The notes: generated from the sequence alone by a model not told the origin. A stretch of DNA of 64,000 nt from Halorarum halophilum (GCF_013401515.1 NZ_CP058529.1:2976001-3040000); one strand, 5' to 3'; shown: positions 1 to 64,000, numbered from the stretch's first letter. Translations and numbers: made by a program.

Positions 1-259
1 CCTCGGCTACCCGCTCGACCAGCTCCTCCACGCGCTCGTCGTTCAGCACCTCCTCGCGCCGGCTCACCTCGCCGTGGGCGTACTTCGACACCGCCGACTG
101 GCTGATGCCGAGCGCGTCCGCCACCTCGCTCTGGGTGAGCCCGCGGTCCCTGAGCTCCTCCGCGAGCATCGAGCGCACCGTCGGGAGGAACTCCTCGACG
201 ACGATCTCCTCGATGAACCGCACGCTACGCCCCCGTTCCTCCGGCTGTCTCGTCGCCAT
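1..259 (-). CDS. HTH-type transcriptional regulator, partial (runs off left edge)
   Basis: Only the N-terminal 86 residues lie in the window. The ATG reads [10 protein letters not shown]; a helix-turn-helix of the XRE/Cro type follows ([20 protein letters not shown], about residues 46-65), so this is a DNA-binding protein. In haloarchaea such an N-terminal HTH is often fused to a ThiN-like thiamine-phosphate synthase domain acting as a ligand sensor, but that part is outside the window, so this is inference. The start lies inside the 3' end of the dCTP deaminase gene (about 35 bases of overlap, same strand), suggesting co-transcription downstream of it. Confidence 0.75.
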
Positions 260-878
260 CGTCGCCGAGTTCGCCGCCGTGTCGGGTCCCGCGTCGACGG
301 TTGGCGAACTCCGGGTCGTCGCCGATGCGCGAGGCCTGCGGGCCGGACTGGCCCTGGTACTTCGAGCCGCGCTCGCTGCCGTACGGGCGGTCGGCCGGCG
401 ACTTCAGTTCGGTGAAGGTGAGCTGTGAGACGCGCATCCCCGGGCTGAGCGCGACCGGGGCGTTCCCCAGGTTCGACAGTTCGAGGGTGATCTGTCCCCG
501 GTAGCCGGGGTCGCACAGCCCGGCCGTAGCGTGGACCACGATGGCGAGTCGGCCGAGCGAGGAGCGGCCCTCGACGTGGGCGACCAGGTCGTCGGGGATC
601 TCGACGGTCTCCTTGGTCGTGCCGAGGACGAAGTCACCGGGGTGGAGGATGAAGTCGTCGCCCTCGGGGACGTGGGTCTCGGTCACGTACTCGTCGACCT
701 CGCGCTCGTCGTTCGGGTGGATGCAGGGGATGTTCGTCCGGCGGAACTCGAGGAACTCCGGGCCGAGCCGGAGGTCGACGCTCGCCGGCTGCACCTGCGT
801 GTCGACGTCGTCGAGCGGGTCGACGACGAGGTCCCCGTCGCGGAGTCGCGCGAGGATGTCGGTGTCCGCCAGTATCAT
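225..878 (-). CDS. dcd: dCTP deaminase
   Basis: 217-residue protein of the dCTP deaminase/dUTPase trimer family, which deaminates dCTP to dUTP in thymidylate synthesis. The start MILADTDI was chosen because the family begins there; the longer in-frame upstream extension is arginine-rich and unlike the family. The signature [18 protein letters not shown] (about residues 109-126) carries the conserved Arg-Ser-Ser and the dUTPase-like motif, and the tail keeps [13 protein letters not shown]. After that the protein runs about 28 residues longer than family members usually do, with a Gly/Asp/Arg-rich tail overlapping the next gene. Cytosolic. The identity is secure; the C-terminal tail may be an artefact of the overlap. 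Confidence 0.92.
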
Positions 879-970
879 GTCCCGATGACCGGGACGGGGC
901 GACGTAAACCCTCCCGTCCGCGTCGCACGGCAGTGTCCCACTGCGCCGGGGCCTTACCCCTCCGCGCCCG

Positions 971-1699
971 TCAGACCGCCTCGAACAGCAGGCCGACGAG
1001 CGTGCTCGCGAGCACGATCCAGAACGCCTCGCCGGTCGTGATCTCCCTCGCGCTGGCGAGCCCGTACACCCGCACTGCCCCCGCCCAGACGGCGACGACG
1101 GCGGTCGCGACCAGCGAGATCGTGCTCAGTCCGGCGAAGGCGGCCTCCAGCGCCGCGACCGCACCCTCGGTGGAGCCCGGGAAGGTCGTCGTCCGGAGCT
1201 GGTACACCAGCAGCGCGCCGATGGCGAGCATGCGGGTGACGCTCGGGACCATCCCCCAGCCGGCGACCGCGAGCGTGTCCGAGAACGTCCCCTTGCCGTC
1301 GAAGAGCGCGCTCGCGCCGTGGAGCACCGCACCCTGAAACACCCAGAGGACGGGGACGAATAGCAGGACGACCAGGGGGAGCCAGGAGTACTTCTCGACG
1401 ACGAGCGAACCGACGTCCCGTTCGACCGTCTCCGGAACCGACGGGTGACAGCCGCTCGGCGTCGAGATGTCGCTCTCGGCGTAGTTCTCGCAGGCCCACT
1501 CGGGCACGTGCTCGGGGTTGTCCATCGTGACGGTCGCGTCGACCGCGCGGTCGAACTCGGAGAGGAACAGGCCGACGCCGCCGGCGGTGACGACGGCCAC
1601 CACCAGGACGGCGATCATGGCGTCCCCCAGCGGGGGCGAGCCGTCGTGGGCCTGGAAGTACGACTGCGGGCGGAGGAGGGGCGTACGGGGACGCGACAT
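971..1699 (-). CDS. Yip1-like multi-pass membrane protein
   Basis: 242 residues. A short N-terminal cytosolic segment (LLRPQSYFQAHDGSPPLGDA) precedes one hydrophobic segment (about 28-46), a large polar loop with two cysteines (about 47-100) and then four hydrophobic segments to the C-terminus. The opening pattern of a short polar stretch ending in a proline-rich turn, followed by clustered membrane helices, resembles the archaeal and bacterial Yip1/YIF1 family (role in prokaryotes unknown). It is transcribed away from the peptidyl-tRNA hydrolase gene. I see no catalytic motif. Family assignment is from overall pattern only. Confidence 0.6.
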   Translation of the reverse strand: MSRPRTPLLRPQSYFQAHDGSPPLGDAMIAVLVVAVVTAGGVGLFLSEFDRAVDATVTMDNPEHVPEWACENYAESDISTPSGCHPSVPETVERDVGSLVVEKYSWLPLVVLLFVPVLWVFQGAVLHGASALFDGKGTFSDTLAVAGWGMVPSVTRMLAIGALLVYQLRTTTFPGSTEGAVAALEAAFAGLSTISLVATAVVAVWAGAVRVYGLASAREITTGEAFWIVLASTLVGLLFEAV

Positions 1700-1878
1700 T
1701 GGCGGGTGCTCTCGGCGATCTGGTAAATGTTTTCGGACTTACTCGTCGGTCGTGATGGGCTTTCGCGGTCGTCACGGAATGTGTCGCGATGGAAGCAGTC
1801 ACCGCTCCGGGAAACCACGCCCAGCCGAACCCACCGGATAACAGCACCTATACCCCGAGCCGGGACAACCAGGAGAAC

Positions 1879-2217
1879 ATGAAACAGGCCATCGTCGCCC
1901 GGACCGACATCGGGATGGGGACGGGCAAGCTCGCCGCGCAGGTGGCACACGCCTCCCTCTCGGCCTACGAGGACGCCGACAGACGGACCCGGAAGGAGTG
2001 GAAGGGCGGGGGCCAGAAGAAGGTCGTCCTGAAGGGGCAGGGCGAGTCCCAGCTGTTCGAACTCGCCGACGTCGCCGAGCGCGAAGGGCTGCCGTACGCC
2101 GTCGTCCGCGACGCGGGACACACCCAGCTCGAACCGGGCACCGTCACGGCCCTGGCCGTCGGTCCGGGGCAGGACAACATCGTCGACAAGGTGACCGGCG
2201 ACCTGCCGCTGTACTGA
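1879..2217 (+). CDS. pth2: Peptidyl-tRNA hydrolase, archaeal type Pth2
   Basis: 112 residues, the normal length for Pth2, which releases tRNA from prematurely dropped peptidyl-tRNA in the cytosol. Family landmarks are [21 protein letters not shown] at the start (conserved Lys and Gln of the active cleft), the CPP-equivalent [14 protein letters not shown] near residues 75-88 and the terminal [20 protein letters not shown]. The longer in-frame start 90 bases upstream gives non-family sequence, so the ATG at 1879 is preferred. The stop overlaps the TruD start by one base, indicating a two-gene operon of tRNA maintenance functions. Confidence 0.95.
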
Positions 2218-3560
2218 TGCGCGAGGCCCACCCCCGCGAGCGGGTCGTCGGCGTCGACTTCTACGTCAGCGACGCCGACGGCATCGGCGGTCACCTCCGC
2301 GAGGAGCCCGAGGACTTCGTCGTCCGCGAGCGCGAGCGGATGGACCCCGACCCCGTCGACGCCGACCCGGGCTCGTACCCGCACGTCCTCCTCCGGGCGA
2401 CGCTCCGGAGCTGGGACACCAACGACTTCGCCGGCCGGCTCTCCGACGACCTCGGGATCAGCCGCGAGCGCGTCTCCTGGGCGGGGACGAAGGACAAGCA
2501 CGCCGTGACGACGCAGCTGTTCACGGTCGAGCGGATCGACCCGGACGAAGTCCCCGAGATACGCCACGCCGACGTCGAGGTGCTCGGGCGAACGGGGCGA
2601 GCGCTCACCTTCGGCGACCTCGCGGGCAACGAGTTCGAGATCCGCGTCCGCGACGCGGACGGCGACCCCGCGCCCATCACCGCCGACCTCCGCGCGTTCG
2701 CCGGCGGCGACGCCGGAACCTCAGGGGAAGACCCCGCTACGGTCGCCGTCCCGAACTACTTCGGCCACCAGCGCTTCGGCAGCCGGCGGCCGGTCACCCA
2801 CGACGTCGGGCTCCACGTCCTCCGGGGCGACTGGCGCGGCGCGGTGCTCGCGTACGTCGGCAACCCGTACGACACCGAGCCGGAGGACTCCCAGGCCGCC
2901 CGCGACGTCGTCGAGCGGGAGGCCGCCTCCGAGCAGCCGGACTGGACCGCCGCGCTCGACGCGATGCCCGGCCGGCTCCGGTACGAGCGTTCGATGCTCT
3001 ACCGGCTCGCCGAGGGTGCGGACTGGCGCGAGGCGCTGGAGGCGGTGCCGTCGAACCTCCAGCGGCTGTTCGTCAACGCGGCGCAATCGTACGCCTTCAA
3101 CCGAATCCTGAGCGAGCGACTCCGCCGCGGGCTACCGTTCCACCGGCCCGTCGCGGGCGACGTGTGCTGCTTCGCGGAACGCGACACCGATTACCCCAAA
3201 CCGGACCCCGACCGCGTCCAGCGCGCCACCGAGGACCGGGTCGACGTGCTCGCCCGGCACTGCGAGCGCGGTCGTGCCTTCGTCACGGCGCCGCTCGTCG
3301 GCACGGAGACCGAGTTCGCCGACGGGGAACCGGGGGAGATCGAGCGCGAGGTGCTCGCCGACCTCGGCGTCGAACGCGGCGACTTCGCGCTCCCCGGCGA
3401 GTTCGAGTCGACCGGCACCCGGCGCGCCGTCTCGCTGGTCACCGACCTCGGGGTGGACGAGCGCGACGGCGACCCGGTGTTCTCCTTCGCGCTCCCCTCC
3501 GGTTCGTACGCGACGACGGTGTTGCGCGAGTACCTGAAACGGGACCCGGAGCGGCTGTAA
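2217..3560 (+). CDS. truD: tRNA pseudouridine(13) synthase TruD
   Basis: 447 residues. TruD isomerises a uridine in tRNA (position 13 in bacteria) to pseudouridine. The catalytic Asp is D93 within [11 protein letters not shown], the hallmark motif of the family, and the second signature [13 protein letters not shown] is present near residues 178-190. The C-terminal half has the TRUD insertion domain and ends with a conserved [18 protein letters not shown]. The start ATG overlaps the Pth2 stop (TGATG), so translation is probably coupled. Length and domain order are as expected; no truncation. Confidence 0.95.
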
Positions 3561-3909
3561 TCGGCCGGATGAGTGCTCCCTGCGGCTAGCACGCGGAAAC
3601 ACTGACCCACCTTCTCGAGTCGACGGAGACCGACTGGTACGGACGGACACCGTTCGGACTCGTTTCCGTCGCCCCTGCGAGGGCTCCGAGAGGGTTCGTC
3701 GGGGTCCGCGAAAAATTCGATATCGCGCTATCCGATTCACGGGTGCTCCTCCTCCTTCGTCAGCTAACAGTTGTTTTCGGTCGACTAGACGGCTCAAAAC
3801 AGCCGATATCCCTCGATACGCCCCCGAGGAATATATCTATATATTCACATTAATTGGCTCGAGCGATGTACTCCACGCGGTTCAAGAGGCCTCGGTCGGT
3901 ACCGGTCGC
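3561..3909. other. Intergenic region upstream of L-asparaginase
   Basis: About 350 bases without a credible gene. It becomes AT-rich towards the asparaginase gene. Open frames crossing it have arginine- and serine-rich translations typical of non-coding high-GC DNA. Confidence 0.6.
3829..3846 (+). promoter_or_regulatory. AT-rich TATA-like element
   Basis: The run GGAATATATCTATATATTC lies about 65-80 bases before the asparaginase ATG in otherwise GC-rich DNA. It resembles an archaeal TATA box; if used, the transcript would have a short 5' leader of roughly 45 bases. Inferred from base composition only. Confidence 0.45.
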
Positions 3910-4869
3910 ATGGTCGTTGTTGTCGTTTCACTCGGCGGTACGATCGCGTCGACGTCCGACGGGGACGGTGCCAGTCCGTCGCTCTCCGGCCGGGAACTCG
4001 TCGACGCGGTACCGGGGCTCGGCGACGTCGCGGACGTGGACACCGTCGACTTCGCGAACGAACCGAGCCCGTACATGACCTACGAGGGGCTGTACGACCT
4101 GGTCGAGCGCCTCGAGGAACTGGACTCCGACCCCGACGTGACGGGCGTAGTCGTCACGCAGGGGACGGACGTGCTCGAGGAGTCCGCGTACTTCGTCGAT
4201 CTGTGTTACGACGGCGGGACGCCCGTCGTGTTCACGGGCGCGATGCGGAACCCGTCGCTCGCCGGCCCCGACGGCCCGGCGAACCTCCTCGCAAGCGTGC
4301 GCGTCGCCGTCGATGGAACGGCCGGGGAGGAGGGGACGCTCGTCTGCTTCAACGACCGGGTCCACGCCGCGCGGGAGGTGACGAAGACGAACGCGACGAA
4401 CGTGGACACGTTCCGGTCGCCGGAGTTCGGCCCACTGGCGGTCGTCGACGAGGACCGCGTGACGTGGCGCCGTCGGTCGGAGAACCCCGACCCGACGCTC
4501 GCGCCCGACAGGGACGCGCTGTCTTCCGACGTCGAGGCGATCACGGTCACGCTCGACATGTCGACGCGCCTCCTCGACGCCTGTGCCGACAGCGACGCGG
4601 TGTGTCTGGCCGCGCTGGGTGCGGGCCACATTCCCCCGCAGATCATCCCCGCGCTCGAAACGCTCGGTGAACGGGGCGTGCCGGTGGTGGCGACGACGCG
4701 GTGCCCGGAGGGCCGCCTCGCCAGACGCACGTACGACTTCCGGGGGAGCGAACGGACGTTACGCGAACTGGGCTGTCGGTACAGCGACCTGAACCTCCAG
4801 AAGACGCGGGTCAGGACCGTGACGGCGCTCGCGGCCGACCGTCTCGACGACGCGTTCGACCGGCCGTAA
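3910..4869 (+). CDS. ansA: L-asparaginase (type I-like)
   Basis: 319 residues of the asparaginase/glutaminase family, hydrolysing L-asparagine to aspartate and ammonia. The N-terminal nucleophile motif GGTIAS is at residues 9-14 (catalytic Thr11), the second active-site motif TQGTD at 83-87, and VFTGAMR follows near 107-113; KTNATN near 159 supplies the conserved Lys region. No signal peptide, so cytosolic. It lacks the extra N-terminal domain of archaeal GatD, which argues against the amidotransferase subunit. It stands alone between intergenic regions, so it is probably monocistronic. Confidence 0.88.
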   Translation: MVVVVVSLGGTIASTSDGDGASPSLSGRELVDAVPGLGDVADVDTVDFANEPSPYMTYEGLYDLVERLEELDSDPDVTGVVVTQGTDVLEESAYFVDLCYDGGTPVVFTGAMRNPSLAGPDGPANLLASVRVAVDGTAGEEGTLVCFNDRVHAAREVTKTNATNVDTFRSPEFGPLAVVDEDRVTWRRRSENPDPTLAPDRDALSSDVEAITVTLDMSTRLLDACADSDAVCLAALGAGHIPPQIIPALETLGERGVPVVATTRCPEGRLARRTYDFRGSERTLRELGCRYSDLNLQKTRVRTVTALAADRLDDAFDRP

Positions 4870-5047
4870 CCTCCCCTCCCTCGACGACGGACGACCGACG
4901 GGTGGACTCCCGGTGTAGATGAGTGGACGCTGGGGCGATGGCGACCCGCCGCGTCCGACCTGCCGCCCGCGTCGACCTCCTGTCGACGCCGATGTTGAAT
5001 ATGCAGGCAGAAGGACGACCACGATAACGGGTGACTACCTGGATGCA

Positions 5048-5290
5048 ATGTCGACAGAACTCACTGACGCCGACGAGGGGAAGGACGTCGTCACGTCGAC
5101 CGGCGACAAGATCGGGATCGTCAAGGACGTCGACGCCGGCGCCGCCCACATCGACCCGAACCCCGGGATCGCCGACGAGCTGAAGGCGAAACTCGGGTGG
5201 GGTGACAGTGACGAGGACACCTACCGGCTCCGGGAGAGCGACATCGAGGCGGTGACCGACGACGAAGTCCGCCTCAGCCACGGTCGGTAA
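5048..5290 (+). CDS. Small PRC-barrel-like protein
   Basis: 80-residue acidic protein starting MSTELTDADEGKDV. The pattern V-x-x-x-T-G-D-K-I-G-I-V-K-D-V-D (about residues 14-29), followed by a polar linker and a second strand region (DTYRLRESDIEAVTDDEVRL), matches the PRC-barrel fold, a small beta-barrel used in RNA processing and photosystem proteins. Haloarchaea carry many stand-alone copies of unknown role. A longer upstream reading is arginine-rich and rejected. A T-rich run about 30 bases after the stop may be a terminator. Confidence 0.65.
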   Translation: MSTELTDADEGKDVVTSTGDKIGIVKDVDAGAAHIDPNPGIADELKAKLGWGDSDEDTYRLRESDIEAVTDDEVRLSHGR

Positions 5291-5317
5291 GGCCGCGCTC
5301 GCACACGTCCGGTCGGA

Positions 5318-5325
5318 TTCTTTTT
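5318..5325 (+). terminator. Possible oligo-T terminator
   Basis: A short run of five T residues (ATTCTTTTTCG) about 28 bases downstream of the PRC-barrel stop. Archaeal RNA polymerase commonly terminates at such runs; no hairpin is required. Weak evidence. Confidence 0.3.
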
Positions 5326-5479
5326 CGATGCCGCAACGGGCCCCCTGTGAGCCTGCTCGATTCACCCGTGAGGAGCGTTCGTCGCTCACCCGCCCTGGGT
5401 GAGCGAAACCGAGGGTGCTCGGGTCCGTCCGGCCCTGACGCGCGGTCGTCCGGAAGAGGGTGGACGGACCCGACGGCTG

Positions 5480-5707
5480 TCAGAGCGACCTGACGACGTC
5501 ACACGAGGAACAGACCAGCGACATGTCCTTCCGGAGCATCACGCCGTCCTCGCACCGCGTACACCTCCCCCCGAAACTCGTGTCCAGTTCGGAGGCCAGC
5601 GCGTCGACCTTCCGTTCGAGCCGATCGATCGCGTCCCGCTGTCGCTCCACGATCTCCCTGAGTTCCTCGCTGTCGGTCGTATCGACCCTGGTCTCCTGGT
5701 TGCTCAT
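5480..5707 (-). CDS. Small coiled-coil zinc-ribbon protein
   Basis: 75 residues. Residues about 12-43 form a heptad-rich coiled coil (SEELREIVERQRDAIDRLER), followed by a four-cysteine ribbon: CTRC near 49-52 and CSSC near 66-69, a spacing typical of a zinc knuckle. Haloarchaea encode many such small C-x-x-C proteins. It is divergent from the Bat-type regulator with about 165 bases between them. No specific function can be given. Confidence 0.65.
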   Translation of the reverse strand: MSNQETRVDTTDSEELREIVERQRDAIDRLERKVDALASELDTSFGGRCTRCEDGVMLRKDMSLVCSSCDVVRSL

Positions 5708-5873
5708 GTACGTTCATCATGGGTAACCGACTCCTATGTGACCGCTGCCTGCCTGGGCAGGGACCGTGAGTTGGACAATCCAGCGTCCGTGCACGATATG
5801 TAATTCGAATTTCCGATTAGGAACGCGGAACTCCCGACAAAACTCTCATACCTCGCCGGATATACGACTGCGT

Positions 5874-6533
5874 ATGCCAACGATCGTCGTCGCCGAGATC
5901 CCCCACGGGGAGTTCGCCCTGCAGCACACGTTCGATCAGGTGCCGGATCTCGAGGCCGAGAGCGAGCGGATCGTGGCGAACGGGGATGACATCGTCGTCC
6001 CGCTCGTCTGGCTCAGCGGGGCGAACGAGGCCGATCTCGAGGAGGCGCTCGAGGACGATCCCAGCGTGCAGGACTTCTCGCAGCTCACCTGGTACGAGGA
6101 CGAGGGGCTCTATCAGCTCACGTGGGCCCAGCACGTCCACCTGATCGTCCGGATCGTGACGAACGAGCGCTCGACCATCATGGAGCTCCACGGCACGCAG
6201 TCGGGCTGGCGGGTCCGAGTACTGTTCCCGGACCGGGACGAGCTGTCGAACGTGAACGCGTTCTGCGAAGAGCAGGACCTTACCTTCGACATCGAGCGGA
6301 TCCGCGATCTCGAATCCGACCCGAGCGGACGGTATGGGCTGACAGATGAGCAGTACGAGAGCCTGCGGACGGCGTGGGAGGCGGGGTACTTCGACGTCCC
6401 GCGCGAGATCGACCTCCGGGAACTCGCGGAGGAGATGGGCATCTCCCACCAGGCGTTCTCCGAGCGGTTGCGGCGGGGTCACAGCAACCTCATCGAGGAG
6501 ACGATCGGGATCGGACCGCCGGGGGACGAGTGA
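5874..6533 (+). CDS. Bacterio-opsin-activator (Bat) type HTH regulator
   Basis: 219 residues. Residues about 1-150 match the sensory region that accompanies haloarchaeal bacterio-opsin-activator HTH proteins (MPTIVVAEIPHGEFAL; WRVRVLFPDRDELSNV). Residues about 155-210 are the HTH-10 domain, recognised by the phrases LTDEQYESLRTAWEAGYFDVPR and LAEEMGISHQAFSERLRRGH. The protein is a DNA-binding regulator with an unknown ligand. The start at MPTIV is chosen because upstream sequence is not family-like. It is monocistronic and adjacent to no obvious target. Confidence 0.85.
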   Translation: MPTIVVAEIPHGEFALQHTFDQVPDLEAESERIVANGDDIVVPLVWLSGANEADLEEALEDDPSVQDFSQLTWYEDEGLYQLTWAQHVHLIVRIVTNERSTIMELHGTQSGWRVRVLFPDRDELSNVNAFCEEQDLTFDIERIRDLESDPSGRYGLTDEQYESLRTAWEAGYFDVPREIDLRELAEEMGISHQAFSERLRRGHSNLIEETIGIGPPGDE

Positions 6534-6850
6534 GGCCGGCGGTCGACGCGGGTTCATCGGGCGTCCGTTTCCCTGTCGTTGGTCCCGTGACGACTCGAGC
6601 CACCTGACGCAGTTCGACGCGCACCGGAAAGCACGGCCACCCGGACCGCCCCGATTTCACCCCTCGCAGCTTCTCGCGGTTTCTCGTCCGAACGCGTTTC
6701 GGGAACGCCGAACGGACGGGACGTTCTCGATGCCGACTCTCGAATTCGATCGGACGGGTGAGGACGCCATCCTCCGGGATTTGATATAGCGTCATGCGGT
6801 GTGCCGAACCGAACGAACGCGCTTATCCGACCCCGACACCTCGCTCGGGT
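6534..6850. other. Intergenic region; weak promoter for the next gene
   Basis: About 317 bases. A CTTATCC element at 6822-6828 sits about 25 bases before the ATG at 6851 and could be the TATA box of a near-leaderless transcript. Otherwise I see nothing coding here. Confidence 0.45.
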
Positions 6851-7615
6851 ATGAACTGTCGGCGGTGTAGCGCACCCCTCGACCGCCCCGGGGACTACTG
6901 TCTCCGGTGCAACACCGCCAACTGTGACGCCGTCGTCGTCGTGTTCGGTGAGGACAGGGCGACGCTCACGATGCTCGACAGCGAGGTCGGCGTCGAGGAC
7001 GACGAGTCGGAGGAACCTGCGGACCGGGCGGAGGTACTCGGGGAGACCACGGTGACGACCGTTCCCGACGACGGCGAGCGCACGGCCCGGACGCAGCTCC
7101 GCAACTACGCGGGCCGGGTCGCCGACGAAATCCAGCGGAAACGGCCGGAGACGGTGTACGCGGCCGGGGAGCGGGTCCCGCTGCGCGAGACCCGAGCGCA
7201 ACTCCACTACGAGTTCTACCGCGTGCCCGACGAGGACCCCGTCGAGACGGTGCTCGCCCGGCACGGCGAACCGTCGCTCGAGGTGGTCGAGGCCGCGCCG
7301 GCGGAGAAACTCGGCGGCGCACACTCGACGCTCATCGGCGAACGAAAGGGATGGCGGGCGATCCGGGCCGTCGCGGAACACCCCCACGTGAAGAAGATCA
7401 TCCCCGGCCCCATCGACGCCGGCGGGAGCGGTTCGCGGACGGGAGTCCGCGCGAAGGTGACCCGGGCTGACGAGCACGGGAACGTCCGTCTGCTGCTTCG
7501 AGACGGTTCCAGTGTCCAGGAGAACCGCGTGGTGACGACCGCGAGCGACCGCGAGGTCGGGGAACTGGTCCGGGCCGACCTGAACGAGGCGCTCGCGGAC
7601 GACGAGTTCGCGTAG
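6851..7615 (+). CDS. DUF2103-like putative metal-binding protein
   Basis: 254 residues starting [20 protein letters not shown]: two C-x-x-C pairs in the first 20 residues make a zinc ribbon. The C-terminal part from about 155 ([20 protein letters not shown] and [10 protein letters not shown]) matches the archaeal DUF2103 family, described as predicted metal-binding proteins with no assigned reaction. An acidic linker joins the two. The in-frame ATG 57 bases upstream is rejected because the zinc ribbon starts at the internal Met and a promoter-like box precedes it. It lies upstream of the ribosomal/RNA polymerase block on the same strand. Confidence 0.72.
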
Positions 7616-7660
7616 TCCGTCCGGCAGTCGGGTCTGCCGACCGCTGCGGCCGATTTCGCG

Positions 7661-7670
7661 GGGTTTTTAC
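7661..7670 (+). promoter_or_regulatory. T-rich promoter element of the L37Ae gene
   Basis: GGGTTTTTAC centred about 30 bases upstream of the L37Ae ATG at 7696, in the position expected for a haloarchaeal TATA box giving a near-leaderless mRNA. Confidence 0.4.
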
Positions 7671-7695
7671 CCACGTCCGGCGAAGTCGCGCTCAT

Positions 7696-8007
7696 ATGGC
7701 TGAATCCAAGGCACGAAAGACCGGGAGCGCCGGGCGGTTCGGCGCCCGATACGGTCGTGTCGCACGCAAGCGCGTCGCCGACATCGAGGACGAGATGAAC
7801 AACGCGACGGTCGACGGCGACTCGGTGAAGCGCAAGGGCACCGGCGTCTGGGTGAACGAGGAGACCGGCGAGACGTTCACCGGCGGCGCCTACCGGCCCG
7901 AGACGCCGGGCGGCCGCGGCGTCCGGCGTTCCATCCGTGCGGCGCTCGAGGGCGAGGGCGCGGCCGACGTCGACGTCGAGGTGGACGTCGAGGCCGAGGA
8001 CGAGTAA
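7696..8007 (+). CDS. rpl37ae: Ribosomal protein L37Ae (eL43), zinc-finger cysteines absent
   Basis: 103 residues. The N-terminus ([20 protein letters not shown]) and the segment [20 protein letters not shown] are diagnostic for archaeal/eukaryotic L37Ae, a large-subunit protein. In the classical family the middle holds four zinc-binding cysteines; here that region reads [24 protein letters not shown] and the whole protein contains no cysteine at all, so it cannot bind zinc in the usual way. An acidic tail of alternating Val/Asp/Glu extends the C-terminus. First gene of a conserved block with RpoP, Pcc1 and prefoldin. Confidence 0.9.
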
Positions 8008-8045
8008 CCCCGAGGCCCAAGTACCTCCACCCCCACCATCCACCA

Positions 8046-8180
8046 ATGAGCTACAAGTGCTCCCGCTGCAAGCGCGACGTCGAACTCGACGAGTACGGCG
8101 GCGTCCGCTGCCCCTACTGCGGTCACCGCGTGCTCCTGAAGGAGCGCGCACCAGTCATCAAGGAAGTCGACGTGGAGTAG
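8046..8180 (+). CDS. rpoP: DNA-directed RNA polymerase subunit P (Rpc10-like)
   Basis: 44 residues. It carries CSRC (5-8) and CPYC (23-26), the zinc ribbon of the smallest RNA polymerase subunit (Rpb12/Rpc10 family), and ends with [16 protein letters not shown], very close to the expected family C-terminus. It binds zinc and helps assemble the Rpo3/Rpo10/Rpo11/Rpo12 platform. It follows L37Ae by 38 bases and precedes Pcc1 by 10 bases, the usual archaeal order. Confidence 0.93.
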
Positions 8181-8190
8181 CCGCGGGCCG

Positions 8191-8472
8191 ATGCCCGGAG
8201 GCGGTACCGACTACGATCACGACGCGGTTCTGTCCTTCCCCTACCCCGCCGAGCGGCGCGCCCGCGACGTCCACGACGCCGTCGCGGTCGAGGTAGGCGA
8301 GGTCGACGACGACCGCTCTCGGGCGACCGTCTCGCGGGCCGGCCGAACCGTGGAAGTCAGGGTGCGCGCGCGCGACCTCGTCGCGCTCCGTGCGGGGACG
8401 AACACCTGGGTCCGCCTCGTTCGCGTCGCCGAGGAGATCGCCGACGTGGCGGACGTGTCGCGGACAGAGTGA
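8191..8472 (+). CDS. pcc1: KEOPS complex subunit Pcc1
   Basis: 93 residues. Pcc1 is the dimerising subunit of the KEOPS complex that makes the t6A modification at tRNA position 37. The fold signature is a two-strand/helix unit with [20 protein letters not shown] and [20 protein letters not shown]; the LRAGTNTW motif is typical. It sits between RpoP and prefoldin beta, the context in which Pcc1 is normally found in euryarchaea. Confidence 0.85.
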
Positions 8473-8584
8473 GCTAGCCGCGAACTCCGGTCGGCGTTAC
8501 TCCCGATTCCGGGCCGCTCGGCCGCGTACACCTCCCTCCGGGTGGTCGAGTCGCTCGCGTCACTCGCGTCCGGCAATAACCGGG

Positions 8585-8590
8585 TTTTTC
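8585..8590 (+). promoter_or_regulatory. T-rich promoter element of prefoldin beta
   Basis: TTTTTC about 28 bases before the prefoldin beta ATG, a plausible TATA position. Weak on its own. Confidence 0.3.
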
Positions 8591-8614
8591 ACGCCGAAGC
8601 ACGACTGTCGGGAT

Positions 8615-9010
8615 ATGCAGGGTAATCTGCCGCCGGAGGCTCAGGAGAAGATCGAGGAACTGCAGGACCTGCAGGAGCAGGCCCAGCAGGTCGCGGAGCA
8701 GAAACAGGCCACCGAGAGCTCGCTCACGGAGTCCAAGACGGCCCTCGAGGCGCTCGAGGACATCGATAAAGACACCGTGATGTACCGCGAGGTCGGCGAG
8801 CTCCTCGTCGAGACCGAGTACGACGAGGCGTACGACGAGCTCGAGGAGAAGGTCGACACGCTCGAGATGCGTGCCGAACGCTTCGGGAAGCAGGAGGAGC
8901 GCGTCCAGGAGCAGTTCGAGGACCTGCAGAGCGAGCTCCAGCAGATGCTCCAGGGCGGCGCCGGCGGCGGTCCGGCCGGGATGGGTCCCGGCGGCGCGGG
9001 CGGCGCGTAA
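8615..9010 (+). CDS. pfdB: Prefoldin subunit beta
   Basis: 131 residues. Two long coiled-coil helices (about 6-45 and 75-112) flank a beta-hairpin around [16 protein letters not shown], the normal beta-type prefoldin architecture; prefoldin captures unfolded proteins and passes them to the thermosome. The C-terminal 20 residues are a Gly/Ala/Met-rich tail ([14 protein letters not shown]), common in haloarchaeal versions. The ATG at 8615 starts the family sequence ([16 protein letters not shown]). The DUF3194-like gene follows after 6 bases. Confidence 0.94.
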
Positions 9011-9016
9011 GGGTCG

Positions 9017-9265
9017 ATGCCCGAAGAACCGAGCGACGAGACGGTCGTCCAGGTCGCCTCCGAGGCGGCCGAGGGGGTCGTCCTCTCGCGTTACCGCCAG
9101 GCCGACCTGACCGACTTCGACGTGACGGTGACGTTCGAGGACGGCGTGCTCGACGTCGACGTGTACGTCAACCCCCCGGCGGACGCCGAGCCGGACGCCG
9201 AGGCGGTCGCCGACGAGGCGGCGCGCGCGGCGGGCGACGCGGTCGACGACCTGTTCGAGGAGTAG
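9017..9265 (+). CDS. DUF3194-like small protein
   Basis: 82 residues, strongly acidic. The pattern of an N-terminal helix, then FDVTVTFEDGVLDVDVYVN, then a C-terminal acidic helix matches the archaeal DUF3194 family, which nearly always follows prefoldin beta. The function is unknown. Spacing of 6 bases to the prefoldin stop indicates the same transcript. Confidence 0.75.
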   Translation: MPEEPSDETVVQVASEAAEGVVLSRYRQADLTDFDVTVTFEDGVLDVDVYVNPPADAEPDAEAVADEAARAAGDAVDDLFEE

Positions 9266-9335
9266 CCCACCTCCGCGCCGTCCGGCGAATCAACGGTCCT
9301 AGCAACTTTTGCCGCATCAATGCGTATGCTAACGC

Positions 9336-9536
9336 ATGGCATCCACGTCCGCGCGCGGGAAGACCGCGCTCGAGCGCTACCGGGAACAGTTACGCGAAAC
9401 CGAGCGCTGTGGCTCGTGTGGCACCGCCGAGACGGCCGGCGAGTGGACGACGCGGTACCGCGACGGGCGACTGGTCTACCGGCGGGTGTGTCCGCGCTGC
9501 GGGGCGATCGAGCGGCGCGAGTTCCGCATCGGGTGA
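9336..9536 (+). CDS. Small zinc-finger protein (HVO_0649-like)
   Basis: 66 residues with two C-x-x-C pairs, CGSC (25-28) and CPRC (52-55), separated by a beta-rich arginine segment, giving one zinc-binding ribbon. The family known in Haloferax as HVO_0649 has the same size, architecture and genomic position near prefoldin beta and L37Ae. The molecular role is unknown. ACTTTTG about 27 bases upstream may be the promoter. Confidence 0.7.
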   Translation: MASTSARGKTALERYREQLRETERCGSCGTAETAGEWTTRYRDGRLVYRRVCPRCGAIERREFRIG

Positions 9537-9579
9537 GCGCCGTCCGGGGACTCCGGATCCGGCCGTCCGGTCCCGACGT

Positions 9580-11049
9580 TCAGTCCCGCTCCGTCCGGCC
9601 CCGCCGCGCCGCGCGGCTCGACTGCTGCTCGCGCGTCCAGTACCAGCCGACGAGCGCGAGGCAAACGATGCCGAGCACGAGCAGCGACGCCACGCCCGCG
9701 TCGGGATGGATCGCGTCCGGCACCCGACCAAACCCGCCCCGCCCGGCCGTGACAAGCCGGTAGGTCGTCGTCGCGCCGAGGACGATCGGGACGGCGTACC
9801 GCAGTAACGGGACGATGGAGCCGCCGCCGAGGCGCTCGCGGACGATCGCCGGCTCGGTGAGCCAGACGAACGCGAGGACCGTCAACAGCGCCGTGAACGG
9901 GAGCGCGAACGTCCCGACCGAGCCGTCGAGCGCGTCGAGCACCGGGACCCCGCCGAGGCGGAGGTCGACTGCCGAGTACGACAGCGCCGACGGCAGCCCG
10001 AGCACGACCATCCCGACCGAGAGGGCCGCAGTCGCGGCGCGGCGTGAGAGCCGCGTGTTACCAGTCGCTGTGGAGACCCCGACCTCCAGCAACGAGACCG
10101 CCGAGGTGACCGCGGCGAGAAACAGGAGCGAGAAGAAGGCGACGGCGACGAACCGGCCGCCGGGCATGGCGGCGAACGCGGTCGGGAGCGTCTCGAACGC
10201 CAGCGCGGTGCCGGCCGACGGCTCCAGCCCGAACGAGAACACGACGGGGAAGATGGCGACGCCGGCGACGAGCGCGACGGCGACGTCGGCGACGGTGATG
10301 ACCACCGCCGAGCGTCGCAGGTCGACCTCGTCAGGGAGGTACGCGCCGTAGGTGAGCATGACGCCCTGGCCCACGGACAGCGAGAAGAACACCTGCCCGA
10401 GCGCGGCCACCCAGACGCCGGGGTCCGCGAGCGCGTCCGTCCGTGGCGCGAAGAGGAACGTCAACCCCTCCCGTGCGCCGGGGAGCGTGAACGCGAACGC
10501 CCCGAGGCCGACGAGCACGAGGAAGACGATCGGGATCGCGAGCTTCGAGAGCCGTTCGATGCCGTCGCGGACGCCGAGCGAGACGACGACGGCGACGACC
10601 GCCGCGGCGGCGAGGAAGTAGCCCACGGGCGCCCAGCCGGCGGTGAACGCGACGAACGTGAATTCGCGGCCGAGCAGCGCGGCGAGCGCGAACGCGAGCA
10701 CCCAGCCGGTGAGCACGAGGTAGTACGACAGGAGGACGAACACGGCGCCGACGGCGGCCCAGCCGGCCGGCGCGAGCCACGGGCGCACCGCGCGGAAGGC
10801 GCCGACGACGTCGGTTCGGTAGGCGCGCCCGACGGCGAACTCGAGGACGAGGAGGGGGGCGGCGAGGACGAACGCCGCGACGAGGTACGGGAGGACGTAC
10901 GCGCCCCCGCCGTTCGTGCCGGCGACCGCGGAGAAGCGCCAGACGTTCCCCAGGCCGACCGCGGCGCCCACCGCCGCGAGTACGAAGCCCGTACGCGAGG
11001 ACCACTGCTCGTCCCCCGCGGACCGTTCCCCCTGCACGGGCTGGACCAC
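9580..11049 (-). CDS. Sodium-dependent transporter, NSS (SNF) family
   Basis: 489 residues with about 12 hydrophobic segments. The first helix carries GNVWRFSAVAGTNGGGAYVL, the sodium- and substrate-binding signature of the LeuT/NSS fold; family members import amino acids or similar solutes with sodium. Further signatures are LLSYYLVLTGW in helix 3 and VFFSLSVGQGVMLTYGAY in helix 6. The GTG start at 11049 is used because it gives the soluble N-terminus followed directly by helix 1. It is divergent from a histidine kinase. Substrate unknown. Confidence 0.88.
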   Translation of the reverse strand: MVQPVQGERSAGDEQWSSRTGFVLAAVGAAVGLGNVWRFSAVAGTNGGGAYVLPYLVAAFVLAAPLLVLEFAVGRAYRTDVVGAFRAVRPWLAPAGWAAVGAVFVLLSYYLVLTGWVLAFALAALLGREFTFVAFTAGWAPVGYFLAAAAVVAVVVSLGVRDGIERLSKLAIPIVFLVLVGLGAFAFTLPGAREGLTFLFAPRTDALADPGVWVAALGQVFFSLSVGQGVMLTYGAYLPDEVDLRRSAVVITVADVAVALVAGVAIFPVVFSFGLEPSAGTALAFETLPTAFAAMPGGRFVAVAFFSLLFLAAVTSAVSLLEVGVSTATGNTRLSRRAATAALSVGMVVLGLPSALSYSAVDLRLGGVPVLDALDGSVGTFALPFTALLTVLAFVWLTEPAIVRERLGGGSIVPLLRYAVPIVLGATTTYRLVTAGRGGFGRVPDAIHPDAGVASLLVLGIVCLALVGWYWTREQQSSRAARRGRTERD

Positions 11050-11141
11050 TCCCGGTCATATCTTAACTGTGGTTGCTCGGGGCGGGGAACGTCGGTCCGG
11101 AGTCGATTCGATGCATCGTTTCGGGAGGTAGTGTTTCCGTA

Positions 11142-11150
11142 GATATACCT
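11142..11150 (+). promoter_or_regulatory. TATA-like element of the histidine kinase
   Basis: GATATACCT centred about 28 bases upstream of the ATG at 11175, matching the spacing of a leaderless haloarchaeal promoter. Confidence 0.45.
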
Positions 11151-11174
11151 TTCTGGACTCACAACGTCCCCGGA

Positions 11175-12251
11175 ATGTCAGCGCGCGCGGCCGGCGACGA
11201 CCCGGGAAGGGTCGGCTACCTCGTCCACCTCCTGGGGCTGGCGATCGTCCTCCTCGCCGGCGTGCACGTCCTGCTCGACAGCGACCCGCTCGCGGTGGAG
11301 TTCGCGGAGGCCGCGATCCTGCTCGTGTTCGCGATCTGCGTCTTCTTCGCCGGCTACCGGGCCGTCGCCGAACGGCTCCCGGCGAGGGACGTCCTCCGGA
11401 TCGTCCTCGTGGGTCTGGGCGTCGGCGTCGTCGTCGGCCTGCTCGCCACCCTCTTCCTCCTGCTGCGGCGAGCGACGGGGGAGCCGACCGCCGAGGCCTG
11501 GTTCGTCCTCTCGATCGGCTGGAGCCTCGGGGCGAGCGCGGGCGCGCTCGTCGGCTACTACCTCACCGAGGTGAAGCGGGAGCGCGCGGCACAGGAACTC
11601 CTGACGAAACGGCTCACCATCCTCCAGCGGGTGCTCCGGCACAACATCCGGAACGAGGTAACGATCCTCCGCGGGTTGAGCGACGACCTGACCGAGTCGG
11701 CCGCGGACCCGGAGACGAGAGGGAAACTCGACACCGTCGACGCCCACGTCGACCGGGTGTACCGGCTCTCGGAGAACGCCCAGTTGCTCTCCGATCTCTG
11801 GGGTAGCGGCGGGACCGAGGTGATCGACCTGGCCGCAATCGCTCGCCGGGAGGTAGCGGAGTTCCGGGACGCGTACCCCGAGGTGTCCGTCGACGCCGAC
11901 CTCCCGGACCGGGCGATGGTCGAGGCCAACCGGCACCTCCCCGTCGCAGTGGGGGAGGTACTCGAGAACGTGGCCGTCCACAACCGGACCGAGGGACTGT
12001 CCGTGACCGTCTCGCTCGTCACGGATCCCGGGGAGGGCTCGGCCACGCTCGAGATCGTCGACGACGGCTCGCGGATCCCCGAGGACGAGATGGCCGTCCT
12101 CTCGAGCGACCGCGAACTCCCCCTCCAGCACGTCACCGGGCTGGGACTGTGGGTCATCTACTGGGTCCTCGACGCCTCCGGCGGCCGGGCCGAGTTCGCG
12201 AACGTCGAGTCCGGCGGGGTCGCTGTCCGTCTGACCGTCCCCACGACGTGA
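11175..12251 (+). CDS. Membrane histidine kinase
   Basis: 358 residues. Four hydrophobic segments (about 13-30, 37-55, 73-95, 108-130) form a membrane input domain without an obvious extracellular sensor. The phospho-His lies in LRHNIRNEVTILRG (His near 155), followed by an ATPase domain with N-box ENVAVHNR (near 274), IVDDGSRIPEDE and GLGLWVIYWVLDASGG. This is the usual haloarchaeal HisKA/HATPase arrangement. The internal ATG at 11175 is preferred to the one 102 bases upstream because of the TATA-like box. No response regulator is adjacent. Confidence 0.85.
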   Translation: MSARAAGDDPGRVGYLVHLLGLAIVLLAGVHVLLDSDPLAVEFAEAAILLVFAICVFFAGYRAVAERLPARDVLRIVLVGLGVGVVVGLLATLFLLLRRATGEPTAEAWFVLSIGWSLGASAGALVGYYLTEVKRERAAQELLTKRLTILQRVLRHNIRNEVTILRGLSDDLTESAADPETRGKLDTVDAHVDRVYRLSENAQLLSDLWGSGGTEVIDLAAIARREVAEFRDAYPEVSVDADLPDRAMVEANRHLPVAVGEVLENVAVHNRTEGLSVTVSLVTDPGEGSATLEIVDDGSRIPEDEMAVLSSDRELPLQHVTGLGLWVIYWVLDASGGRAEFANVESGGVAVRLTVPTT

Positions 12252-12408
12252 GGGCCGGTCGGACCGGTCGACCTGCGCGAACCCCTCCAGCAGTCGCCCG
12301 ACGACGAACGCGACGGTCGTGGCGACCATCCCCACCGGAACCCCATCCAGCCCGCTTTTCGCGACGACGACGCCGAAATTATTTGTACCAGTGCGAACCA
12401 CCCCGCGC

Positions 12409-13176
12409 ATGGTCGAGGCGTTCGCCGTGGCGAGCGGCAAGGGCGGGACGGGGAAGACGACGAGCACGCTCGCGCTCGGCATGGCGCTCGCCGACGAATA
12501 CGACGTCACCGTCGTCGACGCCGACACGGGGATGGCGAACCTGCTGTTCCACGCCGGCCTCGACGACGCGCCGGTCACGCTCCACGACCTGCTCGTGGAG
12601 GACACCGCGATCGACGTCGACGACGCTACCTACGAGCGGCACGGCATGCGCGTCGTCCCCTGCGGGACGAGCCTCGCGGCGTTCGAGGCCGCCGACCCGG
12701 ACCGCCTCCGGGACGTCGTCGCCGACCTGGCCGCTGATACCGACGTGCTGCTGCTCGACTCGCCGGCGACGCTGGCCTCGAAGTCCGCCGTGCTCCCGGT
12801 CGTCCTCGCCGACCGGGTGATCGTCGTGCTCCAGCCGACCATCCCCTCGCTATCGGACGGCCTCAAGGTCCAGGAGTACGCGCGCTCGTACGGAACGGGA
12901 ACCGCGGGCGTGCTGTTCAACAAGGTGCACGGAGACCTCGGGCGGGTCGCCGACCAGGCGGAGCGCTATTTCGGCGGGTCGACCCTTGGCGCCGTTCCGG
13001 ACAGCGACGACGCGCGGGCGGCGAGGCGCGCCGGCCGCCCGCTGCTCGCACACGCGCCCGACTCCGCGGCCGCGGCCGCCTACCGCGCCGCGGCCGCCCG
13101 CCTCGACCCGAAGCCCGGCGAGGCCGGCGACGTGGCCGACCGCTTCCGGAGCGCGGTGGTCCCCGACCGGCCATGA
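12409..13176 (+). CDS. MinD/ParA-family ATPase
   Basis: 255 residues. The deviant Walker A motif SGKGGTGKTT (about 9-18) with the signature Lys, VVDADTGMANL (about 40-50, switch I) and DVLLLDSPATLASKS (near 118, Walker B) identify a MinD/ParA ATPase. Such proteins dimerise on ATP binding to position complexes, often at the membrane; haloarchaea have several MinD paralogues. I see no clear C-terminal amphipathic membrane-targeting helix. It overlaps the next gene by 4 bases (ATGA), so the two are translationally coupled. Confidence 0.85.
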   Translation: MVEAFAVASGKGGTGKTTSTLALGMALADEYDVTVVDADTGMANLLFHAGLDDAPVTLHDLLVEDTAIDVDDATYERHGMRVVPCGTSLAAFEAADPDRLRDVVADLAADTDVLLLDSPATLASKSAVLPVVLADRVIVVLQPTIPSLSDGLKVQEYARSYGTGTAGVLFNKVHGDLGRVADQAERYFGGSTLGAVPDSDDARAARRAGRPLLAHAPDSAAAAAYRAAAARLDPKPGEAGDVADRFRSAVVPDRP

Positions 13177-13763
13177 GCGACGGGCCGCTCGGCGCCGCGC
13201 CCGCGCCGGTGTCGCTCCCCCGGGGGGACCTCCTCGCCGCGCGGGTCGTGGCGGACGTCGGCGAGCCGTTGCGCGACGCGCTTGACCGGGAGCTGACGGG
13301 GTACCTCGTGCTCGAACCGGGGACGACGCTGCTGCTCGACGTGGCCGAACGCGGGGTCATCACGCTAGCGGACGGCGTGCCCGTGCTCGCCTACGAACTC
13401 GACTCGGACGCGGGCGGGCCGGCCGCGCTGGCCGCGCTCGCGGGCGCGGGACCGGTGCGGGCGTCCTCCTACCGCCTCTCCGCCCCCGAGATCGCGACCG
13501 TCCACGACTGTGACCCCTTGCAGGTGGCCCCAGGCGGGCCCGCGCGGGAACTGGCCGACGACCCGGAGCTGGCGGCTCGAACCCGAGAGCGGGCGCCGGA
13601 CGGACGGCGCGGGGAGGGCGGGGATCACGACGCGCTCGCCGCGTTCCTCGCCGACGAGGAGCGGGTCGCGGCCATCAAGCGCGAGGCGCGGGAGGAGGCC
13701 GAGCGGCGCGCCGCCGAGTGGGGGCTGGCCGGCGAACTCGCCGACGACGGTCGCGTGGACTGA
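13173..13763 (+). CDS. Uncharacterised haloarchaeal protein coupled to MinD-like ATPase
   Basis: 196 residues, soluble, no recognised domain. The N-terminal 125 residues look like a compact alpha/beta domain (LTGYLVLEPGTTLLLDVAER, GVITLADGVPVLAYELD). The C-terminal third is charged and helical, with Arg/Ala/Glu repeats (EERVAAIKREAREEAERRAA). Its start overlaps the ATPase stop by 4 bases, so it is likely made with the MinD-like protein and may be its partner. No function is known to me; homologues appear to be restricted to haloarchaea. Confidence 0.7.
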   Translation: MSDGPLGAAPAPVSLPRGDLLAARVVADVGEPLRDALDRELTGYLVLEPGTTLLLDVAERGVITLADGVPVLAYELDSDAGGPAALAALAGAGPVRASSYRLSAPEIATVHDCDPLQVAPGGPARELADDPELAARTRERAPDGRRGEGGDHDALAAFLADEERVAAIKREAREEAERRAAEWGLAGELADDGRVD

Positions 13764-13807
13764 CGGTTCCTCGTCTCGGTAACCGAGGTCGTGTGACTCT
13801 TGGTCGC

Positions 13808-16003
13808 CTACTCACCGGTCGGGTCCGTCGAGGGGCCAAGGACGTCGCCGGCTCCGGCGTCGTTCGTCGCGTGCGTCGTCGCTTTGTCGTCGTCTGCCGC
13901 TTCGGCGTCGCCGTCGGGCCGGTACAGCGGGAGTCGGACGGTGACGACGTTCCCGCGGGGCTCGACCGGGTCGAACTCGATGGTGCCGCCGGAGGCGGAC
14001 ACGATCCAGCTGACGAGCCACAGCCCGAGCCCGCTGGCGTGTTCCAGCGCGGTCTCGGATCCCCGACGGAGCACCTCCCGGTCGTTCTCCGGGATGGGCG
14101 GTCCGTCGTCGCCAATCCGGACCCGCACGTGGGCGGCCTCCTCCGTGTCCGACGGGCGGACCACCGTCGCCGAGACGTCCACCGTGGGGCGCTCGCGGTC
14201 GTTGTGCTCGACGGCGTTCTCGAGGAGGTTGTCGAACGCCGAGCCGAGGATGGGGACGGCGGTCACGGACGCCGACTCGGGGAGCGAGGCGGTCAGTTCG
14301 ACCTCCGGGTGTTCCGCGCGCAACTGCTCGCAGTGGGACCGTATCAGCGCGACCACGTCCACCACCTCGGTCACGGTCTCCGCGTCGGTGACGAGGGCGT
14401 CGAGCGTCCGCGCCTTCTCGCCGAGGTCGACAAGGTTGCGCGCGCGCTGGCGGATGATGTCGGCGTACTCGCACGCCCGGTCGGGGTCCTCCCTGACGGT
14501 CGTCGCGAGCAGGCCGGCGTACCCGTCGACCACGTTCATGTCGTTCCTGAGGTCGTGCCGGAGCACGCGGTTGAGCACCTGGAGGCGTCGCTCCGCCTGC
14601 TTCTGGACGGTGATGTCGGTGGAGGAGACCACGACCCCCTCGACGAACGGGTCGTCGAGAAGGTCGTCGCCGGTCGCGGAGAGCTCCCGCCAGCTCCCGT
14701 CAGCGCAGCGGAATCGACACTGGACGGTCCGGCTCTCGCCGTCCCGGGTGACCTCCGCGAACGCCCCCGCCATGTCCTCCCGGTCCTCCGTGTGGACGAA
14801 CTCGAACACCGACCGGCCGACGAGCGAATCGGGGTCGTACCCCAGGACGTCCTCGTGTGCAGGGCTGGCATAGGTGACCGTCCCCTCGGAGTCGAGCACG
14901 GCGATGAGCGCGGACGTCCCCTCGATGAGCGCCTCGAACCGCCGTTCGATCCGGCGCTGGTCGGTCACGTCGCGGAACACGAGCACCCGATTCTCGGATC
15001 TCACTCCCGATCCGGCTGTCGGCTCGCTCGTCCCGAGCGCCGTGACGGAGACGTCGAACAGCCGAACGTCGCCGTCGGGCCCCACGAGTTCGATCCGGTC
15101 GCACTCGTCCCCCGCGAGCGCCCGCTCGACGCCAGGGACGTCCGCGAACACGGCGGACGCGGGTCGGTTCAGGTCGTCGTCGCCGACTCCGAGACGGTCG
15201 TCCGCGGCGTCGTTGGAGTCGAGGACGCGGCCGTCCTCGCCGACCACGACCACCGGGTCGCGCATCCGGGCGACGACCGTCTCCCTGGCCACGGGGACGG
15301 GATCGAGCAGCCCGTACCGGGTCACGGCCAGCCCGGTCATCGACGAGGTGAGCGCCAGACAGACCGGCGTGTAGTCGACGGTGGGCGACCCGCCGCTCGC
15401 GACGGCGCCCGCGATCCCCCCGGCTGTGGGGATGACCCCGGCGAGACAGACGAGCGCGAACCGCACCCGGGCGTCGCCTGCCGCGCCGAGCGTCGCCCGG
15501 AGGAGGTGGACGAAGGTGGCGACGTTGACCGCGAACGAGTACGCGAGGAACGCGACGAGCGCCGGTCCCGGGGTGAACTCGAACCCCCCGGCGGCGACGT
15601 CGCTCTCGACGACGTCGGCGTAGACCAGTCCGTGGACCGGGTTCGTGAGCGCGAGCGCGGCGACGACCGTCGGGACCGCCACGAGCACGAGGATCGACCA
15701 CCCGGTGAGGACGTCGCTCCCGGTCACGGAGAAGGCGAACACCGGCCACGAAGCCGTAACGATGGCGATACCGACCCACGTCAGGTCGAGCAGCACGTAC
15801 TTCGCGGACCCGGTGGTGGCCGCGAGGTGGGTCGCGTAGGTGGCAGTCCAGACGATGGCGCCGAGAGAGAGCCATACGAACGCCCGGTACTCCAGCCGCC
15901 GCCAGTTGTCCTGTGCGGCCGGGAGCACGTGGGCCAGGACGCCGGTCGAGACCGTGGCCGCGATGGCCAGCGCGACCGTCGCCCAGGTTACCTGCCAGAC
16001 CAT
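13808..16003 (-). CDS. Histidine kinase with 7TM input domain and two PAS domains
   Basis: 731 residues. Seven hydrophobic segments fill about residues 1-230, the histidine-kinase N-terminal 7TM sensor type. Two PAS domains follow (about 240-345 and 350-470; the second includes SALIAVLDSEGTVTYAS and WRELSATG). The phospho-His is in VLRHDLRNDMNVVDGYAGLL (near 480), then the ATPase domain has LLENAVEHND, GDDGPPIPENDREV and GLGLWLVSWIVSASGG. The last 35 residues are a polar tail. It is convergent with the MinD partner gene 45 bases away. Ligand and response regulator unknown. Confidence 0.9.
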   Translation of the reverse strand: MVWQVTWATVALAIAATVSTGVLAHVLPAAQDNWRRLEYRAFVWLSLGAIVWTATYATHLAATTGSAKYVLLDLTWVGIAIVTASWPVFAFSVTGSDVLTGWSILVLVAVPTVVAALALTNPVHGLVYADVVESDVAAGGFEFTPGPALVAFLAYSFAVNVATFVHLLRATLGAAGDARVRFALVCLAGVIPTAGGIAGAVASGGSPTVDYTPVCLALTSSMTGLAVTRYGLLDPVPVARETVVARMRDPVVVVGEDGRVLDSNDAADDRLGVGDDDLNRPASAVFADVPGVERALAGDECDRIELVGPDGDVRLFDVSVTALGTSEPTAGSGVRSENRVLVFRDVTDQRRIERRFEALIEGTSALIAVLDSEGTVTYASPAHEDVLGYDPDSLVGRSVFEFVHTEDREDMAGAFAEVTRDGESRTVQCRFRCADGSWRELSATGDDLLDDPFVEGVVVSSTDITVQKQAERRLQVLNRVLRHDLRNDMNVVDGYAGLLATTVREDPDRACEYADIIRQRARNLVDLGEKARTLDALVTDAETVTEVVDVVALIRSHCEQLRAEHPEVELTASLPESASVTAVPILGSAFDNLLENAVEHNDRERPTVDVSATVVRPSDTEEAAHVRVRIGDDGPPIPENDREVLRRGSETALEHASGLGLWLVSWIVSASGGTIEFDPVEPRGNVVTVRLPLYRPDGDAEAADDDKATTHATNDAGAGDVLGPSTDPTGE

Positions 16004-16095
16004 CGGGAGGTCCCGTCACGCCCTCGGGTCAAATACCTGATGCACCCTGACCCGTCGTCCCACGGAACCGAACCCGCGGGACCGCGTCCATCCGC

Positions 16096-17541
16096 TCAGT
16101 CCCCTCCGACGGCCGCGTCCGGGCGGTAGCCCCGACTCACCGCCTTCCACTTCCCGGTCCGGAACCGGTGGTAGTTCAGCGCGGCCGGCACGCCGGTCTC
16201 GGCGAGGAAGGCGAGCTGGAGGCCGAGGAAGCCCAGCGACGTCGTCGCCCCGAGGTACGCCAGCGGGATGGAGACGCCGAACATCCCCACGGCCTGGCTG
16301 AAGAACGGCCACTGCGTGTCGCCGCTCGCGTCGAGCGCGCCGGCGGCCCCCCCGGAGACGCCCTGGAGGACTACGGCGACGCAGGCGGCGCGCACCAGCG
16401 CGACCGCCGGGTCGACGGAGCCGGCGGTCGGGTCGCCGACGAAGGCGACCACGATCGGCCGTGCGAACGCGAGCACCAGCGCCGCCGAGATGACGTACGT
16501 CGCGACGGCGAACGTGATGATCTCGCGGCCGTACGCCTCCGCCGTCGTCTCGTCGTCGGTGCCGAGGTGCTGGCCGACGAGGCTAGAGGAGGCGAGCCCG
16601 AACCCCCAGCCGGGCGTGTTCATCAGCCCCCAGATGCGCCGGGAGACGACGAAGGCCGCGACGGTGTCCCGCCCGAACACGTCCACGATGGCGAGCATCG
16701 GGAACTCCGCGACGGTCCACACGAGGTTGCGGCCGACGACGGGGGCGCCGATCCGGACGAGCTGTCGGATCTCCTCGCCGTCGAGGTAGGGGCCGCGGGG
16801 GTCGATCCGCACGGGGAGGTCGCCGACGCCGGGGAGCCGACCGGCGACGAGCCCGCCGGAGAAGGCGACGGCGACGACGGCGTTCGACACCACGGTCCCG
16901 GTCGCGGCGCCGACGACGCCCATGTCGAACCCGAAGATGAGCACGGCGTTGATGGCGATGTTCGCGACCGCCCCGCCCGCGCGGAGCACCATCGGCGTCC
17001 AGGCGTCGTCTGCGCCGATGTACACCCGGCTGGCGACGAGATTCAGCCCGGCGAATGGGACGCCGAACGCGACGACCCGGAGGTAGTCCGCGCCGTAGCC
17101 GATCGCGACCGGATCGTCGCTGACGATCCCGACGAGCTGTTCCGGGACCGTCAGGAAGGCCAGCGCCACCGGGAGCGAAACCGCGACGACGACGAGCGCG
17201 CTCGACCGGACGGCCTGCCCGAGTTCCTCGTGGGCGTCGGCGCCGTAGCGCTGCGAGACGAGCGCGATGGTACCCGCGGCCATCCCGCCGCCGAGCGAGA
17301 ACGCGAGCCCCCAGTACGGGCTGGCGAAGCCGACGCCGGCGATGGCGGCCGGGCCGAGCGCGATCCCCACCATCGCCACGTCGACGGCGCTCTTCGACAT
17401 TCGCGCGAGGCCGGTGAGGATGCGCGGCCAGGAGAGGTCGGTGATACGGCGGGCGCGTCGCTCGGTGACGAGGCCGAACCGGGAGAGGAGGAGACCGACG
17501 GCGAGGACCAGCGAGCGGAGTGGATTCGGGATGCGTGACAC
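16096..17541 (-). CDS. MATE-family efflux transporter
   Basis: 481 residues, about 12 transmembrane segments, with the two-fold MATE repeat: N-terminal SKSAVDVAMVGIALGPAAIA and ASPYWGLAFSLGGGMAAG, then a second half starting at ELIRQ-like EIRQLVRIGAPVVGRNLVWT. MATE proteins export drugs or organic cations in exchange for sodium or protons. A GTG start at 17541 (VSRIPNPLRS) is preferred because the 100 residues read upstream are arginine/serine-rich noise and the divergent HTH gene needs promoter space. C-terminus soluble. Confidence 0.87.
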   Translation of the reverse strand: MSRIPNPLRSLVLAVGLLLSRFGLVTERRARRITDLSWPRILTGLARMSKSAVDVAMVGIALGPAAIAGVGFASPYWGLAFSLGGGMAAGTIALVSQRYGADAHEELGQAVRSSALVVVAVSLPVALAFLTVPEQLVGIVSDDPVAIGYGADYLRVVAFGVPFAGLNLVASRVYIGADDAWTPMVLRAGGAVANIAINAVLIFGFDMGVVGAATGTVVSNAVVAVAFSGGLVAGRLPGVGDLPVRIDPRGPYLDGEEIRQLVRIGAPVVGRNLVWTVAEFPMLAIVDVFGRDTVAAFVVSRRIWGLMNTPGWGFGLASSSLVGQHLGTDDETTAEAYGREIITFAVATYVISAALVLAFARPIVVAFVGDPTAGSVDPAVALVRAACVAVVLQGVSGGAAGALDASGDTQWPFFSQAVGMFGVSIPLAYLGATTSLGFLGLQLAFLAETGVPAALNYHRFRTGKWKAVSRGYRPDAAVGGD

Positions 17542-17770
17542 TTGGAGGCCCGAAAGTGAACAACCGGCGAACAAGTGCCTTCCGTTCCGTGACCGTGCGT
17601 GCCGGGGCGTCGCACGGCTGGGAGTCCCACCGCCCACGGTCGCCGAACGAGCGACCGTGTCCCCCCTTTTATGTCGGCTCCCCTCGCACACCCGTCGAGT
17701 CAATGGCGGTATCGACCCGATCGAACGCACGTGGGCGTCCCGACGTCCCGTCGCGCCACCGGGGCGTCGA

Positions 17771-18118
17771 ATGACGGAGGGGGACGAGGTTCGGGAGCTC
17801 GCAGGGCTCCTCGAGGACGAGTACGCCAATGCGATCCTCATCTACACGAGCGAACGGGAGATGTCCGCCCCCGAACTGAGCGACGCGTGCGACGCGTCGG
17901 TCTCGACGATCTACCGCCGCATCGAGCGCCTCCAGGAGCACGAGCTGCTCGCCGAGCGCCTGAACCTCGACAGGGACGGCCACCACTACCGGACGTACTC
18001 GGCCCGGCTCGACCGGATCACGATCGAACTGGCCGACGGCGCGTTCGATGTCGAGGTCACGTACCGCCCGGAGACCGCCGCCGACCGCTTCACCGACCTG
18101 TTCGAGGGGTTACGCTAA
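17771..18118 (+). CDS. Winged-helix HTH regulator (ArsR-like)
   Basis: 115 residues. A winged helix spans about 10-85: YANAILIYTSEREMSAPEL, then the recognition helix DASVSTIYRRIERLQEHELL and a wing with DGHHYRTYSARLDRI. It is a small DNA-binding regulator with no added ligand domain. Only one base separates its stop from the next ATG, so it forms an operon with the two following membrane protein genes. This arrangement of a small HTH with DUF7521-type membrane proteins recurs in haloarchaea. Confidence 0.82.
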   Translation: MTEGDEVRELAGLLEDEYANAILIYTSEREMSAPELSDACDASVSTIYRRIERLQEHELLAERLNLDRDGHHYRTYSARLDRITIELADGAFDVEVTYRPETAADRFTDLFEGLR

Positions 18119-18119
18119 C

Positions 18120-18497
18120 ATGGTCGCCACCACACCCCTCCAGACTGCTACGGGCGGGTCTCCGCTCGTCGTCGTCCTGGCGCTCCTCGCGCTGCTCCTC
18201 ACGGCCGCCCTGTCGCTCGTCGTGGCGTACCTGATCGTTCGCGGCTACCGCCGGAACCGCGACCGTGCCCGGCTGTACCTCGCGGTCGGGCTGATCCTGC
18301 TCGTCACCGGACCGATCGTGATCCAGCTGGTGTTGACGAACGTCACGGCCGCCTCGCCGGTCGCACGGTCGGCGGCCGCGAACGCGAGCAAGGTGCTCGG
18401 CCTCGGGGCCATGCTGTACGCGATCTACGGCGCCGCGCGACCGCGTCGACCCGAGTCGCGACGCGACGCAGATCGGTCGGACGAGGTGAGAGAATGA
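18120..18497 (+). CDS. Small membrane protein (DUF7521-like), first of a pair
   Basis: 125 residues with three hydrophobic segments (about 16-40, 53-77, 95-110). Between the first and second is RGYRRNRDRARLYLAVGLILL, which also occurs in the next gene as RGYRRNGSRPMLYLAVGIVLL, so the two are paralogues. The length and pattern match the haloarchaeal DUF7521 family of unknown function. The C-terminus is charged and cytosolic. The stop overlaps the next start by 4 bases (ATGA). Confidence 0.7.
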   Translation: MVATTPLQTATGGSPLVVVLALLALLLTAALSLVVAYLIVRGYRRNRDRARLYLAVGLILLVTGPIVIQLVLTNVTAASPVARSAAANASKVLGLGAMLYAIYGAARPRRPESRRDADRSDEVRE

Positions 18498-18805
18498 CGG
18501 GACCACTGCTCCAGCTCTCGGACGCGTTCACGAGCGCCGGGGGTCTCATCTTCGCGTTCGCCGCCGTGACCGCAGTCGCCGGGGTCTTCGTCGCGTACCA
18601 GGCGTTCCGCGGCTACCGGCGCAACGGGAGCCGGCCGATGCTGTATCTCGCCGTCGGGATCGTCCTGCTCACGGCCGTACCCGTCGGCGTGAACTCCGCG
18701 CTGACGGCGCTGACCGCGGCGACCGACGCGGAGATCGTACTCGCGGTCACGGCGGCCCACCTCGCCGGCGTGCTCTCGATCCTGTACTCGCTCACCAGGG
18801 CCTGA
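18494..18805 (+). CDS. Small membrane protein (DUF7521-like), second of a pair
   Basis: 103 residues with three hydrophobic segments and the shared motif RGYRRNGSRPMLYLAVG after the first helix. It lacks the charged C-terminal tail of its neighbour. The 4-base overlap indicates coupled translation and perhaps a heteromeric membrane complex. Function unknown; the operon HTH may sense its state, which is inference. Confidence 0.7.
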   Translation: MTGPLLQLSDAFTSAGGLIFAFAAVTAVAGVFVAYQAFRGYRRNGSRPMLYLAVGIVLLTAVPVGVNSALTALTAATDAEIVLAVTAAHLAGVLSILYSLTRA

Positions 18806-18825
18806 TTCAGGGGCCGGCGGGCGAC

Positions 18826-19575
18826 CTACCACTCGGGGGTGGACCAGTAGCGCGGCGCCGTGAGCATGTACCGCGCGTACCGCCCCCACAGCCAGGCGAA
18901 CCCGTTGGCCAGCGGGAACGCGACAAGGAAGCCGAGGACACCGAGCCCGGCGAACAGCAGGGCGCCCGGCAGCGTCTCGACCTGCCAGGAACCGAGCTCG
19001 ATCGTGGTCGTGAGCCCGATCAGGAGGTCGTCCCAGCCGAACAGCAGTTCGAGCGTCAGGTCCGCGATCGAGAACGGTCCGTAGCTGACGACCGGGGCGC
19101 GCGTGTAGTAGAGCGGCGCGAGCAGGAAACTGGCCGACGTCGCGAACACCGACCCGAGCAGGCCGAACGCGAGGTTCTCGTAGGCGAACTTGGTGAACAG
19201 GTAGCCGACGGCCTTCCACGTCGCCACGTCGGTCACCAGCCCGACGAGTCGTTCCCGAGGGCTCCCGTCGGTCCGCAGTTCGGTCGGGGGAACCTCGACG
19301 CCGAGGAGTCGACGGACGAGCAGCCGTTCGAACCCGGCGAGCCAGACGGACACGAGGAGCGTGAGGACGATGACCGGGACGCCGACGAGGACGAGCAGGA
19401 GGGGGACGCCGGCGGAGAAGCCGATCGTCAAAAGCACGAAGTAGGCGATCCCGAGCGGGAACGACACCAGGAGGTAGAGCAGGTTCCGGTACGTCTGCGG
19501 TCTCGTCGGTGCACGGAGCGCGTGACCCACGACCTGTTCCAGATCGCGGGTTGGAGGGGACGTCCTGGTTGACAT
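18826..19575 (-). CDS. Membrane protein with putative sensor domain
   Basis: 249 residues. After a polar N-terminus there are two adjacent helices (about 38-80, LYLLVSFPLGIAYFVLLTIG and VPLLLVLVGVPVIVLTLLVS), a polar loop, then a second helical pair and a third near the C-terminus. The SFPLGIAYFV and FERLLVRRLLG patterns match the putative sensor domain family found at the N-terminus of some kinases and alone in haloarchaea. The internal ATG at 19575 (MSTRTSPP) is preferred. Convergent with the DUF7521 pair, 20 bases apart. Specific signal unknown. Confidence 0.72.
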   Translation of the reverse strand: MSTRTSPPTRDLEQVVGHALRAPTRPQTYRNLLYLLVSFPLGIAYFVLLTIGFSAGVPLLLVLVGVPVIVLTLLVSVWLAGFERLLVRRLLGVEVPPTELRTDGSPRERLVGLVTDVATWKAVGYLFTKFAYENLAFGLLGSVFATSASFLLAPLYYTRAPVVSYGPFSIADLTLELLFGWDDLLIGLTTTIELGSWQVETLPGALLFAGLGVLGFLVAFPLANGFAWLWGRYARYMLTAPRYWSTPEW

Positions 19576-19790
19576 TGGTCTGGGCTCGGATCGCGTTCGG
19601 CGCGTCTCCACCCGCCCCTGACCACGGACCGGCTTAATCTGTCGGGTTCGGCGCGCGTCGGCGTCGCGGCGGACGACTCGATCCCGTCTGCCGGGTTTCG
19701 ATACTTAACTCTTGTGCACGGACGCCGGGCCGGCGACTCTGCTTGCCGGGTTATCGCCGTCCCGCTCGTCGGCGCTGATGGAGACAGACC

Positions 19791-20387
19791 ATGAAGCAAC
19801 CAACGTCACACGAGACCTGCACGACCGACTCCCGAAACCGACCGTCGGACCACGACCGGATGCGACCCGAGGACGAGGGGCCAACCACCTCGCCCGGGCG
19901 GCGCACGTTCCTCCGCGCGGTGGGCGGTCTCGCTGTCGCGGGCGTGCTCGCGGGGTGTACCGACGGGAACGGCGGAACGGCCAACGGGAACGGCGGGACG
20001 GGCAACGGAGGCGGCGGCGACAGCGTCGACGAGTGGCTCTCCGACACCGATAACTACGACTCCGTCACGGACCTGACCGACGAGGACGCCGTCACGGTCG
20101 AGGTCGGACCCGGGAGCGACGAGATGACGTTCGAACCCGCGGCGATCCGCGTCACGCTCGGGACGACGGTCACCTGGGAGTGGATCGACGACGGTTACCA
20201 CAACGTCGTCGACAGGGACGACGCGTTCGACAGCGGCGGGCCGGAGGAGGGGGCGACGTTCGAGCATTCGTTCGACGCCGCCGGGACGTCCCTCTACTAC
20301 TGTGACCCCCACAAGTCGGCGGGGATGAAGGGCGCGGTCGTCGTCGAGGGCGAGGACGGTGACGGGACCGCCTTGACGCAGGGGTGA
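19791..20387 (+). CDS. hcp: Halocyanin-like blue copper lipoprotein
   Basis: 198 residues. A Tat-type signal (RRTFLRA at 37-43) leads to a lipobox ending in Cys56 (AGCTDG), so the protein is exported folded and lipid-anchored outside. A Gly/Asn-rich linker precedes a plastocyanin-like domain. Copper ligands are visible as H137, C171, H174 and M179 (the CDPHKSAGM block), a complete type-1 copper site. It should be a mobile or membrane-bound electron carrier. It begins a three-gene operon with two membrane proteins, spaced by 4 bases and then overlapping. Confidence 0.9.
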   Translation: MKQPTSHETCTTDSRNRPSDHDRMRPEDEGPTTSPGRRTFLRAVGGLAVAGVLAGCTDGNGGTANGNGGTGNGGGGDSVDEWLSDTDNYDSVTDLTDEDAVTVEVGPGSDEMTFEPAAIRVTLGTTVTWEWIDDGYHNVVDRDDAFDSGGPEEGATFEHSFDAAGTSLYYCDPHKSAGMKGAVVVEGEDGDGTALTQG

Positions 20388-20391
20388 TCCG

Positions 20392-21024
20392 ATGACTCAC
20401 ACGGATTCCGGGAACCCCGAACGACCCCTCCTGTCCGCGACCTGGTGGACGCCGAACAGAGTGAGGATAGCCGGTCTCGGCGGCCTCGTCGCCGGCGTCG
20501 CCCTGGCCGCGCTGTCGATCAGTCGCACCGGGTTCGGCGTGGACCCCGGCGCCGTGAGTATCGCGTACCCGTTCGGTTACCTGCTGTGTGCGGTGGCGCT
20601 GCTCGCGGCCGACGCCCGATACGGGGCGATGTACGGCCGTCGCGGTCGCCGCGTCGCCGCCCTGCTCGCGCTCTCGCTCGCGTGCTACGGCTGTGCCGTC
20701 CTCGTCATCGTCGCGAGCCTCCGGGTGGTCGGGGTCCCGTTCAGCCCGGTCACGGGACTCGTCGGGGTCGCCTTCTTCGCGATCCGGGTGCTCGGGAGCC
20801 TCTACGGGGTCCTCCTCTGGCGGGAGACGGACGCGAGTCGGCTCACAGCGGGGCTGTTCGTCGCGATCCTCCCGGCGATGGTCATCTTCGCGCCGCTCGC
20901 CATCCTCGGGTTCCCGGCCTTCGGCGTCGAAGGCCCGCTCTACCTCGCGTTCGTCGCCCTCGGGCACGAACTCTCGACGGTCGGCACGGACGCCACCGCG
21001 GACGGAAGCGGGAGGCCGGAATGA
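20392..21024 (+). CDS. Multi-pass membrane protein in halocyanin operon
   Basis: 210 residues with six or so hydrophobic segments and no soluble domain. I recognise no family motif. It starts 4 bases after the halocyanin stop, and its last codons overlap the next start by 4 bases (ATGA), so all three are likely one transcript. Few His residues are present (one near the N-terminus, one in the last cytosolic part), which argues against a heme-binding cytochrome. It may anchor or receive electrons from the copper protein, which is inference. Confidence 0.7.
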   Translation: MTHTDSGNPERPLLSATWWTPNRVRIAGLGGLVAGVALAALSISRTGFGVDPGAVSIAYPFGYLLCAVALLAADARYGAMYGRRGRRVAALLALSLACYGCAVLVIVASLRVVGVPFSPVTGLVGVAFFAIRVLGSLYGVLLWRETDASRLTAGLFVAILPAMVIFAPLAILGFPAFGVEGPLYLAFVALGHELSTVGTDATADGSGRPE

Positions 21025-21416
21025 CGCGTCCGAGACGGGTCGCGTGGGCGCGGTACGGTTACGTCCTCGTCGGTGGCGTCTTCGCCGCCTGCGTCGTCGT
21101 GCAGGTGTACGTCGCCGGGATGGCCGTCTTCGTCGACCCGGCGAACTGGTCGCTCCACGCGGGCTTCGTCCACGTCTTCGAACCGCTCCTCCCGATCCTG
21201 CTCGCCCTCGCCTTCCTGGGACGGCTCCCGCGTCCGCTGAAACTCGCCCCGGTCGGGCTGTTCGTACTGCTCTCGGTGCAGTACACCACCGCGAGCGCGT
21301 TCGGCTCGATGGTCGCCGCGGTCCACCCGGTGAACGCGCTGGCGATCTTCCTCGTGGCGCTCCTCGCGACGAGACGGGCGTGGCAGTTCGCGTCGGGGTC
21401 GGCGGCCGAACCCTGA
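21021..21416 (+). CDS. DUF6220-like four-helix membrane protein
   Basis: 131 residues with four hydrophobic segments. It has the DUF6220 pattern: ARYGYVLVGGVFAACVVVQVYVAGMAVFVDP then WSLHAGFVHVFEPLLPILL, with His47 and His51 in helix 2 and His97 in helix 4. These histidines could bind metal or heme, as in small four-helix membrane proteins, though this is inference. Third gene of the halocyanin operon. Confidence 0.72.
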   Translation: MTRPRRVAWARYGYVLVGGVFAACVVVQVYVAGMAVFVDPANWSLHAGFVHVFEPLLPILLALAFLGRLPRPLKLAPVGLFVLLSVQYTTASAFGSMVAAVHPVNALAIFLVALLATRRAWQFASGSAAEP

Positions 21417-21550
21417 TCGGGTCGCAGCCCGACCACGGCCGGAGCGGTCCCGGTATCGGGCGTGACCTGCGAATCCGGCACGGTTTGCGGCTCGTCCGTT
21501 CGCCGGATGGAGGAAGGACGGGCGCAGTGCAATGGTACTGGGAGCGACAG

Positions 21551-22384
21551 TCACACGGGAACGTGCTCGCGGAGGAACTCGAGCAGGAGCGAGTTGAAGA
21601 ACTCGGAGTTGTCCTGGTTGGCGTTGTGCCCCGCATCGGGGACGACCTCGTAGCGACATTCGGGCTCCGTCGCCGCCCACGTTGGGGCGTCCCTCGCGAC
21701 GGTCCCCGTCCCGTCGTGCTCGCCGTGCGTCAACAGTAGCGGTTTCCCGAATCGGTAGCCGGGCTCGGCGTGCAGGCAGGTGGCGACCGCCTCCCAGACC
21801 GCGAGGAACTCCCGCTTCGAGAGCCGACTCGCCGCGTCGTGGGCGTACCGTCGGACCGGCTCCGTCTCGGCCGTGGATTTCGCGATCGTTCGTCGCAGGT
21901 GCCGGTACGGCCACACTCTGAACACGTACGGGGAGAGGCGGAGCGCGGCGTACTCGAGCGTCGACGGCAGCGCCGTGACGTTCGTGGAGCCGACGACGAC
22001 GAGTGCGGGGACTCGCCCTGGGTAGCGGAACGCGAGTTCCTGCGAGACGTAGCCCCCGAACGACTGTCCGACCGGCGTCACCTCGTCCGCTCCGAGCGCG
22101 TCGACGATCGCCAGGAAGTCCTCCACGACGGCCGGGAGCGTGAACTCCATCCCGATCGGCTTGGAGCGCCCGTGGCCGCGGACGTCCCACGTCAGCACCC
22201 GGTAGCCGGCGTCGACGACCGGGCCGACCTGCAGGTCGAACATCCGGTGGTCCATCGTCGCGCCGTGGGTGAACGCGACCAGCGGACCGTCTTCGGGGCC
22301 GGCGATCCAGTAGTGGATGGTCGATCCGGACCGGTCGAGCACGCTGTGGCGTCCAGGATTCGATCCGTCTTCGGAGTCCTCCAT
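21551..22384 (-). CDS. Alpha/beta-hydrolase
   Basis: 277 residues from the ATG at 22384 (MEDSEDGSNPG). The alpha/beta-hydrolase fold is seen from HGATMDHRMFD (oxyanion His-Gly), WDVRGHGRSKP, the nucleophile elbow GQSFGGYVS (Ser), GEHDGT (acid) and AGHNANQDN (catalytic His). Substrate is not predictable; related enzymes hydrolyse lactones, esters or C-C bonds. The in-frame ATG 57 bases upstream is possible. It is divergent from the IclR regulator across a 640-base gap, so IclR control is possible. Confidence 0.85.
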   Translation of the reverse strand: MEDSEDGSNPGRHSVLDRSGSTIHYWIAGPEDGPLVAFTHGATMDHRMFDLQVGPVVDAGYRVLTWDVRGHGRSKPIGMEFTLPAVVEDFLAIVDALGADEVTPVGQSFGGYVSQELAFRYPGRVPALVVVGSTNVTALPSTLEYAALRLSPYVFRVWPYRHLRRTIAKSTAETEPVRRYAHDAASRLSKREFLAVWEAVATCLHAEPGYRFGKPLLLTHGEHDGTGTVARDAPTWAATEPECRYEVVPDAGHNANQDNSEFFNSLLLEFLREHVPV

Positions 22385-22891
22385 GACGTCGTACTGTGGA
22401 CGATTCGTACCGAGTCCGCGGAACGGGGTCGTCCTCCCCATCGGTTCACGGGCCGTCGTCGGAACGACGGGGGATAACAGTAGTGGCGCGGACGACGGTC
22501 GACGGCATCCCGAACGAGCAGAGTATGACCGTGTCGATGAATTAGACAATAAAGTTATGGAAAAGCCCTCTAAACAAATATCATACTATTACGCTCCGCG
22601 GTCGCGATCCCGCTTCGAATTCCCCGCGAAACCGACGGAGGTACACGATAGAGGCTGAATGACGGCGTATCTCCGAACCGATGGCCCGATCGCGTCAGAC
22701 TGGCTGGAAGTCAAACGATTCCACTCGGAAAAACATGGAACGCCTGCTATGAGTGTCAACGCACCGAATAAGGGCGTTGATAGAACGTCCTGTCGAACGG
22801 AGGTAGATACCGAACGAAACCGATCCCATCCCAATTAACAGAAATATACCTATATCCTACAAATGATATCAGTCTCGTGGGTGCCCCTGAC

Positions 22892-22915
22892 GAACCGGTT
22901 CGACCGGTCGACCGG
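22892..22915. promoter_or_regulatory. Two adjacent perfect palindromes, candidate operator
   Basis: GAACCGGTTC (22892-22901) is followed after two bases by CCGGTCGACCGG (22904-22915); both are perfect palindromes. They lie about 110-130 bases before the IclR start, facing the divergent hydrolase. IclR proteins bind palindromic operators, so this is a candidate autoregulatory site. High GC makes chance palindromes more likely, so this is moderate evidence. Confidence 0.45.
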
Positions 22916-22993
22916 ACGGTTGTGTGAACGGGACGGAGGGGTCGTACCTGTCACCGGCCGACGAATGACTGTCCGCCTCTGGCGAACAGCAAG

Positions 22994-23000
22994 TATTTCA
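22994..23000 (+). promoter_or_regulatory. TATA-like element of the IclR gene
   Basis: TATTTCA centred 26 bases before the ATG at 23023, the expected position for a leaderless haloarchaeal transcript. Confidence 0.45.
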
Positions 23001-23022
23001 ATGCGAACTCCGTGGGTGACGT

Positions 23023-23793
23023 ATGGAACCGAGTGGCACGGAACTCAAGACGCCGGTGAAGACGGCACAGACGACGTTCAGGATCGTCGAGGCGCTGAAG
23101 GCGCTCGACGGTGCGAGCATCACGGAACTCGCGGACCACCTCGACCTCCCGAAGAGCAGCACCCACAACTACCTCCGGACCCTCGAACACGAAGGCTACG
23201 TCGTCGAGAACGACGGCCAGTACGAAGTGGGCCTCCGATTCCTCGACCTCGGCGCGTACGCCCGTACCAGGGAACAGCTGTACACGGTAGCTGCACCCGA
23301 ACTGGAGGAGGTCGCGGAGGCGACGGGGGAGCACGTCAACCTGCTCGTGGAGGAACACGGGCTCGGCATCTTCCTCTCACGGGCGCAGGGCGCCAACGCG
23401 GTCAGCGTCGACTCCTACACCGGTCAGTGCGTCCGGTTACACACGACCGCCCTCGGCAAGACGATCCTCGCGCACCTCCCGCGGGAGCAAACGGACGAGA
23501 TCATCGACCGATACGGGCTGGAGGCGAAGACCGACCGAACGATCACGAGCAGGGCCGCGCTGTACGAGGAACTGGACGAGATCGAGCAGCGCGGCGTCGC
23601 GTACGACCGCGAGGAGCGGATCAAGGGCCTCCGTTGCGTCGCGGTGCCGATCCTCAGCGCCGACCGGATTACGGGGGCCGTGAGCGTCTCCGGCCCCACC
23701 AGCCGGATGGACGCCGACCGGATCGAGAACGAGATCCTCCCGAAACTCCGGCACGCCGCGAACATCATCGAACTCAATCAGACGCACTCCTGA
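23023..23793 (+). CDS. IclR-family transcriptional regulator
   Basis: 256 residues. The N-terminal winged helix (about 12-70) shows TTFRIVEALKALDGASITEL and DLPKSSTHNYLRTLEHEGYV; the C-terminal effector domain (about 80-250) has the IclR signature LHTTALGKTILAHLP and ERIKGLRCVAVPIL. IclR proteins sense small carboxylic, aromatic or sugar metabolites and control catabolic operons. It lies immediately before a dehydrogenase and a 2-oxoacid dehydrogenase complex, so control of that region is likely but unproven. Confidence 0.92.
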   Translation: MEPSGTELKTPVKTAQTTFRIVEALKALDGASITELADHLDLPKSSTHNYLRTLEHEGYVVENDGQYEVGLRFLDLGAYARTREQLYTVAAPELEEVAEATGEHVNLLVEEHGLGIFLSRAQGANAVSVDSYTGQCVRLHTTALGKTILAHLPREQTDEIIDRYGLEAKTDRTITSRAALYEELDEIEQRGVAYDREERIKGLRCVAVPILSADRITGAVSVSGPTSRMDADRIENEILPKLRHAANIIELNQTHS

Positions 23794-24396
23794 GCCGTCC
23801 GCTCCGTCGGTCGTATCCGGACGCGAACGAGGGACATCGAGGGGAGAACAGATATTCGCTTCTCACGAATAATATCGCTACCCGTTTGCCGCGACCCGAC
23901 ATGCCCCCACTCACAGGTACTTCACACGTCAGTCAGATATCACTCGTCGACTCTGATTTCACGGGTTCGGGACAGCGTACGATACGTGATCCACCGGCGG
24001 AGAACCGATCGGTGAGCGAAAACGGATTCCGATTACAGCCATACTCCTGTAATGATGTGCGGACGCGCCGGACCGACGGGGGCGTCTTCTGCAGCCTGCG
24101 GCCCGCTAGGAGTTCAGTTCTCGCTCATGGGCTCGTACGTAACTTCGTCGGGAGAGGATGGACGACGCCCTTCCGTTCGGATCTGACGAACAGACCGATC
24201 GTGACGACTGCTCTTCTCACCACGGTTCGTCTCTCGCGAACCGTGATCGTTCGGTCGATCGTGAGCGATCACGATGCCGCCGTGTCCCACTGATTCCGAC
24301 TGGAGTAACGATGGTGGCTGGTCGTACACACGGCCAGCCACGAAGAGAGCCGAATCCACTGAAAGCCGAGAACAGGAGTGTACAGCCGGCCAGGCG
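23794..24396. other. Convergent intergenic region with inverted repeats
   Basis: About 600 bases between the ends of the IclR and dehydrogenase genes. No frame gives a credible protein. It contains two inverted repeats near 24221-24275 that could serve as terminators or regulatory sites. Confidence 0.5.
24221..24275. repeat. Two inverted repeats in convergent gap
   Basis: CACGGTTCG (24221-24229) pairs perfectly with CGAACCGTG (24237-24245) around a 7-base spacer. ATCGTGA (24258-24264) pairs with TCACGAT (24269-24275) around a 4-base loop. Both would form hairpins in RNA. They may be bidirectional termination signals between convergent genes. Confidence 0.55.
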
Positions 24397-25335
24397 CTAG
24401 ACGATCTCGTTCCAGGGTCGCTGGCCCTCGTCGAGCCGCGAGATGTTCGTCTCGACGAGGTCGGCGACCTTCGCGCCGTAGTTGTTCGACTGCGCGGCGG
24501 CGTGCGGGGTCACGATGACCTCGTCCATCCCCCACAGCGGCGAACCGGGGTCTAGTGGCTCGGACTCGAACACGTCGAGGGCCGCCCCCGCGATCTCCCC
24601 GTCCTCCAGCGCTCCGACGAGCGCGCCCTGATCGACGATCTCCCCCCGACTGACGTTGATCAGGTACGCGTCCTCGTCCATCGCCTCGAAGACGTCCCGA
24701 CCCACGAGCCCGCGGGTCGCATCCGTCAGCGGCGTCGTGAGCACCACGAACCGGACGTCGCTCACGGCCTCGGCCAGCCGATTCACGTCGTAGACGCGGT
24801 CGAGCCCGAGTTCCGAGACCGGCCTGACGTCGACACCCACCACGTCCACCCCCAGCACGCCGGCGCGGGCGACGACGCTCCCCCCGAGTTCGCCCAGTCC
24901 GACGACGCACGCGGACGTCCTGCCCAGTTCGAACGGCCGTTCCCAGGGGATGCGCTCCCACGTGTTCTCGCCCTGGTTGTCCCGGTAGCGGTGGAGCCCC
25001 TTCGCGAACGTCAGCATGAACCCGACCGCCGACTCGCCGACCAGATCGCCGGCCACGCCCGTGCTGTTCGTGACGGTGATGCCGGCGTCGCGGTAGGCGT
25101 CCAGCGGGAAGTCGTCGTAGCCCGAGCGGATCGTGTGGACCCACTCGACCGCCTCCAGGAACTCGTCGTGGTGGTACACCGTGATCACCCCGTCACAGTC
25201 GTCCAGCGAGTCCGCCCACCTGACCTCGAACTCCGCGTCGAGGTGGCCGAGCAGGTCCCGGAGGTGGGCAGGCGGGCACGGGTGATCGCCCCAGTCGTGG
25301 ATCGCGACGCGCCGGATTCGGCTCTCCCGTGACAT
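24397..25335 (-). CDS. D-2-hydroxyacid dehydrogenase
   Basis: 312 residues of the NAD-dependent D-isomer 2-hydroxyacid dehydrogenase family, interconverting 2-hydroxyacids and 2-oxoacids. The NAD-binding glycine motif is GLGELGG (146-152), with catalytic Arg230 in NVSRGE, the acid around E257-E259 in DVFESEP and His278 in TPHAA. No ACT domain, so it is not PGDH with serine feedback. It lies downstream (after a gap) of the 2-oxoacid dehydrogenase complex genes on the same strand and may supply its 2-oxoacid. Substrate not predictable. Confidence 0.88.
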   Translation of the reverse strand: MSRESRIRRVAIHDWGDHPCPPAHLRDLLGHLDAEFEVRWADSLDDCDGVITVYHHDEFLEAVEWVHTIRSGYDDFPLDAYRDAGITVTNSTGVAGDLVGESAVGFMLTFAKGLHRYRDNQGENTWERIPWERPFELGRTSACVVGLGELGGSVVARAGVLGVDVVGVDVRPVSELGLDRVYDVNRLAEAVSDVRFVVLTTPLTDATRGLVGRDVFEAMDEDAYLINVSRGEIVDQGALVGALEDGEIAGAALDVFESEPLDPGSPLWGMDEVIVTPHAAAQSNNYGAKVADLVETNISRLDEGQRPWNEIV

Positions 25336-25451
25336 GGTCGTTCCTCGCCCCTTTCCGAGTTAGTTCCTCGGGTGGGCTCACTGGTCGCCGTGCGGGCGGT
25401 CTCACAGACGGGGCGGGGGCCGCCCCCGACGTCGGGGTGGCGTCCCTCCGA

Positions 25452-26879
25452 TCAGCGGTTCCCCGTGTGGATCGCCTTCCCCATCGCGTTCTCGGCCGCC
25501 TCGTGGACCGCCTCCGAGAGCGTCGGGTGGGCGTGGATCGTGCCCGCCACGTCCCCGAGACGCGCGCCCATCTCGATGGCGAGCGCGAGTTCGGCGACGA
25601 GTTCGGACGCCTCGGGCCCCACGATCTGCCCGCCGAGCACGAAGCCCGTCCCCTCGTCGGCGACGACCCGCACGAAGCCGTCCGACTCGGCCATCGTGAG
25701 CGCCCGGCCGCTGGCGCGCAGCGGCATCCGGCCGACGACGGGGGAGAAGCCCGCCTCCTCGGCCTCCGCCTCGGTCATCCCCACGGTGCCGATCTCGGGA
25801 TCGGTGAACACCGCGGCCGGGACGGCCTGGTAGTCCAGCGCGGCGGGGTTTCCGGCGGCGACCTCGGCGGCGACGATGCCCTCCTCGCTGGCCTTGTGCG
25901 CGAGCATCGGCTCGCCGGCGACGTCGCCGACCGCGAAGACGTGTTCGAGGTCGGTCCGCGCCCGGTCGTCGGTTTGCAGGAAGCCGTCCTCGTCAGGGTC
26001 GAGGTCGACGGCCTCCAGTTCGAGGGTGTCCGTGACCGGTTCGCGACCCACAGCGACGAGGACGCGGTCGGCCTCGTAGGTGGCCCTGTCGCCCGACTCC
26101 GTCTCGGTTTCGACGGCGATGCGACCGTCCGCGGTCTCCTCCCAGCCGGCCGCCCCCTCGCCGAAGTGGAACTCGATGCCCAGCTCCTCGGCGCGCTCGG
26201 TCACGACCCGGGCCACGTCGCGCTCGTACGTCGGGAGGGCGTCCTCCAGCATCTCGACGACCGTCACGTCGGCGCCGAGTTTCGCGAACGTCGTCGAGAG
26301 CTCCATCCCGATGTAGCCCGCCCCGACGACCACGAGGTCGTCGGGGACCGCGTCGGCCGCCAGCGCCTCCCGCGAGGACCACACTGGGTCGTCGGCGAAG
26401 TCGAAGCCGGGGAGTTCCACCGGGCGTGACCCCGTCGCGATCACGGCCCGCTCGAACTCGACCGTCTCCATCCCCTGCCCCTCGCCGCCGTGTGCGATCC
26501 GCGCCGTGTGCTCGTCCTCGAACGCGGCCGTCCCCTCGATGAGGTTGACGCCGTTCGCCTCGCAGAGCGACTCGACGCCACCGGTGAGCTCCTCGACGAC
26601 GCCGTCCTTCCACTCGGCCATCGCCGCCACGTCGACTGCCGGGTCGGCGTGGACGCCCATCTCGGCGGCGGTGGCCGCGTCGTGGGCGACGTCGGCCGCC
26701 GTGATGAACGCCTTCGAGGGGATGCAGCCGTGGTTGAGGCAGGTGCCGCCGTACGCCTCGCGTTCGACCAGGGTGGTGTCGACGCCCTCCTGAGCGGCGC
26801 GGATGGCGGCGACGTACCCGCCGGGACCGCCGCCGATGACCAGGAGGTCGGTACCGGTCGCGATGTCTCCCATAACCAT
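25452..26879 (-). CDS. lpdA: Dihydrolipoyl dehydrogenase (E3)
   Basis: 475 residues from MVMGDIATGTDL. FAD-binding LVIGGGPGGYVAAI, the redox disulfide C47-x4-C52 in GGTCLNHGCIPSK, the NAD-binding VVGAGYIGMELSTTFAKLG and the C-terminal active-site HAHPTLSEAVHEAAENAMG are all present, so the enzyme is complete. E3 reoxidises the dihydrolipoyl arm of E2 with NAD. It is the last of four consecutive same-strand genes for a 2-oxoacid dehydrogenase complex. The ATG at 26879 is preferred to the upstream one because family members begin there. Confidence 0.95.
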   Translation of the reverse strand: MVMGDIATGTDLLVIGGGPGGYVAAIRAAQEGVDTTLVEREAYGGTCLNHGCIPSKAFITAADVAHDAATAAEMGVHADPAVDVAAMAEWKDGVVEELTGGVESLCEANGVNLIEGTAAFEDEHTARIAHGGEGQGMETVEFERAVIATGSRPVELPGFDFADDPVWSSREALAADAVPDDLVVVGAGYIGMELSTTFAKLGADVTVVEMLEDALPTYERDVARVVTERAEELGIEFHFGEGAAGWEETADGRIAVETETESGDRATYEADRVLVAVGREPVTDTLELEAVDLDPDEDGFLQTDDRARTDLEHVFAVGDVAGEPMLAHKASEEGIVAAEVAAGNPAALDYQAVPAAVFTDPEIGTVGMTEAEAEEAGFSPVVGRMPLRASGRALTMAESDGFVRVVADEGTGFVLGGQIVGPEASELVAELALAIEMGARLGDVAGTIHAHPTLSEAVHEAAENAMGKAIHTGNR

Positions 26880-27018
26880 GACTCGCACCTCGTGTCCTCC
26901 CGTCAAAAGTGCACTCGTCCGTCGAGACGACCGATCTCGTCCACGGGTGTCGTCCCGACCGTGCCGACGTCGTCCCGGTCGGGGTGGCGTCGTCCCGAGC
27001 CCGGGGACGGTATCTCGG

Positions 27019-28710
27019 TCAGTCGAGCAGGAGCAGCGCCGGGTTCGCGAGCAACTCCTTCACGCGGTTCGAGAACCGCGCCGCGTCGGCGCCGTCGACC
27101 AGGCGATGGTCGACCGACATCGAGAACCGCATCGTCTCCCGGGCGACGACCTCGTCGTCGACGACCCACGGGCGCTTCCTGATGGGTCCCATCGCGAAGA
27201 TGGCCGCCTCGGGGTGGTTGATGATCGGCGAGGAGAACTCGCCGCCGATGACGCCGATGTTCGTGACGGTGAACGTCCCACCCTGCATCTCCGACGGCGA
27301 GATCTCCCTGTTCCGCGCCCGTTCGGCGAGGTCCCTGACATCCGCCGCCAGCTCCTTCAGTCCCTTCCGGTCCGCGTTCTTCACGACGGGCACCATCAGC
27401 CCCGCGTCCGTGGCGACGGCGATGCCGACGTTGTACTCGTCGTGGAGGACGATCTCACCGGCCTCCTCGTCGAGGCTGGAGTTCAGGTACGGGAACTCCT
27501 GCAGCGCCGTCGTGATCGCCCTGATGACGAACGGCATGTAGGTGAGCTTCACGCCCTCCCGCTCGGCCACCTCGGCCAGTTCTCCCCGGACCGCGACCAG
27601 GTCGGCGGCGTCGAACTCGTCGTGGTGGGAGACGTGGGGCGCGGTGTACTTCGACCGGGCCATCTGTTCGCCGATGGTCTGCCTGACGCCCCTGTAGGGG
27701 ACGCGCTCGCCCGACGTGGCGCCACCCGCTGTCGTGCCGCCGCCTCCGCCCGCGGTCGTGTCGTTGCCTCCGCCGGCCGTCGCACCGTTCCCCCCCGCAC
27801 TGCTTCCGGCCACCGCCGTGGCGGTGTCGGAGCCGACCGTCCCGTCCCCGCTCCGGCGGGATTCCAGGTACGCGCGGACGTCCTCGGGCGTGACGAACGC
27901 CTCGCCGTCGCGCTCCTCGCTCGCCGGAACGTCGTCGATATCCACGCCCGCCTCCTCGGCGAGTCGGCGGGTCGCCGGCATCGCCAGGGTTCGCTTGCGG
28001 TCCGCGCCGTCGCCCTCGACCGTGACGGGTACCGCGTCGGCGGACGCGCGCTCGGTCACGGCCGGTTCGCCGCCGGTGACATCCGTCGGTCCGGCCGACG
28101 TGCTCGCACCGCCGGAATCGCTGGCGGAGGCGTCGACCGATTCGCCGGCCGAGTCGACGCCCTCAATGCCGCCGTCACTGTCGCCGGCGTCGGCCGCCTC
28201 GCGAACGTCGGCCTCGGTCACCCGCCCGCCCCCGTCGGAGCCGACGACGGCCGCGAGGTCGACGCCGAGTTCGCGTGCCAGCGTCCGGGTCGTCGGCGCG
28301 GCGAACACGCGACTCTGGGGGACCGCTTGCTCGTCGCCTCCGCTCGGACCGGACTCGGACGTCTCCGCGTCGCCCGCAGCCGAGGGGGTCGTCTCGGCCC
28401 CATCCCCGGTCGTGGACCTGGACTCATCACTCCCCCCGGTGCCCTCGGAGTCGGCGCCCCCGTCGTCCCCGTCGACGTCGAAGGTGACGACGACGGAGTC
28501 CACCGGGACCATCTCGCCCTCCTCGTAGTGGAGTTCGCTCACGGTCCCCTCGTACGGCGAGGGGACCTCGACGAGCGCCTTGTCGGTCTCGACCTCGGCG
28601 ATGGTCTGGTCCTCCTCGACGTGTTCGCCCGGCGCCACCAGCCACGAGACGAGTTCCCCCTCGGCGATACCCTCGCCTAGATCCGGTAGCTCAAACGTTC
28701 GCTCGGCCAT
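27019..28710 (-). CDS. Dihydrolipoamide acyltransferase (E2) with two E3-binding domains
   Basis: 563 residues. The lipoyl domain is residues 1-80 (lipoyl Lys44 in VETDKALVEV). Two peripheral subunit-binding domains follow, about 134-172 (RVFAAPTTRTLARELGVDL) and 240-283 (TLAMPATRRLAEEAGVDIDD), joined by Asp/Gly/Ser/Thr-rich linkers. The catalytic acyltransferase domain runs 337-563, with the active-site DHRLVDGADAARF near 545. E2 transfers the acyl group to CoA and forms the complex core. Most described E2 proteins have one such binding domain, so the duplication is notable. It is followed by E3 and preceded by E1 beta. Confidence 0.93.
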   Translation of the reverse strand: MAERTFELPDLGEGIAEGELVSWLVAPGEHVEEDQTIAEVETDKALVEVPSPYEGTVSELHYEEGEMVPVDSVVVTFDVDGDDGGADSEGTGGSDESRSTTGDGAETTPSAAGDAETSESGPSGGDEQAVPQSRVFAAPTTRTLARELGVDLAAVVGSDGGGRVTEADVREAADAGDSDGGIEGVDSAGESVDASASDSGGASTSAGPTDVTGGEPAVTERASADAVPVTVEGDGADRKRTLAMPATRRLAEEAGVDIDDVPASEERDGEAFVTPEDVRAYLESRRSGDGTVGSDTATAVAGSSAGGNGATAGGGNDTTAGGGGGTTAGGATSGERVPYRGVRQTIGEQMARSKYTAPHVSHHDEFDAADLVAVRGELAEVAEREGVKLTYMPFVIRAITTALQEFPYLNSSLDEEAGEIVLHDEYNVGIAVATDAGLMVPVVKNADRKGLKELAADVRDLAERARNREISPSEMQGGTFTVTNIGVIGGEFSSPIINHPEAAIFAMGPIRKRPWVVDDEVVARETMRFSMSVDHRLVDGADAARFSNRVKELLANPALLLLD

Positions 28711-28900
28711 GGCTCATCGTCTGCGGGGTTCCGTTTGAGTGTTTCCCCCTCCTATCTGTCGTGTGGATACGTGACCGCGAGCTCCCCTGGTCGGATGAGA
28801 ACACTTCGGAAGCCCCCGTGGTGAACCGAGTCGCCCTCCGAGTTCCTCGTGATGCCGGGCAGCACCTCGAAACGACGAATCCCCGAGAAAAACGGATCGA
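28711..28900 (-). other. Gap between E1 beta and E2
   Basis: About 190 bases, unusually long within an otherwise tight operon. No ORF of merit. It may hold a separate promoter or processing site for E2; I see no clear TATA box. Confidence 0.35.
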
Positions 28901-29866
28901 TCAGACCGAGAGCGCGCGTTCCATCGCATCCAGGATGCGTGGCGGGTGCGGGAAGTAGTAGTCCTCCATCGACAGCAGCGGGACGGGCGTGTCGAAGCCG
29001 GTGACGCGCTCGACCGGCGCCTCGAGGTACATCAGCGCCTCGTCGTTGATGCGGGCGACGACGTCGCTGCCGACGCCGATGCTGCGCGGCCCCTCGTGGA
29101 CGACCACGCACCGGCCCGTCTTCTTCACCGACTCGACGACCGTCTCGGCGTCCATCGGCGAGACGGTCCGGAGGTCGATCACCTCCGCGTCGACGTCGCC
29201 CTCCTCGACCGCCTCAAGGGTGGGCGGCATCATCGACCCCCACGCGACGACCGTCACGTCCTCGCCCTCCCGGCGGACGGCCGCCTCGCCCAGCGGCACC
29301 TCGTAGTCGTCCTCGGGGACCTCCTCGCGGAACGACCGGTAGATGCGCTTGGGCTCCATGAACAGCACCGGATCGGGGTCGCGGATGGCGCTGAGCAGCA
29401 GCCCCTTCGTGTCGTGGGGCGTGCTCGGCACGACGATCTGGAGCCCCGGGATGTGGCCGTAGGCGCCCTCGAGGCTCTCGGAGTGGTGTTCGAGCGCCCG
29501 GACGCCCGCGCCGTAGGGCATCCGGACCACCATCGGCGCGTTGAGCGCCCCACGCGTCCGCCAGCGGATGCGGCTGGCGTTGGAGACAAGCTGGTCGAAC
29601 GCCGGCGGGAGGAAGCCCGAGAACTGGATCTCCGCGACCGGCCGGTAGCCGTACATCGCCAGCCCCGTCGCGCCCCCGACGATGGCGATCTCCGAGAGCG
29701 GCGTGTCGACCACGCGGTCGCCCCCGAACTCCTCGAGCAGTTCGTCCGTGGCGCGGAAGACGCCGCCGCTCTTGGCGACGTCCTCACCCAGGACGACCAC
29801 GCGGTCGTCGGCCGCCATCTCGGTGTGCAATGCGTCGTTGACCGCCTCCACGATTGTTGCCTGCAT
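28901..29866 (-). CDS. 2-oxoacid dehydrogenase E1 beta
   Basis: 321 residues from MQATIVEAVNDAL. Transketolase-like E1 beta with VVLGEDVAKSGGVFRAT at the N-terminus, DTPLSEIAIVGGATGLAMYG near 58-77, and HHSESLEGAYGHIPGLQIV. The C-terminal half has VVHEGPRSIGVGSDVVARI. With E1 alpha it binds thiamine diphosphate and decarboxylates the 2-oxoacid. Two bases separate it from E1 alpha, and E2 follows after about 190 bases. Complete in length. Confidence 0.94.
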   Translation of the reverse strand: MQATIVEAVNDALHTEMAADDRVVVLGEDVAKSGGVFRATDELLEEFGGDRVVDTPLSEIAIVGGATGLAMYGYRPVAEIQFSGFLPPAFDQLVSNASRIRWRTRGALNAPMVVRMPYGAGVRALEHHSESLEGAYGHIPGLQIVVPSTPHDTKGLLLSAIRDPDPVLFMEPKRIYRSFREEVPEDDYEVPLGEAAVRREGEDVTVVAWGSMMPPTLEAVEEGDVDAEVIDLRTVSPMDAETVVESVKKTGRCVVVHEGPRSIGVGSDVVARINDEALMYLEAPVERVTGFDTPVPLLSMEDYYFPHPPRILDAMERALSV

Positions 29867-29868
29867 GG

Positions 29869-31035
29869 TCACCCCTTGGGCCGCTGTTCGACGTAGTCGT
29901 ACATCTCCGGCCGGCGCTCGAGGAGGTCCTCGAACTCCGCCAGCTGCCTGGCGAGTTCGGGCGGCATCTCGTCGTACACGTACGCGAACAGCTCCTCGAC
30001 GCCGCGCTGTTCGAACTCGTTCGCGGCCGCGAGCGCCTCGTCGAACTCCGCCTCGATCTCCTCGACGATCGCGTCGTGGTCGATGTCGTCCCACAGCCCC
30101 TCGGCCTCCAGGAACGACCGGTACCGCTCGATGGGGTCGTCCTCCTCCCATCGCTCGACCTCCTCGTCGTCGCGGTAGCGCGTGGGATCGTCGCTGGTAG
30201 TGTGGGCGTCGAGGCGGTAGGTGACCGACTCGACGAACACCGGCTCGCCCTGGCGCACGCGTTCCTTCGCGGTCGAGACGGCGTCGTACACCGCCAGCAC
30301 GTCCTGGCCGTCGACGCGGATGGCGTCGATGCCGTACGCCAGCGCCTTCTGCGCGATGGTGCTCGCGCCGGTCTGGCTCTCGAAGTTCGTCGAGATGGCG
30401 TACTGGTTGTTCTGGCAGAAGAACAGCGCCGGCAGCCGCAGCGCCCCCGCGAGGTTGATGGCCTCGTGGGCCGCCCCGGTGCTCGTCGCGCCATCGCCAA
30501 GATAGGCGGTCGTGACGGCGTCCCCGTCGTCGAGGTCCATCCCCCAGGAGACGCCGGCGGCCAGCGGGAGGTGCGAGCCGATGGATATGGCGATCTGGGA
30601 GTTGTGCTCGGCGAACGACTTCTGGCCCTCCTCGATGCCCCGCCAGAAGAGGATCATGTCCCGCATCGGGACCCCGCGCATGAACATGGGCGTCCACGCG
30701 CGGCCGACGAAAAGCCAGTCGTCCGGTTCCAGCGTGGACGCGCTGCCGACGATGCTCGCCTCCTGCCCCCGGGTCGACCCGAAGGTTCCGAGTTCGCCCC
30801 GCCGCTGGATGTTCACCATCCGGCGGCAGAACACCCGGTCGGTCACCATCCAGCGGTACAGGTCGCGCAACTCCTCGTCGTCGAGGTCGGGGACGGCCCC
30901 GGCGTTGTAGGAGCCGTCCGGCGCGACGATCCGGTGGGTGGGAACCTCGAGGTCGTCCTGGGTGAGGTATCTCGCCCCGCCATCCCCCGCCCCGGTAGCG
31001 GAGGGGCTACGGTCGTTTGACTCTCTCTCGCTCAT
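29869..31035 (-). CDS. 2-oxoacid dehydrogenase E1 alpha, branched-chain-like
   Basis: 388 residues from MSERESNDRS. The thiamine-diphosphate motif is GDGATSTGAAHEAINLAGA through FFCQNNQYAIS. The phrase YRLDAHTTSDDPTRYR is the loop typical of branched-chain and acyl E1 alpha rather than of bacterial homodimeric E1. First gene of the operon E1 alpha - E1 beta - E2 - E3. In Haloferax such complexes exist without a firmly assigned physiological substrate (established knowledge). Longer upstream reading is low-quality sequence and a TATA-like box precedes this ATG. Confidence 0.93.
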   Translation of the reverse strand: MSERESNDRSPSATGAGDGGARYLTQDDLEVPTHRIVAPDGSYNAGAVPDLDDEELRDLYRWMVTDRVFCRRMVNIQRRGELGTFGSTRGQEASIVGSASTLEPDDWLFVGRAWTPMFMRGVPMRDMILFWRGIEEGQKSFAEHNSQIAISIGSHLPLAAGVSWGMDLDDGDAVTTAYLGDGATSTGAAHEAINLAGALRLPALFFCQNNQYAISTNFESQTGASTIAQKALAYGIDAIRVDGQDVLAVYDAVSTAKERVRQGEPVFVESVTYRLDAHTTSDDPTRYRDDEEVERWEEDDPIERYRSFLEAEGLWDDIDHDAIVEEIEAEFDEALAAANEFEQRGVEELFAYVYDEMPPELARQLAEFEDLLERRPEMYDYVEQRPKG

Positions 31036-31064
31036 TCGACGGCCAATCTGTTGTGAGGGACCAC

Positions 31065-31072
31065 TATTAAAC
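31065..31072 (-). promoter_or_regulatory. TATA-like element of the oxoacid dehydrogenase operon
   Basis: On the minus strand GTTTAATA lies about 33 bases upstream of the E1 alpha ATG at 31035, a plausible promoter giving a short-leader transcript. Confidence 0.45.
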
Positions 31073-31173
31073 TCGGGGGTGGGGGTGACGGACGGCGGTC
31101 CCCCGCCCGACCGCGATGCGAACGAGGCATCGACGGGCCGCCGCGAACCCGAGAACCTTCCAGCGACACCACG

Positions 31174-31180
31174 CTTTATT
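31174..31180 (+). promoter_or_regulatory. TATA-like element of the Usp gene
   Basis: CTTTATT about 27 bases upstream of the ATG at 31204, as expected for a leaderless start. Confidence 0.4.
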
Positions 31181-31203
31181 GGGTCCTGCACGAGTGGTCC
31201 GGT

Positions 31204-31716
31204 ATGACGATACTGACGGCGGTGGACGGGGAGGCGATACCCAGCAGGCCAGTGGAGAAGGGGCGGGAACTCGCCGAGGCGTTCGGCGACGACCACGTCG
31301 TCCTGCACGTGATGCCACAGGACGTGTTCGACGGCTTTCGGGAGTCGACGGGTACGACCGCCGGGGGGTACTCGTTGCCGTCCGCTGCTTCGTACGGCGA
31401 TTCGGGGTCCGACGGCGTCCGGTCAGGCGACGCCAGTTCGGACGGGTACTCCGTCGAGGACGGCGAACGGCACGCGAGGAGCGTCGCCCGCGACGTCGTC
31501 CGCGGGACGCTCGACGACTGGGAGGACGCGGTCGTCCAGGGGCGCGTCGGCGAACCGGTCGAGGAGATCCTGGCGGAGGCCGACCGCCGGCACGCCCGGT
31601 ATCTCGTCATCGGCGGACGCAAGCGCTCGCCGACGGGCAAGGCGCTGTTCGGGAGCAGCACCCAGTCGATCCTCCTCTCGGCCGACCAGCCGGTCGTGAC
31701 CGTCATGTCCGAGTGA
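31204..31716 (+). CDS. Universal stress protein (single UspA domain)
   Basis: 170 residues. The UspA fold starts MTILTAVDGE; the nucleotide-binding loop is GGRKRSPTGKALFGSSTQSIL (about 138-158), matching G-x2-G-x9-G-S/T. An insertion of about 45 residues rich in Ser/Gly/Asp (about 50-92) lies between the first strand pair and the later helix and is longer than in usual Usp proteins. Such proteins bind ATP and act in stress survival. Divergent from E1 alpha; a link to the catabolic region is positional only. Confidence 0.85.
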   Translation: MTILTAVDGEAIPSRPVEKGRELAEAFGDDHVVLHVMPQDVFDGFRESTGTTAGGYSLPSAASYGDSGSDGVRSGDASSDGYSVEDGERHARSVARDVVRGTLDDWEDAVVQGRVGEPVEEILAEADRRHARYLVIGGRKRSPTGKALFGSSTQSILLSADQPVVTVMSE

Positions 31717-31801
31717 GGTCCGGGGCTCGCTCCTCCGTCCGCGTCGACCTCCGCTGTGCCGATCGAATCGGCTAGTGACAGGTAGCCGATTCATGGGTGA
31801 A

Positions 31802-31809
31802 TTTTTATA
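31802..31809 (+). promoter_or_regulatory. TATA box of the substrate-binding protein gene
   Basis: TTTTTATA centred about 26 bases before the ATG at 31831; the best TATA-like match of the region, giving a leaderless transcript. Confidence 0.55.
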
Positions 31810-31830
31810 CCCCGAAAACTATTCGATTCG

Positions 31831-32859
31831 ATGATGCCATTCGATAGCACGCGGCGTCGAACGTTTCTGAAGTCAGGTGCGGCCGTCGCGGGGGCCGGCC
31901 TGACCGGACTCGCAGGGTGTTCGAGCCTTCCGGGAGGCGGGACGACGCAACTCGGACTTGCGTTCACGGTCCCGGTCGAGAACCTCGGCTCCCTGTTCGC
32001 CATCCCTGAGCTCCAGGAGCAACTCACGAACCTCGGCGACGCGTACGAACTCAAGGTCACGCGGAACCAGAGCACGCCCGACTCGCTGAACGGCATGGCC
32101 GCCGGCGAGACCGATCTGGCGCTCCTCTCCTCGGTGAGCTACGCGTCGGCGGTCCAGCAGGAGGCAGTTCCGGGGAACATCTCCATGGTGGCGACGGACT
32201 TCTGGGACGCCCACCCCGAGTGGTACGGGTTCACCATCTTCTCCGGGAGCGACTCGGACGTCACCGAGCCCGCGAACCTCGAGGGCAAGACGATCGCCGT
32301 CAACAGCCTCGGGACCGGGGTCCACGCGGTCATCGTCAAGAAGCTCCAGCAGGAGGGCATCGACCCGGAGAACGGCGTCGACATGGTCGAACTCCCGTTC
32401 CCCACCATGACGTCCGCCATCAACGACGGGCGCATCGACGCGGCCATCTTCCCGGCCATCTTCGCCGTCTCGGCGCGCGGCGAGAACTTCACCGAGGTGT
32501 ACACCAGCCAGGACACGTGGGACCAGGAGTACCCGTTCGCGTACACGGCCGCCTCGAACGACTCCATCGACAACAAGTCCGACGCCATCGGCGCGTGGGG
32601 AGAGGACTTCGCCGAACTCGTCGACTACTGCTACGACAACCGCTCGGAGGTCGTCTCGCTCGCAGCCGAACACTTCGAGCTCCCGGAGCCGCTGGTCGAC
32701 GGCTTCTTCCTCACCAACCAGGACTACTTCCGCCAGGACATCAGGATCGACTTCGAGCGACTCCAGTTCGCGATGGACGAACTCGTCGACCTCGGCTTCA
32801 TCGAGCAGAGCTTCGACGTCCGCGAGTACGCCACCAACGAGTTCCTCCCGGAGAACTGA
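31831..32859 (+). CDS. ABC transporter substrate-binding lipoprotein (NMT1/SsuA-type)
   Basis: 342 residues. Tat signal RRRTFLK (8-14) and lipobox with Cys30 (LAGCSS) place it outside the cell, lipid-anchored. The periplasmic-binding fold of the NMT1/SsuA/TauA type is seen in LGLAFTVPVENLGSLFAI, MAAGETDLALLSSVSYA, KTIAVNSLGTGVHAVIVKKL and NDGRIDAAIFPAIFAVSA. Known members bind sulfonates, nitrate, pyrimidine precursors or aromatic acids; the ligand here is unknown. Its partner permeases and ATPase are probably those at 35.8-38.2 kb, on the other strand, with metabolic genes in between. Confidence 0.87.
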   Translation: MMPFDSTRRRTFLKSGAAVAGAGLTGLAGCSSLPGGGTTQLGLAFTVPVENLGSLFAIPELQEQLTNLGDAYELKVTRNQSTPDSLNGMAAGETDLALLSSVSYASAVQQEAVPGNISMVATDFWDAHPEWYGFTIFSGSDSDVTEPANLEGKTIAVNSLGTGVHAVIVKKLQQEGIDPENGVDMVELPFPTMTSAINDGRIDAAIFPAIFAVSARGENFTEVYTSQDTWDQEYPFAYTAASNDSIDNKSDAIGAWGEDFAELVDYCYDNRSEVVSLAAEHFELPEPLVDGFFLTNQDYFRQDIRIDFERLQFAMDELVDLGFIEQSFDVREYATNEFLPEN

Positions 32860-32982
32860 AGGGAGGGGACACGCCGTCGACCGCGATTTTTCACGCGACC
32901 CCTACGTTTCACGCCATCCGTCACCGCGAGCACGGGGTCCACGCTGGCCCGAAACCGCTGGAAGAGGGTGAAGCGACTTCGG

Positions 32983-33951
32983 CTACTCGATCCGTTCGAG
33001 GTCCGCTCTGACCGCCTCGTACGCCTCCGTCAGTTGCGACCCCTCCTCGGCCGACAGTTCCCACTCGTGGATCTCCGCGACCCCGTCGCCGTCCAGCGTC
33101 ACCGGGACGCCCAGCGCCACGTCCTCGAACCCGTACTCGCCCGCGAGGGGCGTGGACAGGCAGAACGGTTCCTCGTTCCCGCCGGCGGCCATCGACCGGA
33201 TCACGCGGGTGACGCCGGCGCTCGTCACCCACCGCGACGTCTCCCTCACCCCTCGGCGCTTCGCGATCTCGAAGGGGACGTCGCGCACGTACTCCCGGAC
33301 GTCGGCGCGGTCCGACTCCGGGACCTCCACGGGCTCGCCGTCGACGCGGACGCGGGAGAACACCGGGACGACGTTCTCCCCGTGCTCGCCCATCATGGGG
33401 CAGTGGACGGCGTTCCTGTGCACGCCGAGCCCCTCGGCGATGGCGTCGGCCGCGCGGGCCGTCTCGGAGAGCGAGTAGCCCATGAACTTCTCCCGTGGCC
33501 AGCCCAGCAGTGACCGGAACCGGTAGGTGAGCCGGTCGATGGGGTTGGTCACGACGAGCAGCGGGGTCGGGTCGAGTCCGCGCAGGTCCGCCGCGACGTC
33601 GTCGACGATGGCGAGGTTCCGCTCGAGTTCCGCCTCGCGGGCGCCGCGGTCGGTCGCGTCCTCCGGCTGGGGGGCGGCCGCGTTGAACACGAGGAGGTCG
33701 GGATCCAGGTCCGGCAGGTCCTCGGGGGTGGCCGACCGGACCTCGCCGAACCCGTCGGGGCCGACCCTCGACCGGCCGTCGGGCGCGTTGGCGAAGTGGT
33801 AGCCCGCGTGGGAGATGTCCGTGGCGTGGGCCCAGGCGGCCTCCTCGTCGATGTCCACGAGGCTGACGTCGATGGAGGGGGCCAGCCCGGCGACGGTGTA
33901 GGCGACGGTCGAGCCGATGGTGCTCGCGCCGCCGATGATCGCAACGTGCAT
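32983..33951 (-). CDS. Divergent malate/lactate dehydrogenase-like enzyme
   Basis: 322 residues. N-terminal NAD motif VAIIGGASTIGSTVAY, NPIDRLTYRF, the catalytic His in GEHGENVVPVFS, and a substrate Arg in SETAR place it in the L-lactate/malate dehydrogenase family. It differs where specificity is set: the mobile loop reads AAPQPEDATDR instead of the malate loop G-x-P-R-x-x-G-x-T-R, and the Asp of the usual L-D-x-x-R is Glu. It is therefore probably an L-2-hydroxyacid dehydrogenase with another substrate. It lies between the binding-protein gene and the Rieske/amidohydrolase pair. Confidence 0.8.
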   Translation of the reverse strand: MHVAIIGGASTIGSTVAYTVAGLAPSIDVSLVDIDEEAAWAHATDISHAGYHFANAPDGRSRVGPDGFGEVRSATPEDLPDLDPDLLVFNAAAPQPEDATDRGAREAELERNLAIVDDVAADLRGLDPTPLLVVTNPIDRLTYRFRSLLGWPREKFMGYSLSETARAADAIAEGLGVHRNAVHCPMMGEHGENVVPVFSRVRVDGEPVEVPESDRADVREYVRDVPFEIAKRRGVRETSRWVTSAGVTRVIRSMAAGGNEEPFCLSTPLAGEYGFEDVALGVPVTLDGDGVAEIHEWELSAEEGSQLTEAYEAVRADLERIE

Positions 33952-34115
33952 ACTCCCCCCTCACCGGTCTGCCCCAAGTAGATTGTCCCCGGTGGGTCGA
34001 GCGCCGTCGGTCCACGAGCCGGCGTGTTCGGCGTCGAGGCTCACGGCGCCGGGGAACGTCGAAAACCGAACCGTCGCGGGCGGCGACGGCTCACAGCCGA
34101 CGGTCCGCGTTACTG

Positions 34116-34493
34116 CTACTTCCCGTCGTCGACGTAGACGACGCCGTCCTCGACGACCACGTCGTACATCGGGAGGACGATGCTGTCGTCGCCGATGTGC
34201 GTCCCGGTCTCGAGGTCGAACGACCAGCCGTGCCACGGACAGGAGACGATGCAGTCGTCGCTGTAGTGCTGGTCGATGCGCTCGCCCGGTCCGGTGAACT
34301 CGCCGACGAGCTTGCGCTGGACCTTCCCCTCGCAGACCGGCCCGCCGTCGTGGGGGCACTGGTTCCGCATGGCGTAGAACTCCCCCTCCGCCTTGATGAC
34401 GCCGACCTCGGCCCGGCCGATCTGCACGATCCGGTGGTCGCCGTCCGCGAACTCGTCGGCCGGCCCGACCTTGACGAGCGAGTCGTCGCTCAC
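34116..34493 (-). CDS. Rieske [2Fe-2S] ferredoxin-like protein with insertion
   Basis: 125 residues from a GTG start (VSDDSLVKVG) that overlaps the amidohydrolase stop by 4 bases. The cluster ligands are C46-x-H48 (CPH) and C85-x2-H88 (CPWH), followed by GWSFDLETG, so a Rieske fold is clear. Between the two ligand boxes are 36 residues, whereas Rieske ferredoxins usually have about 15-20, so an insertion of roughly 18 residues with an acidic character is present. Soluble, single domain: an electron donor rather than an oxygenase. Probably works with the coupled amidohydrolase. Confidence 0.88.
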   Translation of the reverse strand: MSDDSLVKVGPADEFADGDHRIVQIGRAEVGVIKAEGEFYAMRNQCPHDGGPVCEGKVQRKLVGEFTGPGERIDQHYSDDCIVSCPWHGWSFDLETGTHIGDDSIVLPMYDVVVEDGVVYVDDGK

Positions 34494-35578
34494 AGGCCGA
34501 ACACCTCCTCGGCGTTGCCCGCGAGGATCGCCCGGCGGTCGTCGTCGTCGAGCATCGGGAGATCGTTGATGGTCGAGGGGCTGTCGAAGTCCCAGTGGGG
34601 GTAGTCCGAGGCGTACAGCAGCCGGTCGGTCCCGATCATGTCGAAGCAGAGTTCGAGCAGGTCGTTGCGCGCGGAGATCTCCAGCGGCTGGGTGCCGAAG
34701 TAGAAGTCCGTGATGTACTCGCCGGGGCGCGTGTCGAGCAGCGGCGCCTCCTCGGGTCGCTTCAGGTACTCCTCGTCGAGGCGGCTGACGAGCCCCGGGA
34801 TGTACGTCACGCCCGACTCCATGAACACGATGTCGAGGTCGGGGAACTTCTCCGGGATGCCCTGGCAGGCGACGCTGACGATCTGGGACATGTTCGACTC
34901 CAGGAATCCGAGCGTGTGCGTCTCGATCATCTCCTGGTAGCCGGCCCGGACGTACTCGTCGAGGCCCGACCCGCCGGTGTGGTACACGACCGGGTAGTCC
35001 ATCTGCTCGCAACGCTCGTAGATCGGGTCGTACTTCCGGTTCCCCAGCGGCGGGCTCGCCCCCGCGGTGATGAAGCAGGCGCCGACCCACGCCTCCTCGT
35101 CCTCGACGCGTTCGAGCACCTCCAGCGAGGCGTCGACGTCGCCGTACGGGATCGGCGCGAGCCCGTAGACGCCCTCGTCGGGGTCGAGCACCTCCTCCAT
35201 CATGTACTCGATGTACCCCTTCGTGAACGCCTGCACGCGCTCGTCGTCGGCGTTGACGCCGCCCATCGCGAGGATGAGGTGGGAGATCTGCAGCGACACG
35301 TCGATGTCGAGGAACTCCATCCCCTCGGTGACGCGCTCCGGGTCCTCCGGCTCGTCGGGGTAGTTCGAGTGCTCGCGGGTGACCTTCCCGTAGTTCTGCC
35401 TGTCGCCCGTGGACGTGGGGAAGAAGGAACTGAGGTTCTGTTTCACGCCCGCGTCGTCCCAGTTGCTCTCCACGTACTTCGTGTGCCACGGCTCGGGCAT
35501 GTACTCCGCGACCTCCTTGAACGAGTCCTGGTAGTGCCAGTCGCAGTCGATGACCCGTTCCTCGGTGACGTCGATCAT
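34490..35578 (-). CDS. Amidohydrolase-2 family metal-dependent enzyme
   Basis: 362 residues from MIDVTEERVIDCDWHYQ. It belongs to the PF04909 group whose N-terminal metal motif is D-C-D-x-H (here D11-C-D-W-H15), with an internal His in VVYHTGGSG and the C-terminal ASDYPHWDFDSP. Members decarboxylate or hydrolyse aromatic or carboxylic compounds; the exact reaction is unknown. Soil bacteria often cluster such genes with NMT1-type ABC importers (general knowledge). The gene overlaps the Rieske protein and lies next to the ABC importer, which supports a catabolic role. Upstream arginine-rich codons are excluded. Confidence 0.85.
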   Translation of the reverse strand: MIDVTEERVIDCDWHYQDSFKEVAEYMPEPWHTKYVESNWDDAGVKQNLSSFFPTSTGDRQNYGKVTREHSNYPDEPEDPERVTEGMEFLDIDVSLQISHLILAMGGVNADDERVQAFTKGYIEYMMEEVLDPDEGVYGLAPIPYGDVDASLEVLERVEDEEAWVGACFITAGASPPLGNRKYDPIYERCEQMDYPVVYHTGGSGLDEYVRAGYQEMIETHTLGFLESNMSQIVSVACQGIPEKFPDLDIVFMESGVTYIPGLVSRLDEEYLKRPEEAPLLDTRPGEYITDFYFGTQPLEISARNDLLELCFDMIGTDRLLYASDYPHWDFDSPSTINDLPMLDDDDRRAILAGNAEEVFGL

Positions 35579-35842
35579 CGCGCGTACCACCCGCCGTCGG
35601 AGTCGGGGCGTCCCTCCCGCATCCGTGGAGGGAACTCTACTGCCACGCAGCTGTTCGTGGGGGTCGCTGGCATACAGCGAGAACATGGCTAGACGACCAT
35701 TTAGGTTTTCGCCTCGGCGCCACCGGCGTCGCGTCGAGACGACGTGAGCGACCGAAGGGGAAGGATCGAGACGGTGTGAACGAGTGGGGGAAGCGAACGG
35801 GGACTGCGGCCGGACAGGGCCGGCAGGACGGTCCCACCCCGC

Positions 35843-36622
35843 TTACGTCCAGTGGAGGAGTCGGCCGCGGGCGAAGCGGAGGATGCGGTCGAGGCCGATA
35901 CCGACGAGCATGATGGCGATGATGGCGGCGTACACCTGGGTCGACTCGAACGAGCGGACGCCCTCGATCTCCAGGGCTCCCAGCCCGCCGCCGCCGGCGA
36001 CCATCTCGAAGACGAAGGTGATGATGAGCGAGAGGGGCATGGCGATCTGGAGGCCGGTCAGGATGCCCGGCGCCGCCGCCGGCAGGATCACCCGGCGGAG
36101 GAGCCGCCCGTTGCCCGTCCCCATCATCCGGGCAGACCAGACGAGGTTCTGCTCGACCTGTCGCGTGCTGTCGCGGGCGTTGACCGCGACCGGCCAGAAC
36201 GTCCCGACCGCGACCATGATGATCTTCGAGACGTCGCCGATGCCGAACCAGAGCATGAACACCGGGATGAGCGAGATGATCGGCACCGGGTAACCGATCT
36301 TGATGATCGGGTCGAAGAACCAGTTCACGGCGGCGTTCCGCGCGCAGAGGATGCCGACGACGATGCCCAGGACCGACGCGATCGCCAGGCCGACGAGCGC
36401 CCGCCTGAGCGTCAGGTAGGCATTGTACAGCATCTCGCCGGACACCGTCAGCTCGTAGAACCGGAGCAGGATGTCCGAGAGCGGCGGCAGGAAGTAGTAG
36501 TGGATGAGCCCGAACTGGGCGACGAGCTCCCAGAGGACGAGAACGATGACGAGCGAGTAGATCGACTTGCCGACCGAGACGGCGGCGGACAGGTCGACCC
36601 GTCGGTCTGCGGTTACGTCCAT
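35843..36622 (-). CDS. ABC transporter permease (nitrate/taurine type), second
   Basis: 259 residues with about six hydrophobic segments and the BPD_transp_1 fold; the coupling loop EAA-like motif is seen as LVWSARMMGTGNGRLLRRVILPAAAPGIL. Its start overlaps the end of the other permease by 10 bases. Belongs to the importer group of SsuC/TauC, paired with an NMT1-type binding protein. The downstream member of three consecutive minus-strand transporter genes. Confidence 0.9.
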   Translation of the reverse strand: MDVTADRRVDLSAAVSVGKSIYSLVIVLVLWELVAQFGLIHYYFLPPLSDILLRFYELTVSGEMLYNAYLTLRRALVGLAIASVLGIVVGILCARNAAVNWFFDPIIKIGYPVPIISLIPVFMLWFGIGDVSKIIMVAVGTFWPVAVNARDSTRQVEQNLVWSARMMGTGNGRLLRRVILPAAAPGILTGLQIAMPLSLIITFVFEMVAGGGGLGALEIEGVRSFESTQVYAAIIAIMLVGIGLDRILRFARGRLLHWT

Positions 36623-37404
36623 GTCAACACCCGTTCCCTGGCCTCCTCGAACCCCCTCACCGCGACGAAGGCCATCGCCGAGATGATGACGATGTTCGCG
36701 AACATCGTCGGGTAGTTGCCGATCTGGCCGGACGTCAGGATGAGGTAGCCGATCCCCTCGTTGGAGGCGATGAGCTCCGCGCTCACGAGCGCGATGAAGG
36801 CGATGGGGACGGCCTGCCGGACCCCGGTCATGATCTCGGGGATCGTCGCCGGGAAGATGACCTTCCAGAGGAGCCGCCGTCCGTCCGTTCCCATCATCTT
36901 CGCCGACCACACGAGGTTCCGGTCGACGTCGCTCGCCGCGTTGTAGCTGTTGAGGACGATGGGGAGCAGGCAGGCGAGGAAGACGATGAGGATCGCGGTG
37001 CTCGTGCCCACGCCCAGCCAGAGGATCGCGAGTGGAACGAGCGCCGTCTTCGGGATCGGGTACGTCATCGAGAGGAAGACGTCGAAGAAGTTCTCGACCG
37101 CGTCCGAGCGCGCCATCCCGATGCCGAGGAGGACGCCGATGGCGATGCTCAGCCCCAGGCCGACCGCGATCCGGAACAGCGAGACGAACAGGTGCGAGTA
37201 CACCTCGCCGGTGACGAGCAGCTCCCAGATCTCGCCGGAGACGGTCACGGGCGACGGGAGGATCGCCTCGGCGACGACCGTCCCGCTCGCCAGTTCCCAC
37301 AGGAGCGCCACGATGACGAGCGGGACCCAGTCGAAGACCGCCCGGGCGGGACTCCGGAGCCGTTCCGGGACCGCTTCGGACCCCTGAAAGGTTGCCCCCC
37401 CCAC
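36613..37404 (-). CDS. ABC transporter permease (nitrate/taurine type), first
   Basis: 263 residues with about six hydrophobic segments and the EAA-like loop MGTDGRRLLWKVIFPATIPEIM, the ATPase-contact site. Paralogous to the following permease; together they would make a heterodimeric channel. The start is just 2 bases after the ATPase stop, and the stop overlaps the next permease start by 10 bases, so all three are one operon. Confidence 0.9.
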   Translation of the reverse strand: MGGATFQGSEAVPERLRSPARAVFDWVPLVIVALLWELASGTVVAEAILPSPVTVSGEIWELLVTGEVYSHLFVSLFRIAVGLGLSIAIGVLLGIGMARSDAVENFFDVFLSMTYPIPKTALVPLAILWLGVGTSTAILIVFLACLLPIVLNSYNAASDVDRNLVWSAKMMGTDGRRLLWKVIFPATIPEIMTGVRQAVPIAFIALVSAELIASNEGIGYLILTSGQIGNYPTMFANIVIISAMAFVAVRGFEEARERVLTWT

Positions 37405-37406
37405 GG

Positions 37407-38189
37407 CTACGGTCGCACCTCCGTCCTCGTCTCCTCGCGGAGCGACTTCCAGACGGCGTTCTTCGTCGTCGTGAACTCGTCGGACGTGATGATCTCCTCG
37501 CGGGGGAGCGACCGGTCGAGGTCGACCTCGGTGACCATCTTCTTCGTCCCGGGGTGGCGGGTCATGATCATCACGCGTTCGGAGAGGTAGACGGCCTCCT
37601 CCACGTCGTGGGTGATGAACACGACCGTCTTCTCGAGGTCGCCCCAGATGTCGATCAGCTGGTCCTGGAGCGACTCCCTGAGCGGCTGGTCGAGCGCGCC
37701 GAACGGCTCGTCCATGAGCAGGATCTTCGGCTCGTACGCGAGCGTCCGGGCCAGCGCGACGCGCTGTTTCATCCCCCCGGAGAGCTCCTTCGGGTACTTG
37801 TCCTCGAACCCGTCGAGGTCGACCATGTCGATGTACCGCTGGGCCGTGGCCTGCCGCTCGTCCTTGGGGACGCCGCCCTCCTCGAGCCCGTAGGTCACGT
37901 TCTCGAACACCGTCCGCCAGGGGAACAGCGCGTAGTCCTGGAACACCACGCCCCGGTCCGTCCCCGGGCCGTCGATGGGGGTGCCGTCGACGGAGATCGT
38001 CCCCGTCGACGCGTCCAGGAAGCCGGCGATCAGGTACAACAGCGTGCTCTTGCCACAGCCGCTCGGCCCGACGACGCTGACGAACTCGCCGCCGTCGATC
38101 TCGAACGAGAGGTCCTCGATGGCCTTCGTTCGCTCGGCCCCCTCGCCGTAGAACTTCTCCAGGTTCGAGATGGTGACGTTCCCGTCCAT
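37407..38189 (-). CDS. ABC transporter ATP-binding protein (SsuB/TauB type)
   Basis: 260 residues from MDGNVTISNL. Walker A GPSGCGKST (41-49), Q-loop VVFQDYALFPWRTVFENV, signature LSGGMKQRVALARTLAYEP, Walker B ILLMDEPFGALD and the H-loop VVFITHDVEEAVYLS are intact. It belongs to the nitrate/sulfonate/taurine ATPase group. First gene of the minus-strand transporter operon. The ATG is overlapped by the stop of a short upstream frame (TGATG). The reading extends far upstream without stop, but with low-quality arginine/serine sequence, so the internal ATG is used. Confidence 0.92.
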   Translation of the reverse strand: MDGNVTISNLEKFYGEGAERTKAIEDLSFEIDGGEFVSVVGPSGCGKSTLLYLIAGFLDASTGTISVDGTPIDGPGTDRGVVFQDYALFPWRTVFENVTYGLEEGGVPKDERQATAQRYIDMVDLDGFEDKYPKELSGGMKQRVALARTLAYEPKILLMDEPFGALDQPLRESLQDQLIDIWGDLEKTVVFITHDVEEAVYLSERVMIMTRHPGTKKMVTEVDLDRSLPREEIITSDEFTTTKNAVWKSLREETRTEVRP

Positions 38190-38272
38190 CACGGCCTCCC
38201 CGTAGTTCGCAGTCGGTCGGGGTGCTGGTGTGAGGCGGCCGTCCTGCCGCGGCGTGGCTCGTGTTCTGTCAT
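38189..38272 (-). CDS. Possible 27-residue leader ORF before the ABC ATPase
   Basis: An ATG at 38272 opens a short frame beginning MTEHEPRRGRTAASHQ whose TGA stop shares its last base with the ATPase start codon (TGATG). The peptide is His/Arg-rich, without resemblance to a known family. The exact stop/start overlap suggests translational coupling or attenuation rather than chance, but length and composition alone do not prove it is translated. Confidence 0.25.
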   Translation of the reverse strand: MTEHEPRRGRTAASHQHPDRLRTTGRP

Positions 38273-39250
38273 TGGATTGCGTTGGGCTCTCGTCGTTGTG
38301 CGCGTCTCTTCGGGCGGCGACGGACGTCCCGACGAAGCCGGGGTCCGCCAGCGGACGGGTCGGCGCCGCGCGCGGCGTCCGCGTCGAAACGGGACGCCGC
38401 TGGACGACCCGAAACTCGGCCGTTCCGACCGCTACTGCTACCGCGTGACACGGTGTCGACACGGTTTCGATCGTACAAAAACCTTCCCTCCGGACGGGGC
38501 CCCGGGGACGCGACAGGGGCCCCGTCCTTCGCGCTAAGTGTACGTCTGCAGTGATCTTTTCGTCGACCCCGACCGTCGACTGTGGCGGCGTGGACGGCGG
38601 TCGGCTCCTCGTGTCCGGCTTCTCCGAACCGATTTCTGCCATCTCTCCCCCTACTTCCTCGAGGTCGTTCCATACCACAAAGACATGATAGTATTGAATA
38701 CGAGACTGGGGAATGATTGGAATCGGTCAACGCGGGTCGGCGCACGCGAATGTAAACGATAGCCATCCCCAGTAACACGACTCCGTTGTTGGAATCGGAC
38801 TGAACCCGGTACGAGGCGTCGTACTCGCTCTTCTCGAGATTGGGGTGGACTGAGGATACGGTTCGAGACGATTGGGTCCGGATCGACGGGTTATGGTGAG
38901 GATCACCGCTCTCAACTAGCTGAGGGGTGTAGGATCGGCTTGGTTTAGCGATACTTCGTGGGAATACAGCAGCTCGATAGGCGAGAAATTAGTAATCTAA
39001 ATTCTATATACTAGAAATTGATATTCTCGGTGGGTGCGTCCCGTGAGCTACGCGAATCTGGCCGGCCGTCGAGTCGGGATCGTTCCCCGTCACCGATTTG
39101 GTTGGCCTCCCCGCCCACCCGATCACCTAGCTTGACCGCCACCGACTTCGACGTCGTCGGAACGCCCGGAGGGATCACACGTCGACCGTTCGGAGGTGAC
39201 CCGCGAGAGCGGGAGTAACCCCTTTCGGCCCTCGCTACGAGTTCCCGAAC
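38190..39250. other. About 1 kb intergenic region
   Basis: No convincing gene. The part near 38190-38280 holds a possible short leader frame for the ABC ATPase. Between about 38690 and 39040 the sequence becomes AT-rich, with an imperfect palindrome (AATTCTATATACTAGAAATT) near 39000-39020. Translated frames across it are arginine- or serine-rich and show no domain. Confidence 0.5.
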
Positions 39251-39988
39251 ATGGAGGACATCGAAGGCGACGCGGTCGTCGTCACGGGAGCGAGTTCCGG
39301 AATCGGCGGGGCCACCGCGCGCGTTCTCGCGGCGGACGGGGCGAACCTCGTGCTCGCCGCCCGTCGCGAGGACCGGCTCGAGGAACTGGCCGACGAACTC
39401 GAATCCGAGTACGACGTTCAGGCGCTTCCGGTGTCGACCGACGTCACGGAGCGCGAGCAGGTGGACGACCTCGTCGAGGCCACGGTCGGGGAGTTCGGCC
39501 GCCTCGACGGGCTGGTGAACAACGCCGGCGTCGGGCTCGGCGGCGAGGTGGCGGAGCTGACGGACGAGGAGTACCACACGATGATGGACGTGAACGTCGA
39601 CGGCGCGTTCTACGCCACCCGCGCGGCGCTCCCGCATCTCCGCGAGACCGAGGGGACGGTGGTGTTCATCGGCAGTTTCGCCGGGCAGTACCCCCGGCCC
39701 GGCAACCCGGTGTACGCCGCGACCAAGTGGTACGTTCGCGGGTTCGCACACAGCCTCGCGGGCCAGGTCGGCGACGACGGGATTGCGGTGTCCGTCGTCA
39801 ACCCGACCGAGGTGCGGACCGAGTTCGGCTCCGAGCAGGGCGACGCGTTCGAGGAGCAGTACGGCCCCGACGAGGCGACCGAACCCGAGGCCATCGCTGA
39901 CGCGGTGCGGTTCTCGCTCGGACAGGCCGGGACCGACGCCGTGAACGAACTGGACCTGTACCGCCGGGACAAGTTCTCGCACTTCTGA
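39251..39988 (+). CDS. Short-chain dehydrogenase/reductase
   Basis: 245 residues, classical SDR. Cofactor motif TGASSGIG (12-19), NNAG (90-93), catalytic Ser142 and Y155-x3-K159 (in PVYAATKW) are complete; the ARRED sequence after strand 2 suggests NADP preference. It oxidises or reduces an alcohol/ketone whose identity is unknown. The C-terminus ends YRRDKFSHF. It is separated by about 130 bases from the following kinase gene, so a shared operon is possible but not evident. Confidence 0.9.
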   Translation: MEDIEGDAVVVTGASSGIGGATARVLAADGANLVLAARREDRLEELADELESEYDVQALPVSTDVTEREQVDDLVEATVGEFGRLDGLVNNAGVGLGGEVAELTDEEYHTMMDVNVDGAFYATRAALPHLRETEGTVVFIGSFAGQYPRPGNPVYAATKWYVRGFAHSLAGQVGDDGIAVSVVNPTEVRTEFGSEQGDAFEEQYGPDEATEPEAIADAVRFSLGQAGTDAVNELDLYRRDKFSHF

Positions 39989-40124
39989 GCGGTGCTCGGA
40001 CGGCAGTTGGCGGTCGGTCGCCGGCGGCCGTCCGCCGGCCCTCCCCAAGAGCCATTAGCCGAACCGCCCGAACTGTGGGTATGACTGACACGGGACAGTT
40101 CCGCGCCACGGGGGACGCCGAGCG

Positions 40125-41153
40125 ATGAGGTTGGACGCCGACGCGGCCGTCGAGTACCTCGAAGCTCGGGGTCGAGTCCCCGAGGGTGCCCGACCGGTCG
40201 CCGAACCGCTGGGCGGGGGCGTCTCGAACGACGTGTTCCGCGTCAGCTGGGACGACGACGCGGTCGTCCTCAAACAGCCGCTCCCGGACCTCGCGGTGGC
40301 GGACGATTGGCCGGCGGACGTCGGCCGCGTCCACAACGAGGCCGCGGCCGCCCGGGTGTACGCCGCCGTCCTCGACGACCGCGGGATGGACGGCGTCGCG
40401 GTCCCGGCCGTCCGCTTCGAGGACCACGAGGAACACGTCATCGGCATCTCCTCGGCCCCGGAGTCGGCGCGGATGTGGAAGTCGGACCTGCTCGACGGAA
40501 CCGTCGACCCGGGGATCGCCGCGACGGTCGGCGAGTTCCTCGCGGCGGCCCACGACTACGCCGCGGACGACGGGGACCTCGAGGAAGCGTTCGGGAACTA
40601 CGTCCCGTTCGAGCAACTGCGCCTGGACCCGTACCACCGGACCGTCGCGGAGCGCCACCCGGACCTCGCGCCGGCGATCGAGCGCGAGATCGAGCGCATC
40701 AGGTCGACGCGCTCGACGCTGGTCCACGGCGACTACAGCCCGAAGAACGTGCTCGTCGACGACACGGACAGGCGACCCCACCTCTGGCTGCTCGACTTCG
40801 AGGTGGCACACTGGGGCGACCCGGCGTTCGACGTCGCGTTCATGCTCAACCACCTGTTCATCAAGTCGGTCTACCTCGCCGACCGGCGGGACGAGTACGT
40901 CTCGGCCGCCGAGGCGTTCTGGGAGGCGTACCGCGACACCGTCGAGACGACCCCCATCGACGAAACCGACGTGGTGCGGGAACTCGGCGTCCTCATGCTC
41001 GCCCGCGTCGACGGCAAGTCGCCGGTCGAGTACGTCGAGCAGGTGGAGACGAAGGAGACGCTTCGGGCGCTCGCGAGGCGGATCCTGACCGGGGATGTCG
41101 GGACGGTCGCGGAGTTGGCCTCGATCGTCCGCGAGGAGGTGGACGGCCGGTGA
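40125..41153 (+). CDS. APH-fold small-molecule kinase (phosphotransferase)
   Basis: 342 residues. The aminoglycoside-phosphotransferase/choline-kinase fold is seen from K50 (VVLKQ), the Brenner motif HGDYSPKN (201-208, catalytic D203 and N208) and the metal-binding DFE (224-226) in WLLDFEVAHWGDPAFD. The sequence around HGDYSPKN resembles sugar kinases of the 5-methylthioribose kinase type, but identity is not proven. The stop overlaps the start of an enolase-like gene by 4 bases (GTGA), so the kinase product is probably the substrate of that enzyme. Confidence 0.85.
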   Translation: MRLDADAAVEYLEARGRVPEGARPVAEPLGGGVSNDVFRVSWDDDAVVLKQPLPDLAVADDWPADVGRVHNEAAAARVYAAVLDDRGMDGVAVPAVRFEDHEEHVIGISSAPESARMWKSDLLDGTVDPGIAATVGEFLAAAHDYAADDGDLEEAFGNYVPFEQLRLDPYHRTVAERHPDLAPAIEREIERIRSTRSTLVHGDYSPKNVLVDDTDRRPHLWLLDFEVAHWGDPAFDVAFMLNHLFIKSVYLADRRDEYVSAAEAFWEAYRDTVETTPIDETDVVRELGVLMLARVDGKSPVEYVEQVETKETLRALARRILTGDVGTVAELASIVREEVDGR

Positions 41154-42421
41154 GCGAGATCACCGACGTCACGGCCTGGGAAGTGCTCGACTCGCGGGGG
41201 AACCCGACGGTTCGCGCCCGGGTCGACGCCAAGTCGGGTTCGGGCACCTTCACCGTCCCGGCTGGTGCGAGTACCGGCGAGCACGAGGTCGTCGAACGGC
41301 GCGACGGGGGCGGCCGATACGGCGGGCAGGGCGTGACCGACGCCGTCGCGGCGGCGAACGACGAACTCGCCGAGGTCGTCGTCGGCAGGGACGCGACCGA
41401 CCAGGAGGCGATCGACGCGGCGATGGTGGCCTACGACGGAACCGACGCCCTCGCCGCCGTGGGGGCCAACGCGGTGCTCGCGGTATCCGGCGCGGTCGCC
41501 CACGCCGCGAGTTCCGTCGCCGGGAAGTCCCTTCACCGGTACATCGCCGACAGTCGGGGATCCGAGGGGTCGATGCCCACGCCGATGGTCAACGTCGTCA
41601 GCGGCGGCCTGCACGCGGAGGGTGGCATCGAGATCCAGGACGTGCTCGCGGTCCCCCGGGGGGCGACCACCTACTCCGAGGCGCTCGAGACGGCGTGGGA
41701 CGTCCGGCGCGCGGTGCGCTCGCTCGTCGTCGAGGCCGGCCACCGCCCGCTCGTCGCCGACGAGGGCGGGTTCGCCCCGCCGATGGCGGGGATTGGGGAG
41801 GCGTTCGAACTCGTGGTCGACGGCATCGAGCGGGCGGGGTACGTCCCCGGCGACGACGTCGCGCTGGCGGTCGACGTCGCCGCCTCCCACTTCTACGACG
41901 CCGACGCGGACACGTACCGGCTGGAGAGCGTCGGCCGGACGCTCGACCGCGGGAAATTGATCTCGCTGGTCGTCGAGTGGACCGAGTCGTACCCCCTGAT
42001 CTCGATCGAGGACCCCCTCGCGGAGGACGACTGGCGGGGATGGGCGCGGCTCGCCGACCGGCTCCCCGCCGACGTCCAGTTGCTCGGCGACGACCTGCTC
42101 GTGACGAACCGCGACCGGCTCGCTCGCGCCACCGAGGACGACGTCGTCTCGGCGGTGCTCGTCAAGCCGAACCAGGCGGGGACGATGACTCGGGCGATGG
42201 ACGTCGTCGCCGACGCGAAGGCGGCGGACGTCGCCCCGGTCGTGTCGGCGCGGTCGGGCGAGACGTGCGACACGACCATCGCCGACCTGGCCGTCGGGCT
42301 CGACGCCGGCCAGATCAAGATCGGCTCGCTGGCGCGCTCCGAGCGGCTGGCGAAGTACAACCGGCTCCTCGAGATCGAACGGACGACCGACCGCCGGCTG
42401 CGAAACCCGTTCGCCGACTGA
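41150..42421 (+). CDS. Enolase-like protein with altered active-site residues
   Basis: 423 residues from a GTG start. The enolase fold is complete: DSRGNPT, GASTGEHE, GGLHA (H155, yeast H159), DEGG (E205, yeast E211), metal ligands D242, E287 and D314/D315, K339 in KPNQAGT (yeast K345) and K390 (yeast K396). Changes at normally conserved sites are: LQEFM-like motif reads IQDVL (D164 for yeast E168), SHRSGET reads SARSGET (A367 for yeast H373), and ASEF reads ASHF. Haloarchaeal glycolytic enolase normally sits with rpoN/rpoK/rpsB. This is a paralogue probably acting on another phosphorylated hydroxyacid, coupled to the upstream kinase. Confidence 0.88.
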   Translation: MSEITDVTAWEVLDSRGNPTVRARVDAKSGSGTFTVPAGASTGEHEVVERRDGGGRYGGQGVTDAVAAANDELAEVVVGRDATDQEAIDAAMVAYDGTDALAAVGANAVLAVSGAVAHAASSVAGKSLHRYIADSRGSEGSMPTPMVNVVSGGLHAEGGIEIQDVLAVPRGATTYSEALETAWDVRRAVRSLVVEAGHRPLVADEGGFAPPMAGIGEAFELVVDGIERAGYVPGDDVALAVDVAASHFYDADADTYRLESVGRTLDRGKLISLVVEWTESYPLISIEDPLAEDDWRGWARLADRLPADVQLLGDDLLVTNRDRLARATEDDVVSAVLVKPNQAGTMTRAMDVVADAKAADVAPVVSARSGETCDTTIADLAVGLDAGQIKIGSLARSERLAKYNRLLEIERTTDRRLRNPFAD

Positions 42422-42455
42422 TCGTGGTGGACGCACCGCGGCGTAGCCGTCCTGC

Positions 42456-43628
42456 TCAGGCGTCGACGCCCAGCGCCTGATTGGCGACGAGCAGGACGAC
42501 AAGCAGTCCCATGAGCCCCGCGACGAGCCCGTAGGCCGGGAGCCAGCCCGCCCGGTCGGCGATCGTCCCCGTCACGCCGCTGCCGAGCGAGCTGACGAGC
42601 AGCACGACCGTCCGGACGAGCCCGAACCCGGTACCGCGCTCGTCCTCGGCGAGGACGTCCATGAACCGGGAGTTGAGGACGCCCGGCCAGCTCAGCCCGA
42701 TACCGACGAGGAGCGTCCCGGCAACGACCGCCGCGGTTCCCTCCGCGAACAGGAAGAGGACGTACCCCGCGATGCCGGCGAGCAGCGACGCCCCGAAGGT
42801 GGCGTCCCGGCCGGTCGCGTCCGACGCCCAGCCCAGCGCGGGCGCGCCGCCGATGGTGAGCGCGAACACGGCACCGAACACGAGGCTCGCGCGGCCCGTC
42901 GGGACGTCGGCGTACTCGACGAGGAACGTCGGGAAGAACGAGGCGAACGCCTGCCAGGTGAAGAAGGCGACCATCGCGAGGACGGTCGTGAACAGGACGC
43001 TCGGCCGCGCGAGGAGCGCGAGCAGCCGACGGACGTCGAGCTGCTCGGTCAGCGACTGGCCGGGATCGGCCGGCGGCGTTCGGGGCGCGCGCCACGCGAA
43101 GAGGACGAGGACGACCACGGCGACGGTCGCGGGGACGAGCGGGCCGGCGCGCCAGCCGAACCTGGTCGCCGCGTACGCGCTTGCGACGGGGGCGACCAGC
43201 CCGGCGGACGACGCACCGATCTCGTGGATGCCGAGCGCCCGCCCGGTGTCCTCGAACTGCGCGGTGAGGAAGGCGGTCCCGGCGGTGAAGTACAGCCCCG
43301 CGGCCGCCCCGAGCGTCACCGCGAAGGCGGCGAACAGCGGGAACGTCGGGGCGGCCGCGAGCACCGTGCTCGCGACGCCGGTCGCGCCCATCGCCAGCAG
43401 CACGACCCGGCGCTCGCCGTACCGGTCCGCGAGGACGCCGCCGGGGAACTGGAAGAGGGCGTAGGCGGCCCACATCCCCGTCAGAGCGACGCCGACCTCG
43501 CTCTTCGTGACGACGAACGCGTCCATGATGTCGGGGACGAGCGGGCTCGGGGCCAGCCGAGCGACCATCGTCACGAAGAACGCCGCGGTCGCGACGCCGA
43601 GCAGTTCCCTGCCGCTGCGCTGGGCCAT
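42456..43628 (-). CDS. MFS transporter
   Basis: 390 residues with 12 hydrophobic segments in two halves. Motif A, FPGGVLADRYGERRVVLLAM (about 62-81), is well preserved, and GWASDATGRDATFGASLLAG is its counterpart in the second half. The family exports or imports small molecules with a proton or other ion; substrate is unknown. The ATG at 43628 (MAQRSGREL) is used as upstream reading is low quality. Convergent with the enolase-like gene. Confidence 0.87.
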   Translation of the reverse strand: MAQRSGRELLGVATAAFFVTMVARLAPSPLVPDIMDAFVVTKSEVGVALTGMWAAYALFQFPGGVLADRYGERRVVLLAMGATGVASTVLAAAPTFPLFAAFAVTLGAAAGLYFTAGTAFLTAQFEDTGRALGIHEIGASSAGLVAPVASAYAATRFGWRAGPLVPATVAVVVLVLFAWRAPRTPPADPGQSLTEQLDVRRLLALLARPSVLFTTVLAMVAFFTWQAFASFFPTFLVEYADVPTGRASLVFGAVFALTIGGAPALGWASDATGRDATFGASLLAGIAGYVLFLFAEGTAAVVAGTLLVGIGLSWPGVLNSRFMDVLAEDERGTGFGLVRTVVLLVSSLGSGVTGTIADRAGWLPAYGLVAGLMGLLVVLLVANQALGVDA

Positions 43629-43840
43629 CGGTCCCCGGTATCGTCCCGGCCGAATTCCTCTTCGGTTCCCGGCAAGCCGACACGTCGTCCGGGCGACGAG
43701 AGGCGAGCCGATTTCGGGCCGTGAGGACGGCGAGCGACGACGACCCGTCGGTTCACGGTCGGCTTCGGTCCTCCGAGTGGCCCCCACCGGACCGTAATCC
43801 GGTAACTAACGAATAGGGAGTAGGTCCCTCGACACGACGA

Positions 43841-44653
43841 ATGCGTAAATTGAACACGCTGACGGATTTCGACTCGGCCCTGCTCAGGGGATGGCGTCTC
43901 GTCGCGTTCGCCGGTCACTACTCCCGTCTCGGGACGCTCGGCCTCGGCCGAACGAACAGGGTCCTCCGGTACCACTCGGTCGGTGGCGGGTTCTACGACG
44001 ACTTCCCCCCGGACCGGCTCCGGCACGACATCGAGTACCTCGACACGCGATTCGAGATCGTCGACCTGCCGGAGGCCCTCTCCACCGGCGGGGCGAAACG
44101 GATCGCGCTCACGTTCGACGACGGCTACCGCGACTTCTATCGGAACGTCGTGCCGATCCTCCGCGAGTACGACGTGCCGGCGACCGTCTTCGTCATCGCC
44201 GACGCGGTCGACGACCCGTCGTTCGACCACAACGACGACGAGTACGAGTACATGGATCGCGAGGAACTGGTCGAGCTGGCCGACGAGGACCTCGTCACGA
44301 TCGGCAACCACACGGGGTCGCACCCCCGCCTGGGCGAACTCCCCCCGGAACGGCTCGAACCGGAGATCGCCGGCGCTAAACGCCGACTGGAGGAGAGCCT
44401 CAGCATCGACATCGACCGGTTCTGCTACCCGTACGGGAGCTACAGCGAGGAGGCCGCCGACGTCGTCCGTCGGACCCACGACATCGGCGTCGCGGGGCGC
44501 GGCCGTCGGGACGCAATCTCGCCCGACACCGACCCGGCGCTCGTCCCCCGGGTCAACGGCGCGAACCCGTTCTGGGAGGTCCAGTGGGATCTGTCGGACT
44601 CCGCGACACGGGTGGGGTCCGCGTGTGACCGGTTCATCGGCTCCCGGGCGTGA
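43841..44653 (+). CDS. Polysaccharide deacetylase (NodB domain)
   Basis: 270 residues. The NodB domain runs about 86-240: TFDDG (91-95, catalytic Asp and metal Asp), NHTGSHP (H157 and H161, metal ligands), and RFCYPYGSYS with the conserved active-site groove. No signal peptide, so it acts inside or on a lipid-linked sugar. Members deacetylate N-acetylated glycans. In haloarchaea such enzymes often lie near cell-surface glycan genes, but the neighbours here do not show that. Complete. Confidence 0.88.
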   Translation: MRKLNTLTDFDSALLRGWRLVAFAGHYSRLGTLGLGRTNRVLRYHSVGGGFYDDFPPDRLRHDIEYLDTRFEIVDLPEALSTGGAKRIALTFDDGYRDFYRNVVPILREYDVPATVFVIADAVDDPSFDHNDDEYEYMDREELVELADEDLVTIGNHTGSHPRLGELPPERLEPEIAGAKRRLEESLSIDIDRFCYPYGSYSEEAADVVRRTHDIGVAGRGRRDAISPDTDPALVPRVNGANPFWEVQWDLSDSATRVGSACDRFIGSRA

Positions 44654-44800
44654 GGAGACGGTAACGCCCCCGTCGCGGGTCGACGAACCGCGGCCGGGGC
44701 GGCGGTCGCGACCGCTCGAACGGTCGCGCTCTCCGCTGCCCAGAGGAACGTTAACGTATGTCGCAGCCGTACCTGCGTGGGTGCCCCGGAGGAGTTCACG

Positions 44801-45460
44801 ATGAAGCGGGACGTGCACGAGTACGAAGCGGAGGACATCACGGTGAGCTACGACGTCGAGCGGTGCATCCACGCCAGGGAGTGCGTTCGCGGGTTACCCT
44901 CGGTGTTCGACCCCGACCGGAGACCCTGGATCCAGCCGGAGGGCGCCGACCCCGACGAACTGGCGGAGGTCGTCACGCGGTGTCCGACCGGCGCGCTGCA
45001 CTTCGACCGGTCGGACGGCGGGAGCCCGGAGTCGGTCCCGGAGGAGAACACGGTGTCCGTCGCCCCGGACGGCCCGCTGTACGTCCGCGGCGACGTCGAA
45101 CTCGTCTCCGAGGACGACGAGGTGCTCCTCGAGGACACCCGCGTGGCGCTCTGTCGGTGCGGCGCCTCCGAGAACAAACCCCTCTGTGACAACAGTCACC
45201 GGTCCGTCGAGTTCTCGGCGGCCGGGACCGTGACCGACGGGTCGACGGACGACGGATCCCCGCCCGAGGGCGTACTGCGCGTGACGCCCACGGACGACGG
45301 CCCGTTCCACCTGGAGGGCGAGTTCGAACTGGTGGGCGAGGAGGACGGCTCGACCGCCCGGGACGACGACGCCTGGCTGTGTCGCTGTGGCGCCTCGGGG
45401 GACAAACCGTACTGCGACGGGACCCACGAGGAGATCGGCTTCACGAGCGAGGACGACTGA
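44801..45460 (+). CDS. Iron-sulfur protein: Fer4_19 domain plus two CDGSH domains
   Basis: 219 residues. Residues 1-75 form a mono-cluster (4Fe-4S) domain with Cys22, Cys28 and Cys61 (RCPTGALHF). Two CDGSH zinc-finger-type [2Fe-2S] domains follow: C118, C120, C129, H133 (CRCGASENKPLCDNSH) and C194, C196, C205, H209 (CRCGASGDKPYCDGTH). The three clusters in one protein suggest electron transfer or cluster delivery. The start at MKRDVHEYEA follows a Shine-Dalgarno-like GGAGG about 10 bases upstream. Family function unsettled. Confidence 0.88.
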   Translation: MKRDVHEYEAEDITVSYDVERCIHARECVRGLPSVFDPDRRPWIQPEGADPDELAEVVTRCPTGALHFDRSDGGSPESVPEENTVSVAPDGPLYVRGDVELVSEDDEVLLEDTRVALCRCGASENKPLCDNSHRSVEFSAAGTVTDGSTDDGSPPEGVLRVTPTDDGPFHLEGEFELVGEEDGSTARDDDAWLCRCGASGDKPYCDGTHEEIGFTSEDD

Positions 45461-45481
45461 AGGCGCGCTTCGGCCCGCCGG

Positions 45482-46366
45482 TCACGGACCGAACTCGTCG
45501 GACGGCCCACTGGCCGGGGGTTCCTGACGATAGAGCTGCGAGAGCCGCTCGCCGGAGAAGGCGCTCGCGACGAGGAGCAGGACGACCGCGACCGATCCGA
45601 CGACCAGCTGGATCCGCGTCTCCACCGGGCTGGGCGGCATCACCTCCCCCGGGCTGGCGCCGAGCGGGATGCCCTGGATACCGACGCTCACGGCGATGCC
45701 GAGGACGGCCCACGCGATGGAGACGACGGCGATGGTCACTCCCGCGGTCGACTGGCGCGAATGGTTCACCGACGGGAGGTCCTTCGCGCGCATCAGGTCC
45801 GGGTAGAGGAGCCCGTCCTGTTTGACCCGCGGGTAGAGGACCCGGAGCAGCAGGGGGCCGAGGACGGCGGTGGGCAGGAAGTTGTTGACGCCGATGATGG
45901 TGCCGAGGACGGAGAACGGGAACAACCCCAGGACCTCGAGCCCCCAGGCGATGATCGCGGCGGTCCCCGCGGAGGCCACGAGGGCGACGACGACGAACTC
46001 GACGACCTGATCGCCCGACCGCATGTCCGGCTCCCTGTCGCTCGAGAGCCGCCCGAGGTTCCCCCAGAGCTTGTAGCCGACGAACCCGAAGAAGAAGTTC
46101 CCGGCGAAGCCGAAGAAGCTCCCCCGGGTCAGGGTTCCGCCGAAGACGTCCCCCAGGAGGTTGCCGAACGCCGACCCCCAGGCGGCCGCCGGCCCGAACA
46201 TGAGGCTGAACACGACCGGGAACGCGTTCGCGATCCTGATCTCCGTGAACCCCGGAACGAGGACGAACCCCTTGAACGGGATGAGAGCGGCCGTGTACAC
46301 CGCGGTCACGACCACCGTGAGGATGATCATCCGCGAGTCGCGCCACATCAGGACGACCTCGCGCAT
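45482..46366 (-). CDS. ECF-type substrate-binding membrane protein-like
   Basis: 294 residues with six or more hydrophobic segments. N-terminal AALIPFKGFVLVPGFTEIRIANAFPVVFSLMFGPAAAWGSAFGNLLGDVFG strongly resembles ECF transporter S-components (QueT- or vitamin-type), where this region forms the binding pocket; the rest is a second membrane half with a charged tail. The substrate is unknown. No ECF ATPase or T-component is adjacent. It lies downstream of the LtrA-like gene on the same strand with about 90 bases between. Confidence 0.65.
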   Translation of the reverse strand: MREVVLMWRDSRMIILTVVVTAVYTAALIPFKGFVLVPGFTEIRIANAFPVVFSLMFGPAAAWGSAFGNLLGDVFGGTLTRGSFFGFAGNFFFGFVGYKLWGNLGRLSSDREPDMRSGDQVVEFVVVALVASAGTAAIIAWGLEVLGLFPFSVLGTIIGVNNFLPTAVLGPLLLRVLYPRVKQDGLLYPDLMRAKDLPSVNHSRQSTAGVTIAVVSIAWAVLGIAVSVGIQGIPLGASPGEVMPPSPVETRIQLVVGSVAVVLLLVASAFSGERLSQLYRQEPPASGPSDEFGP

Positions 46367-46455
46367 CTGCTACGCCCTCCCCCGCCGGTGTCCCGGCGTC
46401 GCGACGCGCCGGCCGTGCCGGTCGCCCCGTTCCCGACTCGTCGTCTGTTTCCGTC

Positions 46456-47691
46456 TCATGGCCCCGGCTCCGGTTCGACGGCTCCCGCCGACGAGCGCGA
46501 GTACCGGTGGACGCCCTCGACGACTGTGAGCCCGAGCAGGAGGAACGCGACGAGCCACGTGGCGACGACCGGCGATACGTGGCTCCCCACGACCGCGCCG
46601 GCGACGACGATCAGCGCCGTCCCGATGCGTGCGGCGAACAGGTGGTCGTGGATCGGCGTCGGCATCGCCCGGTGGCAGACGCTGCTGCCGAGGAGGAAGG
46701 CGGCGATCCCCCCGGCGAGCACCACCCGGGCGACGGGTTCGATCTCGTGGCCCGCGATCGAGGCCTCGATCGCCGCCTCGAGGCCGATACCGGCCGCGCC
46801 GATACCCGTGAAGACGAAGTAGTGGCCGAAGACGTAGACGAGCATCCGCTCGCGCATGTGGAGCCAGTGGAGTTCTGACTGCCCGAGCACGCGGTCGATC
46901 GTTCGCTCGTCGAAGTTGTTGAAGTAGAGCCACCACAGCGTCACGGCGACCAGGAAGCCGCCGAGCGCGGTGATCCCGGAGCGGAGGAACCAGTCGGCTC
47001 CCTCCGTCCCGGCCGCGACGGCGAGGATCGTCTCGCCGAGGACGAGGATGGTGAACAGTCCCAGCCGTTCCGGGAAGTGCGACACCTGGACCGGAACCGT
47101 GTCGAACACGAGGTAGACGATTCCGATCCCGGCGATCTCGAGGAGGAACGCGGACGTCCAGAGCCCGAACCGGCCGGGGTCCGCGTAGAACAGCGACAGC
47201 GCCCACACGAACGTCGACAGCGAACTGAACGTCACCCAGTAGCTGAAGAACTTGTCCGACCCCCCGGTCATGTACCACCCGCGGACCGTGAGGCCGATGT
47301 AGAGGAGCCGCAAGACGAGGAACGCGGCCGCGAACTCGAACGAGCCCCCGTGGAGCGCGTCGTGGATCGTCTGGGACATGATGATCACCCCGAACATCAC
47401 GACGATCAGCGCGACCTGCGAGAAGAGGTCGTCCGTGTCGAACACGTCGGCGTAGTAGCTGAACCCGACCCACGTCCACCAGACGAGGATGAACAGGCTG
47501 GCGTACTCGAGGACGGCGACGAGCGAGAGCGACTCCCGGAGGAACGCGCCGAGTTCGGCGACCGCGACGATGAACACGAGGTCGAAGAACAGTTCGAGCC
47601 AGGTGGCGTGGCGCGGGAGGCCCTCGGGTTCGGAGTAGACGGAGACCGGCCCCCGGAGCGAGGCCAGGAAGTCGCGGAACCCCGAACTCAT
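46456..47691 (-). CDS. LtrA-family (low temperature requirement A) membrane protein
   Basis: 411 residues with about 11-12 hydrophobic segments. The N-terminal signature HATWLELFFDLVFIVAVAELG with the acidic ELFFDLVF motif is diagnostic for LtrA proteins, as is FPERLGLFTILVLGETILAVA in the middle. Function is unknown; named from a Listeria cold-growth mutant. Starts directly MSSGFRDFLASLRGP. The next gene downstream is the ECF-like membrane protein. Confidence 0.88.
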   Translation of the reverse strand: MSSGFRDFLASLRGPVSVYSEPEGLPRHATWLELFFDLVFIVAVAELGAFLRESLSLVAVLEYASLFILVWWTWVGFSYYADVFDTDDLFSQVALIVVMFGVIIMSQTIHDALHGGSFEFAAAFLVLRLLYIGLTVRGWYMTGGSDKFFSYWVTFSSLSTFVWALSLFYADPGRFGLWTSAFLLEIAGIGIVYLVFDTVPVQVSHFPERLGLFTILVLGETILAVAAGTEGADWFLRSGITALGGFLVAVTLWWLYFNNFDERTIDRVLGQSELHWLHMRERMLVYVFGHYFVFTGIGAAGIGLEAAIEASIAGHEIEPVARVVLAGGIAAFLLGSSVCHRAMPTPIHDHLFAARIGTALIVVAGAVVGSHVSPVVATWLVAFLLLGLTVVEGVHRYSRSSAGAVEPEPGP

Positions 47692-47956
47692 CGGTCCCTT
47701 CCGTTCGAGGCGACCCCTGGACGGGTCGCTCCGAGCGTGAATCGCTGCACCTCGACCGGGTGGGTCATCGTCCTCCCACCACTACGGCGTGAGTCACTGT
47801 ACGTGGACACTCTCGTCGCGTCGGGATTTAACGTTGGGCCGGTTAGGGGGCGCATTCGACCCCGAGATCCGGCGACACGCTTCGCCCGGGGCGACTGCTC
47901 GACGTTCCCGCGGGTGCCGGCAACACCCCTATATCGGGCAGGACACAACACCGAAC

Positions 47957-48151
47957 GTGCCCCGAATCGTACAGGCCGTCGCGTTCTTCGCGCTCCTGGC
48001 GGTAGGCTACCTCGCCGTCGCCCCCGTCCGGGGAGGGGCCGAACTGCTCGGCGTCCTCCTGAGCGGGGCGATCATCGCGGCCACGATCGTCTACGTGCTC
48101 CCGTGGGTCTTCGGCCTGGAGACCAGGCCGGCCCGCGACAAGCGGACGTAG
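47957..48151 (+). CDS. Small two-helix membrane protein
   Basis: 64 residues from a GTG start: VPRIVQAVAFFALLAVGYLAV, a polar turn, then LLGVLLSGAIIAATIVYVLP and a charged tail. Two transmembrane helices and no motif. The longer in-frame reading upstream is of low quality. Function unknown; possibly small accessory subunit. The predicted end is followed by the flavin oxidoreductase on the same strand. Confidence 0.5.
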   Translation: MPRIVQAVAFFALLAVGYLAVAPVRGGAELLGVLLSGAIIAATIVYVLPWVFGLETRPARDKRT

Positions 48152-48287
48152 TCCACTCCCGTCGCTGGCGTCGGCCACGTCGAACGCCACGAAATCGGAC
48201 GGTCGCTCGGCGGTGACGCGGACGCCGACGACCGCCGTATTCGACCCCGCACAACCTTCAACAGGATTCGAGGCGAACCTCCGTGAC

Positions 48288-49730
48288 ATGCGCGGTTCGA
48301 AGCACCACTCCGGAGTCGGCTCGCTCCGGGAGATCCCGGAGGAGGAGGTTCGCGCGTTCAGGAAGCGGATGGCCGGGACGGTGTTCACACACGACGACGA
48401 GGGGTACCACGACGCGCGGCAGGTGTGGAACGGGTTGATCAACCATTACCCGGCCGTCGTGGCGCGGTGTTCGGGGGTCGCCGACGTCGTCGAGGCGGTC
48501 GACTTCGCCCGCGAGCACGACCTCCCGGTGTCGATCCGCGGCGGCGGCCACAACGTCGCCGGGACGGCCGTCGTCGACGGCGGCCTGGTCGTCGACCTCT
48601 CGGAGCGGAAGGGGATACACGTGGACCCGGACGCCCGACGCGCGCGTGTCGAACCCGGCGTCACCCTCGGCGAACTCACCCGCGAGACGCAGGTGTTCGG
48701 GCTCGCGGTGCCGGGCGGTATGGCCGCGGACACGGGCGTCGCGGGGTCGACGCTCGGCGGCGGACTCGGCTGGATCCGCCGGAAGTACGGGCTCGGCATC
48801 GACAGCCTCCGCTCCGTGGACGTCGTCCTCGCCGACGGGTCGTTCGTCCGGGCGAGCCCGTCCGACCACGGGGACCTGTTCTGGGCGATCCGTGGCGCGG
48901 GCGGACAGTTCGGCGCCGTGACGTCGTTCGAGTTCGACCTCCACCCCGTCGGCCCGGAGATCGCGAGCGCCATGGTGTACTACCCCGGCGACAACTCCCG
49001 CGAGGTCCTGCGCGCCTATCGGGAGTACACGGAGTCGTGCCCCGACGAGGTGACGACGCTCGCGTTCCACAGTTTCGCACCCGGGGGCGACGGTGTCCCA
49101 GAATCCGCCCGCGGCGAGCCTGCGCTCGGGATCATGGCCTGTCACGTCGGACCGGTCGAGGAGGGGGAGCGGGTCCTCCGGCCCCTCCGGGAGCTCGGCG
49201 ACCCGCTCGTCGACTACAGCGGCCCCACGACGTACGCCGACATCCACGACTCGGAGGGCGCCTACCCCCACGGGCGGAACTACTACTGGAAGTCCATGTA
49301 CCTGGACGAACTGGGCGACGACTGCATCGACCTGCTCGTCGAACGGGCGTCGGTCGCGCCGTCCCACCACTCGAGCGTGACCCTCTGGCAACTCGGCGGG
49401 GAGATGAACCGGGTCGACGCCGACGACACCGCCTTCCCCCACCGCGACGCCGCCTTCATGCTGAGCGTCGAGGCGACGTGGGACGACCCCCACACGTCGA
49501 GCCAGAACCTCGACTGGGCGCGGGAGACGTGGGAACACCTCTGGGAGCAGTCGGACCGGTCCCTCTACGTGAACTTCCCCGGACTCGCGGCGGACCGGAC
49601 GGACCTGATGCGCGCCGCGTTCGGGGACCACTACGAGCGGCTGGCCGAACTCAAGGCCGAGTACGACCCCACGACCCTCTTTCGGTCACACAACGGTCTC
49701 TCGCTCGCGGGCGGGACGACCGGCGAATGA
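48288..49730 (+). CDS. FAD-linked oxidoreductase (BBE-like)
   Basis: 480 residues from MRGSKHHSGV. FAD-binding type 4 domain with RGGGHNVAGTAVVDGGLVVDLS (H88 is the usual histidyl-FAD site), then GMAADTGVAGSTLGGGLGWI, where the second covalent Cys of the BBE subfamily is absent, so single covalent attachment is expected. The C-terminal berberine-bridge motif appears as YDPTTLFRSHNGL. These enzymes oxidise sugars or other alcohols. The internal ATG is chosen because upstream residues are unlike the family. Confidence 0.88.
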   Translation: MRGSKHHSGVGSLREIPEEEVRAFRKRMAGTVFTHDDEGYHDARQVWNGLINHYPAVVARCSGVADVVEAVDFAREHDLPVSIRGGGHNVAGTAVVDGGLVVDLSERKGIHVDPDARRARVEPGVTLGELTRETQVFGLAVPGGMAADTGVAGSTLGGGLGWIRRKYGLGIDSLRSVDVVLADGSFVRASPSDHGDLFWAIRGAGGQFGAVTSFEFDLHPVGPEIASAMVYYPGDNSREVLRAYREYTESCPDEVTTLAFHSFAPGGDGVPESARGEPALGIMACHVGPVEEGERVLRPLRELGDPLVDYSGPTTYADIHDSEGAYPHGRNYYWKSMYLDELGDDCIDLLVERASVAPSHHSSVTLWQLGGEMNRVDADDTAFPHRDAAFMLSVEATWDDPHTSSQNLDWARETWEHLWEQSDRSLYVNFPGLAADRTDLMRAAFGDHYERLAELKAEYDPTTLFRSHNGLSLAGGTTGE

Positions 49731-49783
49731 CGACCGCCACCGGCCTCGCCCCGTTCGAGCGTGGACGACCCCGGCTCGAACGC

Positions 49784-50389
49784 TCAGCCGTGGTAGCGCT
49801 CCGGAACGTACCGCCGAACGCGGACGGGAACGAACGGGACCAGCTGCGCAGCGAGCCCGGCGAGCGGCTTCCGAACGGCGACGTAGAGCGCGGAGACGCC
49901 GAGTAACAGCGCGACCGCGGGCGTGACGTACGCGACGTCGGCGAACGCGACCAGCACCGGGCCCGCCGCGACGAACGCGAGGAGCAGGTCCTCGGGCGAG
50001 CCGTCGTAGCGGACGAGCCGGCGCGGACGACGCCAGCGTCCGCGGAAGTGGTCGTACACCGCGCGGTCGGAACCGCCCTCCCACGGCCGGAGCTCCAGGC
50101 CGCCCCCGAAGACGTCCATGCGGACGTGGACGGCCGCGGCAAGCAGGAAGACGGCGAGGAACGCCGTCGCCTCGCCGGGAATCGCCGCCGCCGCGCCGAC
50201 CGCGAGGGCGGCCGCGGCCGGCCCGTAGACCGGGTAGTGGAGCGTCTTCCGGTGGCCGGCGTAGAGGTCGGCGTCGGGCGCGAAGCCGCCGAGGGCGCCC
50301 GCGAGGAGGGCGGCGGGCGCGAGTTCCGGCGCGACGAGGGCGACCGGAACCGCGAGGAGCATTCCGGTCAGCACGTGGGTCGTCGCCAT
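49784..50389 (-). CDS. Membrane-bound metal-dependent hydrolase (YdjM-like)
   Basis: 201 residues. N-terminal MATTHVLTGMLLAVPVAL is the start of the YdjM/LexA-binding hydrolase family, followed by GGFAPDADLYAGHRKTLHYP with the metal-site Asp/His cluster (D43, D45, H50, H55). About four hydrophobic segments. The family is predicted to hydrolyse phosphate-containing lipids, without proof. The ATG at 50389 is preferred to the upstream GTG-like reading. Confidence 0.78.
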   Translation of the reverse strand: MATTHVLTGMLLAVPVALVAPELAPAALLAGALGGFAPDADLYAGHRKTLHYPVYGPAAAALAVGAAAAIPGEATAFLAVFLLAAAVHVRMDVFGGGLELRPWEGGSDRAVYDHFRGRWRRPRRLVRYDGSPEDLLLAFVAAGPVLVAFADVAYVTPAVALLLGVSALYVAVRKPLAGLAAQLVPFVPVRVRRYVPERYHG

Positions 50390-50493
50390 CACTGTGACCA
50401 CCTGTACGCAACAGGTCGACTATATGCCTGTCGACTGGGACCCTCGGCGGCCGCAACGCGGGTATCCGCTCGGGAATCGCCGCCGTGGTCCAG

Positions 50494-51387
50494 TCAGGAG
50501 GACTCGGACGTCATCCCCGGTTCGGTCCCGGATTCGGGAACTCGGACGGTCAGCACCGGCACGGACGACGTGCGGAGGACGCGCTCGGTCACGCTGCCGA
50601 GGAGGTACCGTTCGACACCCTCCCGGCCGTGGGTCCCCATCGCCACCAGGTCCACGTCGTGCTCCACGGCGTACCGCACGATCTCCGCCGCGGCGGACCC
50701 GTGAGCGACCGACGTCCCGACCGACGAGACGCCGGCCGCCCTCGCCCGCTCCTCGAGGTCGTCGACGGCGGTTCGGGCGCGTTCCTCCAGCTGCTCGTGG
50801 AACACGGTCGAGCGGACGTCGACCCCGAGCGCGGTCGTGGTCACGACCGAGAGCGCGTCGAGGCGGGCGTCGAACGCCGTCGACAGCGCCGTAGCCGGGT
50901 CGAGCGCGGCGGCCGCACTCGGGCTCCCGTCGGTCGGGACGAGCACGGTCCGGTACGGCGAGAACTCGGCCCCCGCCCCGCCCGGCGGGACCGTCAACAC
51001 CGGGACGTCCGAGCGTCTGATGACGCCCTCGGCGACGCTTCCGAGGAGGAACTTCCGCATCCCCGTCCGCCCGTGGCTCCCCAGCACGACGAGGTCGATC
51101 CCCCGGCCGTGGGCGTGGTCGACGATGACATCGCGCGGGATCTCAGTCTCGACCCGAGAGGACGTGTCGATACCGTCCCCCTCCAGTTCGTCGGCGACCG
51201 ACTCGACGAGGCGTTCGCCGGCCGCGACCAGCTCGTCGGCGGCGTCCGCGTTGTCGAGTATCCGTTCGTCGACGACGTGGAGGACGTGGATCGTGCTCCC
51301 GAACGCTTCGGCGATACCGCCGGCGTGCGCGATCGCGGCACGGTTGTTCTCGCTCCCGTCGACGGGGAGCAGTATCTCGTCGAACAT
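50494..51387 (-). CDS. Tandem universal stress protein
   Basis: 297 residues with two UspA domains. Domain 1 (1-142): LLPVDGSENNRAAI and the loop GSHGRTGMRKFLLGSVAEGV. Domain 2 (148-285): VLVPTDGSPSAAAAL and GTHGREGVERYLLGSVTERV. Both nucleotide loops keep G-x2-G-x9-G-S, so ATP binding by both is likely. Tandem Usp proteins are common in haloarchaea as stress proteins. Cytosolic; no operon partner is evident. Confidence 0.9.
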   Translation of the reverse strand: MFDEILLPVDGSENNRAAIAHAGGIAEAFGSTIHVLHVVDERILDNADAADELVAAGERLVESVADELEGDGIDTSSRVETEIPRDVIVDHAHGRGIDLVVLGSHGRTGMRKFLLGSVAEGVIRRSDVPVLTVPPGGAGAEFSPYRTVLVPTDGSPSAAAALDPATALSTAFDARLDALSVVTTTALGVDVRSTVFHEQLEERARTAVDDLEERARAAGVSSVGTSVAHGSAAAEIVRYAVEHDVDLVAMGTHGREGVERYLLGSVTERVLRTSSVPVLTVRVPESGTEPGMTSESS

Positions 51388-51536
51388 CCGTTACGCGGTC
51401 GTTCGGTCCCGCAGGTAATCAACTGTCGGCCCGCTCGGGTCGTCGCGTTGGCGAGGCGCTCGCGGTGAGGCGGGTCGGCCGGGACGCGTCCTGAGGTGGC
51501 CGTCGTCGGGACGTCCGAGGAGCCCCGAGTCGGTTC

Positions 51537-52589
51537 CTAGGGCGCGTGATCGGATCTGAACGTCTCGGCCACCTCGTGGAACCGGTCGTGGCCCGTCATG
51601 TCATACAGCGCCTCCAGCTGTCCGATGTGGATGGAGTGGTACTTGTCGATCTGTCCCTCGTGTTCGAGACAGTAGTAGCTCAGGCCGCCGGGGACCCGGA
51701 ACTCCTCGATCCGGTCGCTGATCGTCGTGAGCGCGGCGAGCAGCCACGTCTCCACGTCCTCCCGTCCGCTGTGGCACCAGTACTCGTAGAGCCCGTAGAT
51801 CCCGAACATCTTCCCGTTCAGCGTGTGCGCCGGCACCTCGCTCGGGTACTCCTCGATCCAGTAGTGGCCGTCCTCGATCAGGGACACCCACGGTTTCGAC
51901 CGCTCTGATCCCCCGGACGGGACGAGCGAGGCGAACGTGCGGTCCGCGAGGTCGCTGTACCGCTCGTCCCCCGTCTGTCGGTAGAGCCGCGTGAACGAAC
52001 TCAAGAGTAGACCCTGAGCCATCCCCGAGTACCAGGGCGTCTCCATCAACAGATCGGGGTTTCCGTGGAGCTTGAAGTGGTACCCGTATGGGAAGTAGAT
52101 CGCCTCGGCGGTGCTCCCCTCGGGGGTCCCATGTGCCGCCTCGACGAGCGTGTCCGTGACCCGCTCGGCGGCGTCCTCGAAGACGGGATCGTCGGAGGTG
52201 CGAACGTTCTCGGAGAGGTTCGTGAGGACGCGGGCGTTCTGGACGACCTGCAGCCCCGTGTTCCCCTCGTAGGTGTTCGTCCGCGCTTCCATCTCCTCGG
52301 CCTCCTCGGCGTTGTACGGGTACGCGTCCGACTCGGGCCACTCCTCGTAGGGGAGTTTCCTGAGTTCGATGTCCTCGGAGATCCGAACGGATTCGTGCAC
52401 GTCGGTTCCCTCGGTCGTCGGTGACTGGCCGTCGGTTCCCCGGGTCGACGCCGACGGGGATCCGGTCGGGGTGTCGGAGGCGGTCGGACTGGTTTCACCG
52501 GAGAGACCCATACACCCGCTAGTCGCCGTCCCGGCACCGATCGACATTCCCGCGTGTTTCAGGAGGGTTCGTCGAGAGTAGTCCGTCAT
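51537..52589 (-). CDS. Tat lipoprotein, glucuronyl C5-epimerase C-terminal-like
   Basis: 350 residues. Tat motif RRTLLK at 6-11 and lipobox around Cys26 (SGCMG); a Ser/Thr/Asp-rich linker runs to about residue 70. The rest resembles the C-terminal domain of D-glucuronyl C5-epimerase: TPWYSGMAQGLLLSSFTRLYRQTGDERY, PAHTLNGKMFGIYGLYEYW and KYHSIHIGQLEALY. Such enzymes epimerise uronic acid residues in polysaccharides. Exported and lipid-anchored, so a cell-surface or external glycan is the likely target. No nearby glycan operon is evident. Confidence 0.77.
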   Translation of the reverse strand: MTDYSRRTLLKHAGMSIGAGTATSGCMGLSGETSPTASDTPTGSPSASTRGTDGQSPTTEGTDVHESVRISEDIELRKLPYEEWPESDAYPYNAEEAEEMEARTNTYEGNTGLQVVQNARVLTNLSENVRTSDDPVFEDAAERVTDTLVEAAHGTPEGSTAEAIYFPYGYHFKLHGNPDLLMETPWYSGMAQGLLLSSFTRLYRQTGDERYSDLADRTFASLVPSGGSERSKPWVSLIEDGHYWIEEYPSEVPAHTLNGKMFGIYGLYEYWCHSGREDVETWLLAALTTISDRIEEFRVPGGLSYYCLEHEGQIDKYHSIHIGQLEALYDMTGHDRFHEVAETFRSDHAP

Positions 52590-52766
52590 TACGTCCGCTC
52601 GGGAGAGGCGGCGCCGACGTGTTCATTATAGCCGTGATAAGTTCGCACGCCAACGGCAGAACGGTCGGCTTGTGTGGAACCCCATTGAGGACGTGACCCC
52701 GGGCGCTCGGTTGCTCACCAGTCGAGCGCCTCGCGTGTCCGGGGAGGTCTCAGACGGATCGAACGC

Positions 52767-53264
52767 TCACGCGTGGATGCGGACGTCGGCGGTGTCGGTC
52801 CTTGAGACGCTGCCCGCCGGGGCGTGCTCGGGGAGGTAGACGATGTTCTCCCTGCCGATCTGCACCCGAACGACCTGCTCGTCGTCCTCCATCTCCCGCA
52901 GGATGCGGCTCACCGTCGAACTCGACAGGCTGGTGAACTCGGTGAACTCCTTCTGGGGGAGCGAACCGCTCTGGTCCTCGATGAGTCGGGCGAAGAACTC
53001 GTCGTGGGAGATCCCCAGTTCCGTGACGAAGTGCCGCCGACTGCACAGCGCGCTCGGATCGTAGTCGCCGAGGGGGCTCTCGGACCCGGTCTCCCCCTCC
53101 TCGAACGACGAACGCTCCCCGAACGACGAACGATCCTCGGAAGACGCATCCTCCTCGGACGACTCCCGGGCCTCGACCGATTCCGTCGAGTCCCCCACCG
53201 ACTCGATCCCCAGCGATGCCGTCCGGGACACCTTTTGCCAGATTCTGGTCAACGTAGACTCCAT
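52767..53264 (-). CDS. Winged-helix transcriptional regulator
   Basis: 165 residues. N-terminal third is an acidic, serine-rich tract with an internal duplication (EDRSSFGERSSFEEGE). The C-terminal 100 residues contain a winged helix with GISHDEFFARLIEDQSGSLPQ and SSLSSSTVSRILREMEDDEQV as helix-turn-helix, then RENIVYLPEHAPAG as the wing. Resembles the MarR/DUF7343-type haloarchaeal regulators. Target unknown; adjacent to the epimerase-like lipoprotein on the same strand. Confidence 0.75.
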   Translation of the reverse strand: MESTLTRIWQKVSRTASLGIESVGDSTESVEARESSEEDASSEDRSSFGERSSFEEGETGSESPLGDYDPSALCSRRHFVTELGISHDEFFARLIEDQSGSLPQKEFTEFTSLSSSTVSRILREMEDDEQVVRVQIGRENIVYLPEHAPAGSVSRTDTADVRIHA

Positions 53265-53597
53265 CTACTCTCACGGAGTGGCTGTTACCCGTAGTAGGTT
53301 GCTCCTAACCACTTAGGTCTGCCAACGAATGTCTCGCTAACGTGGGAACGAGGCGGTCTCCGCTTCGGCACCTCGCCCTGATACAGTTACTACTCGAAAA
53401 ACGGCTCAACTCGACGGACGGACACTCCTCCCGACCGTCCCGACCCCGGTGGAACCGCGAACTGTAGGTTCGTTCGCCTCCCCGCCGGGAGGACCGGTCG
53501 GTCACGGTGGTCGTTCGCCCGATGGAAGGGTGTGGGAACCGATGGGAACGTGCGGGAAGTACACCATCCCGTTCTCAGCGGCTCGACGGTCGGGAAC
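53265..53597. other. Intergenic region, no gene seen
   Basis: About 330 bases. Open frames here have arginine-rich or proline-rich translations and no domain, and no strong inverted repeat was noticed. Confidence 0.5.
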
Positions 53598-53834
53598 TCA
53601 CTCGTCGGAGGGCTGGGTATCCTCGGCCGAAGCAGCCTCGTCTGCCGACTGCGCGTCGCTCCCCGAGGCAGTCGGTGCGGTCGGTTCGGCGGTCAACTGG
53701 TCGTCGGCCACGTCCGCCTTCACGATCTCGACTTCACACCCGCGGCCAGCGTGCTCGTTGAAGTACTCCTGCGCCTCCTCGATGCCGTCCACCATCCTGT
53801 CCTCCTTGCAGGTGTTGCACAGACACTGGTACAT
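53598..53834 (-). CDS. Small cysteine-rich acidic protein
   Basis: 78 residues, MYQCLCNTCKEDRMVD at the N-terminus with Cys4, Cys6 and Cys9, and Cys33 later (GRGCEVEIVKAD), which could bind zinc. The last 35 residues are an acidic Ala/Ser/Thr/Glu tail. It begins exactly where the preceding gene on this strand ends, with no intergenic base, so the two are probably a coupled pair. Function unknown; similar short proteins occur in haloarchaea. Confidence 0.6.
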   Translation of the reverse strand: MYQCLCNTCKEDRMVDGIEEAQEYFNEHAGRGCEVEIVKADVADDQLTAEPTAPTASGSDAQSADEAASAEDTQPSDE

Positions 53835-54053
53835 CTACTTCCCACCCGAGGGTTCGGTGACGGTTACGGCGCCGTTACCCCGAACTTCCACCTCCCGGCG
53901 GTGAGACGGAAACGACACGCGCGTCGCCTCGCCGGCGAGTCGGGAAGCGAGTTCGGTCACGCCCACGCTCTCGGCCTCGGCGATGGCAGCTGGGACCACG
54001 CCAGTGTCGTCCTCCACGGCGTCGTTCGATGGAACTCCCTCCTGTACGTTCAT
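53835..54053 (-). CDS. Small HalOD1-like protein
   Basis: 72 residues. The pattern A-x-x-S-V-G-V-T-E-L then V-S-F-x7-V-E-V-R-G-N-G-A-V-T-V resembles the core beta-hairpin of the HalOD1 domain, a haloarchaeal output domain, though it is shorter than usual. Resemblance is by eye and needs profile search. A TCTTTTGT element near 54078-54085 on this strand is about 28 bases from the ATG and could be a promoter. It is the first of two coupled small genes. Confidence 0.5.
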   Translation of the reverse strand: MNVQEGVPSNDAVEDDTGVVPAAIAEAESVGVTELASRLAGEATRVSFPSHRREVEVRGNGAVTVTEPSGGK

Positions 54054-54175
54054 AGGCCACCCCTAGTTGGCATGGGACAAAAGAATTGTCTAAAAGTGAC
54101 TTTCGAAGACAGTAACTGCATAAAAGTGCTTGAATATTCGAAGGATAAGGGGGAGAAATATATTCTTCGCCGGGG

Positions 54176-54658
54176 CTACTTCTCGCCGGAGACCATGTGT
54201 TCGCCGAAGTGGTTGAACGGGCGCCGATGGATCCGCCGCACGAGGCTCTCCCGCTCGATCGTGAGTCCCAGGGCGTCGATCTGCGAGGTGACCTCGTGGA
54301 GGCCGTCCGCGTGATCGGTCACGACCAGGATCTGGACGTTCTCGTGGGCGCTCAGCATCTCCTCGACGTCGACCACGTTGTGGAGTTCGAGCGCCTCCTC
54401 CGCGAGGTCGGACCGCTCCTGGACGGGGGCGGTGCAGGCGAACTTGACCCGCAACGGGAACCCGGCCTTCTCGTAGTTGATGAGCGGGACGTACCCCTCG
54501 ATGATCCCCCGCTCCTCCAGTTTCTCGATGCGGTTGCGGATTGTCGTGTCGGAGACCGGGAGTTCGTCCTCCATGTCGACCGGCGAGATGTTGCGCGCGT
54601 CTTCTTGGAGCAGATGGAGGATCCCGAAGTCGAGTTCGTCGAGCGCGTCGGTGGACAT
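54176..54658 (-). CDS. Lrp/AsnC-family regulator
   Basis: 160 residues. The N-terminal HTH spans about 5-60 (LDELDFGILHLLQEDARNI and VSDTTIRNRIEKLEERGIIEGYVPLINYEKAG), followed by the RAM/ligand-binding domain to about 140. The C-terminal RRIHRRPFNHFGEHMVSGEK is a charged tail not usual in Lrp. Lrp proteins sense amino acids or metabolites. Nearby targets are not evident. Confidence 0.88.
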   Translation of the reverse strand: MSTDALDELDFGILHLLQEDARNISPVDMEDELPVSDTTIRNRIEKLEERGIIEGYVPLINYEKAGFPLRVKFACTAPVQERSDLAEEALELHNVVDVEEMLSAHENVQILVVTDHADGLHEVTSQIDALGLTIERESLVRRIHRRPFNHFGEHMVSGEK

Positions 54659-54761
54659 GGCCGAAGTACGACCGTCGGAGTCAAAGGATTTTTCGACGGG
54701 AGGAAGTGACGGAGTAATTCGACGTCGGCTCCGACTCGCCGTCGAACGGGCCGGGGGACCG

Positions 54762-55214
54762 CTACTTCGAGGAGTCCCGGACGATGGTGAGCCAGAACGC
54801 CTCGATGGACTGGACGAAATCGACGAAGTCCTCGGACTCCACCGGTTTCTGGAGGTAGTGGTCGGCGTCGACCCCGTTCGACCTGACGATGTCCTCCTCG
54901 ACCTCGGAACTCGTGAGCACGACCACTGGAATCTCGCTGAACTTCGGGTCCCCCCGTAGCCTTGCCAGCACGTCCTCGCCGCTCGTCCCCGGCAACTTGA
55001 AGTTGAGCAGGATGATGTCCGGCTGGGGTACGGATTCGTACTCGCCCCGCTGATGGAGGAACTCGAGTGCCGACTCGCCGTCCCCGACGGCGTAGATCTG
55101 GTTCGTGATGCTCCCGTCCTTGAAGGACTCCGTGAACAGGCGGGTATCCCCCGGATTAGGTTCGACCAACAGAATGTCGATCGGTTTCACCCGACCATCT
55201 TCGACGCTATCCAT
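54762..55214 (-). CDS. Receiver-domain protein with Asn in place of phospho-Asp
   Basis: 150 residues from MDSVEDGRVK, a stand-alone CheY-like receiver. Strand 1 reads LLVEPNPGDTRLF (E18-P19, where the second acid is usually Asp), the phosphorylation position is Asn71 in DIILLNFKLPG where receivers have Asp, and T101 (VLTSS) and K123 (LQKPV) are intact. The codon is AAC. Phosphorylation at the usual site is therefore not expected. Otherwise complete. The 57 bases of upstream in-frame sequence to another ATG are non-family. Confidence 0.88.
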   Translation of the reverse strand: MDSVEDGRVKPIDILLVEPNPGDTRLFTESFKDGSITNQIYAVGDGESALEFLHQRGEYESVPQPDIILLNFKLPGTSGEDVLARLRGDPKFSEIPVVVLTSSEVEEDIVRSNGVDADHYLQKPVESEDFVDFVQSIEAFWLTIVRDSSK

Positions 55215-55353
55215 GTTCGCCCATATAGATGGGTTAGAATAAGTACGATGTATTCCGGCGTGAAAAGTCACCCTCCCTTACCACTCCCGGGGTTCCACGG
55301 ACCGGAGGGAGCCGATCTGATCGGCGTGGAATCCGCGATTTCCGGACCTCGAC

Positions 55354-56424
55354 TCACTCCTCGTCCCCGCCGAGGAGTCGCTCCGTGTCGACCTGATCCG
55401 CGAGCAGGTTCTGCATGACGTCGATAGTGTGCTCGTCGCGCGTCCGCCCGTTGTGGACCACGTCCTCGGCGCGCTCGACCGTGGTCAGCGTGTCGCCCGA
55501 TACCAGCAGGATCGGGACGCCGGCCGACTCCGCAGCGCCGAGCACCGACCCCGGCGGACGGTGTCCGCCCGTGAGCACCAGGCAGTTCACGCTGCCCGCC
55601 TCGATGGCGGCGGTGTGGATGTCGGCGCGGTCGCCGCCCGTGATGACCGCGGCGTCGCGGCTCCGGCGGAAGTAGCGCAGCGCCTCCTCCCCGCCCATCG
55701 CGCCGACGAGGAACCGCTCGACGACCGCGTCGGTGTCCCCGTCAGTAAGCAGTTCCGCGCCGAGTTCGTCCGCGAGCGTCTGGACGGTCACCCCGGCGAG
55801 GTCCGTCCGGCGAGGGACGATGCCGACCGTCTCGATGCCCCGCGAGCGCAGGAACGGAACGACGTCCGACTCCAGGGTGTCGTAGGCGGTGTCGCCGACC
55901 CGGTTGAACAGCACGCCCGCGAGCCGGTCGCCGACGTCCGCGGCCGCCGCGAGGACCTCGTCGACGTCGCCGGGCTCCTGGTACTCCGCGACGAGGAGGA
56001 CCTCGGCGTCCAGCAGCTCCGCGACGTCGGGGTCGGTGAGGCCGACGACGCCGCCGGTCCGGACGTCGCCGCCTCCCTCGACGAGCATCAGGTCCCGCCC
56101 CTCAGCGAGGCCGTCGAACGCCTCCCGGACGCGCTCGGCGAGCGCGTCGGGGTCCTCGCGCCCGCGGACCGCCCCCTCGATGAAGGTCGGCGAGTAGACG
56201 ACCGGCTCCATCTCGTGGGTCTCGGCGCCGGTGTCGAGCACCTCCCGGGCCAGCATGGGGTCCTCGTCGAGCGTCTTGCCGACGACGCTCCGAAGGCGCG
56301 TCCCCTTCGGTTTCATGTAACCGACCGATAGCCCGCGCTCGGCCGCGATACGACCGAGCGCGAGAACGATGGCGGTCTTGCCGATGCTCTCTCGGGTCGA
56401 GGTGACGAGTAGCGTTCGTGTCAT
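55354..56424 (-). CDS. P-loop ATPase with DRTGG domain
   Basis: 356 residues. N-terminal P-loop STRESIGKTAI (about 9-19) in an AAA_26/dethiobiotin-synthetase-like domain, with MLVEGGGDVRTGG as the second motif, up to about 210. The DRTGG domain follows (about 215-325; AMGGEEALRYFRRSRDAAVITGGDRADI). The same pair forms the N-terminal part of long phosphotransacetylases but the Pta catalytic domain is absent. Its start overlaps the stop of the acyl-CoA synthetase by 4 bases (ATGA), so it may regulate that enzyme. Confidence 0.87.
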   Translation of the reverse strand: MTRTLLVTSTRESIGKTAIVLALGRIAAERGLSVGYMKPKGTRLRSVVGKTLDEDPMLAREVLDTGAETHEMEPVVYSPTFIEGAVRGREDPDALAERVREAFDGLAEGRDLMLVEGGGDVRTGGVVGLTDPDVAELLDAEVLLVAEYQEPGDVDEVLAAAADVGDRLAGVLFNRVGDTAYDTLESDVVPFLRSRGIETVGIVPRRTDLAGVTVQTLADELGAELLTDGDTDAVVERFLVGAMGGEEALRYFRRSRDAAVITGGDRADIHTAAIEAGSVNCLVLTGGHRPPGSVLGAAESAGVPILLVSGDTLTTVERAEDVVHNGRTRDEHTIDVMQNLLADQVDTERLLGGDEE

Positions 56425-58532
56425 GGGAGTTCCTCCGGGTTCACGGTCAGCCGCAGGTCGACGGCCTGGACGCCCTCGGGTGTCGCGACCAGCGGGTTGA
56501 CGTCGAGTTCGACGATGGCGGGGAAGTCGGCGACGAGCTGGGAGAGCCGCCCGATGGCGTCGACGACGGCGTCGAGGTCGACCGGGTCGCGACCCCTCGC
56601 GCCCCGGAGCAACGGCGCGGCGTCGATCTCGCCGGTCATCTCGCGGGCGTCGGCGGCCGCGACCGGCGCCAGCCTGAACGTCGCGTCCTCGAGCACCTCG
56701 ACGAAGATCCCGCCGAGCCCGAACAGCACGAGCGGGCCGAACTGCGGGTCGCGGTGGCTGCCGACGATGGTCTCGACCCCGGCGTCGACGTCGATCAGCT
56801 CCTGGACCTGCACGCCGAGCAGCCGGGCGTCGGGCTGGTAGTTACGGGCGCGGGCGACGAGATCCTCGTAGGCGTCGGCGACGTCGCCCGGCTCGACGCC
56901 GACCTTCACGCCGCCGATGTCCGACTTGTGGACGATGTCCGGGCTGACGATCTTCATGACGACGGGGCCGCCGATCCGCTCCGCCAGCTCGCGGGCGTCT
57001 GCGGGGTCGTCGACCACCTCGCCGACGGGCGTCGGGATGCCGTACGCGTCGAGCACGTCCATCGCCTCGACGCCGAGCTGGTTGTCCTCCCGCTCCCGGA
57101 CCGCCGCGAGCGTCTCGCGGACGCGGTCGCGGTCGACGTCGAACCGCTCGGGTTCGCGGCGTTCGCGCCCGCTGATCGCCCGGTGCTCGGCCAGCGTGTC
57201 GAGCCCGGAGACCGCACGGGCCGGGTCGAAGTACGTCGGAACGTGCGCGTCCCGGAGCGTCTCGCGGGCCTCGGCCAGTCGCGGGCCGCCCATCAGGCTC
57301 ACGGCGACGGGCACGTCGTGTTCGGCGCCGAGGTCGACCACGGCGTCCGCGAGCGCCCCGAAGTCGAGCGTGGCAGTCGGGGCGACGATGACGACGCCGG
57401 CGCCGACGCCCGGATCCGAGAGCGTCGCGTCGAGCGCGGCCTCGAAGCGTCCGACGTCGGCGTCGCCGACGACGTCGACGGGATTGTAGCGGTTCGCCTC
57501 GTCCGGGAGCGCCTCGCCGAGGGTCCCGATGGTGTCGTCGGTGAACGAGGCTAGCGAGAGCCGGTCGGCGTCGCCGACCGCGTCGGTCGCCATGACGCCC
57601 GGCCCGCCGGCGTTCGTGACCACCGCGACGCCGTCGGTCGCGATGTCCTGGCCGCTCGCGAACGCCCGGGCCGCGTCGAACAGGTCCTGGACCGTCCCGG
57701 CGCGGATCACGCCGGCCTCTGCGAGTGCGGTCTCGTAGGCGCGGTCGCTCCCCGCGATGGCGCCGGTGTGGCTCGACGCGGCCTGTGCGCCGGCGTCGGT
57801 CCGGCCGGACTTCACCACGACGACGGGGGTGTCGTCGGTCACCTCGCGGGCCACCTCGACGAACGCGCGCCCGTCGCTGATGCTCTCGAGGTAGCCGACG
57901 ATCACGTCCGTCTCCGGGTCGCCGCCCCACTCGCGGAGGAAGTCGGTCTCGTCGAGGACGGCCTTGTTGCCCAGCGAGACGACGTCGTTGAAGCCGAGGC
58001 CGGCCTCGCTCGCCCAGTCGACGACGGCGGTCACGAACGCCCCCGACTGGCTCATGAACGAGATGCTCCCCGGCGGCAGCGCGTCCGGCCCGAACGTCGC
58101 GTTCAGCCCGACGGGACTGCTCATGACGCCCAGGCTGTTCGGGCCGACGAGGTTCATCCCGTACGCCGCGGCGATCTCGCGGAGTTCGCGTTCGCGCGTC
58201 GCGCCCGTTGACCCGGTCTCGCCGAACCCGGCCGTGAGCACGACGACGTCGCGCACGCCGGCCTCACCGGTCTCCTCGAGGACGTCCGCGACCGCGGAGG
58301 ACGGGACTGCGATCACCGCCAGGTCCGCGTCGGCGTCGGCGACGCTCGCGACGCACCGGACGCCGAGTACCGAGTCGCGGCCAGGGTTCACCGGGACGAC
58401 CTCGCCCTCGAAGTCCGCGAGCAGGTTCGCCGTCACCGCGCGGCCGACCGACCCCTCGCGCTCGGTCGCGCCGACGACGGCGATCCGCTCGGGGGCGAAC
58501 ACCCCCGACAGATCGCGCCCCCGCTCAGTCAT
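56421..58532 (-). CDS. acdA: Acetate/acyl-CoA ligase (ADP-forming), fused alpha-beta
   Basis: 703 residues from MTERGRDLSG. The alpha part (CoA-binding ERIAVVGATEREGSVGRAV, then SISFMSQSGAF and the active-site SSHTGAIAGSD) occupies about 1-460; the beta ATP-grasp part (about 480-703) includes VVMKIVSPDIVHKSDIGGVKV and FGPLVLFGLGGIFVEV. It converts acyl-CoA, ADP and phosphate to the acid, CoA and ATP, the archaeal way to make ATP from acetyl-CoA or branched/aryl acyl-CoA. The long upstream extension is discarded. Coupled with the DRTGG ATPase. Confidence 0.92.
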   Translation of the reverse strand: MTERGRDLSGVFAPERIAVVGATEREGSVGRAVTANLLADFEGEVVPVNPGRDSVLGVRCVASVADADADLAVIAVPSSAVADVLEETGEAGVRDVVVLTAGFGETGSTGATRERELREIAAAYGMNLVGPNSLGVMSSPVGLNATFGPDALPPGSISFMSQSGAFVTAVVDWASEAGLGFNDVVSLGNKAVLDETDFLREWGGDPETDVIVGYLESISDGRAFVEVAREVTDDTPVVVVKSGRTDAGAQAASSHTGAIAGSDRAYETALAEAGVIRAGTVQDLFDAARAFASGQDIATDGVAVVTNAGGPGVMATDAVGDADRLSLASFTDDTIGTLGEALPDEANRYNPVDVVGDADVGRFEAALDATLSDPGVGAGVVIVAPTATLDFGALADAVVDLGAEHDVPVAVSLMGGPRLAEARETLRDAHVPTYFDPARAVSGLDTLAEHRAISGRERREPERFDVDRDRVRETLAAVREREDNQLGVEAMDVLDAYGIPTPVGEVVDDPADARELAERIGGPVVMKIVSPDIVHKSDIGGVKVGVEPGDVADAYEDLVARARNYQPDARLLGVQVQELIDVDAGVETIVGSHRDPQFGPLVLFGLGGIFVEVLEDATFRLAPVAAADAREMTGEIDAAPLLRGARGRDPVDLDAVVDAIGRLSQLVADFPAIVELDVNPLVATPEGVQAVDLRLTVNPEELP

Positions 58533-58858
58533 CGCCGGACTGAGACAGTGGTCGGTTCCCGGTCCGTCGGCCCGACGCGCACACTCGCTCCGGCGACATC
58601 GCTGTTTCTCTCGACATCGTGGAGTGGGCCGACGGTTGGTCCCCGTCTCACAAGAGTGTACGCCCCGCCCTCGCTGGGGGGGATACGTCGCGTGCGACAG
58701 GATCGACGGCTCCGTCGAAACGGCCGGTTGGATCGCGGCGAGGACGTCCGCGAGGGCGCCACAGCGAACTCGCTCCCACGGTTTCCACCTAGGTGTCCGA
58801 TGGTGAATATCTTCGGAGGACCCCGACAAGTTACGACGCTTCGGGCACGAAATTTTGA
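58533..58858. other. Intergenic region
   Basis: About 325 bases between the divergent acyl-CoA synthetase and HalOD1 protein genes. I saw no coding frame. A small AT-rich patch with TGGTGAATATCTTCGG near 58801-58816 may be promoter-related. Confidence 0.45.
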
Positions 58859-59608
58859 GTGGCGTTTATCCCGATTCGAGGGGTGGTTCGGTACGTGCAG
58901 TATCGCTCACGACCGCTCCCCTGGAGGGATAGCTTTCCGATCCTCATCGGGTTGACGGCGCTCGCGTCCCTGGCCTACGTTCCGCTCGACTCCGGGACGG
59001 TCGTTTCGAACCTCCCCGAGATCGCCGTCCCGCTCGCGGCGTCGACCGCCCTCGTCGTGTTCTCCCTCCGGCTCCGGGACGGTGGCTTCGACGCCGATCA
59101 GGTCGAGAGCATCGTCAAGGCCGGCTGGATCGGAGCGCTGGTTTCGGCGTCGATCGGCGCCTGGTGGGTCGCCCTCCACCTGTTCCGCGGGGCGCCGATC
59201 GGCGGGCTGAACGACAAGATACTCACGCTGACGAGTTGCGCCGTCGCAGCGGGCGTGTTCATCGAGGGACACAACGCCCGGCAACGCCGGTCGCGGGCCG
59301 CCGCGGATCGCCAACGCGTCCTCGGGGAGACGACGTGGACGGGGACCCCCGGTCCGAACCCCATCCTCGTCACGATCGCCGAACAGCTCGGGGAGATCGA
59401 CGGCGTCGACCCCGTCGAGCTGGACAGCCCGATCTACGACCACGTCGACCCCGACGTGTTCGAGTGCCTGGCAGCTCACGACGACTCCCAGTGGCAGCTG
59501 CGCTTCCAGACGGACGACTACGAGGTTCGGGTGAGCAGCTACGGGACGGTCACGGTGTACGAACGCGCCCGGACGGCCGACGGGGAACTCGTCGTCTCGG
59601 TCCGGTAG
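58859..59608 (+). CDS. Membrane-anchored HalOD1 domain protein
   Basis: 249 residues from a GTG start. Four hydrophobic segments (about 25-45, 50-70, 85-108, 120-136) are followed by a cytosolic C-terminal HalOD1 domain (about 160-245), with PNPILVTIAEQLGEIDGVDPVE, LDSPIYDHVDPDVFE and YEVRVSSYGTVTVYE. HalOD1 is a haloarchaeal output domain of unknown mechanism, usually alone or fused to receivers; here it is fused to membrane helices, suggesting signalling from the membrane. Another GTG at 58883 is an alternative start. Confidence 0.77.
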   Translation: MAFIPIRGVVRYVQYRSRPLPWRDSFPILIGLTALASLAYVPLDSGTVVSNLPEIAVPLAASTALVVFSLRLRDGGFDADQVESIVKAGWIGALVSASIGAWWVALHLFRGAPIGGLNDKILTLTSCAVAAGVFIEGHNARQRRSRAAADRQRVLGETTWTGTPGPNPILVTIAEQLGEIDGVDPVELDSPIYDHVDPDVFECLAAHDDSQWQLRFQTDDYEVRVSSYGTVTVYERARTADGELVVSVR

Positions 59609-59624
59609 CCTGCCGACGCGCGAC

Positions 59625-60353
59625 CTACTCCTCCCCCGTGGAGGACTCGCGCTGAACGACGAGCACCGGGCCGAGGAACCGCTCTGCGACCTGGTCGGCC
59701 GGCATCCCGAACACGAACGTCGCCAGGGACGGATCGGACTCGCCCATGACGACGGCGTCGAACTGGTCGGCCGCGTGGACGATCGCGTCGAGCGGACCCC
59801 GGTCGCGCTCGATCCGCGTCTCGATCGCCGGGGCGTCCATCCCGAGATCGGTCACCCGATCCGCCACCCCGTCGAGGAGCGTCCGGATGTCGTCGTCGGT
59901 CTCGTCCTCGTCGGCGACGTGGTACAGCGTCACGGAGACGTCCGTATCGCCGAACAGTCCGGCGACGACGCGGGCGAGCCGGTCGACCCCGACGGCGCCG
60001 CGGACGGCGACGAGCACGTCCTCGGGCGGGCCGGTCGCGTTCGGGACGAGCACGGCCAGGCAGCTCTCCTCCCTGATCGTCCGATCGATCGTCTTCTGCC
60101 CGTCGTGGGTGAACACGAGTCGACGCTCGGTGGTCGCCCCCGCGTCCGCGAGCATCGCCTCGTACTCGTCGAGCCGCTGGGTCGCGCGCTCCTCGAACTG
60201 CATGCGTGCCTGTCCCGGCGCGGTCTGTTCGGGAATGACGTGGTACCCAAGCAGGACGACGTGGGCGTTCGCGAGGAGTTCGGGCACCCCTTCCGGGATC
60301 GACTCCCCTTCGAGCACGCGGATCGGGACGAGTATCGACGGTCGGTCTGTCAT
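59625..60353 (-). CDS. Universal stress protein, divergent
   Basis: 242 residues. Two UspA-like halves, the first beginning [13 protein letters not shown] and the second [13 protein letters not shown] with [24 protein letters not shown] as a degenerate nucleotide loop. G-x2-G-x9-G-S is not conserved, so ATP binding is doubtful. Its ATG overlaps the APC transporter stop by 4 bases, a frequent haloarchaeal pairing in which a Usp is thought to regulate the permease. Confidence 0.82.
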
Positions 60354-61786
60354 TGTCTGATGGCTCCTTTGAGGGTCACGTCCCCAGCGTAGTATCGGTA
60401 CCAGAGGTACGAAACTACCATGACCGCGACGCCGATGGCGATCGACGCGGGTTGCATGAACGCGATCAGGCCGAAACTTGCGAGTGCGCCGACGGCCGGT
60501 AACGCCGGATAGCCCGGCATCCGGTAGCTGGGGTCGTACCAGTCCGGGTCCCGCCGTCGCAACACGATCATCGCGACGCAGATCAGCCCGTACATGATCA
60601 GGTGGAGGAACGACGCGACCTCCGCGAGCAGTTCGACCTGGCCGGTCGCGACGAGGACGAGGATCGGGCCGCCGGCCGCGAGGAGTGCGACGTGGGGCGT
60701 CCCGTACCGGAGGTTGATCTCGCTCGCCCGCCGCGGGAGCAGGGCGTCGCGGCTCAGCGCGTACACCGCCCGCGAGGCGCTGAGTATCGACGCGTTCGCG
60801 CTCGAGAACGTCGCCAGCAGGCCGGCGACCAGGATCGCGACCGCGCCGGGCAGTCCGAGGAACTCGCGGGCGACCTCGACCATGGCCGTCTCCCCGAACG
60901 TCCCCAGCCGGTCCGCGCCGAACGCGCTCGTCGCGACGAAGATCGTCACGACGTAGAACGCGGTGACGACGAGGACCGAGCCGACCATCGCCAGCGGGAG
61001 GTTCCGGCTCGGCTGTTTGATCTCCCCCGCGACCGTCGCGACCTGGGCGAACCCCAGATACGAGGTGAAAACCAGCGCGGCGGTCGTCAGGACCGGGAAG
61101 TACCCCTGGGAGAAGAACGTCTCCGGGACGGCCCCTTCACCGAACACGCCGACCGCGTCGAGGACGCCGTACGAGAGGAAGGCCGTCAGGACCACGAGGA
61201 GGATGCCGACCACGCCGTTTTGCAGTTTTGCGGTGTTCTCCGTCCCGCCGATGCTCAGCGCCGTCAGCCCCGCGCCGAACAGCAGGCCGATCGCGATGAC
61301 GGGATCGAACGAGAGCGCGATTCCGACCTCGGCGAAGACGGCGGTCGCGTAGTGGCCCAGGCCGACGAGGTAGAACGCCGAGGCGAACACGAGACCCAGC
61401 CACAAGCCGAGGCCGACGATCGCGCCGTAGGCCGTGCCCATCCCCCGCGAGATGAAGTAGTAGCCGCCGCCGCTCCGCGGCATCGCCGTCGCCAGTTCGG
61501 AGGTCGGGAGGGCCACCAGCAACGCAATCACGCCCCCGATCGCGAACGAGAGGGCGGCCGCTGGGCCGGCGTTCGAGGCCGCCAGGCCGGGGAAGACGAA
61601 GATCCCCGCGCCGATCATCGTGCCGATGCCGATCGCCAGCCCGCCGACGAGCCCGATGGTCCGCTCGAGTTCGACGTCGTCGTCGTGGACGGTGACGTCG
61701 TCGGTCACCGCGTCGGGCTCGTCCTCCGGGACCTCCCCGGCGACGTTCCGACCCGTCGTCTCTGCGGCGACACGCTGGTCGGCCAT
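60350..61786 (-). CDS. APC-family amino acid permease
   Basis: 478 residues. A polar N-terminus is followed by 12 hydrophobic segments. Helix 1 has [15 protein letters not shown], the backbone substrate motif of APC transporters, and helix 6 has [26 protein letters not shown]. The ATG at 61786 ([12 protein letters not shown]) is preferred to the GTG 57 bases upstream because the upstream 19 residues are not family-like. Substrate unknown, likely an amino acid. Forms an operon with the Usp protein. Confidence 0.9.
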
Positions 61787-62459
61787 GGGGAACCGTTGGC
61801 TCAGCGCCCGGTTAAACTCGGTGCCTGAACCGACCTTCGTCACCGGGCTCCCACCCGTCCATCTCCGATGGCTCGTCGCTGGCTACTCCCCACACGTTCT
61901 CCGGCGTGTCGCTCCCCCGAAAAACTCCTCGACACGGGTACCGGCCTGCTCGGAGCATCGTCCCCTCAGCCAGCACTGATCTTCATCGGGTCGGTGTCCC
62001 ACCACTGCCGTAATGAAGAGGAGATGTAATAAAAATCAGATACATATCACGAGAAGAATCCGGTAAAGTTCTTCGACGGAAATGAGGATCTAACAGGTTG
62101 AAGAAATATTAATATTAGGAAATAATAAACAGAATATGGGATATTGTGCCAGAAAAACCTCGACATCGGAAATTAATGGGTCGTAGTTACGACTCTTATA
62201 CAAGTTTGATATTTTATATAAGGAGGTAGCTGACGGCCAAAGTGAATATACTGGGGGAGGAGTGAAACCTACCTCCAGCAGGTATCGATCGATATCGCGG
62301 AAGGGCCTCGGGACGACGGACTCGAAGTTCGTGGCGTTCCCCGTGTGGGTTCGAGCCCTTCAATCGCTTGGTTCCCGAACGAGGCAGCGGTTCGGGTCTC
62401 TCGACTCGCCCGATTCACGCGTCGGGGAATCGGTTCTCAACCGGGAACGTCCGGCGATT
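61787..62459. other. AT-rich intergenic region
   Basis: About 670 bases. From about 61990 to 62270 the sequence is clearly AT-rich compared with the rest of the window, with runs such as AATATTAATATTAGGAAATA. I see no coding frame, insertion sequence or complete tRNA. The 3' part (about 62300-62362) has an inverted stretch GAAGGGC/GCCCTTC and a TTCGAGC piece, noted separately as rejected. Confidence 0.6.
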
Positions 62460-63566
62460 TCAGCCCTCGACTTCGACCCACTCGCCACGGTCGCCGGACT
62501 CGTAGGCCGCGTCGAGGACTCTGAGCAACTGGACCGCGTCGTCGACCGTCGCGGGCACGTCCCCCGTCTCGTAGCCCTCGAAGTACGCCTCGAAGTAGTC
62601 CTGGACGAAGTCACCCCAGGCCGGGAAGCGGTCGTAGGAGAACTCGAACTCGGTGGTCCGCGTCGGGGTGGCCGACCAGTTCGGGTCCTCCGACGTGAGT
62701 TCGAGCGGGACCGTCGGCTCGTGCTGGAGGGAGTCGTGGTGGACGGGCGTTCGGGCCTGCGCCTCGGTCCCGTAGATGCCGAGGTGCGTGTCCTTGCCCC
62801 GCTCGTTCAGGTAGTAGCCGGTGTGATAGGTCCCCAGCGTTCCGCCCTCGGTCTCGAACTGGAGGACCGCGCCGGCCTCGACGTCGACCTCGGCCGCGTC
62901 GTGGAATCGAGCGTTCACCCGGGCGATCGGATCGTCCAGCACCCACGGCATCATGTCGACCCAGTGCGGCCCGATCCACTGGAGGGCGCCGCCACGACTG
63001 GTCGCCTCGTCGTAGATGTAGTGGTCGGTGTTCCGGTAGGAGAGCTGGCTCGCGTTGAACCGGCCCTGGACGGTGGAGACGTCACCGAAGAAGCCGTCAC
63101 GGACCTTCTCGCGGAGCTCCATCGTGATTGGGTTCTTCCGGTAGAACGTCGTCGGCGAGACGGTGACGCCCGCCTCGTTCGCCCGCTCCGCGACGGACTC
63201 CAGGTCGGCCGCGGTCCGCCCGATCGGCTTCTCGCTGATGACGTGGACGCCGTTGTCGACGGCGCTCCCGACGATCGACGGCGTCTCGTCGTTGCGGTAC
63301 GTGATCCAGACGACGTCGATGTCCCCGTCGGCGACGAGGCGGTGCGGGTCCTCGTACACGGTCGCATCCGACACGAGGTCCGCGACCTCCTGTCCCTCGG
63401 TCGTGATCTCGTCCGGCCGATCGTCCATCGCGGCGAGGTTCCCGAGGTCGATCCGCCGACCCGGTTCACAGACGGCCGTGATCTCGAGGTCGAGCCCGCT
63501 CGCGATCGCGAAGTACGGATCGCGATGGTGGTGGTCCACGCCAACGTAGCCTATCTTCGCGCCCAT
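62460..63566 (-). CDS. Gfo/Idh/MocA-family oxidoreductase
   Basis: 368 residues from MGAKIGYVGVDHHHRDPYFA. The N-terminal Rossmann domain has the altered glycine motif GYVGVDHHH, followed by the hallmark VISEKPIGRTAADLESV (EKP near 116-118) and a C-terminal alpha/beta domain with SRGGALQWIGPHWVDMM. The family oxidises or reduces sugars and sugar derivatives with NAD(P). It is divergent from another member of the same family, suggesting a joint pathway or shared regulation. Substrate unknown. Confidence 0.88.
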   Translation of the reverse strand: MGAKIGYVGVDHHHRDPYFAIASGLDLEITAVCEPGRRIDLGNLAAMDDRPDEITTEGQEVADLVSDATVYEDPHRLVADGDIDVVWITYRNDETPSIVGSAVDNGVHVISEKPIGRTAADLESVAERANEAGVTVSPTTFYRKNPITMELREKVRDGFFGDVSTVQGRFNASQLSYRNTDHYIYDEATSRGGALQWIGPHWVDMMPWVLDDPIARVNARFHDAAEVDVEAGAVLQFETEGGTLGTYHTGYYLNERGKDTHLGIYGTEAQARTPVHHDSLQHEPTVPLELTSEDPNWSATPTRTTEFEFSYDRFPAWGDFVQDYFEAYFEGYETGDVPATVDDAVQLLRVLDAAYESGDRGEWVEVEG

Positions 63567-63792
63567 ATCGGGAATCCAGCGACCGAATACAAGAAGATAC
63601 TGGTCGTAACAACGAGTTCGTCGGCGAGGAGCCCCGGTCCCTGACGCTCCCGACGCGGGAAGCACGCGCGTTATCGACGGTTCTCCGTTCGACGGCGAGA
63701 TCGTCGCGTGTTCGAGCGGTAAGTGCGAGAACCGTGGAACCGACCACCGACCTGTCAGCCCCTTCTAACGTCTTACATTGTCGTGACCAAAA

Positions 63793-63800
63793 CGCTATTA
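63793..63800 (+). promoter_or_regulatory. TATA-like element of the right-end Gfo gene
   Basis: CGCTATTA about 33 bases before the ATG at 63831, plausible as promoter of a short-leader transcript. Weak. Confidence 0.35.
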
Positions 63801-63830
63801 CAGCTCGATTCCGACCGACGCAGTACGACC

Positions 63831-64000
63831 ATGCAAGAGCTCGGTATCATCATGAACGGAGTGACCGGTCGGATGGGGACGAACCAGCACCTCATCCGAT
63901 CGCTCCTGGCACTCCGGGAGGAGGGCGGCGTCGAACTACCCAGCGGGGAGCGCGTAGTGCCGGACCCGCTGCTCGTCGGGCGGAACGAGCGCAAACTGAA
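63831..64000 (+). CDS. Gfo/Idh/MocA-family oxidoreductase, partial (runs off right edge)
   Basis: Only about 56 residues are visible: [20 protein letters not shown], where [11 protein letters not shown] is the nucleotide-binding turn of a haloarchaeal Gfo/Idh/MocA subfamily with a modified glycine motif. The remainder is beyond the window. It is divergently transcribed from the complete family member at 62.5-63.6 kb, with about 260 bases between them. Confidence 0.7.

Follow-up and report, generated by a model that had tools for sequence, protein, structure and literature searches.

In the chromosome of the haloarchaeon Halorarum halophilum, a gene for a small-molecule kinase overlaps a gene for an altered enolase. 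We believe, with a probability of roughly 55%, that the two enzymes form a module in which a 2,3-dihydroxy acid is phosphorylated at its 2-hydroxyl and then dehydrated in the manner of enolase, probably starting from a substrate other than 2-phosphoglycerate (2-PG). The coupling of the two genes, the single clade of the altered enolases, their fixed signature and their presence alongside a classical enolase are supported by the comparisons described here, and from the residues and neighbours we infer the substrate and the product. This points to an undescribed two-step pathway that may be concealed by the label "glycolytic enolase".

The window, by which we mean the whole 64,000-nucleotide stretch that was analyzed (G000:C1:2976001-3040000), contains the pair and several genes that may be related to it (Table 1). 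GC3 is 94% in the kinase ORF and likewise in the enolase-like ORF, so each frame is coding. The original prediction had placed the pair at 40125-42421 with a 4-base overlap, and the sequence and an ORF check agree. It had also listed H155, E205, D242, E287, K339 and K390 as retained enolase residues, all of which are present, and had read D164 and A367 as replacements of yeast E168 and H373, which is correct by alignment. That the overlap is a chance meeting of unrelated genes is ruled out by the conservation of the pair across phyla.

Table 1. Features of the window (positions counted from its first letter) and, in the last four rows, members of a second divergent haloarchaeal enolase lineage.
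Feature	Position	Strand	Remarks
LDH/MDH-family 2-hydroxyacid dehydrogenase, possibly related	32983..33951	-	6 kb from the pair
SDR oxidoreductase, possible third member	39251..39988	+	directly upstream, 136-bp gap
APH-fold small-molecule kinase, methylthioribose-kinase-like, 342 aa	40125..41153	+	Pfam PF01636 E=1.5e-20
4-base GTGA overlap	41150..41153	+	enolase GTG start within kinase stop; from the sequence
Enolase-like protein, 423 aa, GTG start, E168D/H373A clade	41150..42421	+	AF2 pLDDT 94
Codon GAC, D164 (yeast E168, touches the 2-PG hydroxyl)	41639..41641	+	alignment; PMC4667285 for the equivalent Glu166
A203 codon (yeast G209; acid E211 two residues further on)	41756..41758	+	alignment
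E205 codon (yeast E211, general acid), kept	41762..41764	+	alignment
K339 codon (yeast K345, proton-abstracting base), kept	42164..42166	+	alignment
Codon GCG, A367 (yeast H373)	42248..42250	+	alignment
I391 codon (yeast T397, adjoins K396)	42320..42322	+	alignment
MFS transporter, candidate transporter	42456..43787	-	convergent with the enolase gene; 48% identical to that of congener L047
H159L/H373E divergent enolase	L046:7099-8364	-	
H159L/H373E divergent enolase	L047:7494-8771	+	
H159L/H373E divergent enolase	L048:7670-8941	-	
Further H159L/H373E clade members	G220:C19:158381, G233:C1:2360632, G240:C7:2957942, G135, G134, G342		

A separate classical eno (403 aa, with the SHRSGET motif, G000:C1:855263) is found in the same genome in an rps9-rpoN-rpoK-eno-rps2 cluster, the ribosomal and RNA polymerase setting where the original prediction expected a second enolase. 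This rules out the window gene as the sole or a relocated glycolytic eno. The window protein is 43% identical to this classical eno (234 bits) and scores higher, at 379 bits, against bacterial enolases of known structure. In an unrooted tree of 92 sequences, built by a quick search with SH-aLRT as the sole support, a single branch (SH-aLRT 100) splits off all 43 altered enolases together. Classical enolases fall outside this clade, whether they are bacterial, archaeal or from the same genomes, and the placement of the window protein outside the glycolytic clade is the outcome that had been predicted. The halobacterial altered enolases group with those of Actinomycetota and one Bacillota sequence (support 95), which suggests that they originated in bacteria and were acquired by transfer.

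The Pfam matches of the window protein are to Enolase_N (E=1.8e-40, 138 bits) and Enolase_C (E=2.2e-83, 280 bits), and with 31.7 bits for MR_MLE_C these profiles do not place it in the mandelate racemase/muconate lactonizing group. NCBIfam TIGR01060, the equivalog model for phosphopyruvate hydratase, takes the protein at 461.5 bits against a cut-off of 300, so automatic annotation will say phosphopyruvate hydratase; this cut-off fails to tell altered from glycolytic enolases. With glycolytic enolase (EC 4.2.1.11; TIGR01060, PF00113/PF03952) the window protein shares the two-domain fold, the Mg ligands D246/E295/D320, K345, E211 and the R374/S375 phosphate site (yeast numbering), and its predicted mode of working is enolase-like. 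It differs in carrying E168D, G209A, H373A and T397V/I, in its own clade, in its kinase operon, and in being additional to a classical eno. By the two criteria tested, signature and clade, the enolase-like protein is thus placed outside the glycolytic enolase family.

Just four alignable positions split 66 altered from 77 classical enolases: E168 becomes D, G209 becomes A, H373 becomes A, and T397 becomes V or I. The E168 position is D in 66/66 readable relatives and E in 77/77 classical enolases, while the H373 position is A in 65/65 readable relatives (V and T once each) and H in 77/77 classical enolases; the change from G209 to A is seen in 95% of the altered enolases. A fifth position that was flagged falls in the unalignable C-terminal tail and lies outside the signature, and four pair-adjacent enolases are cut by contig ends, so that their signatures are readable partly or not at all. 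These counts bear out the original claim that E168 and H373 are invariant or nearly so in glycolytic enolase, and they show that D164 and A367 are kept in homologues, a check that had been suggested. They also show what that reading overlooked, since A203 and I391 belong to the signature as well, and what it overvalued, since ASHF in place of ASEF varies within the altered-enolase subfamily and does not distinguish it. The signature is absent from the five best PDB matches of the enolase-like protein in the alignments of those five.

All four signature positions are active-site residues or their neighbours, and across the 66 aligned sequences the altered enolases keep K345, E211, H159, R374, S375, K396 and the metal ligands. 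The parts that are predicted to grip the 2-phosphate and carboxylate and to take the C2 proton are unchanged. Solved enolases show the 2-PG hydroxyl in contact with the two glutamates that correspond to E168 and E211 (PMC4667285), and because the substitutions cluster there, the C3 side of the substrate site appears to be the part that was rebuilt. Loss of H373, the shorter residue at E168, and V or I at T397 suggest more room and less polar surroundings for a C3 substituent, an argument that we draw from sequence and published contacts.

The kinase has a Brenner-type motif, HGDYSPKN (H201-N208), and a DFE motif (D224-E226). Its catalytic motifs are intact, and G32, K50, H201, G202, D203, N208 and D224 are invariant among 30 relatives. 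The best PDB matches of its AF2 model (pLDDT 96) are methylthioribose kinases (TMq 0.73-0.83, 16-18% identity), giving it an MTRK-type fold, and among solved structures it is most closely related to 5-methylthioribose kinases and 4-hydroxytryptamine kinase. It shares an APH-like fold and a related N-lobe motif with MtnK (TIGR01767; PDB 2OLC, 2PYW) and PsiK (8ZIC, 9ETO), but it is only about 16-19% identical to them, does not pass the 5-methylthioribose kinase profile TIGR01767 (51.3 versus 275 bits), and has its own C-terminal motif, LMLARVDGKSPVEY. MTR kinase phosphorylates the anomeric hydroxyl of its sugar, so the kinase family alone does not predict a hydroxy-acid substrate. The Pfam matches of the window kinase are APH (PF01636), EcKL and TCAD9 only, and glycerate kinase classes I (PF02595) and II (MOFRL) were not matched. 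The glycerate kinases known so far form three structurally unrelated classes (PMC2063504).

Kinase loci were collected from one genome per species by scanning for two conserved peptides, DV[DGE]RVHNE and LVHGDYSP, a search that divergent relatives may escape. A kinase relative is encoded at 255 loci, and the best 80 of the 255 were kept and examined. These best 80 are mostly bacterial and come from Halobacteria, Chloroflexota, Acidobacteriota, Planctomycetota, Bacillota, Actinomycetota, Spirochaetota, Bacteroidota, Verrucomicrobiota, Armatimonadota and others. An enolase homologue lies directly downstream in 59/80, almost always on the same strand, and the gap between the two genes is within about 215 bp in 52 of the 55 pairs measured, with some overlapping. 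Among the 21 kinase loci without an adjacent enolase, 17 belong to genomes that encode an altered enolase elsewhere (L068, L074, L075, L078 and thirteen more), and the other four are draft metagenome bins. We had considered a kinase-only lineage (Dehalococcoidia, Natronomonas aquatica), but the altered enolase is encoded elsewhere in those genomes, which rules it out.

The kinase is found in 6/242 Halobacteria genomes, and an altered enolase (>500 bits) is found in exactly those six (Fisher p=4e-12, ignoring kinship). Pairwise distances between kinases correlate with those between enolases (r=0.83, n=55 loci, 0/2000 permutations), a correlation to which shared ancestry contributes. Functional coupling of the kinase and the altered enolase is well supported by this comparative genomics: as originally predicted, the two go together, being conserved as a pair across many phyla, co-occurring even when unlinked, and diverging in a correlated way. 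We found no description of this pairing in the open-access literature, and its novelty is provisional.

In Dehalococcoidia/SAR202-type genomes, where the kinase is unlinked from the enolase (L074, L075, L076, L078, L080, L086, L122), its neighbours include a luciferase-like (LLM) gene and a lumazine-synthase-like one, and the altered enolase, where seen, has a cupin, carboxymuconolactone-decarboxylase-like and rsmG context (L166-L168). A link to F420 and 2-phospholactate, raised by the LLM-family gene, was set aside, as Firmicutes and Spirochaetes carry the pair. One genome (G173) has a second, seemingly broken kinase copy in two fragments about 1.8 kb apart (L049:5811-8314), with an intact pair elsewhere.

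The genes around the pair vary. SDR genes occur in 17 of the best 80 of the 255 kinase loci, in varying places, and we rejected the idea that the module regularly includes the SDR, ABC transporter, amidohydrolase or MFS genes, since they are missing beside most haloarchaeal relatives. In the window, the region upstream of the pair (31831-38678, mostly on the minus strand) encodes an NMT1-like binding protein, the LDH/MDH-family dehydrogenase, an amidohydrolase_2 protein and taurine/nitrate-type ABC components. The LDH/MDH-family dehydrogenase is 48% identical to one found beside the GckA-type kinase and enolase pair of L047. Downstream, 44777-45460 encodes a small protein with a divergent 4Fe-4S domain (Fer4_19) and two CDGSH iron-binding stretches.

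Of 31 genomes, 8 have a D-2-hydroxyacid dehydrogenase gene no more than 10 kb from the altered enolase (0.98 expected, P=9e-6), and 5 have one no more than 3 kb away (0.29 expected, P=1.4e-5); two of the positive genomes are congeneric Nocardia, and Chloroflexota, Bacillota and Spirochaetota supply the others. Modest enrichment near the altered enolase is also seen for HpcH/HpaI aldolases (3 versus 0.6 expected, P=0.02). Firmicutes and Spirochaetes encode, together with the pair, a URO-D-family protein and a CdaR/PucR-type regulator; close by are genes for GntP, lactate permease, tripartite transporters, RraA, a GarR-like dehydrogenase and a lactate-racemase homologue. The loci with the URO-D-family (PF01208) gene are L085, L089, L092, L126, L129, L131, L137 and L139 (Bacillota, Spirochaetota).

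In Natronomonas aquatica, the kinase and the altered enolase share a cluster of about 30 kb with two 2-hydroxyacid dehydrogenases, two HpcH aldolases, a TRAP transporter and several sugar-acid dehydratases, and FAH, dioxovalerate dehydrogenase and MR/MLE dehydratases are also among its products; most of these were assigned by eye from translations, without profiles. Near its altered enolase is a split UxaA-family gene (L146:15468-16879), with a 102 aa SAF-type part and a 392 aa part, that resembles sulfolactate sulfo-lyase SuyAB or an altronate-type dehydratase. We do not read a pathway from this cluster alone, because its enzymes, spread over about 30 kb, are too numerous to favour any one substrate. 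Overall, the gene contexts speak for small hydroxy acids and sugar acids but differ between phyla, and because of this variation no single pathway can be read from them.

We propose that the methylthioribose-kinase-like protein would use ATP to phosphorylate a 2,3-dihydroxy carboxylic acid at its 2-hydroxyl. Going by the residues that it retains, the enolase-like protein would then bind the 2-phospho acid with two Mg2+ ions, K339 would abstract the C2 proton, and E205 would drive loss of the C3 hydroxyl, so that water is lost across C2-C3 and a phosphoenol 2-keto acid is formed. Given a C3 pocket that appears larger and less polar (E168D, H373A, G209A, T397V/I), the preferred substrate probably has an extra group at C3, and a candidate, in place of 2-PG, would be a 2,3-dihydroxybutyrate or a tetronate in its 2-phospho form. 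The 2-hydroxyacid dehydrogenases and HpcH/RraA aldolases encoded nearby could make the hydroxy acid or consume the keto acid.

A new substrate for the pair is likely in our judgment, although the neighbours count against it: hydroxypyruvate/tartronate-semialdehyde-type reductases, HpcH aldolases, CdaR and GntP typify plain-glycerate pathways. The closest rival is accordingly a glycerate-to-PEP module, in which the enolase-like protein would be an isozyme with the ordinary function (2-PG to PEP), tuned by its active-site changes, and the kinase would represent a fourth class of D-glycerate 2-kinase, one with an APH fold. We consider this unlikely, while giving it serious weight, as such neighbours are typical of glycerate-forming routes and a second divergent haloarchaeal enolase lineage (H159L, H373E) adjoins a gene of the MOFRL glycerate 2-kinase family. 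However, a PF00113 search of 34 carrier genomes found at least two enolases in 30, the remaining four being draft MAGs, and all 25 genomes tested (two of them controls without the window-type kinase) encode a glycerate kinase of the MOFRL and/or GlxK type. A plain glycerate-to-PEP role would duplicate two steps for which such genomes already have enzymes. It would also leave unexplained why E168 and H373, invariant in the 77 classical sequences, are never kept in the readable paired enolases.

The remaining rivals are far less probable. The enolase-like enzyme, acting after a sulfolactate kinase, might expel another C3 group; loss of sulfite from 2-phospho-3-sulfolactate, for instance, would yield PEP. 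The altered residues do encircle the leaving group, the altered enolase of Natronomonas aquatica has the split UxaA/SuyAB-like pair and a D-2-hydroxyacid dehydrogenase in its vicinity, and a taurine/sulfonate-like ABC transporter is encoded near the window pair. Yet no sulfonate gene turns up repeatedly in different phyla, the UxaA family more often supplies dehydratases for sugar acids, and most loci have sugar-acid or hydroxyacid neighbours, which makes this reading improbable. Slightly more doubtful still is a variant of methylthioribose or deoxyribose salvage, with the kinase as a sugar 1-kinase and the enolase-like protein replacing a later dehydratase/enolase step: methylthioribose kinases are the best fold and profile matches, but at the low identity and score given above, no MtnA-type isomerase was recognized near the pair in the neighbourhoods inspected, and the enolase-like protein retains carboxylate, phosphate and two-metal residues that suit a 2-phospho carboxylate. 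We give least credence to a catalytically dead or moonlighting enolase-like protein with the kinase as the working part. Two residues invariant in classical enolases are gone, but essentially all readable members retain the base, the acid and the residues that bind metal and phosphate, and changes this specific and fixed do not look like decay.

The two-metal subgroup of the enolases has long been represented by 2-phosphoglycerate hydratase. We see about an even chance that the module adds a second natural reaction to this subgroup, in which a kinase of a new family and the altered enolase would together make a new type of enol phosphate from a C3-substituted 2,3-dihydroxy acid, as part of a catabolic route in ten or more phyla. 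Enolase homologues have been recruited to another reaction before, as in the carboxyphosphonoenolpyruvate synthase of phosphinothricin biosynthesis, which is biosynthetic and is not known to have a kinase partner of the kind described here. Annotation, phylogeny and mechanistic work all use enolase as a reference enzyme, and since the altered enolases exceed the equivalog cut-off, databases likely list them as glycolytic enolase. The four-residue signature offers a simple rule for re-annotating them. If their function does differ, a widespread catabolic step has been overlooked, and the few fixed changes would be an unusually clean natural experiment on enolase specificity.

The MOFRL kinase family is known to make 2-PG, and a glycerate 2-kinase followed by enolase operates in branched Entner-Doudoroff, serine-cycle and glucarate pathways (PMC2063504). 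These systems (MOFRL/GckA class II or GlxK class I, with enolase) resemble the window pair in that a 2-hydroxyl kinase feeds an enolase-type dehydration among similar neighbours, but the window kinase is from an unrelated family and the known glycerate kinases are co-present with it. The second haloarchaeal lineage is likewise similar in having a divergent enolase adjoining a kinase gene, with MOFRL adjacency seen wherever the context was examined (L046-L048, G220, G233, G240). It differs from the window pair in forming an independent clade on the archaeal side of the tree, in carrying H159L and H373E while keeping E168, and in its different kinase family. In the congener L047, the MOFRL and divergent enolase genes are flanked by AtuA/DUF1446-like genes (identified by eye) and an MFS transporter (L047:10218-13310).
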